From a virus: 22,822 bases of DNA. The translations under genes and the position numbers were made by a program. How positions within the stretch are numbered: position 1 is the stretch's first letter; each line of letters begins with the position of its first letter. The notes below the pieces were generated by a model. That model worked only from the letters and a program-made list of their open reading frames with translations, ran no database searches and was not told the origin of the DNA. The DNA is taken from IMG/VR virus record IMGVR_UViG_3300049484_000155, positions 1 through 22,822 of that record. One strand, given 5' to 3'. Shown in pieces: positions 1 through 22,822 of the stretch.

Positions 1-74
1 GTCATCCACTCCTTCGCGCTCTTGAAGCCGCGTTCCTGCGCGAGACGAGACCACTCATTTAGTTGTTTGGCCAC
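1..74 (-). CDS. Partial unknown protein (N-terminus only)
   Basis: The first 24 codons of a leftward gene that runs off the left edge. It begins at a GTG (bases 72-74) with the Shine-Dalgarno-like AAAGGA about 9 bases upstream. The visible peptide begins VAKQLNEWSRLAQERGFKSA and is hydrophilic and helical. No family can be recognised from so little. The start codon lies 21 bases after the palindromic element at 95-110, so this gene may begin a separately controlled unit. Confidence 0.55.
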   Translation of the reverse strand, partial: MAKQLNEWSRLAQERGFKSAKEWM

Positions 75-94
75 GACGATATATCCTTTGTCCT

Positions 95-116
95 GGGGGT
101 AATATTACCCTTATGT
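95..116 (-). promoter_or_regulatory. Palindromic element, copy 1 (GGGTAATATTACCC)
   Basis: Bases 97-110 are a perfect 14-base palindrome. Read on the minus strand, GACATAAGGGTAATATTACC is followed by CCCAGGAC and the ribosome binding site of the gene starting at 74. A nearly identical string is found at 16517-16538 and a diverged one at 18845-18860, each 20-21 bases before a start codon. An operator for a dimeric DNA-binding protein is the likeliest role. A phage promoter or an RNA hairpin that affects translation is also possible. Confidence 0.6.
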
Positions 117-347
117 CTATCGCCATTGTGCCCGCTTCGTCGCCTCGATGATACCGATAACGAGATCGACGAACGCCGTGTCAACCACGATTGGAAAGCT
201 GAAAGAGATCGAGTCGCTGCCGTCCCGCGACTCACCCAAGAGTTTTATGAACTCATCGAGTTGTTTATCGACGCCGCCCTTATCTATCCGCGACTTAAGG
301 TGCTCTCGAAGTCCAGCTTTAATGATGTCTTTCACAAACTGTTCCAT
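117..347 (-). CDS. Small acidic helical protein, unknown function
   Basis: A 76-residue protein rich in charged residues, with no signal peptide and no cysteines. The C-terminal part (about residues 48-70) has a hydrophobic stretch, FPIVVDTAFVDLVIGIIEAT, broken by acidic residues, so more likely a buried helix than a membrane span. The ATG has GAGGAGA six bases upstream, inside the last codons of the preceding ATPase gene, whose stop is two bases before this start. The two genes are therefore probably co-translated. I do not recognise a family. Confidence 0.7.
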   Translation of the reverse strand: MEQFVKDIIKAGLREHLKSRIDKGGVDKQLDEFIKLLGESRDGSDSISFSFPIVVDTAFVDLVIGIIEATKRAQWR

Positions 348-349
348 CG

Positions 350-1828
350 CTATCTCCTCAGTAAAAGGTAGAAGTTATGCTTCTTCGCCGCGTCGTGAAT
401 GTGCCGCACCATCCCCGCTTGCTCAAGGGTCGGTACGATCTTCTGGTTGAGCATGTCCGCGTTGACACCGTAACGATAGACGGCCTTCAGCAACTTTGCG
501 TGATCTAGCTTTCCGCCTGCCCGCTGGATCGCGTCGAGCACGGACTCAAACTGCCGTCCTTGATCGGTGGAATCAACGATTGTGAACGCTGACGCCATCG
601 ACTGTTCCGTGTAATCGAGGATGTTGGCGCACCGCTTGAACAAGTCCTCGTCAAGCTCTAGCGGCAGGTCTTCAGCAACGGCCATCACAATCGCCAGCCT
701 AATAAGATGGTCAGGCTTACGCTCGTAGTACCCAGACAGCCGCATCGTGTCGTACGCCTGCGTCTTGAGGTCGCGGTACCACTCGATGTACCACTCCTCC
801 GCTCGTGGTGTCATCGTCGCAACGCCTGAGAACCCCCCAAACTTCACCAACTTCGTCGCAAGTAACGCTTGTAACACCTGGTCAGGAGGCTTCGGTAACG
901 GCGCAAACCTAGGCGTATCCATCTGCATAATGAACAAGATGCGACTAATGGTGCCGCCTAAGAACGCCGACTTAGGGATCGAATGTGCCAAGCCGTCCGG
1001 TGTAATACATCCGAGCAAGTGAACAGAAGGCGACTGCAGAACAAGCTTACCCTTGCTGCGGGTAAGATAATCAAACGGACCATCCCGACAATCAGCAATA
1101 GACGTAAGCAGCTGTATAAGGCCCTCATTATACTCTTGTTTGCCAAGGAACACCCCCAGCTCCGGTGCGAAGATGAAGAGCGTCGGTGACGCCCCGTTGA
1201 CGGAGATGCCGCCACCGGCCTTCGTCGTCACTGTCACCTGCTTGTTCATCGTGTCGAGAATGCCTTCTGGCGTACCCTTTTCATTAAGTATTTCGATGAC
1301 ATTAGCATCTCGCAGAAGCCCAACAGAAATACCCGCAGCGGTGGACTTTTTACACTTGCCGGTTGGAGCCACAAGGACGATATAGTGGTTGGGGTAGACT
1401 CGGTAGTAGCCCTTCTCAAACTTGACACGTCGGCAGAGGCATGCGCCGATGGTGGAGACGGCGCTCCAAAAGTGGAAGAGCAGCGGCGCCTCGTGGTTCT
1501 TTGTGTAGTCAAGATATTCGGCGATCCAGCCCGACTTCGGGAACACCATCTCTCTAAGTGACTCCTCAGTTTCAGCCGGACGCAACGCTCGCTCAAGGAT
1601 GATCGGGTCTTCACAGCCGAGCACGAAAGCGAACTGCCCCGCTGACAACTGCATCTTCTCTCGTATCGTGGTGAAGATTTCATCGCGTTGCGCCTCCGGT
1701 ACAAACTGATAGAAGTTCTTGACGTATTGAATGGTGCTGAGCTTTAGTTCCATCTTCGACCAGTCAATCGACGGGTCGTTGAGCATCTCCTTCAGCTTGT
1801 GGAATTGGTCTTGAATAGAGTCGACCAC
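350..1828 (-). CDS. DUF3987-like P-loop ATPase / putative replicative helicase
   Basis: A 492-residue protein resembling the DUF3987 family of phage and plasmid ATPases, often linked to primase or helicase functions. Visible are a Walker A-like loop at residues 154-163 (APTGKCKKST), a hydrophobic beta strand ending in an acidic residue at 216-224 (TLFIFAPEL) as a Walker B equivalent, and the late family signature around GGTISRILFIM. The start chosen is GTG at 1826-1828, two bases after the stop of the M15 peptidase gene, with GAGGG upstream. A longer reading from 2023 would overlap that peptidase over nearly 200 bases and its extra residues look non-native. Its place beside the polymerase fits DNA replication. 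A helicase role is inferred from family and context. Confidence 0.8.
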   Translation of the reverse strand: MVDSIQDQFHKLKEMLNDPSIDWSKMELKLSTIQYVKNFYQFVPEAQRDEIFTTIREKMQLSAGQFAFVLGCEDPIILERALRPAETEESLREMVFPKSGWIAEYLDYTKNHEAPLLFHFWSAVSTIGACLCRRVKFEKGYYRVYPNHYIVLVAPTGKCKKSTAAGISVGLLRDANVIEILNEKGTPEGILDTMNKQVTVTTKAGGGISVNGASPTLFIFAPELGVFLGKQEYNEGLIQLLTSIADCRDGPFDYLTRSKGKLVLQSPSVHLLGCITPDGLAHSIPKSAFLGGTISRILFIMQMDTPRFAPLPKPPDQVLQALLATKLVKFGGFSGVATMTPRAEEWYIEWYRDLKTQAYDTMRLSGYYERKPDHLIRLAIVMAVAEDLPLELDEDLFKRCANILDYTEQSMASAFTIVDSTDQGRQFESVLDAIQRAGGKLDHAKLLKAVYRYGVNADMLNQKIVPTLEQAGMVRHIHDAAKKHNFYLLLRR

Positions 1829-1830
1829 GG

Positions 1831-2142
1831 CTATTTGCCCTCGTCCAGTGAGTAGTGGTTGCCGTCGTTCCAACGCCCGCCCCACGTACCGCCGATGGAT
1901 TCCCAATAGAGCCCGAGCGGCTGGTGCGACTTCGACGACGTGAGGTAGCGCCCGTCGCGGAAGAGGTTTAGGTCGATCGCTAGGCGCTTGTGGTGGAAAC
2001 TCTTTTCCGCTCCGTAAGGGCAACGTGGATCACGATAGGCGTCACCGAGCGTTACCTCAAACCCCAACTCGTACGCGCGATCAATCAGTGGGGGCACCAT
2101 CCGTGCAAATCTCGACTGCTTCTGCCTCAACGTTTCGGCCAC
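1831..2142 (-). CDS. M15 (VanY/endolysin-type) metallopeptidase
   Basis: A 103-residue single-domain zinc peptidase. The M15 signature S-x-H-x(4)-A-x-D-L is present at residues 48-58 (SFHHKRLAIDL), though its usual glycine is replaced by arginine. The third zinc ligand is probably H96 in DGNHYS. Family members cut peptide bonds in peptidoglycan stems (L-Ala-D-Glu or D-Ala-D-Ala). There is no signal peptide or cell-wall-binding domain, so if it is the lysin it needs another route to the wall. The start is a GTG with GGAGGTGA four bases upstream, overlapping the stop of the preceding gene. The location inside the replication operon rather than with structural genes is unusual. Confidence 0.85.
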   Translation of the reverse strand: MAETLRQKQSRFARMVPPLIDRAYELGFEVTLGDAYRDPRCPYGAEKSFHHKRLAIDLNLFRDGRYLTSSKSHQPLGLYWESIGGTWGGRWNDGNHYSLDEGK

Positions 2143-2145
2143 GGC

Positions 2146-2361
2146 TCACCTCCATTCGTTGATTGCACCACATCCCATGCACACATAGTACGTCTCGCCT
2201 TGCTCTAGATAATCGTACCACGGACGCACCTTAAATCCGCACCTCCGACAAGCTTGCGGTCGCCGTAAATCTTCCGCTTGAGCACGGGCTTCCGTTCTTG
2301 TTTTTTCTTTCCGGGCGGTTTTTTCCGAGGTCTTTTCGAACAGCTCTAGCTGCTCACCCAT
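2146..2361 (-). CDS. Zinc-ribbon protein, unknown function
   Basis: A 71-residue protein with a very basic and acidic helical N-terminus (residues 8-34) followed by a zinc ribbon with C38-x2-C41 and C61-x2-C64. Such small phage proteins may bind nucleic acid or a polymerase partner, but the target is unknown. Its ATG overlaps the stop of the polymerase gene by one base (TGATG), and its own stop lies in the ribosome binding site of the M15 peptidase, so it is translationally coupled on both sides. The ribosome binding site is GAGGGG inside the polymerase C-terminus. Confidence 0.75.
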   Translation of the reverse strand: MGEQLELFEKTSEKTARKEKTRTEARAQAEDLRRPQACRRCGFKVRPWYDYLEQGETYYVCMGCGAINEWR

Positions 2362-3728
2362 CAGAACCCCTCCATTTCACCCCAGCATCGCCCGTGCTTT
2401 ACGTCCATCTTCACTTGCACGTCCTTACCGTTGATCGGGATTGTGTGCTGGAACGCTTCGAGGATTGCTTCACGGGTGCGCTGGCGATCTTCTGTTCGGC
2501 AGACCGTAACCACTTCATCATGGACTTGATTAACGATTTGCACGCCTCGTCGATCAAGGTTGATGAAACCAATGTTGATGAAGTCGGCTCCGGTAGATTG
2601 GATTGGATGGTTGACACTGATACCTCGTATCTTATCCTCAGGCTCGAACAGTGTTCGCAATCGCCCAAAACGGTTTTTGATTGCCCGTGACGAGAGAGCA
2701 GCTGGATAAACAATATTCCGCCAGCTTTCGATCTCGGTGATAAACCCTCGATATGCAGCCATGATCTGCTGCAGTTCGGGCATCGGAATAAGGAGACGCG
2801 ACTCGATAAGTAGCTGACGCTGAATGGTTGGGAGGTCGGCCCAGTAGTTATCCGCGAAAACGAACTTCTTGATAGTGATGTAGCGACGATCTTTGACGGC
2901 TTTGGCATGGAGCGCGTCCTCCCGGCTGACCTTCATCACGTTCATCATGTTGATGATGTGGATGCTCTCACCACGGGCGATCGCGTCGAGCCACGCGCGC
3001 ACCCCCGCTTCGTTTGCGATGATGACCAACTCCAACTGCATAGCGTCGGCCGTCACGAACTCCCACCCCTCAGGCGTGCAGTAGATAGAGCGCATGTCTT
3101 CGGGCAGGTTTTGAAACTCGGGGCCGATACCCCACGGCGTCGTCCACTTACGACTGTGAAGGCGCCCCGTCCTGGTGGTGACGAGGAAGGACGAGCGCAC
3201 GCGGCCGTCGCACCATGCGACAATCGGCCGCAAGAACGTGCCCAAGTCTTTCGTTTCTTCGCGGTAGGTGATAATATCGTTGAAGAGCGATTGCGCCTCA
3301 CTGCCAGCCGTCGCCAAGAGCGCGTTGATGATCTCCTCTTTGTCGGCCTTCAGCGCGCCTTTGTCCGTCATGCGCCCGCTGTGGAAGCCAAACTCCTTCA
3401 ACATCGCGCCAACCTGCGGGTTGCTGTTAGGGTTGAACGGCTCGCCGTCACCCTCCTTGGCGATGATCTTACCGTAAGGCTTAAGCTTCTCGTAGAGCCC
3501 CCGTAGCGCTTCCTGCTTCGACGCTTCGAGCGCGGCTTTGCGCCCAAGGTCGACGGGCATACCGTTCATCTGCATTCGGAAGACGGCTTGCGCTAGCGGC
3601 TGCGTGATGGCATGATAGAAGTCCCACTGCCCAAGGTCCATAAGGTCACGACGGAGTGACTCCCGAACATCGTGCTGCCCCACGACGTCGCGAGAGTTGT
3701 ACGTTCGGAACGTCATGCCGTAGTTCAT
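2361..3728 (-). CDS. Family A DNA polymerase (palm/fingers domain, with the exo III motif at its N-terminus)
   Basis: A 455-residue protein that replicates phage DNA. Polymerase motifs in order: T-x-T-G-R-like TTRTGRLHS (about 184-192), motif A at D228 (ADAMQLEL instead of the usual DYSQIELR), motif B with K287, F291, Y295 and W296, NHPIQSTGAD (373-382), and motif C QVHDEV with H403, D404 and E405. Residues 10-14 (YNSRD) match the exo III motif of the Pol I-type 3'-5' exonuclease, while exo I and II lie in the UDG fusion gene upstream. The enzyme is thus split inside its exonuclease domain. The ATG overlaps the stop of the zinc-ribbon gene by four bases. In motif B the usual glycine after the tyrosine is tryptophan. 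Confidence 0.93.
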   Translation of the reverse strand: MNYGMTFRTYNSRDVVGQHDVRESLRRDLMDLGQWDFYHAITQPLAQAVFRMQMNGMPVDLGRKAALEASKQEALRGLYEKLKPYGKIIAKEGDGEPFNPNSNPQVGAMLKEFGFHSGRMTDKGALKADKEEIINALLATAGSEAQSLFNDIITYREETKDLGTFLRPIVAWCDGRVRSSFLVTTRTGRLHSRKWTTPWGIGPEFQNLPEDMRSIYCTPEGWEFVTADAMQLELVIIANEAGVRAWLDAIARGESIHIINMMNVMKVSREDALHAKAVKDRRYITIKKFVFADNYWADLPTIQRQLLIESRLLIPMPELQQIMAAYRGFITEIESWRNIVYPAALSSRAIKNRFGRLRTLFEPEDKIRGISVNHPIQSTGADFINIGFINLDRRGVQIVNQVHDEVVTVCRTEDRQRTREAILEAFQHTIPINGKDVQVKMDVKHGRCWGEMEGF

Positions 3729-3988
3729 GGCCGCCGCTTCCCTTGGATTTGATCAGCGAGGGCGAAGTACCCAAGCTTACGGAGAATCTCAGGTAGCCCA
3801 TCCACGGGGCCGTCAGCACGAGGATCGTACTTGACGCTCGGCGCGTCGTAGTCCTTATGCGGGCACAGCCCAGGGTTGCCCACCGGAATCTCGTTGTGGC
3901 ACTTAGGGCAGATGAAGTTGATCTCCACGTCGCGCACGACGAACTTGAACTGCTTACGAAAGTCTTCCCATCGGGTCGGTGGCGTCAC
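3725..3988 (-). CDS. Zinc-finger-like protein inserted between the two polymerase/exonuclease halves
   Basis: An 87-residue protein with C27-x2-C30 (ICPKC) and C42-x-H44 (LCPH), a plausible zinc site. The rest is hydrophilic, with a helical C-terminus. It starts at GTG, overlapping the stop of the UDG-exonuclease gene by four bases (GTGA), with GGAGGAGGTT upstream. It ends with a four-base ATGA overlap with the polymerase. The three genes are therefore a translationally coupled set. It lies exactly between exonuclease motifs II and III, so it may help join or regulate the split enzyme. That role is inference, and I do not recognise the family. Confidence 0.75.
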   Translation of the reverse strand: MTPPTRWEDFRKQFKFVVRDVEINFICPKCHNEIPVGNPGLCPHKDYDAPSVKYDPRADGPVDGLPEILRKLGYFALADQIQGKRRP

Positions 3989-5028
3989 TTGTCAACCTCC
4001 TCCATCTCCTCAGACCAGTCAGGTGCGAGGCTCTTCCACTCAGGGCGATCTGAATGCACAGAGCCCAAGAAGCGCAAGTTGTGCGGCAACGACGGATACG
4101 CCAGTGCGTGCATCGCGTGAGTGTCGTACCACTCACCGCCCAACTCAAAGCCGTATTGTGTAAGCCAGAATCGTTCGTGCTGCTCGTATTGCACGTTCTT
4201 GGGCACGTCGGGCGCAGCCAGCAGACGGTAGATTGCTCGTATCACGCGCAGCTCATCCTCGTCCGTCTTCCAGTAGCGAGTGCCATCGTCGTTCACGAAC
4301 GGCACGCACATCGCATACGACATGAAGCCGAAGCCGAATAGCACGAGCTGTCCGCCAGGATTCTCAATGTCAACGGTGACCACCACCTTGGCGGCAATCA
4401 GCGTCTCGACCGCAAGCTCCACGTCAAGCGGCAAGGTGGGCACTTGGAATTCTTCCTTCGGCCGCTCGTACCCGCCGCTCGCGAATCGGAACGCCTTCTT
4501 GAGGTCGGCCACGACGACGTTCCACATGGTGCGGTCGCGCATTAGCGCCGCAGGGTGGATCGTCGGCAGCACCAGAAACTTATGGATCGGGTCGGTGTAC
4601 GGATAACCCCGATAGGAGTAGATGCCAGCGCCCGGCGAGCCTCGTCGTGTGATGATCCAGTTGGCAGAGTTGCCTAAGGGAATGACGACCTTCAGCGAGG
4701 GCATCTCACTCAGTTCAGGTAGCAAGAAGGTCTCGCTACAGTGTTCGATTGCAGCCGCCGCGTGTTCGTAGGAGCCCATATCGTTGTTGGGCACCTGACA
4801 CCGTACTGTGTTACGGATGAGGCAGGAATCGCGGTCGAAGCCCGCCTTGCGCGTCAGGGTGTAGAGGGTGCGGCCTGCGCCGCCTGTGAATGGTCGTCCG
4901 CTCATAATCTCGTCGCTTGCGGGGGCTTCACCTACGAAGGCGATCTCGGCCATCGGGGGGCCTGACCCTGTAACGGGGCCAGGTGCGTGATAGAGGGGGC
5001 AGCCTTCACACTCACTCGGCTTCGGCAT
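3985..5028 (-). CDS. Family 4-like uracil-DNA glycosylase fused to an N-terminal part of a 3'-5' exonuclease
   Basis: A 347-residue fusion. Residues 1-180 are a Fe-S uracil-DNA glycosylase: cysteines C7, C10, C77 and C97 as cluster ligands, GEAP at 33-36 and IHPAAL at 157-162. This enzyme removes uracil from DNA. Residues 200-347 resemble the Pol I-type exonuclease: exo I DIE (220-222), exo II NVQYE (278-282, with Glu where Asp is usual) and the conserved YDTHAM...HNLRFLGS segment. The exo III motif is missing here and appears at the start of the polymerase gene. The ATG has GAGGAG seven bases upstream. The gene overlaps its upstream neighbour by 17 bases and the zinc-ribbon gene downstream by four. 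Confidence 0.88.
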   Translation of the reverse strand: MPKPSECEGCPLYHAPGPVTGSGPPMAEIAFVGEAPASDEIMSGRPFTGGAGRTLYTLTRKAGFDRDSCLIRNTVRCQVPNNDMGSYEHAAAAIEHCSETFLLPELSEMPSLKVVIPLGNSANWIITRRGSPGAGIYSYRGYPYTDPIHKFLVLPTIHPAALMRDRTMWNVVVADLKKAFRFASGGYERPKEEFQVPTLPLDVELAVETLIAAKVVVTVDIENPGGQLVLFGFGFMSYAMCVPFVNDDGTRYWKTDEDELRVIRAIYRLLAAPDVPKNVQYEQHERFWLTQYGFELGGEWYDTHAMHALAYPSLPHNLRFLGSVHSDRPEWKSLAPDWSEEMEEVDK

Positions 5029-5332
5029 TTAAGAACTCCTCGACCGAATAGAACACTTTCAGTCCGCGAGCCTTCGCCATCTCGACTTCCATGTCTGCGC
5101 CGTGGCTTTCTCCCTCAAGCCGAATGAGAGCATCGCACACGGCGAGCCATTCGTTGTCTTGGCAGAGCCAGAATTCGTACTCGTGAGGAAACATCATGTG
5201 CCAAAAGTGGGTAAGAAGCGGGACGAAAGGAAAGTGTCCCGCTTCGGCAACGCGGTTAGCTGCTTCGATGGAGCGACGAACGTTTATGGCAACGTCGCCG
5301 ATGGTGTATGGACTAGCGATGTAAACTCTCAT
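5012..5332 (-). CDS. Nucleoside 2-deoxyribosyltransferase-like protein (DUF4406 type)
   Basis: A 106-residue cytosolic enzyme. The N-terminus YIASPYT, the segment VRRSIEAANRVAEAGHFPFV, and the late GESHGADMEVEMA match the DUF4406 / deoxyribosyltransferase-like fold. E82 in GADME is the likely nucleophile. Family members exchange bases on deoxyribonucleosides or cleave the glycosidic bond, so it may adjust the nucleotide pool for phage replication. The exact substrate cannot be told. The ATG overlaps the stop of the upstream coiled-coil gene by four bases, and the gene runs 17 bases into the UDG gene. Confidence 0.82.
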   Translation of the reverse strand: MRVYIASPYTIGDVAINVRRSIEAANRVAEAGHFPFVPLLTHFWHMMFPHEYEFWLCQDNEWLAVCDALIRLEGESHGADMEVEMAKARGLKVFYSVEEFLNAEAE

Positions 5333-5541
5333 TGATGAACCTCGTAACCTTGGTCGCGGATGGCTTCCAGTTCCTTTACCCGTTGCTCGGCCAAGTGGAG
5401 GTCGTGCTCCAGGCTGTCAACCTTCGCCCGCAGCGCATCCCGCTCGGCGGTGAGGGTGGCGATAGTGGCCTTCAACTTATCCACAAGTTCATGGAATCTG
5501 CTGACCTGAAGAATCAACCCGAGTTCGTCCGTTGTACTCAT
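5329..5541 (-). CDS. Small coiled-coil protein
   Basis: A 70-residue protein whose residues 15-65 form a near-continuous coiled coil (KLKATIATLTAERDALRAKV onwards) with heptad leucines. The start is taken at the ATG (5539-5541) because GGAGGGAGTG places the ribosome binding site correctly. A GTG one codon earlier is too close. The ATG overlaps the upstream stop as TGATG, and the gene overlaps the deoxyribosyltransferase by four bases. No function can be assigned. Phage proteins of this kind often act as oligomeric adaptors. Confidence 0.7.
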   Translation of the reverse strand: MSTTDELGLILQVSRFHELVDKLKATIATLTAERDALRAKVDSLEHDLHLAEQRVKELEAIRDQGYEVHQ

Positions 5542-6014
5542 CACTCCCTCCGCAGCGCGACGAGCACCGGGTCGGCGAGGGTTGGCTCAAGTCTTGTCAT
5601 CGCCTTTGTGATGCTATTACGAACCTCTCTGTCCCATTCGGACCATTCTGGATATGCGTCCACATTCCACCCGTCTATCAACATCGCACAATGGCACAAG
5701 GTTTCGTTAGCTACTCGTGCCGCCTCCACCAGCCGCCGCGTGGCCGCCTCCAGGTCCGCGACGCGCTGGCACTTGTCCTGTAATACCCGGTGGACCTCAT
5801 CGTGAAGTCGTACCAACTCCTCGATGCGATGGGCCTGCTTGCTATTCTCATCCCGAGCTTGTTCCAACCATACCTTCAAGAAGTCCACAATCGTCTTTCC
5901 GTCTGACCGGGCGAGCTTGCCCGCAATGACGTTCGTAGCGAGTTCACGGGCCTCGGCGCAGGAGGGGCAGCCGGGACACTTTTCAAAGAATGGCGATATC
6001 ATCGGGTCTGTCAT
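5541..6014 (-). CDS. Helical protein with CxxCxxC motif, unknown function
   Basis: A 157-residue protein. Near the N-terminus is CPGCPSC (about residues 13-19), a possible metal site. The middle (about 45-110) is a long amphipathic helix with coiled-coil character, and the C-terminus has a WSEWDREVRNSI segment. The ATG at 6012-6014 follows GGAGGGTGCG and overlaps the upstream stop by four bases. An earlier in-frame start (6068) would overlap the upstream small gene without a ribosome binding site. I do not recognise the family. Confidence 0.7.
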   Translation of the reverse strand: MTDPMISPFFEKCPGCPSCAEARELATNVIAGKLARSDGKTIVDFLKVWLEQARDENSKQAHRIEELVRLHDEVHRVLQDKCQRVADLEAATRRLVEAARVANETLCHCAMLIDGWNVDAYPEWSEWDREVRNSITKAMTRLEPTLADPVLVALRRE

Positions 6015-6175
6015 CGCACCCTCCGACACTGGATCGCCTTTATGCAAGCCTCGACACCAGCGCGCCACTCAGGGCCACCCCACTGGACACTAACTAGGCG
6101 GCACTCTTTGATGCACGCCCGCCGCTCTTGGGCCTTTGCGCGTATAATTGCTTTCTTGACCTCCAGGGATGTCAT
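6011..6175 (-). CDS. 54-residue basic protein, unknown function
   Basis: A short gene encoding a basic, cysteine-containing protein starting MTSLEVKKAIIRAKAQERRA, with cysteines at about 21, 25, 44 and 50. Its ribosome binding site and start, GGAGGGTGCGATGACA, are identical to those of the next gene at 6014, and the two overlap as ATGA. The C-terminal residues RRVR are read from that second ribosome binding site. The four cysteines could form a small metal-binding site or disulfides. No known family is visible. Confidence 0.65.
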   Translation of the reverse strand: MTSLEVKKAIIRAKAQERRACIKECRLVSVQWGGPEWRAGVEACIKAIQCRRVR

Positions 6176-6210
6176 CGCACCCTCCGCACTTCCGCCATCA
6201 GCGCCCGCGC

Positions 6211-6351
6211 CTACTTCGTCACACCAAGAAAGCTAAGAACGCTCGCCCACAACATCTGCAGCAACGTTTGCGCCGTTGTGCGTGGTCCACGTTGCTCAGC
6301 TCTCCTGAGAGTTTCTATCGCCTGATACCCGGTGATTTCACGGTAGATCAC
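6211..6351 (-). CDS. 46-residue putative small membrane protein
   Basis: A short gene starting at GTG (6349-6351), overlapping the stop of the ParB-methyltransferase gene by four bases (GTGA) and preceded by GGGAGGAG. The N-terminal half is charged (IYREITGYQAIETLRRAEQR). Residues 25-44 (TTAQTLLQMLWASVLSFLGV) are hydrophobic enough for one membrane span. A holin-like or membrane-anchoring role is possible but not shown. After its stop about 35 bases separate it from the next start, a larger gap than usual in this operon. Confidence 0.55.
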   Translation of the reverse strand: MIYREITGYQAIETLRRAEQRGPRTTAQTLLQMLWASVLSFLGVTK

Positions 6352-7631
6352 TTTGGCTCCTCCCATCCAAGAGGTTTGGTGAACACGAGCATGTCACCCG
6401 CGAGCGGTAGGATTTGACGGTTCTCTTTGGCACGCTCAACATGGAACGCCTGCCAGATGGACGTTGGCCACGGTAGCATGATGCGGTCAATGGGCGCCAT
6501 TCCAGTCTCACGGAAGAACGAGTACCACGTGAAGGGCCAGTCCATGAACGGTAGCCCTTCAGGGAGGCGGAATTTCTGCTTCATGATAACAGCACAGACG
6601 ACTCCACCTGGGTCGAGCACGCGCGCCGTGTCGTGCGCCAGCTTCTTCAAGAACTGAAGGAACTCGATGAAGCCGATGGCACCGACGCCATCTTGAGAGT
6701 ACTCCTCGCCCACCATGTTCCAGTACGGTGGATCGAGGAAGACGAGCTGGGGAGGCGAGTCATAGGGCGGGTAGCCCTCCGACATATTCCACTTGAAGAT
6801 GTCGGGTCGGCGTGGGTCGATGTCGCTGGCGAAGCATCGTCGCTTCATTTCACGACAGACATCAATAGTAATGCCACCGCCCGCGAATGGATCGACGACT
6901 GTGTCGCCTTCTTCGGTCCAGTAGTGCACAACATTCTCGACATAATCACCAGGTAGTGATCCAGGATGAGGTTTGCCATACTTTGGGTTGAGTCCGCCGA
7001 AGTACCAGATGTCGTAGACTTTCGGGTTGAAGTCCGACGCCGGCTTTTCAAGCGCGACTGCGAGTTTAAATACTGATTCAACAGACGTAGTCCCTTCGTC
7101 AAGGTGCTTCACCTTTGCGGCGATCATCGGGTTCTTCGCGGCGGCCTCGTGAATCTTCTTCATCTTGTCGTAGGTACGCTCGCTCACGCCGGCAAATTTT
7201 GCGAGCATTTCACGAGTGTCGCCTCGCTCTTCGGCGGGAATCTCGCGGTCGGGTAGGTCGGTGCGCAAGCCTGCGCGGAGAGCCGACCGCAGCGAGAAAA
7301 TCTCTGACAGCCGGTTGGTCTCACGCATGATCTCGGTGAACGTCTTACGGCGATAGCGGTTGAACTCGATCAGCTTTTCTTCGATCAGCACATCGTCTTC
7401 AAACGGCAAGACGTTGCAAGTGATCTCGGTCCAGCCGAGTGCTTGCGCGGCGAGCCAGCGACGGTGCCCGCTGATGATGGTGCCGTCGTCCAGCACTTCG
7501 ATTGGGGTGAGTAGGCCGACTCCGGTCATCGAGCGCTTGAGGTCATCGAACTCCGGCCCGCCCGCTGGCGCGTAGATTTGCGCGTTGAGTGGGTGGGGGT
7601 GCAGCTCGCTCAGCTTACGGGTCTCAGGCAC
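6348..7631 (-). CDS. ParB-like N-terminal domain fused to a DNA methyltransferase
   Basis: A 427-residue fusion. Residues 1-100 are a ParB/Srx-type domain with the SGHRR motif at 54-58. Residues 100-190 are helical with a helix-turn-helix-like ERTYDKMKK. Residues 200-427 are a methyltransferase: HPGSLPG before motif I DPFAGGG (247-253), which binds S-adenosylmethionine, and catalytic motif IV DPPYW (300-304). Motif I precedes IV, the gamma-type order, although motif I itself resembles the N4/N6 beta class. It likely methylates adenine N6 or cytosine N4 in phage DNA, perhaps against host restriction. The target is unknown. The start is a GTG with AAGGAG seven bases upstream, overlapping the vWA gene by eight bases. 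Confidence 0.88.
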   Translation of the reverse strand: MPETRKLSELHPHPLNAQIYAPAGGPEFDDLKRSMTGVGLLTPIEVLDDGTIISGHRRWLAAQALGWTEITCNVLPFEDDVLIEEKLIEFNRYRRKTFTEIMRETNRLSEIFSLRSALRAGLRTDLPDREIPAEERGDTREMLAKFAGVSERTYDKMKKIHEAAAKNPMIAAKVKHLDEGTTSVESVFKLAVALEKPASDFNPKVYDIWYFGGLNPKYGKPHPGSLPGDYVENVVHYWTEEGDTVVDPFAGGGITIDVCREMKRRCFASDIDPRRPDIFKWNMSEGYPPYDSPPQLVFLDPPYWNMVGEEYSQDGVGAIGFIEFLQFLKKLAHDTARVLDPGGVVCAVIMKQKFRLPEGLPFMDWPFTWYSFFRETGMAPIDRIMLPWPTSIWQAFHVERAKENRQILPLAGDMLVFTKPLGWEEPK

Positions 7632-8223
7632 GTGGTAGCTCCTTCTTGCCGTCGGTGAGAGCGGCGACGGCTTTACGAGTTAATACGAGAAAGACTTCGG
7701 TCAGCTGGGCAGGTTGCGTTGCGCGGCTGAAGGTGCCACCCGTGCGTACGGCGATGTCGCGCAGCAGGATTTCGTCGGCGCCGTCACCACACGCGACGGT
7801 GTGGACGACGAGACGGTGTTCGACGCAACGCTCGACGCCAATCTCGTGGTCGTCGGTGGGCGACCCGTCTGACATGAGGATGGCGTGACTGCCTGGTTGG
7901 GCGATCTCGACGAACTTGCAGAGCGCTGCGCCCATTGGGGTGCCACCCTTGACGCGCATCTCGACGAACGCTTGGGCGGGAATGACCTTCACGCCGTCGA
8001 ACGGTATAACGTTAATGTTGATCTTGGGCAGGAAGTCGATGATGACTCGACGGGCGGCCAGATTGAGTTGCGCGAGGGGTTCGCCGGCCATCGAGCCCGA
8101 GCGATCAAGGATCAAGGTGAGGTCGGCACCGGTCGTTGCGACGACGTTCTTTGACGCCTGCTTTAGGTGAGCGAAGACGCCGCCGAGGGTCGGTGCGTTG
8201 CCGTTGCGTTTAATGAGAGGCAC
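7624..8223 (-). CDS. von Willebrand factor A domain protein
   Basis: A 199-residue protein consisting mostly of one vWA domain. The metal-ion-dependent adhesion site is intact: D40-x-S42-x-S44 (DRSGSM), T95 (GGTPM) and D119 (SDGS). Such cytosolic vWA proteins mediate protein-protein contacts, often with ATPases, chaperones or stress and defence systems. The partner here is unknown; no MoxR-type ATPase lies beside it. The start is a GTG with TAGGAGGT four bases upstream. It overlaps the methyltransferase gene by eight bases, so the two are probably made together. Confidence 0.85.
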   Translation of the reverse strand: MPLIKRNGNAPTLGGVFAHLKQASKNVVATTGADLTLILDRSGSMAGEPLAQLNLAARRVIIDFLPKININVIPFDGVKVIPAQAFVEMRVKGGTPMGAALCKFVEIAQPGSHAILMSDGSPTDDHEIGVERCVEHRLVVHTVACGDGADEILLRDIAVRTGGTFSRATQPAQLTEVFLVLTRKAVAALTDGKKELPRA

Positions 8224-8302
8224 AGCGACCTCCTAGAGCGTAGCCGGAAAAAGACCTCGTAAAAAACGCCCGGAAGCAAAACAAAAGAGGGGCCGTCCGT
8301 GG

Positions 8303-8587
8303 TCATTGATTGAACGAATGGTCGATCGGGCGCTCGTGATCGTATTCGACTCGACGAGCAGCCGCAAGGTACTCTGGGAGCCACGTCTGAAACTCTGGGT
8401 TGTAGTGATCTTCTCGAATGGGCTCTTGGGCGAAGCCGGCAACGATCTCGACTCCGCACCCGGGGCACTTCCATGTGTCGGCGCGCCAGACCTTGTACGG
8501 CCCGAACGACGCGGTCTCGACGACGACGGTGCCGTTGGTTTCTGGCCGTAGCTCGCATTGACATTTGACGCAAACTAGCTTTGGCAT
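8303..8587 (-). CDS. Zinc-ribbon protein, unknown function
   Basis: A 94-residue protein with CVKC at residues 6-9 and CPGC at about 41-44, forming a zinc ribbon. The rest is hydrophilic and ends in a helical RRVEYDHER segment. The start at ATG 8585-8587 is chosen for GGAGCAAAGAC directly upstream, almost the same string as before its upstream neighbour. An earlier in-frame ATG (8653) has no ribosome binding site and would overlap that neighbour. After the stop there are about 80 bases with T-rich stretches before the vWA gene. Confidence 0.72.
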   Translation of the reverse strand: MPKLVCVKCQCELRPETNGTVVVETASFGPYKVWRADTWKCPGCGVEIVAGFAQEPIREDHYNPEFQTWLPEYLAAARRVEYDHERPIDHSFNQ

Positions 8588-8784
8588 GTCTTTGCTCCTT
8601 CTCCTCGCTTGCGTAGCGGCACGCCCTTGAACGACTTCTTTGTGTAGCCCCACTCACGAATCATCATCGCCCGCTCATCCGGGTCGTCGCACTTGCACGA
8701 GCCGTCCTCTCGATAGTGGCTTGGCAGCATGATCACGTGCGGACACCGTAGCATGTCGCTCTGCTTCATGATTCGGATGGTCAT
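8575..8784 (-). CDS. Small Cys/His-rich protein, unknown function
   Basis: A 69-residue protein with C14-x-H16, H23 and C30-x-C32 (DGSCKCDD), a spacing that suggests one zinc site. The C-terminus is basic. The ATG at 8782-8784 is preceded by AAGGAGCGAAGAC and overlaps the stop of the J-domain gene by four bases (ATGA). The gene overlaps the next one by 13 bases. I have no functional assignment. Confidence 0.7.
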   Translation of the reverse strand: MTIRIMKQSDMLRCPHVIMLPSHYREDGSCKCDDPDERAMMIREWGYTKKSFKGVPLRKRGEGAKTCQS

Positions 8785-9206
8785 GTCTTCGCTCCTTGTA
8801 TTCGCGCCCACGCCTCATTAACCTTCGTCATTAGGGAGTGGCATTCGTCTCGTCGCTCCGGATTACGGTCGGGGTGACATTCAAGCGCGATCACGCGGTA
8901 CACCTTGCGGAGCACCTCCAGCTTGAGGTCGCACAGCAGATCGTGGAAGGGCGACCCGCCTGCGGGCGCAACCTCCTGCGGCAGGGTGCCGTCGACCACG
9001 TTGTACGACAGCTGCGCAAAGATTTTCTGTAGCGCGTCCATGTGGGACTGATCGACGAGCCAAATCTTACGCGCAAAGTCAAAGCCACGCGACGCCGGCG
9101 GCTTCAACAGTCCCTTCAACGTGTTGTTGAAGAAGGCATCGAACTCCGACGTTTTGATGGCGATGCGTCGAGTCTGCGGGTCGATCCAGACCGTCGCGCT
9201 TTTCAC
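8781..9206 (-). CDS. J-domain protein (DnaJ-like co-chaperone domain at the C-terminus)
   Basis: A 141-residue protein. Residues 88-137 form a J domain: helix II LEVLRKVYRVIALE, the invariant HPD at 111-113, and helix III MTKVNEAWARI. J domains stimulate the ATPase of Hsp70 (DnaK). The N-terminal 80 residues (WIDPQTRRIAIKTSEF then GFDFARKIWLV) loosely resemble HARP-like nucleic-acid-binding domains, but I am unsure. A phage may use such a protein to direct host DnaK to replication or assembly complexes. The start is a GTG with GAGGAGGT upstream, overlapping the preceding stop by four bases (GTGA). Confidence 0.8.
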   Translation of the reverse strand: MKSATVWIDPQTRRIAIKTSEFDAFFNNTLKGLLKPPASRGFDFARKIWLVDQSHMDALQKIFAQLSYNVVDGTLPQEVAPAGGSPFHDLLCDLKLEVLRKVYRVIALECHPDRNPERRDECHSLMTKVNEAWARIQGAKT

Positions 9207-9397
9207 GACGCGACCTCCTCGATCGGTGTGGGCTCGTCACCCTTGTTAAAGAGGGCGACGTGGAGAAGGCAGTCGCCCTCGTCGTCGTAGCAGTCGATAT
9301 ACTGAACGACGAACGCGTAGCCACCAATGCTAGTCTCGAAGTGTTTGACGCTCTTCTTAATCGCAGCCACGTCGTGCATGTCCACCTGAATTGGCAT
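9203..9397 (-). CDS. Small acidic protein, unknown function
   Basis: A 64-residue protein beginning MPIQVDMHDVAAIKKSVKHF with a beta-rich centre (YAFVVQYIDCYDDEG) and an acidic tail. The ATG follows TGAGGTAGGGCG, nearly the same leader as the next upstream gene, and the stop of that gene lies inside this ribosome binding site. It overlaps the J-domain gene by four bases. There is no recognisable domain. Confidence 0.68.
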   Translation of the reverse strand: MPIQVDMHDVAAIKKSVKHFETSIGGYAFVVQYIDCYDDEGDCLLHVALFNKGDEPTPIEEVAS

Positions 9398-9401
9398 CGC
9401 C

Positions 9402-9887
9402 CTACCTCAGTGGAAAGATGTTGACGATCTGATCGGCCAGCTTCTCGCATTGCTCCTCGACTTCGGCTTGCTCCCACCAGTGCCCGCCGTCGTCGCGCCC
9501 GAACATCCCCCGACTTACATCGCCGTAGTGGGCGCAGTCGAATCCGAACCACCACCCGTCGGCGTCATCGTCGACCGGGTAGTCCTTCTTGCCGTCGGCG
9601 TATGTGATCCCGCCATGCACTTCAAACACGACGTCGGGGCGAGCCTCCTCTGGCGCCCCGCACGCGATGAAGACGGCGATCGGGCTTCGGTCGCCGATGG
9701 GGCCCTCCTTCGCCTTCTCCCACGCAGCGGCGAGAGCGGGACAGTGCTCGTTGTAGTGGACGCCGTGAAGTGGGTGCCCGGGCGGAACGCGCACGTACCC
9801 ACACCGATGGCTCCCGTCGTTGACCAACAGACACGCCGCCTCAAGTCCCGCCTTCGTCGTCCACTTGCGCTCAACTTCGAATGACAT
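9402..9887 (-). CDS. Conserved-looking phage protein, unknown function
   Basis: A 161-residue protein with conspicuous motifs: GYVRVPPGHPLHG near residue 31, VHGGITYADG in the middle and WWFGFDCAHYGD near residue 112. I recall this combination from hypothetical proteins of many tailed phages, without a known function. The His and Asp residues could bind metal, but that is speculation. The start at ATG 9885-9887 follows TGAGGTAAGGGCG. A longer reading from 9932 is possible but has a poorly spaced ribosome binding site. Upstream, bases 9888-10059 hold no supported gene. Confidence 0.75.
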   Translation of the reverse strand: MSFEVERKWTTKAGLEAACLLVNDGSHRCGYVRVPPGHPLHGVHYNEHCPALAAAWEKAKEGPIGDRSPIAVFIACGAPEEARPDVVFEVHGGITYADGKKDYPVDDDADGWWFGFDCAHYGDVSRGMFGRDDGGHWWEQAEVEEQCEKLADQIVNIFPLR

Positions 9888-10059
9888 CGCCCTTACCTCA
9901 TTAACAGAGGGGGAGCTTACTAGCCGCACCATTACGACGTTCGGCCCCCCCTCGCCAGTTAGCTGCTGATTGGCCCGTGCGATGGTGCACGATGCGTGAC
10001 CAGTCTGGCCTGTCCACGTGAGGCAGCCGTCCCGTCAGCAGCGTGCGGGGCCACGCAAG

Positions 10060-10197
10060 TTACTGCACCCGTCCCTTGCGTGACATTCGCGGGCGACGGA
10101 ACCGACGCCTGCGCGTCGTTGCGCGTGACGATCGTTGCGCCACGAACGTGAGCACGAGCACCAACGCAGGCCCAACCAGTGTCCACCACGGGCTCAC
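10060..10197 (-). CDS. 45-residue putative single-span membrane protein
   Basis: A short gene starting at GTG immediately after the stop of the putative ssDNA-binding gene (TAG then GTG), with GGTGG upstream inside that gene. Residues 3-20 (PWWTLVGPALVLVLTFVA) form a clear hydrophobic span, followed by a strongly basic tail (about 11 arginines in 25 residues). The layout predicts an inner-membrane anchor with a cytosolic basic tail. A small holin-like or membrane-tethering role is conceivable. There is no family match I can name. Confidence 0.55.
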   Translation of the reverse strand: MSPWWTLVGPALVLVLTFVAQRSSRATTRRRRFRRPRMSRKGRVQ

Positions 10198-10653
10198 CTA
10201 CGCCACCGGACCGTGCGCTTCGACCTGATTGCGAATGCGCCCGCCCGGCTTGGGCTGTCCGTTGCCGTCCGTCTCTTGCGACTGCGACAGAGTGAGCAGC
10301 GTCTCCTTGTCGATGAACAGGTCGCTGTCCCACATCAGCCGCTCGGAGCCCTTCGGTCCTTCCTTGGTGAAGCCCTTGCCGTTCTCCGCGCCGCAGCCCA
10401 CCAAGAATTCTTCCAGCTTCCACCCAGCCTTGGGGTGCAGCGAGATGAACTCCACCAGCGAGTAGGTGCCGTCCGCGCTGGCCTTCGACGCCTGATCCAT
10501 CGGCACGACGACCTTGTAGTCGATGCGAACGCTGGCGTACTCCTTGCCAGCCTTCTTGGCCTGCAGGGCGATCTTCTTGACCGTCGCGCGGTAGATGCCC
10601 TCGTCCAACGGCGGAATGCTAGTGTCTTCGTACTCGGACGTGATCATCGGCAT
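10198..10653 (-). CDS. DUF669-like putative ssDNA-binding protein
   Basis: A 151-residue protein. The N-terminal PPLDEGIYRATVKKI, the central beta segment EYASVRIDYKVVVP and the KAGWKLEEFLVGCG region resemble the DUF669 family of phage proteins, which usually sit beside Sak4-like or RecA-like ATPases and are thought to bind single-stranded DNA. A recombination ATPase and a RecB-like nuclease lie just upstream, which supports the call. The ATG has AAGGAG eight bases upstream. A GC hairpin (CCCGC-GAA-GCGGG, 10668-10680) ends next to this ribosome binding site and may modulate translation. Confidence 0.6.
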   Translation of the reverse strand: MPMITSEYEDTSIPPLDEGIYRATVKKIALQAKKAGKEYASVRIDYKVVVPMDQASKASADGTYSLVEFISLHPKAGWKLEEFLVGCGAENGKGFTKEGPKGSERLMWDSDLFIDKETLLTLSQSQETDGNGQPKPGGRIRNQVEAHGPVA

Positions 10654-10667
10654 GGCTACGACTCCTT

Positions 10668-10680
10668 CCCGCTTCGCGGG
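10668..10680 (-). other. Short GC hairpin before the DUF669-like gene
   Basis: CCCGC and GCGGG form a 5-base-pair stem with a GAA loop, immediately upstream of AAGGAG. There is no run of T, so it is not a standard terminator. It may insulate or tune the ribosome binding site. Confidence 0.35.
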
Positions 10681-10690
10681 TTGTTGTGGG

Positions 10691-10906
10691 TTAGAAGCAC
10701 TTGCTCACGAGGTGCAGGAGCTTCTCGAACTCGGGGTTGGCCTTCAAAGCGTTGATCGCCTCGTTGACCGTGGTGAGTCGATCTTCGAGCTGCTTCTTCT
10801 CCAGGTGGAGGCGGTCGACGGTCGAGAGGCGCTTGCTGAGCATGTTCATCTCAGGCGGTACTGGTATCCCGGCCGACTGCCCGTATCCGATCAATCCATC
10901 TTCCAT
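10691..10906 (-). CDS. Small coiled-coil protein
   Basis: A 71-residue protein. Residues 20-58 (MNMLSKRLSTVDRLHLEKKQ onwards) form an amphipathic coiled-coil helix, and the C-terminus is LLHLVSKCF. The ATG follows AAGGAGTAGTAT, where the TAG is the stop of the upstream gene. Function is unknown. Its place in the recombination cluster allows an accessory role, but nothing in the sequence shows one. Confidence 0.7.
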   Translation of the reverse strand: MEDGLIGYGQSAGIPVPPEMNMLSKRLSTVDRLHLEKKQLEDRLTTVNEAINALKANPEFEKLLHLVSKCF

Positions 10907-10909
10907 ATA

Positions 10910-11098
10910 CTACTCCTTCCTGGCGGACGCTTCTTCGAGCGCCCAGTTGTACGGGATGAACACGCTCTCCACAATGGCGAGGTGTTCGGGGGAGCAAAAC
11001 AGCCCACCTATCGGCGTTGCGCCGAGGTAGATATCAGCAAAGATGCGAGTCGCGTGATCGCCCTTCTCGTCGCGCACTATGCTGAGACGTTCGGCCAT
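10910..11098 (-). CDS. 62-residue protein, unknown function
   Basis: A small protein beginning MAERLSIVRDEKGDHATRIF and ending YNWALEEASARKE. The fold appears mixed alpha/beta. The ATG at 11096-11098 lies inside the end of the Sak4-like ATPase gene (22-base overlap) and has GGGAG nine bases upstream. A longer in-frame reading to 11293 would lie wholly within the ATPase gene and has non-native composition, so it is rejected. No family recognised. Confidence 0.66.
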   Translation of the reverse strand: MAERLSIVRDEKGDHATRIFADIYLGATPIGGLFCSPEHLAIVESVFIPYNWALEEASARKE

Positions 11099-11847
11099 CG
11101 GATTGACTCCCGAATGAGGTTGTACGGGTTGACTTTGCCGGTGCCATCGTCCGTGATGTCCAGTACTGGAGGCATCCCACGTCGCCCGTGGCGCGTCGCT
11201 CCAGGAAAGATACCATCGTTGATGGTCCACAGCGTCACCTTGCGCTTGCGCTCCATCGTCACTTCTGAGCGTACGTGCCAGAACTCGTCGCACGCGATGG
11301 GCAGAAGGTCGACGAGCTGCCCCGGCATACGAATCTGTGCCATCACGCGCTCGGTGTTCTTGTCCTGCACGATCTCGAAGTGGGCGACCACCAGCACGTG
11401 GACGTACGGCTTGATGCCGTCGATGAACTGAAGGATTCGGTCAGCGGCGAGCCCCCAGTCCTGGATGGCTGGAATCGTGCGCTTGCCCAAGGCCATCGCA
11501 GATTGCAAGAACATGCGATGACCACGAGTGATGGAGTCCAGGACGATGGTGGAGCACGGCATCTCCAGCGACCCATCTTTTGACTTGAGGGTAATCTTAC
11601 CCTCAGGTGTTCGCTTCTGTACCGCAAGCGTCAACTCCAAGAGCGACTCGTACGAGATTTTGGTGGGCGGGATGAACGGCACCGACGCGCCGATCATCGA
11701 GGCCATTCCGCCATCGAAGTCCACGACCAGGGGATCGGGGAAGCCGGCGCAAAGTGTGGTCTTGCCGACGCCCTTGAAGCCGACAACCAACGCATTGAAC
11801 AGGAGGTTCTCGCGTGAGATGTCGGCTGTGTTGCTGAGCTCAATCAT
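11077..11847 (-). CDS. Sak4-like P-loop ATPase (AAA_24 type), putative recombinase or annealing factor
   Basis: A 256-residue RecA-like ATPase. Walker A is G23-F-K-G-V-G-K-T30, DFDGG follows at 43-47, Walker B is TIVLDS (100-105), and VVAHFE at 152-157 fits the sensor strand. Family members in phages promote single-strand annealing or recombination together with a DUF669-like ssDNA-binding protein, which is present two genes downstream. The ATG at 11845-11847 is preceded by GAGGAGCAAGACG. A longer reading to 11904 lies in the overlapping small gene and is rejected. A near-perfect palindrome, TGAGGGTAATCTTACCCTCA, lies inside the gene at 11586-11605. Confidence 0.85.
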   Translation of the reverse strand: MIELSNTADISRENLLFNALVVGFKGVGKTTLCAGFPDPLVVDFDGGMASMIGASVPFIPPTKISYESLLELTLAVQKRTPEGKITLKSKDGSLEMPCSTIVLDSITRGHRMFLQSAMALGKRTIPAIQDWGLAADRILQFIDGIKPYVHVLVVAHFEIVQDKNTERVMAQIRMPGQLVDLLPIACDEFWHVRSEVTMERKRKVTLWTINDGIFPGATRHGRRGMPPVLDITDDGTGKVNPYNLIRESIRWPNVSA

Positions 11848-11974
11848 CGTCTTGCTCCTCGAACTCTGTGCAGTCGCACTCGACGAAGAGGCACGAGCCG
11901 TCAATGTCGTGGTCTTCGTACTTGTGCCCGCACTCGCACACGTCGGACGGTTCGGGTTCAGTTGCCGTTGTCAT
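11840..11974 (-). CDS. 44-residue Cys/His zinc-binding protein
   Basis: A very small acidic protein with the pattern C13-x-C15-G-H17, H22, C28, then C33-x-C35 (CECGHKYEDHDIDGSC). This spacing suggests a zinc knuckle. The ATG follows AGAGGAGGTGACGG, a strong ribosome binding site located in the end of the RecB-like gene (17-base overlap). The C-terminus EEQDDD is read through the ribosome binding site of the Sak4-like ATPase, with an eight-base overlap. Its role is unknown. Confidence 0.68.
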   Translation of the reverse strand: MTTATEPEPSDVCECGHKYEDHDIDGSCLFVECDCTEFEEQDDD

Positions 11975-12875
11975 CCGTCACCTCCTCTTGGGTCATCGGG
12001 TCGATCAGCTTGTAGTGGTTGCGGTACGCCTCCGCCTGCCACCCGTACTTACAGATGGGCTTGAACGGGCACACCTTGCCGTATGCATTGACGCACGACT
12101 TGGTGTTACGCACAGGCAAGCGCCGTCGCTGCGTGACGAGGTCCATCTGCGACAGCAGGTACGAAGTGTCGATCGCCCACCGATCCAACTCCGCATCGGA
12201 GCGCTGGGTGATCTTCTGCTGAAACTCGAACTTCAACTCCTTCGCGTTCTTGCGGGGCTTCTTCAGCGTGGGGATGACCACCGACCGAATGTCCAAGTTG
12301 GGAAAGCGTTGACGCATGGCGTAGACGTAACCCGTGCTCTTGGCGTCCATGTCGAACTGCTGAAAGAAGGAGCCGAACTCCGAGCCGGTGGTCTTCCACT
12401 CGATGATGGCGGGGTCGCCGTTGACCCGTGCGGCGAGGTCGATCTTGACCGTCAGCATCTGCAAGTCGGGCAGAGACGCTTCAAGCTCCAGTTCGGTGGC
12501 GGGCCCGACGCCTGGGATTTGGATGACTTCGAACTCGGGCTCCTCGCCGAAGATGGAGAGGTAGTAGCCCACCGCTTCCGTGGTGAAGTCGAGGATGCGA
12601 CCGCGCTCAAGGTTGACGTTCTCGTACGACGAGCACGCACGGTCGATCGTCTCGATAGCTGCCGTGAGCATGTCGCCGGTCTTCCCGCCACGAAACTTGG
12701 CGCGCATCGCCTCGTGATACGCGCTACCGATGACGAAGTAATCCTCCTTCACAGCGGGCCGAATGGCGGGCACCGCCAACTCAGGTATTCCGTTGACTTG
12801 GTAGTCCCACTTCTGCTCGCACTCTTGGAATTCGTGAATGCGGCTGTAGCCGCGTGGTGACGGTCCGTCACTCAT
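11958..12875 (-). CDS. RecB/Cas4-like PD-(D/E)XK nuclease with Fe-S cluster cysteines
   Basis: A 305-residue nuclease. Nuclease motifs: GSAYHEAM (50-57) with H54, D146 in VKIDLAAR, E159-x-K161 in IIEWKTT, and the later STGYVYAM. Four cysteines, C19 near the N-terminus and C261, C269 and C275 near the C-terminus, match the layout of Fe-S RecB-family nucleases such as Cas4 or AddB. It probably resects double-strand ends for the nearby Sak4-like recombination system. The ATG at 12873-12875 follows GGGAGAGAGT. A longer reading to 12914 is rejected. It overlaps the 49-residue gene upstream by eight bases and the zinc protein downstream by 17. Confidence 0.87.
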   Translation of the reverse strand: MSDGPSPRGYSRIHEFQECEQKWDYQVNGIPELAVPAIRPAVKEDYFVIGSAYHEAMRAKFRGGKTGDMLTAAIETIDRACSSYENVNLERGRILDFTTEAVGYYLSIFGEEPEFEVIQIPGVGPATELELEASLPDLQMLTVKIDLAARVNGDPAIIEWKTTGSEFGSFFQQFDMDAKSTGYVYAMRQRFPNLDIRSVVIPTLKKPRKNAKELKFEFQQKITQRSDAELDRWAIDTSYLLSQMDLVTQRRRLPVRNTKSCVNAYGKVCPFKPICKYGWQAEAYRNHYKLIDPMTQEEVTDDNGN

Positions 12876-13017
12876 ACTCTCTCCCGACGTTCTCCAGCAC
12901 CGACATAATGTCAAACGCTAGGGCCAGAGTCTCGTCCGTTGTTAGGTTGGGGAACCGCTTCTTCAGTAGGGCCACCAGGGCCTTCGCTTGTGCGTACTCC
13001 TTCGGCGTGATCGGCAC
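12868..13017 (-). CDS. 49-residue protein, unknown function
   Basis: A small helical protein beginning at GTG: VPITPKEYAQAKALVALLKK, then RFPNLTTDETLALAFDIMSVLENVGREYE. Composition and amphipathic pattern look native, unlike the alternative frame over the same bases. The ribosome binding site is GGGGGT about six bases before the GTG, and the C-terminus overlaps the RecB-like gene by eight bases. It may assist the recombination set, by position only. Confidence 0.6.
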   Translation of the reverse strand: MPITPKEYAQAKALVALLKKRFPNLTTDETLALAFDIMSVLENVGREYE

Positions 13018-13082
13018 GTGGCACCCCCGTAATCATTTGTATGAGCGTGCGCCTCGGCTGCGCGTGCGGCTGGCGCTCTCGC

Positions 13083-13526
13083 TTAGGCCACGGCTCGCGT
13101 GCCTGCGACCGCTTCCCCATACGCCTCCTCCATCTCAAGCGCCTCGATCTCTATAAGAGCCCGGCGAGTTTCAGCAGCCTGATCGCTTCTTTCTCTTGCG
13201 GCGTAAGACTGGAGCGCCCGCCGGTCTGCCGCGGCTTCCTCACGGTGGACGTGCGGGTTGGGGACCACTTCTTCGGGGCTTGCACCGGCGAGAGCCTCCC
13301 GTATCTGAGCCTCTGTAGGACACATGCCGTCCGTGACTCGAAGTCGGAAGGGAAGTCCGCAGCGGTTGCAGGCAAAATGGGAGTCAGGATCGCGAGGCTC
13401 TCTGACGAAGAGCCCGCCGTGAGGTCGGTGGGTGATGACATGCGGTACCTCGTGTGCGCCGTTACCTTCGGTGGCAAAGAGCATCTGCCGTGTGAAGTTG
13501 TTGGACTTGCCAATCCATAGTTGCAC
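13083..13526 (-). CDS. Protein with CxxC motif and long charged helix, unknown function
   Basis: A 147-residue protein. Residues 1-45 are basic and beta-rich. H50, C53-x2-C56 and C69 could hold one metal. Residues 90-140 are a long charged helix (REEAAADRRALQSYAARE and onwards). The start is a GTG with GAGGTCATCGC upstream. The next gene starts 65 bases beyond its stop, and the gap holds only GC-rich, partly complementary sequence. A nucleic-acid-binding role is possible from the basic N-terminus and zinc-like motif. The family is not recognised. Confidence 0.65.
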   Translation of the reverse strand: MQLWIGKSNNFTRQMLFATEGNGAHEVPHVITHRPHGGLFVREPRDPDSHFACNRCGLPFRLRVTDGMCPTEAQIREALAGASPEEVVPNPHVHREEAAADRRALQSYAARERSDQAAETRRALIEIEALEMEEAYGEAVAGTRAVA

Positions 13527-13559
13527 GCGATGACCTCAAGGTGCGACGATGTGAGAGGG

Positions 13560-13602
13560 GCGGAGAGGGCGACAGGCCCGTTGTTTATGTCGCCCTCTCC
13601 GC
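13560..13602 (-). terminator. Strong 15-base-pair intergenic hairpin
   Basis: GCGGAGAGGGCGACA (13560-13574) and its exact complement (13588-13602) flank a 13-base loop. The hairpin begins seven bases after the stop of the 74-residue gene and lies before the 147-residue gene. It lacks a T run, so it may be an RNA processing or stability element rather than a simple intrinsic terminator. Its right arm and flank resemble the sequence after another gene at 17706-17746. Confidence 0.7.
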
Positions 13603-13609
13603 TTGTGGG

Positions 13610-13834
13610 CTAGACGCCCACGCTGATGCCGGCCTGCTTCAGAAGCTCCGCGATCTGCGGGTTCGACTTCGCCTTGCCGATCAGGGTCTGCAAGCCCTGG
13701 CGCTGGGACTGCGCCTTGGCGGCAGCCTGCTTCGAACGCTCGCGCTGATTCACGTAGTTGCGCAGAGCGGCGGCGACAGCCTCCTCACCATACTCCTGCA
13801 CGAACAGGTCCAACTCGTCGGAATAAGATGCCAT
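13610..13834 (-). CDS. 74-residue helical protein, unknown function
   Basis: A small, alanine- and glutamine-rich, mostly helical protein beginning MASYSDELDLFVQEYGEEAV, with a coiled-coil-like middle and the C-terminus NPQIAELLKQAGISVGV. It has a very strong leader, AAGGAGGTGAAACCACA, before the ATG. The gene is bounded by a large inverted repeat upstream (13864-13938) and a 15-base-pair hairpin downstream, so it looks like an independent, highly expressed early cassette. Function is unknown. Confidence 0.72.
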   Translation of the reverse strand: MASYSDELDLFVQEYGEEAVAAALRNYVNQRERSKQAAAKAQSQRQGLQTLIGKAKSNPQIAELLKQAGISVGV

Positions 13835-13863
13835 TGTGGTTTCACCTCCTTTCTGTAGGGTGT

Positions 13864-13938
13864 GTGCGCGTCAACCGTGAATTGGGTGCGCCGCTGTCTC
13901 ACTGGACTGGCGCAAGCCTTTTAAGGGTTGACGCGCAC
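13864..13938. repeat. 13-base-pair inverted repeat with nested inner stem
   Basis: GTGCGCGTCAACC (13864-13876) and its exact complement GGTTGACGCGCAC (13926-13938) flank 49 bases, which themselves contain TGCGCC (13887-13892) paired with GGCGCA (13909-13914). The structure straddles the stop codon of the 92-residue gene and precedes the leader of the 74-residue gene. It could be a transcript-processing or attenuation structure, or a DNA cruciform. Confidence 0.6.
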
Positions 13939-14177
13939 TCTTTGTGCTCTGGTCGGGTGTTGAGAGTCCACCACGAACGATCCGTCGCCCGCACAGTGCG
14001 ACGAAAGGTGACGTTGCCCACGCCATAGATGATACCGCGCAGGAACGCAAGCGTGCCGTTGCTGATGTCACGACCGTTGTTGAACTCCTGCTCGATGCGA
14101 ATGTAGCGACGGGCGGTGCGGATTTGGCCTGCTGCGATGAAACGGATGGACCGCTCGGAGGGGCGACTGCGTGCCAT
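13899..14177 (-). CDS. 92-residue basic protein, unknown function
   Basis: A strongly basic protein starting MARSRPSERSIRFIAAGQIR. The central FNNGRDISNGTLAFLRGIIYGVGNV alternates polar and hydrophobic residues. The charge suggests contact with nucleic acid, which is inference only. The ATG has GAGG eight bases upstream. Its last 13 codons lie in the inverted repeat at 13864-13938. Overlapping readings in other frames have poor composition and no ribosome binding site. Confidence 0.62.
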   Translation of the reverse strand: MARSRPSERSIRFIAAGQIRTARRYIRIEQEFNNGRDISNGTLAFLRGIIYGVGNVTFRRTVRATDRSWWTLNTRPEHKECASTLKRLAPVQ

Positions 14178-14210
14178 CGTTGTTGCCTCAGTGCCGCGGT
14201 GACGCGGCGG

Positions 14211-14672
14211 TTACGCTGCGTTAATAGCTTCTTGAAACTTCGTTAAATATCCAGCCGCTGAAAGTAGCAGCTTTGGATCGTCCTTGAACATACCAAGTCC
14301 GTGATTACACTTTTGACATAACAAAGCGCGAACTCTATTTAGCTTGTGGTCATGATCGACTACCAGCTTTTTCGACGCCCTTCCACAAATTAAGCATCGT
14401 CCTTCTTGAAGCGCCATCAGTTCGTAATATTCTTTCGGCGTCATATTATACTTCGTTTTTACTTGGTCGAACTTCTTTTGTTCTGGAGTTCGAATTTTAG
14501 CAACCAACTTGTGGCGCTCTTTAGCGCAAATTTTACAATAAGAAGATAGCGATAACTTCTCGTCTATTCTACGAGTGTAGAACTCGTCACGGTTTTTGTC
14601 TTCGCCGCAGTTGACGCACACTTTGTTGGTCGGCAACTGCTCAATTTCCCAAGGAAAAATCTCTTGTTTCAT
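14211..14672 (-). CDS. HNH endonuclease of the endonuclease VII family
   Basis: A 153-residue nuclease. An N-terminal zinc module has C19-x2-C22 and C46-x2-C49. The catalytic module has C93-x2-C96, D106-H-D-H109 (VVDHDH), the signature VRALLCQKCNHGLG with C119-x2-C122 and N123, and D131. This is the recombination endonuclease VII / HNH type. It either resolves branched DNA or acts as a free-standing homing nuclease. The gene is visibly richer in A and T than its neighbours and has its own promoter, both signs of acquisition as a mobile gene. The ATG lacks a clear ribosome binding site, and the promoter placement suggests a leaderless transcript. Confidence 0.9.
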   Translation of the reverse strand: MKQEIFPWEIEQLPTNKVCVNCGEDKNRDEFYTRRIDEKLSLSSYCKICAKERHKLVAKIRTPEQKKFDQVKTKYNMTPKEYYELMALQEGRCLICGRASKKLVVDHDHKLNRVRALLCQKCNHGLGMFKDDPKLLLSAAGYLTKFQEAINAA

Positions 14673-14678
14673 GTCTCT

Positions 14679-14707
14679 AATTTAGGGCACGGCGGGGGAT
14701 TTGTCAA
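14679..14707 (-). promoter_or_regulatory. Sigma70-like promoter of the HNH endonuclease gene
   Basis: On the minus strand TTGACA (14702-14707) is followed by 17 bases and then TAAATT (14679-14684). An A/T-rich stretch like an UP element lies just upstream. The -10 box ends six bases before the ATG at 14672, so transcription would start at or next to the start codon. Confidence 0.65.
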
Positions 14708-14745
14708 GGAAAAAATGAAAAAATCTTTTGTCCCGCAAATCCCCC
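14694..14745. repeat. 10-base inverted repeat around the HNH promoter
   Basis: GGGGGATTTG (14694-14703) and CAAATCCCCC (14736-14745) are exact complements 32 bases apart. One arm covers part of the -35 box and the spacer, and the A/T-rich block lies between the arms. It may be an operator pair or a remnant of the event that brought in the HNH gene. Confidence 0.5.
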
Positions 14746-14779
14746 GTCTTGGAACGATCCTTGCATATCGCCTTGTGGC

Positions 14780-14971
14780 TCACTTCTCCGCTTCCGGCGC
14801 GATGCCGTGGTCGATGCACGCATCCTCGTAACCGAGTGAGTAGGCGCCGCACGAAAGGAGTGACGCTACGACCATGGCGAGGGTTGCGCCTCCGCATGCG
14901 GCACACGCGAGCGTGAACCATGACCACGCACGGCACGCGACCTCCGGGCTAAGATTGGCGAGTGCGTCCAT
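14780..14971 (-). CDS. 63-residue putative small membrane protein
   Basis: A small protein with a hydrophobic span at about residues 17-43 (SWFTLACAACGGATLAMVVA and onwards) containing several cysteines, then an acidic C-terminus (YEDACIDHGIAPEAEK). It could be a one-span inner-membrane protein with the acidic tail on the far side. The cysteines are not in a typical lipobox. The ATG follows GGAGGTGCTCG and overlaps the upstream gene by 23 bases. A role at the membrane during takeover or lysis is possible but not shown. Confidence 0.62.
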   Translation of the reverse strand: MDALANLSPEVACRAWSWFTLACAACGGATLAMVVASLLSCGAYSLGYEDACIDHGIAPEAEK

Positions 14972-15113
14972 CGAGCACCTCCACGACGCGCGCGAGTAGG
15001 CGCGTCAGCTCAGGCATTGCCACTTCGAGCAGGTTGTTCAGTCGGGCGACCTCGTCCACTAGGGCGTAGGTCGCCCGCGCCGACTCGTTGTCGTCTTCGA
15101 CGCGGGCGCCCAT
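14949..15113 (-). CDS. 54-residue helical protein, unknown function
   Basis: A short acidic protein beginning MGARVEDDNESARATYALVD, then an amphipathic helix (VARLNNLLEVAMPELTRLLA). The ATG comes one base after the stop of the 34-residue gene, with AGG nine bases upstream, so translation is probably coupled. The end overlaps the membrane protein gene by 23 bases. No family recognised. Confidence 0.55.
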   Translation of the reverse strand: MGARVEDDNESARATYALVDEVARLNNLLEVAMPELTRLLARVVEVLDGRTRQS

Positions 15114-15114
15114 C

Positions 15115-15219
15115 TCAATTACCTGGCGCGCTCGACGCGAGGTCGAGCTTGCGCTTGAGAGCGATCCCGGATATGAATTTCCATCGCCACCCCCACCACA
15201 CGAACTGGAACCGCGTCAC
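15115..15219 (-). CDS. 34-residue Trp-rich basic peptide
   Basis: A tiny gene starting at GTG with a four-base GTGA overlap with the upstream stop and GGGAGGAGGGG as ribosome binding site. The product, VTRFQFVWWGWRWKFISGIA then LKRKLDLASSAPGN, is aromatic at its N-terminus and basic in the middle. It could associate with membrane. The tight coupling on both sides supports it being translated, but its function is unknown. Confidence 0.5.
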   Translation of the reverse strand: MTRFQFVWWGWRWKFISGIALKRKLDLASSAPGN

Positions 15220-15365
15220 TTCCCCTCCTCCCGCTCCTGCCACGCCACCCGCACCACCACCGCCACGGTGTTGGGGGGCAGGTCCACCTTGGTCCCGCCA
15301 TTACACGCGGCCTTCTTGCAGTCGTCCTCGGTCAGCGTCACGGTCGTGGTATTGGTTACGAGCAT
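15216..15365 (-). CDS. 49-residue protein, unknown function
   Basis: A small beta-rich protein starting MLVTNTTTVTLTEDDCKKAA. It has two cysteines (about 17 and 22), a TVAVVVRVAW strand and a charged tail. The ATG follows AAAGGAGCAAGTG and overlaps the upstream stop by one base (TGATG). It overlaps the 34-residue gene by four bases. A longer reading to 15431 lies inside the upstream gene and is not supported. No family recognised. Confidence 0.6.
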   Translation of the reverse strand: MLVTNTTTVTLTEDDCKKAACNGGTKVDLPPNTVAVVVRVAWQEREEGK

Positions 15366-15586
15366 CACTTGCTCCTTTCGTCCAGCATGGCGTCGGCTAC
15401 CCAGTAGGCTACTTGTGCCGAATCGACACATGCCTTTACGGTCCCAAGTGAAACGTTAGGATCAGCGAGGAATGAGAGCGCCATCCCTGCGAACCAATCG
15501 CGGATGCTTAGGCCAGAGTAGTAATCGTAGGAGCCATCGCTCATCTCTTTATTGGAAGGAAACGCCGGTCCTCCGTCCTCCTTCAT
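15365..15586 (-). CDS. 73-residue phage protein with the GGPAFP and RDWFAG motifs
   Basis: A small protein of a type I recall from many phages: it starts MKEDGGPAFPSNKEM, then has GLSIRDWFAGMALSFL, and ends with a helical AYWVADAMLDERSK. The function of this group is unknown. The ATG at 15584-15586 follows AAGGAGCGACA and overlaps the upstream stop by four bases (ATGA). The gene overlaps its downstream neighbour by one base. Confidence 0.75.
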   Translation of the reverse strand: MKEDGGPAFPSNKEMSDGSYDYYSGLSIRDWFAGMALSFLADPNVSLGTVKACVDSAQVAYWVADAMLDERSK

Positions 15587-15825
15587 TGTCGCTCCTTCTC
15601 GGCCATGACTTGCGATGGCCTGAAGTCCACACCATTCGACAGGATGCCGTATCCCCTTCTCCACCATCTGCGATGCGCCGCTTGATGGATGTACGCCAGG
15701 TGGTCCACGTCCTCCTCCACAGTCGGTCGGTCCATCTCTACCAGTCCCCGCGCCTCGTTGAACGCCGTCAACCGATTGTTCTCCTCTGTGGTAAACGAGC
15801 CGTCATTGTGCCGTGTGCGAGCCAT
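15583..15825 (-). CDS. 80-residue protein, unknown function
   Basis: A hydrophilic protein starting MARTRHNDGSFTTEENNRLT. It contains HLAYIHQAAHRRWWRRGYG with several His and Trp residues and an acidic middle. The ATG at 15823-15825 has AGGAGGCACC directly upstream, and a longer reading to 15870 is inside the Ala-repeat gene. It overlaps the next gene by four bases. No family recognised. Confidence 0.63.
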   Translation of the reverse strand: MARTRHNDGSFTTEENNRLTAFNEARGLVEMDRPTVEEDVDHLAYIHQAAHRRWWRRGYGILSNGVDFRPSQVMAEKERQ

Positions 15826-15833
15826 GGTGCCTC

Positions 15834-16436
15834 CTATGCAAACGCCTCGTTGACCATCTCCTGAAACCACCCGCTATATTTTTCCCATGCGGCAGCCCAT
15901 GCGGCAGCCCATGAGGCATCCCATGAGGCAGCCCGTGCGGCAGACCGTGCGGAAGCCCGTGCGGCATCCAGTGCGGCAGCCCGTGCGGCAGCCCATGCGG
16001 CATCCCGTTCGGAAGCCCGTTCGGAAGCCCGTGCGGCAGACCGTGCGGCATCCAGTGCGGCAGCCCGTTTCGATTCGTCGCCGGTTTCCAGATACTCTCG
16101 GACCACGGACGGTGCGTTCCACAGGTGGATTACGTCTAGGGCACACCGACACGCAAATGCTCGCAGGATGGGGTCGGCGTCTATCCGTTTGTGGATGATG
16201 CGCCGCGTAGCAACATGCTTGTCCGTATCTGCCACGATCTCTCCATCGAGGTCCACGAGGCAGAGGGTGTTTCCCGGTGCGTATTTCAGGGCGTCGAATG
16301 GATGGACCGAAGCATGCAGGCCGCGTTCGCAGAGGATGACCGGCAACTCGCCATCGTACTCCAGCCATTCGCCATCTGGGGGGATGGGTTGTCCGTTACG
16401 TAGGGTGTCCCCAACGAAGTGATAAGCGCGTAACAT
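15834..16436 (-). CDS. DUF7666-like protein with Ala-rich tetrad repeat tail
   Basis: A 200-residue protein. Residues 1-122 form a globular domain (HFVGDTLRNGQPIPPDGEWL, then CERGLHAS, then CALDVIHLWNAPSVVREYLE) that matches my recollection of the DUF7666 family in phages. Residues about 123-182 are a four-residue repeat of the form x-A-A-R or x-A-A-W, encoded by fifteen 12-base units. The tail would be a long alanine-rich helix with Arg or Trp on one face. A short C-terminal segment, EKYSGWFQEMVNEAFA, follows. The ATG has TAGGAGGC six bases upstream. Function is unknown. Confidence 0.75.
   Translation of the reverse strand: MLRAYHFVGDTLRNGQPIPPDGEWLEYDGELPVILCERGLHASVHPFDALKYAPGNTLCLVDLDGEIVADTDKHVATRRIIHKRIDADPILRAFACRCALDVIHLWNAPSVVREYLETGDESKRAAALDAARSAARASERASERDAAWAAARAAALDAARASARSAARAASWDASWAAAWAAAWEKYSGWFQEMVNEAFA
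15889..16068. repeat. Fifteen tandem 12-base units (consensus GCGGCAGCCCGT)
   Basis: Fifteen directly adjacent units of exactly 12 bases, each with zero to four differences from GCGGCAGCCCGT on the plus strand. They encode the Ala-rich tetrads of the DUF7666-like protein. Because the unit is a multiple of three, gain or loss of units would not shift the frame, so copy number may vary among relatives. Confidence 0.92.
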
Positions 16437-16445
16437 GGGAGCCTC

Positions 16446-16496
16446 CTAGTTGGTCAGTAGGAATTGGTCGATGAGGGTGGGCTCTTCGTCAGACAT
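16446..16496 (-). CDS. 16-residue leader-like open reading frame
   Basis: A tiny frame, MSDEEPTLIDQFLLTN, starts at an ATG preceded by AAGGAGATCGCC. It stops at a TAG that overlaps the AGGAGG of the DUF7666-like gene. It begins 20 bases after the palindromic element at 16517-16538. It could be a leader peptide that couples translation of the next gene, or simply a very small gene. Confidence 0.45.
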   Translation of the reverse strand: MSDEEPTLIDQFLLTN

Positions 16497-16510
16497 GGCG
16501 ATCTCCTTGG

Positions 16511-16538
16511 GACATAGGGGTAATATTACCCTCATGTC
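16511..16538 (-). promoter_or_regulatory. Palindromic element, copy 2 (extended dyad)
   Basis: The core GGGTAATATTACCC (16518-16531) is flanked by GACAT (16511-16515) and ATGTC (16534-16538), extending the dyad outward. Read on the minus strand it gives GACATGAGGGTAATATTACC, one base different from copy 1 over that length. It lies between the stop of the 84-residue gene and the 16-residue leader frame, whose ATG is 20 bases past the run of four C. A dimeric regulator's operator is likely. Confidence 0.65.
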
Positions 16539-16556
16539 CCCAATGTGGGCGCTGCG

Positions 16557-16811
16557 TTAAGGCAGCTTGTTCTCTGGCAGACCCAGATCACGAGCGATCT
16601 GCTTGGCCTTCTCCCGGTTGGCGATGCGCTCCCGATCGCGAGCACGATTGATCGAGGCGTCCGCGTTGGCGATGAGCTTCGCGAGCAGGATGTACTCGCG
16701 GGCGTCCTCGCCCTCCGCACGACCACGCATGATGCGGGAGTGCTTGACGCGGCGGAGCGCGTCGAGGGCGGTTGCGACGAGGCGAAGCTCGTCAGGCTTG
16801 GTTACGCGCAT
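16557..16811 (-). CDS. 84-residue basic helical protein, unknown function
   Basis: A protein starting MRVTKPDELRLVATALDALR, mostly helical and basic, with a long charged helix INRARDRERIANREKAKQIA near the C-terminus, which could contact nucleic acid. The ATG follows GAGAGGAGGTGACACCAC, almost the same leader as three other genes nearby. It is the first gene leftward of the origin-like gap, so it might be expressed from that region. Function is not known. Confidence 0.68.
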   Translation of the reverse strand: MRVTKPDELRLVATALDALRRVKHSRIMRGRAEGEDAREYILLAKLIANADASINRARDRERIANREKAKQIARDLGLPENKLP

Positions 16812-17287
16812 GTGGTGTCACCTCCTCTCGCTGAAGGTGGGAGGTAGATGCCCCCCGTTCTACTTGCGTTCTCTGTGAGGTATGTCTCGTAAATCCTTGA
16901 ATTTAAAGGATTTGCGGGATTTGCCCCCCGTTCTCTCCGTTCTACCTCCGTGTGAATGAACCTAAGGGTAACGTATAAAGATAGCTATTCCTTATGTTCA
17001 GTTATATATAAGTAAATACATAGACTTTTATTGGTTTACACGACTCATCTTGCACAAGGACGTAGAACGGTAGAACGGGAGAACAGGATCGAAATTTGTC
17101 AATCTTTTCGCGCATTTACGAGACATACTTAAAGGTAGAACTCATGTAGAATGTAATTTTTACACGATCCTTGCTGCGCCATCACTTAGTGGCATCTCAC
17201 ACCCGCCTGCTGAGTCAGCCTACCATTCAAACTACGGAGGTCGTGCGGGTTTGGATGCCTTGTCTCAGTCACGCCCGAAGGCGTGTG
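16812..17287. other. Origin-like, gene-free AT-rich region with inverted iterons
   Basis: No supported gene lies in these 476 bases. The 15-mer GTATGTCTCGTAAAT (16880-16894) recurs exactly inverted at 17114-17128. GTTCTAC/GTTCTCT units lie at 16857, 16868, 16930 and 16939 on the plus strand and inverted at 17062, 17070, 17077 and 17134. Both arms run in the order GTTCTAC, 15-mer, then paired GTTCTCYC-GTTCTACC units, facing an AT-rich core at 16947-17061 (with TTATATATAAGTAAATACA). An inverted repeat AAATCCTT/AAGGATTT lies at 16891-16913. This is typical of an iteron-type replication origin or a large operator. Confidence 0.6.
17270..17285 (-). terminator. UUCG tetraloop hairpin after the 42-residue gene
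   Basis: On the minus strand CACGCC-TTCG-GGCGTG forms a perfect six-base-pair stem with the very stable UUCG loop, two bases after the stop codon. There is no T run after it, so it is either a weak terminator or an mRNA-stabilising 3' hairpin. Confidence 0.6.
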
Positions 17288-17416
17288 CTACACGATGCGG
17301 CCCTGCCGCAAGTACTTGCGAAGCACGCCGCGAAGTTGCTTGGCGTAGGTGCGATTGAACTTCGCACGCTCAGTGGGCGTCAAGTACTTGATTCGGACCC
17401 ACAGGGGGTCGCTCAT
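17288..17416 (-). CDS. 42-residue basic protein, unknown function
   Basis: A very small, basic protein, MSDPLWVRIKYLTPTERAKF then NRTYAKQLRGVLRKYLRQGRIV, mostly helical. The ATG follows AAAGGAGGTGACCCAGC, a strong leader shared with neighbouring genes. A UUCG hairpin follows the stop. High arginine and lysine content suggests nucleic-acid or protein binding, but there is no known family. It lies directly beside the origin-like region. Confidence 0.6.
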   Translation of the reverse strand: MSDPLWVRIKYLTPTERAKFNRTYAKQLRGVLRKYLRQGRIV

Positions 17417-17451
17417 GCTGGGTCACCTCCTTTCGTGAGTGACTTTGCGCG

Positions 17452-17664
17452 CTAGCGCACCTTGACGACTCGCCCGTCGAGTAGCTCGATCTCCGCGTAC
17501 CACGAGTGCGGCGCAGGATAGTGTGGTCCTTCGACAAACGCCTTACCCGTGCGGGGTAGCGCGCCTCCAAAGGGTCCGGGTTGGTAGGCGCTCACGTACT
17601 CGCCCTTCGCCACTGCCTCGCGGAGCGCCCGCTTTGTGCGGAAGTTGGGCTCCACATAAGCCAT
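17452..17664 (-). CDS. 70-residue phage protein with PGPFGG and EGPHYPAPH motifs
   Basis: A small protein starting MAYVEPNFRTKRALREAVAK, with YQPGPFGG in the middle and VEGPHYPAPHSWYAEIELLD near the end. I recall this pattern from short hypothetical proteins of many phages. Its function is not known to me. The ATG has GAGAGGAGGTGACACTCA upstream, matching the leader of the 84-residue gene at nearly every base. Its stop is 35 bases before the start of the next gene. Confidence 0.75.
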   Translation of the reverse strand: MAYVEPNFRTKRALREAVAKGEYVSAYQPGPFGGALPRTGKAFVEGPHYPAPHSWYAEIELLDGRVVKVR

Positions 17665-17700
17665 TGAGTGTCACCTCCTCTCGTTCGCGCGTCCTCGCGC

Positions 17701-17730
17701 GTAGCGCTGTCTATGTCGCCCTCGCTCCGC
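17701..17730 (-). repeat. 30-base repeat, copy A (inverted to 18229-18258)
   Basis: On the minus strand this reads GCGGAGCGAGGGCGACATAG followed by ACAGCGCTAC. It matches 18229-18258 on the plus strand at 24 of 30 positions, so the two copies form an inverted pair around the 147-residue gene. Together with the upstream CACAAGC it also resembles the sequence after the 74-residue gene (13580-13609). Confidence 0.6.
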
Positions 17731-17748
17731 AGGTTAAGTGCGCTTGTG

Positions 17749-18192
17749 TTACTTCTGCAGCAAAGGGTGCGTGGGGACGAGCTTGCGGGCGCGCGTGAAA
17801 GCCTCGATACAGCGGCTGCGCCCGAACGCCTGGTGCACTATCTCGATCATGTCGTCGTTCTTGCTGTCGAAGGCGGCGAGGATTGCCTTGTCGGCGCTCT
17901 CGCGCTCCGCCTTGCTCTTGTTTTCCTGACCGACGCGCAGGATCGACGCCTTGGAGTTGCTGATGCGCCACTGCGCCCACAACTCTCCGAGGTAGGTCAG
18001 GAGCTCGCACAGATCCTCGTCGCTGTACGCCTTCACGTCATCGACCGTGACGCTGTACGGGCGAGCCTTGCGGCGCCAGTCCTTGGGATCGTCCGCGGGG
18101 TTGACGATCAAGAGCTCGGGCTTGTCGAACGTGCCTTCACCGTAGCACGCTTCGACGATCGACTTCTTGAGTTCGCTCTCCATCTTTGCCAT
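17749..18192 (-). CDS. 147-residue protein, unknown function
   Basis: A hydrophilic, mostly helical protein beginning MAKMESELKKSIVEACYGEG. There is a segment ELLIVNPADDPKDWRRKARP at residues 26-45 and LCELLTYLGELWAQWRI in the middle. It has no signal peptide or evident zinc site. The ATG follows GAGGCAAGCGAC. It is the first leftward gene after the divergent control region, which suggests very early expression. Inverted 30-base repeats flank it. I do not recognise a family. Confidence 0.72.
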   Translation of the reverse strand: MAKMESELKKSIVEACYGEGTFDKPELLIVNPADDPKDWRRKARPYSVTVDDVKAYSDEDLCELLTYLGELWAQWRISNSKASILRVGQENKSKAERESADKAILAAFDSKNDDMIEIVHQAFGRSRCIEAFTRARKLVPTHPLLQK

Positions 18193-18228
18193 GTCGCTTG
18201 CCTCTCATGCGGACTCTGCGTCCGCGCA

Positions 18229-18258
18229 GCGAAGCGGGAGCGACATAGGCAGCGCTTG
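18229..18258 (+). repeat. 30-base repeat, copy B
   Basis: GCGAAGCGGGAGCGACATAG followed by GCAGCGCTTG matches the minus-strand reading of 17701-17730 at 24 of 30 positions, with CGACATAGRCAGCGCT best conserved. It lies about 36 bases upstream of the start of the 147-residue gene. Confidence 0.6.
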
Positions 18259-18491
18259 CTTGTGCAATTGCGCGAGTCCGTTTTACGTTCGCCCCATCCA
18301 GTCAACTGCGATGTCAGGATGGAATATCCGCGACTCGCGCGCTTGCGTAGCGTTCGCCCTTGCGGGGGTTTTGACGAGCGCTCTTTATTTCCGGGCGCCC
18401 TGGGCGAAACCGCGACTAATCGCGTGGATCGCTCGGTCGGCAGCCCCGACGCTGCGTGTCTGTCACACAGGCGCCGTTCGCATTTGCTCAT

Positions 18492-18515
18492 GGTGCATGA
18501 TGCTAATGATGCACC
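18492..18515. promoter_or_regulatory. Operator-like dyad in the divergent region
   Basis: GGTGCATGAT and ATGATGCACC are inverted around a four-base centre GCTA, with nine of ten positions complementary. The size and symmetry suit a helix-turn-helix regulator site. Confidence 0.4.
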
Positions 18516-18591
18516 TGGCGATTGATCCTATGTAGACGTTTAGTGCGTCGAAATTTGTCGGGTCTCACCTCCGGTTGTCGTTCGTTGTGTC

Positions 18592-18630
18592 TTGACGTTA
18601 ACGTCCTGTGCGTCAAAAATTCTCTGACGC
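18592..18630. promoter_or_regulatory. Palindrome cluster with possible rightward promoter
   Basis: TTGACG (18592-18597) is followed after 17 bases by AAAAAT (18615-18620), a weak promoter match. It overlaps the perfect palindrome GACGTTAACGTC (18594-18605) and the pair GCGTCA/TGACGC (18610-18630). Repeated GACG/CGTC half-sites suggest regulator binding over a promoter. Confidence 0.35.
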
Positions 18631-18779
18631 GGTTGCCGCATAACCCACACCTGGCGACGGGACGATCTGACGGGTGCCCCACCCCACGCGCGTTTTGCAT
18701 GATGACACTTGAGCTTCTGGCTCGCGTATCAAATTCCATATCAATGCTCCTCTATAACGTCCTCGCCGTCGAAAATCCC

Positions 18780-18808
18780 TTGACATCCTGCCCGTCCTGC
18801 CCTACCTT
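18780..18808 (+). promoter_or_regulatory. Sigma70-like promoter for the packaging genes
   Basis: A perfect TTGACA (18780-18785) is followed after 17 bases by TACCTT (18803-18808), three of six matches to a -10 box. Transcription from here would enter the small terminase gene after a leader of about 65 bases that contains the palindromic element. Confidence 0.5.
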
Positions 18809-18844
18809 TTATCGTGAACGCCTCCCCGCGCTCTCGCGCACCGG

Positions 18845-18860
18845 GGGGCAAGATTACCCC
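18845..18860 (+). promoter_or_regulatory. Palindromic element, copy 3 (diverged)
   Basis: GGGGCAAGATTACCCC differs at two positions from GGGGTAATATTACCCC and is followed by GAGGAC, where copy 1 has CAGGAC. The start codon is 20 bases downstream, the same spacing as in the other copies. It is on the plus strand before the small terminase gene, so both gene blocks may answer to one regulator. Confidence 0.5.
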
Positions 18861-18880
18861 GAGGACGGAGACCTTCAGCG

Positions 18881-19570
18881 ATGTCACAAGTCAACGCGCG
18901 ATTCGCCGTTCGTCGACCTTGGGAAGAGGTCAACGACGCCGACAAGCAAGAAGTCATTCGCGCGCTCGCCCTCGGCTACAGCGTCAATCAGGCCGCCAAG
19001 GTCGTCAAACGCAAACCCGCCGTCATCTTCGAATGGGCGCGCACCGACGCGGGCTTCGCAGCTGCGCTCAACGCAATCGCCGCGGACAAAGACGACGAAG
19101 TGACGGACTTCCGGGAGCGCGTTCGACGCGCCGCGGGCACGATGCTTGACCACCTACTCGAAATGGCTGACCCGCGCGTCAATCCCGTTACGCTTCAGCC
19201 CGTTCACATGGACCGCGAGCGAAACGCCGCCATCAAGACCTTCTTCGCCGACGTCCACGGGCCCGTCCTTCTACCAAAGACGTCGAACGGGCCGCAGGCG
19301 CCCACCGTTCTCGTTCACGCATCGCAAGCACAATTCTTAGTGCAAGGCGCCCGCACGGACGTGCAGGTTGACGCACCCACGAACGGTCATGGAGACCTCC
19401 ATGCCACGACCCCTCTACGACACGATGACCTCGCGGCAGCTCCTCAACCATCTACGCCAGCACCCTCTCTCCAAAGTGGAGCCATTGACGGCAGCCCGTC
19501 TGGCGCGTGGAGGGGCAGCGCTTCGCAGGTCGAAGGAATCCCATCGCCGTCAGGCGACGGTGTTCGCTGA
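18881..19570 (+). CDS. Putative small terminase subunit
   Basis: A 229-residue protein. Residues 25-60 (QEVIRALALGYSVNQAAKVV then KRKPAVIFEWART) form a helix-turn-helix of the kind used by small terminases to bind the packaging site. The middle resembles other small-subunit oligomerisation regions, and the last 80 residues are Pro/Ala/Ser-rich and probably disordered. It is first in the rightward block, two small genes before the large terminase, as expected. The ATG has GGAGACC upstream. Its last 170 bases overlap another good frame (19401-19616), so either the tail or that gene is unusual. Confidence 0.7.
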   Translation: MSQVNARFAVRRPWEEVNDADKQEVIRALALGYSVNQAAKVVKRKPAVIFEWARTDAGFAAALNAIAADKDDEVTDFRERVRRAAGTMLDHLLEMADPRVNPVTLQPVHMDRERNAAIKTFFADVHGPVLLPKTSNGPQAPTVLVHASQAQFLVQGARTDVQVDAPTNGHGDLHATTPLRHDDLAAAPQPSTPAPSLQSGAIDGSPSGAWRGSASQVEGIPSPSGDGVR

Positions 19571-19616
19571 GATGGACGCACTCTACAACAATGGAGGCGA
19601 TGATGGACGCGAATGA
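19401..19616 (+). CDS. 71-residue basic protein overlapping the small terminase tail
   Basis: A frame shifted by one base from the small terminase, beginning MPRPLYDTMTSRQLLNHLRQ and ending FAEMDALYNNGGDDGRE. It looks more protein-like than the disordered terminase tail it overlaps for 170 bases. GGAGA lies five bases before the ATG. An earlier in-frame ATG at 19389 is possible. It ends in a 14-base overlap with the next gene. Function is unknown. It could be an independent gene or reflect frameshifted expression of the small terminase. Confidence 0.5.
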   Translation: MPRPLYDTMTSRQLLNHLRQHPLSKVEPLTAARLARGGAALRRSKESHRRQATVFAEMDALYNNGGDDGRE

Positions 19617-19821
19617 TCTTGCACGCGACGCAAAGGCGACCCTGACGATCATCCTCAAACTCGACGGGCAGGTGGGCGTCGTCGGTCCCGTCGCCAATAA
19701 ACTTTTGTGCTACGGCATGCTAGAGATGGCGAAGTCGGCAATCGCGGCGTTCGTCGAGCCGTCCGCGATCCTTCAGCCGAAGATCATTCCGCCGAACGAT
19801 GCGGGGCGACCACGTGGTTGA
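19603..19821 (+). CDS. 72-residue protein, unknown function
   Basis: A small helical protein starting MDANDLARDAKATLTIILKL, with a hydrophobic middle (VGVVGPVANKLLCYGMLEMA) and a proline-rich end (ILQPKIIPPNDAGRPRG). TGGAGGCG lies just upstream, and the ATG at 19603 has the best spacing, although 19600 is also an ATG. It overlaps the previous gene by 14 bases and the large terminase by 23. Its position between terminase genes suggests a packaging accessory role, which is inference. Confidence 0.65.
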   Translation: MDANDLARDAKATLTIILKLDGQVGVVGPVANKLLCYGMLEMAKSAIAAFVEPSAILQPKIIPPNDAGRPRG

Positions 19822-21376
19822 AGACGCCGACGTCATCCAACTCTCGCCTGACCAACTCGCGGACATTCGCCGTCGTGCGGAGTCTGACCTCTTTTATTTT
19901 GCCAAGGGCATCCTCAACTACAACTATCTTGATGAGGAGTTCCATGGCCCAATCTGCCGATTCATCCAGTCAGGCGTCCAACGTAAGCTCATCGCCCTAC
20001 CGCGCGGCCATTTCAAAACAACGGTTGGAACAATTTCTTATGCGATTTGGCGCGCCGTCAAAGACCCGTCCATCCGCGTACTTATCTCCAATGCGACCGC
20101 CACAAATGCGGAGAAGTTCCTCGAAGCCATAAAGACACAATTTGAGTCGAACGGTCTGCTGCGCGCCCTCTGGCCCGAAGTCATCCCCGACATCACAAAG
20201 GTGCGGTGGAACAACACCGCCGTCGAGCTTCGACGCGACAAGCCGTGGACGGAGGCCACCTTCGAAGCCATCGGTGTGGGCGGGCACGTTGCGTCGCGCC
20301 ACTACGACCTCATCATCAAGGACGACCTCATCGACCTCTCTGACAAGCAAGACCTCGACGACGTGGCCCAACTCATCCAAACCGCCGTCGCGTGGCACCA
20401 ATATTCATACGGGCTATTCGTCAACGTCGAGAACGGCGAAGAGGTCGTCATTGGTACGCGGTGGCACCGTGACGACCTTCTCGCGTGGATCAACAAGAAT
20501 CAGAGCGTCGTGAAGCTCGGCGAGACCTCGTCGATGGCCTTCCACTACTACGAGCATGCCATTCGAGGGACGGAGCCGATCTTCAAACGAAGCGCGGATG
20601 GCAAACATGGCTTCACTCGCGAGGGGCTTGACCACCTTCGACGAACTCTTGGACCTTACAAATATAGCGGCCAATATCAGCTCAATCCTTCCGATCCTTC
20701 CGTCGCGGAGTTTCAGCGCACGTGGCTACGGTATTATTCTCTCACGGACGACGGACGGATACTTCTGCCAGGGGTGGTTAATGCCCGAGGCGGAAATGTG
20801 TCGTATGGGGTCGGCCAACTAGATCGCTACATTCTCGTTGACCCCGCCCTCTCGAAGAAGCACAAGGCTGACTACACCGGCCTCGTCACCGTCGGAGTGT
20901 CGCCTGGCGCGTACAAGATCGTGCTCGAAGCACTCGATCTGAAGGCCGAACCGCTTGAGTTGATCGAGGCGATCATCGCCGCGACGGAACGCTGGCGCCC
21001 CATCTGCGTGGGCATCGAGGCCGTCGCCTTCCAGAAGATGATCAAGCCCTTCTTGGAGTTCGTGTCGAGGTCGCGCGGCAAACACGTGCCGGTGCGTGAG
21101 TTCAAGACAGACACTCGCACGTCGAAGGAGAATCGTATTCGTGCGCTTGTCCCGGAGTTTGCGCGCGGCCTCATCTTTATTGGCGCGTCGATGGGAGAGC
21201 TAGAAAGTGAATACGACGGCTTCCCCGTGGCGTCCGATCAGCATTTGCTGGATGCACTGGCTTATGGTCCTCAGTTGTGGCAGAGTGGTGAGCCAATGTC
21301 TGATGAAGAGGTTGCGGAGGCCGAGTGGGAAGAAGAGGTCGCCCTCGCCGGGCGCAACGAATTGACGGGGTATTGA
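19799..21376 (+). CDS. terL: Large terminase subunit (ATPase and nuclease)
   Basis: A 525-residue packaging motor. The ATPase half has Walker A LPRGHFKTT (67-75), Walker B LIIKDD (171-176) and the coupling-like IGTRWHRDD (218-226). The nuclease half has D348 (ILVDPALSKK), E407 (VGIEAVAF) and D485 (HLLDALAYG), the three acidic residues of the RNase H-like fold. It drives DNA into the prohead and cuts the concatemer. The ATG at 19799 overlaps the preceding gene. A GTG at 19814 is an alternative start and neither has a strong ribosome binding site. Length and order are usual for tailed phages. Confidence 0.95.
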   Translation: MRGDHVVEDADVIQLSPDQLADIRRRAESDLFYFAKGILNYNYLDEEFHGPICRFIQSGVQRKLIALPRGHFKTTVGTISYAIWRAVKDPSIRVLISNATATNAEKFLEAIKTQFESNGLLRALWPEVIPDITKVRWNNTAVELRRDKPWTEATFEAIGVGGHVASRHYDLIIKDDLIDLSDKQDLDDVAQLIQTAVAWHQYSYGLFVNVENGEEVVIGTRWHRDDLLAWINKNQSVVKLGETSSMAFHYYEHAIRGTEPIFKRSADGKHGFTREGLDHLRRTLGPYKYSGQYQLNPSDPSVAEFQRTWLRYYSLTDDGRILLPGVVNARGGNVSYGVGQLDRYILVDPALSKKHKADYTGLVTVGVSPGAYKIVLEALDLKAEPLELIEAIIAATERWRPICVGIEAVAFQKMIKPFLEFVSRSRGKHVPVREFKTDTRTSKENRIRALVPEFARGLIFIGASMGELESEYDGFPVASDQHLLDALAYGPQLWQSGEPMSDEEVAEAEWEEEVALAGRNELTGY

Positions 21377-21377
21377 C

Positions 21378-21620
21378 GTGAAGATCCGTGTCAAGCGCGC
21401 CGCGGACGGCAAGTCCGAGAAGCTGGAGTTCCCCGACCGCACTCGCATTCGTACCGTGGACGGCGTGTCGCGGGGTGCGCTGGTTGTGGAGGGCGTCATC
21501 AGCCACGTCTTCGACGCGACGAGCGGCCAATACTTGGGCTATGGCCTAACGCAGAGCGATCCCTTCGAGTTGGTGAGTGAGGCGGTGGCTCGCATCGAAG
21601 CGGCTCGGGAGGCAAGCTAG
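21378..21620 (+). CDS. 80-residue protein between terminase and portal
   Basis: A small beta-rich protein starting at GTG one base after the terminase stop: VKIRVKRAADGKSEKLEFPD, then a VVEGVISHVFDATSGQYLGY core and a helical C-terminus. GGGG lies ten bases upstream of the start. Its stop overlaps the portal start by one base. Small proteins at this position are common in phages, but I cannot assign a function. Confidence 0.7.
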   Translation: MKIRVKRAADGKSEKLEFPDRTRIRTVDGVSRGALVVEGVISHVFDATSGQYLGYGLTQSDPFELVSEAVARIEAAREAS

Positions 21621-22822
21621 TGGCCGACATTTATGCGCCGATTCGCCTCTCGGAGGCCAACTCCGCGAAGTTGAGAAGGTACATCGCCGACGAGATCGAG
21701 GCCGTCTCGATTGGTCGGGAGTCGATGGAGGCGGAGTGGAAGAAAGCCGTCGAGGACTACGAGGCGGACGCGCCCGCGTCGCCGAAGAACTTCCCCTTCG
21801 AGGGCGCGTGCAAGATCGTCGTTCCCACCATTGCCACGACGTGTGACGCCATCTTTGCACGCGTCATGAATACGGTGTTCGCGTTACGGCCGCTGTGGAC
21901 GATCCAGCCGCTCTCCGAGAAGTGGGCGCGTCACGCGAAGCCGACGGAGAATTTCCTGGAGTGGGCGCAGCAGTACGTACTCAAGATGTATAACGTGGCG
22001 TGGCCCTGGTGGTTTGAGACCGTCAAGTTGGGTACGGGCTTTGTAAAGATGCCGTACGTCAACGACGTGCGTCGCGAGCTGACGTACATGCCAGACGGCA
22101 GCCTTGATTACGACCGCGTGATCCATCATCTAGGGCCGAAGCCTGAGTACCTGGCCATTCAGGATATGTACCTTCCAGATGGTGATTACGACGTGCAGAC
22201 GGCGCCGTGGGTTGGCAACAAGTTTCGGTTGACGCGCGGGCAGTTGGCGTCACGTAAGAAGCCGCCCTTCTCGTACGACAACGTGGACAAGGTACAGCCG
22301 ATCACGCAGAAGGACGCCATCCGACAGAGGCGGGATCAGCTGGAAGGGTTCGAGCGCACGTCGGTGTACGAGACGTACGAGCTGTTCGAGCTGTGGATGG
22401 ACTGGGACGTCAACGACGATGGCGCGGACGAGGCCATTGTTGTGACGTACGACGCTGGGAGCGAGACGATTCTGCGCGTCATCAACAACTACTACGTCGC
22501 GGGCTATCGCCCGTATCATAAGGCGTCGTTCATGCAGCGGGAAGGGCGCGCCTACGGGGTGGGCGTGGCGCGCATGCTGCGCCAACTGGCTGAGGGCATC
22601 ACAACGCAGTTCCAACAGTTTATTGACAACGCCACGTTGGCGAACGTGCGGATTTGGAAGGGCAAGCGCGGCAGCGGGCTGCGTAAGGATATGAAGTTGT
22701 ATCCAGGGAAGCTCATCTTGCTGAACGATCCCAACGACTTGCAGCCGGAGGCGATGGGTGAAATCTACTCCTCGCAACTTAACGTGCTTGGGTCGCTCCG
22801 CGAAGCGGCAGAGCGTCGAACG
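21620..22822 (+). CDS. Portal protein (partial, C-terminus beyond the window)
   Basis: The first 401 residues of a portal protein, which forms the ring at the capsid vertex through which DNA passes. Typical segments are NFPFEGACKIVVPTIATTCD (about residues 55-74), the tryptophan-rich WPWWFETVKLGTGFVKMPYV, and YRPYHKASFMQREGRAYGVG leading into the helix GITTQFQQFIDNATLANVRI near 340. The family resembles podovirus-type portals, but this is a judgement from memory. The start is a GTG overlapping the previous stop by one base (TAGTG) with GGGAGG upstream. The frame stays open to the last base. Confidence 0.85.
   Translation, partial: MADIYAPIRLSEANSAKLRRYIADEIEAVSIGRESMEAEWKKAVEDYEADAPASPKNFPFEGACKIVVPTIATTCDAIFARVMNTVFALRPLWTIQPLSEKWARHAKPTENFLEWAQQYVLKMYNVAWPWWFETVKLGTGFVKMPYVNDVRRELTYMPDGSLDYDRVIHHLGPKPEYLAIQDMYLPDGDYDVQTAPWVGNKFRLTRGQLASRKKPPFSYDNVDKVQPITQKDAIRQRRDQLEGFERTSVYETYELFELWMDWDVNDDGADEAIVVTYDAGSETILRVINNYYVAGYRPYHKASFMQREGRAYGVGVARMLRQLAEGITTQFQQFIDNATLANVRIWKGKRGSGLRKDMKLYPGKLILLNDPNDLQPEAMGEIYSSQLNVLGSLREAAERRT

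Follow-up and report, generated by a model that had tools for sequence, protein, structure and literature searches.

Does the family A DNA polymerase of this virus, read from separate genes, assemble its proofreading domain from two chains, and does the small gene between them take part? The locus lies in IMGVR_UViG_3300049484_000155, analysed over 22,822 nt (the window).

Gene anatomy of the locus

Three minus-strand ORFs were confirmed, encoding a uracil-DNA glycosylase (UDG)-exonuclease protein, a Cys/His protein and a polymerase. Their coordinates and their GTGA and ATGA overlaps were as originally predicted. The features were:

6348..7631, minus strand: ParB-methyltransferase fusion, upstream; part of a replication neighbourhood shared with relatives
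5012..5332, minus strand: nucleoside 2-deoxyribosyltransferase-like gene (DUF7768/DUF4406), with a 17-nt overlap with the UDG-exo gene
3985..5028, minus strand: UDG-exo chain (P0001, 347 aa), a uracil-DNA glycosylase resembling family 4, then the half of a DEDDy 3'-5' exonuclease that carries exo I and exo II
4363..4374, minus strand: exo I, VDIE, P0001 residues 219-222, both carboxylates kept
4174..4191, minus strand: aligned exo II, QYEQHE, P0001 residues 280-285, as placed by a profile that excludes the window; Tyr replaces Asn and Glu replaces the catalytic Asp
3985..3988, minus strand: GTGA, shared by the UDG-exo stop and the Cys/His ORF start; GGAGG lies 7 nt ahead of the GTG
3725..3988, minus strand: Cys/His ORF (P0002, 87 aa, GTG start), with C27, C30, H31, C42 and H44
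3725..3728, minus strand: ATGA, shared by the Cys/His ORF stop and the polymerase start; AGGGA lies ~10 nt ahead of the ATG
2361..3728, minus strand: polymerase chain (P0003, 455 aa), an exo III helix followed by thumb, palm and fingers of a family A polymerase
3687..3701, minus strand: exo III, YNSRD, P0003 residues 10-14, falling on exo III of relatives
2514..2525, minus strand: polymerase motif C, VHDE, P0003 residues 402-405, from sequence alignment
350..2023, minus strand: primase/helicase (DUF3987), lying downstream of the polymerase; its start codon is uncertain

Domains and predicted folds

P0001 matched Pfam UDG (3.2e-19) and P0003 matched Pfam DNA_pol_A (7.4e-32). Both outer proteins hit adjoining stretches of phrog_17, a phage DNA polymerase (479-785 for P0001, 806-1235 for P0003). 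The locus has both the UDG and the family A polymerase domain of this group, but we regard it as a two-chain variant and not as a one-chain member, because the domains are on two ORFs with a third between them. The two AlphaFold models likewise tiled one solved polymerase chain (apPol, 9qu8_A), P0001 covering 50-197, the exonuclease domain, with a Z of 11.7, and P0003 covering 196-627. Residues 1-451 of the P0003 model also matched Klenow (1kfd, 480-926) with a Z of 32.4.

The glycosylase fold of P0001 was closest to family 4 (1ui1, Z 17.3, rmsd 2.5, 158 aligned), with UdgX entries within 1 Z, so that the two groups are not separable by fold. Family 4 enzymes carry four cluster cysteines and GExP and HP motifs. 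P0001 has C7, C10, C77 and C97, GEAPASDE at 33 and HPA at 158, and by these residues is a candidate to hold an iron-sulfur cluster.

In DEDDy exonucleases, exo I reads DxE and exo III reads YxxxD. The first was recovered where it had been predicted, at the end of the UDG fusion (D220 and E222 of P0001), and the second on the other chain (Y10 and D14 of P0003); alignments with relatives bear out the reading of YNSRD as exo III. Y10 and D14, together with D228 (motif A), K287 and D404, were among 21 invariant columns of a 21-row polymerase alignment.

Relatives sharing the break

The polymerase is broken at an identical place, after exo II and before exo III, in 26 IMG/VR contigs and in Caulobacter phage Kuura, which together form one clade (support 100/100). 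Since 27 other phages share the split with intact motifs, chance is excluded as its source. All six residues examined (exo I D and E, exo II N and D, exo III Y and D) were kept in 27/27, distributed over the two chains. The 27 include the near-copies L036/L037, L047/L048, L049/L050 and L016/L017, and represent ~23 distinct lineages; in L039 and L051 the polymerase is cut by the contig end. Left out of the counts were the window's own rows (L001 and L010); L027-L029, which repeat the contigs of L016-L018; L018 and L034, whose contigs stop inside the UDG-exo gene or shortly past it; L008, which has only a UDG; and L058. The residue counts excluded L025 and L026, and L064-L065 stood outside trees and counts.

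Both genes are under purifying selection in the Kuura-type relatives. On whole UDG-exo and polymerase genes, dN/dS was 0.02-0.22 (11/12 gene comparisons computable); the polymerase N-terminal comparison of L036/L037 (52 codons) had five replacement and four silent differences. The UDG-exo partner was present in 27/27 split relatives, a count that is partly by construction and no independent test, because the UDG-exo chain was the search query.

Exo II of the window

The original prediction placed exo II at NVQYE (278-282; 4183-4197), which is probably wrong. A profile built without the window puts QYEQHE, a few residues off, on the QNxx(Y/F)D of relatives, in agreement with an ungapped fit to Kuura and with the length of the next helix. 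A single MAFFT run had aligned NVQYE as exo II, there too with Glu in place of Asp; once the alignments disagreed, we replaced it with QYEQHE. The residues of DEDDy exonucleases are named in PMC9629493. At exo II of the window, Tyr stands at the position of the Asn and Glu at that of the catalytic Asp, and for this reason the window proteins were not filed as an active exonuclease.

The break falls within the exonuclease domain of the polymerase, so that a working domain requires both chains; this part of the original prediction stands. The word "working" is weakened for the window, which lacks the exo II Asp and Asn, unlike 27/27 split relatives. The window exonuclease may be dead or dying, in which case proofreading would have been lost, the polymerase would work without it, and P0001 would serve as a glycosylase and DNA-binding protein only. 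The exo II Asp is present in 131/132 comparison rows, against which the changes of the window stand out, and inactivated exonuclease domains occur in other phage family A polymerases, divPolA1 being the case described in a passage of PMC11348598. Set against this, exo I and exo III are intact in the window, Glu is still a carboxylate and also occupies the position in 1/80 sister loci, and the exonuclease half of the P0001 model folds well (block pLDDT 84-96, residues 191-280). We hold loss of the exonuclease to be possible but doubtful.

Origin of the window's break

The polymerase tree rejected a single origin of the split (AU p=0.0036), with long branches; the UDG-exo tree did not reject it (p=0.112). 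As judged from these sequence comparisons, the break in the window is probably independent of that in the Kuura-type clade. The break at exo II/exo III was seen in 0 of 80 sister-clade loci (80 sampled of 126 relatives, some cut by contig ends).

Searches of viral contigs with P0001, P0003 and one profile gave no relative. Further profile searches of viral contigs gave distant relatives only (L064, one-chain, and L065, cut), and a profile search of genome contigs gave no relative; a close relative of the window did not turn up in the viral contigs. Two other candidates were set aside: MT835881 (L025) is an ordinary bacterial polA locus and served only as a far tree row, and Moorella MTATph1 has the UDG alone.

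The gene in the gap

P0002 had no match at E<=1 in 50,697 phage records, and its Pfam and PHROG matches were weak, the Pfam ones below the curated cut-off. The genes between the two halves vary among lineages, and some lineages have none. A nucleoside 2-deoxyribosyltransferase-like gene, upstream of UDG-exo in the window, sits between the halves in at least 13/27 split relatives, a lower bound from intervening ORFs hand-picked for Pfam. In L035 and L043 the UDG-exo and polymerase genes overlap directly as ATGA. The special role first proposed for the zinc-finger-like gene did not survive this comparison: as the gap gene is not conserved and P0002 is unmatched, a zinc finger as third subunit is unlikely, and the 87-aa Cys/His ORF is probably a passenger gene.

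Alternatively, intron splicing, a split intein or a ribosomal frameshift might restore a continuous protein across the gap. PMC3517423 and PMC6892783 describe other phage polymerases that are interrupted by introns and split inteins. Yet positions 2300-5100 gave no Rfam match, even at E<=1, an intron search at gathering scores was negative for the window and for seven relatives, and Pfam found neither a homing endonuclease nor an intein family in P0001, P0002 and P0003. Each of the two inner start codons has a ribosome binding site ahead of it, and the four-base gene overlaps in L035 and L043 leave no room. We therefore rejected an intron- or intein-split polymerase, and consider a restored continuous protein highly improbable.

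A proposed two-chain proofreading complex

The explanation we favour, with some confidence, is a naturally two-chain UDG/proofreading/polymerase complex derived from a broken one-chain gene, with a working composite site in the Kuura-type clade. A UDG-exonuclease-polymerase gene of the one-chain phage kind would have come apart in the loop that links the helices of exo II and exo III, and would now be read as two proteins out of one operon. The exo III helix would have stayed at the N-terminus of the polymerase chain, where it may dock on the UDG-exo chain, complete the exonuclease fold and join both chains. In the Kuura-type clade this would give a composite proofreading site, one chain supplying DxE and D, the other Y and D. 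Genes inserted into the gap at a later stage, including the Cys/His ORF of the window, would be passengers. In the window the break is probably separate, exo II has Asp->Glu and Asn->Tyr, and the composite site is putative. For the more specific statement, that the proofreading active site of the Kuura clade is shared by two polypeptides and exists only in the assembled complex, and that the loop was broken at least twice independently, including in the window, we see the case as evenly balanced.

The two chains might instead never meet. The exo III segment of the polymerase would then be a structural thumb cap only, and the UDG-exo protein would work alone. Phages LUZ24 and phiEco32 have separate exonuclease subunits, according to a section of PMC3517423, and the two-chain complex is something we infer. 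But LUZ24 gp25 and phiEco32 gp74 carry all three motifs, while all 27/27 split relatives have exo III on the polymerase chain with its Tyr and Asp invariant, which a mere cap would not require. We judge separate chains improbable.

In the favoured two-chain complex the glycosylase would be carried by the exonuclease chain near the primer end, where it may act in proofreading. The uracil removal during proofreading proposed at the outset is plausible, as a trait of the whole UDG-exo-polymerase family, described for phage PaBG (PMC7412058), and not of the split.

Earlier papers already describe fusions of UDG, exonuclease and polymerase, exonucleases as separate subunits, and split polymerases. 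Our literature search found no report of an exonuclease-domain break fixed across a deep clade with the examined catalytic residues kept on both chains. If the two-chain complex is real, Kuura would be a natural, cultivable case of a replicative-polymerase active site assembled in trans. It would allow a direct test of whether the binding of a second protein can give a polymerase proofreading or take it away, and would offer a two-part polymerase that already carries a glycosylase. Since the editing chain could detach, polymerases could have their proofreading and uracil editing switched, or could exchange them with one another.

Comparison with known systems

In LUZ24 (gp25) and phiEco32 (gp74), exonuclease and family A polymerase are on separate genes as in the window, again following a section of PMC3517423. 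In those two phages a single gene holds the complete exonuclease domain with exo I, II and III, whereas the motifs of the window are divided; with its exo III on the polymerase gene, the window does not belong to this subunit type. The stand-alone polA-type exonuclease ExnV1, from a virus metagenome, carries the exo III residues itself, unlike P0001, and was considered a truncated gene by its authors (PMC9629493).

A small unrelated gene also interrupts the family A polymerase of the OM43 phages MEP401/402 (PMC10580990) and of Vibrio phage VS-ABTNL-3; their break is in the palm before motif A, that of the window in the exonuclease. The nearest named relative of the window proteins, ctLwi270 (MW202554), has UDG-exo and polymerase on two genes and, like the window, a small reading frame between them, in this case a zinc ribbon (NrdR-like). 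Its break comes after exo III, and its first chain has all three motifs, unlike that of the window.

One-chain UDG-exo-polymerase homologues, for which the original prediction called, were found in named phages: PaBG gp205 (PMC7412058), Thermus phage phiLo (9qhs), Mel-JY34, vir526 and ctMlz233. The vir526 polymerase is itself annotated phrog_17, and P0001 aligns with residues 34-344 of the phiLo polymerase. These proteins and the window have the three domains in common, in identical order; in the window they are spread over two chains, and the break lies within the exonuclease domain.

Gene anatomy of the split polymerase

The 22,822-base window (IMG/VR, uncultured virus) encodes a large terminase and thus comes from a tailed phage. 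The uracil-DNA glycosylase–exonuclease (UDG-exo) chain, P0001, and the polymerase chain, P0003, are separate genes on the minus strand, transcribed in the order deoxyribosyltransferase-like gene, UDG-exo, Cys/His ORF, polymerase, 71-residue ORF and primase/helicase:

5012–5332, minus strand, nucleoside 2-deoxyribosyltransferase-like gene
3985–5028, minus strand, UDG-exo gene (P0001)
3725–3988, minus strand, Cys/His ORF of 87 residues
2361–3728, minus strand, polymerase gene (P0003)
2146–2361, minus strand, ORF of 71 amino acids
350–2023, minus strand, DUF3987 primase/helicase
6348–7631, upstream of the UDG-exo and polymerase genes, ParB-methyltransferase fusion

The Cys/His ORF has GTGA and ATGA junctions, each preceded by a purine-rich ribosome binding site. 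Its codon-position GC content (0.65/0.41/0.72) matches that of its neighbours (0.61/0.45/0.74 and 0.58/0.40/0.71), so it looks like a genuine gene. A search of 50,697 phage records at E ≤ 1 gave no match to it. The 71-residue ORF, directly past the polymerase stop, has a CxxC...CxxC pattern, as another small zinc-ribbon-like protein, and no PHROG match at E ≤ 0.001. Elsewhere in the window (15803–16436), overlapping reading frames cross a short-period repeat, one being Ala/Arg/Ser-rich and another made of PHGLPHG repeats.

Two halves of one enzyme

On the PHROG profile of phage DNA polymerases (phrog_17), P0001 covered positions 479–785 and P0003 positions 806–1235. The AlphaFold models had a mean pLDDT of 78 (P0001) and 76 (P0003). 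The P0001 model matched the family-4 glycosylase 1ui1 (Z 17.3, rmsd 2.5, 158 aligned residues), and its residues 11–303 matched the glycosylase-exonuclease part of the phiLo polymerase (9qhs_A 34–344; Z 13.3). The rmsd of 15.5 over 260 residues in the latter means that the two domains must differ in relative orientation. The P0003 model matched the Klenow fragment (1kfd 480–926; Z 32.4, rmsd 4.5, 368 aligned). On the apicoplast polymerase 9qu8_A, P0001 187–337 aligned with residues 50–197 (Z 11.7, rmsd 3.4, 137 aligned) and P0003 4–455 with residues 196–627 (Z 30.6, rmsd 3.7, 406 aligned); the chains thus tile one polymerase, with the break just ahead of the exo III helix. Profile and models together indicate that P0001 and P0003 make up the two parts of a single enzyme of known kind.

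Exo I (D220, E222 of P0001) and exo III (Y10, D14 of P0003) are present in the window. A profile from which the window was left out aligned QYEQHE with the exo II pattern QNxx(Y/F)D, so that Tyr replaces the Asn and Glu replaces the Asp. The original prediction had taken NVQYE as exo II, which is probably misplaced: it requires a compensating gap on either side, and QYEQHE fits both the profile and the spacing from Glu to the next Gly (8 residues in the window, 8–9 in relatives, counted by eye). Under either alignment the exo II Asp is a Glu, and by its sequence the window exo II is degenerate. The Asp was kept in 131 of 132 comparison rows (79/80 sister loci, 27/27 split relatives, 25/25 others), the sole exception being one sister locus with Glu, so the window stands out.

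Relatives with the same break

The nearest named phages display both states. UDG, exonuclease and polymerase form one chain in vir526, ctMlz233, ctfzr933, Mel-JY34, PMBT14, the Desulfofustis phage and phiLo; Caulobacter phage Kuura has two chains, with two small ORFs between the UDG-exo gene and a polymerase starting with exo III. Scanning IMG/VR with the first chain of Kuura gave 3 contigs, and with a three-row alignment 37 loci: 26 with the same split, two split in the palm, seven one-chain without UDG and two cut by the contig end. Among the 26, L027 and L028 are the same contigs as L017 and L016. Together, Kuura and 26 distinct contigs from the two scans gave 27 split rows, or ~23 distinct lineages once near-copies were removed.

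All 27 carry the exo I D,E and exo II N,D on the first chain and the exo III Y,D on the second. The predicted split inside the exonuclease domain is therefore real, and more general than the window alone. In close pairs of split relatives both whole genes are under purifying selection, with a dN/dS of 0.019–0.217 for UDG-exo (6/6 comparisons) and 0.021–0.220 for the polymerase (5/6; dS was saturated in L016/L030). For the polymerase N-terminal piece (47–54 codons), dN was below dS in the five pairs with computable dS; L036/L037 had 5 replacement and 4 silent differences there.

The split-locus polymerases (L005:4699–6381 and the other 26) have in common a new N-terminal stretch ahead of exo III, often M-x-I-I-x-T-A, which is a candidate docking segment. 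Most UDG-exo chains of the clade end in a short basic-acidic tail. By eye, the Kuura-type glycosylases L005:2977–4086, L016:5821–6987 and L017:5974–7140 are without the cluster cysteines, unlike P0001, which retains C7, C10, C77 and C97.

Number of origins

A polymerase tree of 55 rows separated the 27 split rows from all others by a single branch (support 100/100). The window paired elsewhere with ctLwi270 (94/90), each of them on a long branch, and a topology constrained to place it within the split clade was rejected (AU p 0.0036). The UDG-exo tree (42 rows) also united the 27 rows (100/99) with the window outside, and here a single clade including the window was not rejected (p 0.112). The anatomy favours two origins, because the N-terminal extension ahead of exo III differs (~20–35 residues by eye in Kuura-type polymerases, 9 in the window). 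In ctLwi270, the nearest named relative of the window, the break lies elsewhere, after exo III.

Among the 80 sister-clade loci kept from 126 matches, none was broken between exo II and exo III. Seven had palm breaks (L110, L111, L116, L138–L140, L143), two were broken between UDG and exonuclease (L123, L144) and one close to the UDG end (L137); the remaining loci were either one-chain or truncated at a contig end. In L123 and L144 the UDG domain has its own reading frame, ~240 bases ahead of the exo-polymerase frame. The one-chain frames of L118–L121 and L124 exceed the usual length by ~850 bases through an in-frame insert that may be an intein. A second recurrent break point of this polymerase family lies in the palm immediately ahead of motif A, with or without an intervening gene, and is seen also in L054, L056, L014, L015 and L019; these breaks resemble the published MEP401 split.

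Gene content of the gap

The UDG-exo stop and polymerase start overlap as ATGA in L043 and, from coordinates, in L035, and the gap is 56 nt in L041. Other split relatives have one to several ORFs there, over as much as 1.8 kb. In at least 13 of the 27, the gap holds a deoxyribosyltransferase-type gene (DUF1937/DUF4406/DUF7768); in the window, such a gene lies just upstream of UDG-exo. Further contents are a dCTP deaminase-like gene (L052), a MazG gene (L045) and ORFs of no assigned kind. Because the contents vary, and the gap is empty in L035 and L043, the Cys/His ORF is most probably just a passenger, at a site that tolerates insertions; this zinc-finger-like gene of the original prediction appears incidental to the split.

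Proposed mechanism

In the Kuura-type clade, the polymerase chain likely docks its exo III helix into the UDG-exo chain, which would complete the proofreading site and tether the glycosylase to the polymerase. The glycosylase could then excise uracil from newly made DNA, with the exonuclease or repair acting on the abasic end. The two window chains likely assemble too, but the substitutions at two exo II positions make their exonuclease activity uncertain.

Comparison with published systems

We found no published split inside the exonuclease domain in the open-access papers searched. The LUZ24 group and phiEco32 have the exonuclease on separate genes (PMC3517423); LUZ24 gp25 and phiEco32 gp74 each hold all three motifs when checked here, and are thus cut at a domain boundary. 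In OM43 phages a small ORF splits the family A polymerase (PMC10580990), at a point that we located in the palm. ExnV1 is a stand-alone exonuclease, thought to be truncated (PMC9629493), and a P. larvae phage table gives two polymerase entries, listed as separate gene products (PMC6070908). Passages of the Kuura paper mention only the identification of a DNA polymerase (PMC9959647). Phage PaBG polymerase I is described as a single chain comprising UDG, 3'-5' exonuclease and polymerase (PMC7412058). The two-chain split is a new form of this known UDG-exo-polymerase enzyme, for which Kuura would be the best system to study.

Follow-up and report, generated by a model that had tools for sequence, protein, structure and literature searches.

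Where does replication of this podovirus-like phage begin, and which protein opens the DNA there? The question is raised by a gene-free gap in a 22,822-nt virus record of the linear class, probably a fragment, the whole of which was analysed and is called the window here. Its leftward early module encodes a DUF3987 protein, a family A polymerase, a ParB-methyltransferase fusion, a vWA protein, a Sak4-like protein and an exonuclease, while its rightward late module starts with the terminase. The element studied sits in the gap between the two modules, which on the terminase side still contains small leftward ORFs. We consider it fairly probable that this element is the replication origin of the phage, most likely opened by the DUF3987 helicase. 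The genes that bear on this reading are:

350-2023, minus strand: DUF3987 protein, a predicted MCM-like AAA+ helicase with a C-terminal winged helix; proposed initiator and putative iteron binder
2361-5028, minus strand: family A DNA polymerase, in two ORFs (2361-3728 and 3985-5028) with an 87-aa ORF between them
6348-7631, minus strand: fusion of ParB_N, a helical domain and an N6/N4 DNA methyltransferase; rival candidate for binding the arms
11077-12914, minus strand: Sak4-like annealing protein (11077-11904) and exonuclease (11958-12914) of the early module
19799-21376, plus strand: large terminase, the landmark across the putative origin from the early module

The split of the polymerase gene is also present in phage ctLwi270 and in the close relative G024. 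In the DUF7666 gene (15834-16436, minus strand), an array of 12-nt repeats at 15884-16070 keeps alternative frames open. Besides, the exact palindrome GGGTAATATTACCC occurs twice in the window (97-110 and 16518-16531), with a one-mismatch copy at 11589-11602. Its copies are embedded in the longer common sequence GGGGTAATATTACCCT(T/C)ATGTC. By shuffling, no such pair is expected, and the two copies, lying in short gaps of the leftward operon, appear operator-like.

Anatomy of the two-armed element

The first-pass annotation had described a perfect inverted 15-mer and about nine GTTCTMC-type units, arranged in two mirror-image arms of the same internal order around a core, and had proposed a replication origin. 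The 15-mer pair is real but forms part of a larger feature, an imperfect inverted repeat of about 105 nt with a core, in which positions 16858-16959 match 17048-17151 over 106 columns with 69% identity. The score of this alignment was 34.0, against a maximum of 19.5 in 2000 shuffles. Since both arms align as a whole, their internal order is indeed the same. The parts of the element are:

16858-16959, plus strand: left (early-side) arm, with four GTTCTMY units directed towards the core
16960-17047, no strand: core of 88 nt and 30% GC, the proposed DNA unwinding element, which includes the AT-richest 60 nt of the window
17002-17020, plus strand: TTATATATAAGTAAATACA, within the core as the first-pass annotation had placed it
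17048-17151, minus strand: right (terminase-side) arm, matching the left arm in reverse complement with 69% identity, its five units directed towards the core
16880-16894, plus strand: second-class repeat GTATGTCTCGTAAAT, left copy
17114-17128, minus strand: second-class repeat, right copy, perfect inverse of GTATGTCTCGTAAAT
16857-16863, plus strand: unit GTTCTAC
16868-16874, plus strand: unit GTTCTCT
16930-16936, plus strand: unit GTTCTCT
16939-16945, plus strand: unit GTTCTAC
17062-17068, minus strand: unit GTTCTAC
17070-17076, minus strand: unit GTTCTAC
17078-17084, minus strand: unit GTTCTCC
17135-17141, minus strand: unit GTTCTAC
17146-17152, minus strand: unit ATTCTAC

Chance does not explain the 15-mer pair: in 300 dinucleotide shuffles of a 401-bp stretch, perfect inverted matches had a mean maximal length of 7.8, and none was longer than 11. 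Hairpins and self-palindromes aside, no other exact inverted 13-mer pair in the window lies this close together. The GTTCTMY units number four on the plus strand in the left half and four on the minus strand in the right half, with none reversed, and the ATTCTAC copy brings them to nine, all facing the core; in shuffles such units had a mean count of 0.26 and a maximum of 3. The region is also as gene-free and AT-rich as had been claimed, with 40% GC against 58% for the window and no overlapping ORF of at least 60 aa in the operon direction, and the core coincides with the AT-richest 60 nt and the AT-richest 100 nt of the window. DnaA boxes (TTATNCACA) were not found in the window's element, and among the relatives only ctLwi270 and vir526 have one each.

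Short repeats in numbers beyond chance stand beside an AT-rich candidate unwinding region. We regard the element as probably an iteron-type origin of phage replication whose mirror-image layout is unusual. It shares repeated units beside an AT-rich unwinding region with the iteron origins of theta plasmids (Rep_3, RepA_N), but its units point inwards from both sides instead of forming a single direct array, and a search for Rep_3 found this protein in none of 24 records. In the lambda-type O origin, too, iterons of a phage are combined with an AT-rich region; the present element differs in not lying inside a replication gene and in having two arrays, not one, and phage O (PF04492) was matched in 0 of 24 records.

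Conservation of the layout in relatives

Searches of viral contigs with single proteins (TerL, Sak4 and the 84-aa neighbour of the element) returned no close relatives, and the TerL alignments revealed a divergence too great for use as a search. The nearest deposited phage is ctLwi270 (MW202554), with 37-39% identity in the primase-like protein and about 33% in TerL. It has an element at the same place as that of the window, with 73-nt arms that are 81% complementary and 101 nt apart, and its arm sequence is unrelated to that of the window. In ctLwi270 an insertion that resembles an intein or similar element (L004:10650-11652) separates the ATPase part of the large terminase from the nuclease part.

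Beyond ctLwi270, ten deposited phages with the DUF3987/polymerase module and 23 metagenomic records, mainly found through the DUF3987 protein, were scanned as whole genomes for long inverted arms, with block-shuffled controls. The top hit fell between the early module and terminase/portal in vir526, the Desulfofustis phage, ctMlz233, Mel-JY34 and, weakly, Vibrio ABTNL-3, and in the same interval in the metagenomic records G001-G008, G010, G011, G013, G015, G017 and G022. With scores of 21-45, all of these hits exceeded the best value from the respective shuffled control. The repeat is at 44.1-44.3 kb in Mel-JY34 and at 40.6-40.8 kb in ABTNL-3. Of the 25 genomes in which both landmarks (early module and terminase) were located, 18 (ctLwi270, vir526, ctMlz233, the Desulfofustis phage, Mel-JY34, ABTNL-3 and 12 metagenomic phages) have their strongest long inverted repeat in the gap that separates the two landmarks, against 5.3 expected, with a Poisson-binomial P of 6e-8 that ignores shared ancestry and relies on approximate landmark positions.

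A convincing element is absent from the other seven (119X, Tiera, Aeromonas P5, Kuura, G009, G012 and G016), the first four of which have a DUF3987-type protein and no detected two-armed repeat. Wide-gap hits in G009 and G012 were rejected as arms and resemble inverted coding duplications. Tiera (L015:43928-44071) and Kuura (L017:43241-43381) each have a tandem duplication of about 70 nt in a gene-free gap near the record end.

Across the relatives the layout of the arms is kept while their sequence is not, nearer relatives excepted. Concerted evolution of the arms was only partly seen, and in the nearest pair, G001 and G002, equivalent arms are more alike between the genomes than the two arms within a genome. 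Two records found by a search with the ParB-methyltransferase fusion, G024 (58% identity) and G025 (38%), do keep the unit: both have two-armed elements of TTCTAC on the terminase side of the early module, and in the window, G024 and G025 taken together, exact TTCTAC copies are on the plus strand in 10/10 cases left of the core and on the minus strand in 9/9 cases right of it. The units of G026 are TTCTGC, and a second unit, AAGCTATTGA, is common to G026 and G025.

The cores share composition. The AT-richest 60-mer of the whole record lies in the element core in 15 of 26 cases, and the cores of the relatives usually have an A/T run of at least 8 and TATATA steps. These two features are what is enriched, instead of a conserved TAAGTA motif, which was present in 7 of 23 cores and was not established. 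A TATAAGTA-type element recurs in the cores of G008, G011, G013, G017 and ctLwi270, at a frequency that is not statistically established. In 16 of 20 cores the A strand of the A/T homopolymer is oriented alike with respect to the early module (P 0.012), which is suggestive only; the core may be directional despite the symmetric arms.

The first-pass annotation had held that relatives with the flanking genes and without the repeat units would speak against an origin. This comparison mostly favours the origin, with the two-armed layout kept at the syntenic place in 18 of 25 relatives and the unit itself in G024 and G025; its weak side is the seven scored genomes without a clear repeat. Several complete relatives have GC-skew turning points close to the element, but the signs are opposite and gene orientation changes nearby, so that skew speaks neither for nor against an origin there.

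GTTCTAC arrays in unrelated phages

When convergent GTTCTAC arrays were sought by a pattern scan, 33 loci emerged, against about 25 expected by chance according to our own estimate. The number found is close to that expected, and therefore only arrays with an alignment of the arms and an informative gene context were counted. Three lineages of such arrays (L165, L177 and the L178 group) look real. Large primase-helicase genes precede these arrays, with about 45-55 nt between array and 3' gene end or an overlap of the two, and encode PriCT_2/Toprim/VapE in L165, Toprim in L177 and PrimPol/VapE in the L178 group. These arrays resemble the element of the window in the GTTCTAC unit and the two convergent arms, and in L165 and L177 also in the AT-rich core. 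They differ from it in standing directly behind a primase-helicase gene of a different protein family, and the L178 group differs further by a core of only about 45% AT and an imperfect polarity, with some units reversed. The records with GTTCTAC arrays gave no DUF3987 or D5_N match. A search of a limited literature collection for GTAGAAC iterons or the origins of this phage group found nothing relevant.

Candidate initiator proteins

No conserved initiator gene adjoins the element in the relatives. The proteins common to them are only the DUF3987 protein, the polymerase, the ParB-methyltransferase, Sak4, the exonuclease, the terminase, the portal and two small proteins, among which the DUF3987 protein and the ParB_N-helical-methyltransferase fusion are plausible binders of the arms. 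The first-pass annotation had seen no initiator of a known family, and this does not hold, as the same window encodes both a predicted MCM-like AAA+ helicase with a C-terminal winged helix and, as second candidate, the fusion protein.

The true start of the DUF3987 protein is probably internal to the ORF at 350-2023. Its model has a pLDDT of 74.5, and the best solved matches of the AAA+ domain are MCM helicases (residues 137-452; Z 19.3 over 269 residues at 3.3 A). Residues 461-531 are predicted, with a pLDDT of about 80, to have the H-E-H-H-E-E element order of a winged helix. Since the protein models as an MCM-like AAA+ helicase, the PHROGs label 'DNA primase' is probably misleading.

The closest known counterpart is the Rep helicase of SaPI-type elements, which recognises iterons by its C-terminal domain, apparently as two hexamers, and is self-loading, with examples in SaPIbov1, SaPI5 and SCCmec Cch/Cch2 (PMC7581432). 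The phage likewise has short iterons and, in the same genome, a DUF3987 protein whose predicted structure combines an MCM-like AAA+ core with a C-terminal winged helix as candidate DNA-binding domain. The SaPI origin is directly behind the rep gene, as are the L165, L177 and L178-group arrays behind theirs, whereas the phage element (16858-17151) is not directly downstream of the helicase gene (350-2023). That gene is 15 kb away, which counts against an origin opened by this helicase. The phage further differs from SaPI in having its own polymerase, in arms that form a long inverted repeat, and in a helicase that by Pfam is DUF3987 and not DUF927 or D5_N. The C-termini of DUF3987 and VapE proteins have no sequence homology.

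We prefer the DUF3987 helicase over the ParB fusion as the binder, because SaPI-type Reps work in this way and VapE-type phages carry GTTCTAC beside a helicase gene. We infer binding, melting, loading and bidirectionality as follows. The mirror-image arrays would serve as initiator-binding units flanking an AT-rich unwinding core, and the helicase would bind the GTTCTAC units via its C-terminal winged helix, with one ring assembling on each arm. It would then melt the core and thereby be loaded as two opposed hexamers, and two forks would depart in opposite directions, elongated by the family A polymerase of the phage.

It is unlikely, while deserving consideration, that the element is an origin whose arms are instead bound by the ParB_N-helical-methyltransferase fusion, in a parS-like array through which the origin is marked or methylated, the helicase being recruited later. 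Its N domain is ParB-like and includes the GHRR motif, and its helical domain resembles that of Noc/Spo0J. Of 24 records with the repeat, 22 have the fusion, which is absent from the five deposited relatives where no repeat was detected (EBPR3, 119X, Tiera, P5 and Kuura), an association with an odds ratio of 20 and a P of 0.0035, uncorrected for ancestry. Both kinds of exception occur, however: vir526 and G015 have the repeat and no ParB_N match, whereas G009, G012 and G016 have the fusion protein and no clear repeat, and the VapE-type phages with GTTCTAC arrays gave at most weak matches to the fusion. In most relatives the fusion gene is kept between those of Sak4 and the polymerase.

Functions other than an origin

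The main explanation that does without an origin, and a rather improbable one in our view, is a symmetric operator or promoter region that switches between early and late transcription. Mirror-image operator arrays can loop, which would suit this explanation, and the element is intergenic and close to where gene orientation switches from early to late. It does not mark the point of divergence, because the genes on both sides run the same way (an 84-aa ORF at 16557-16811 and small ORFs at 17452-18192, all on the minus strand). Three observations argue against a switch: a search for sigma-70-like promoters found none in the element, in most relatives no part of the record is richer in AT than the core, and in other phages the GTTCTAC arrays are placed at the 3' ends of primase-helicase genes.

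A role in DNA packaging (cos/pac) or as a genome end is very improbable. The terminase genes of the relatives are only a few kb from the element, but several genes stand in between, many of them in the early direction, and linear records do not have the element at their ends. Such symmetry and an AT-rich core are not known from pac or cos sites. A site for attP-like site-specific recombination, with arm sites and a core, can be dismissed almost entirely: some attP sites do have arm-type repeats around a core, but tyrosine integrase (PF00589), the one recombinase class searched for, was found in 0 of 24 records with 14 of 14 control genomes positive; the window itself is a fragment.

A structured RNA element was considered and is not supported. 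The single strand of the element can fold, but there was no Rfam hit, and the arm mismatches (112 against 121, P 0.6) lack a G-U bias, which speaks against a conserved transcribed hairpin. Support is thus lacking for an integrase, Rep_3, phage O or RNA-hairpin reading.

Implications for phage replication

The origins of lytic phages beyond the model systems are mostly unmapped, and sequence similarity cannot find them. The combination of the longest inverted repeat, the AT maximum and a fixed place between early module and terminase yields a candidate origin in most of a diverse group whose arms are unrelated in sequence. Besides, it points to a concrete initiator candidate, the poorly characterised DUF3987 family, with a putative binding site that is directly testable.

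We tentatively propose, as a generalisation that may well turn out otherwise, that DUF3987 proteins are the self-loading, MCM-like initiator helicases of a large podovirus-like group, in which a dyad origin would load two opposed hexamers and the arm sequences would turn over quickly together with the binding domain. If this is true, the DUF3987 protein and its two-armed origin would be a phage counterpart of the MCM double hexamer.
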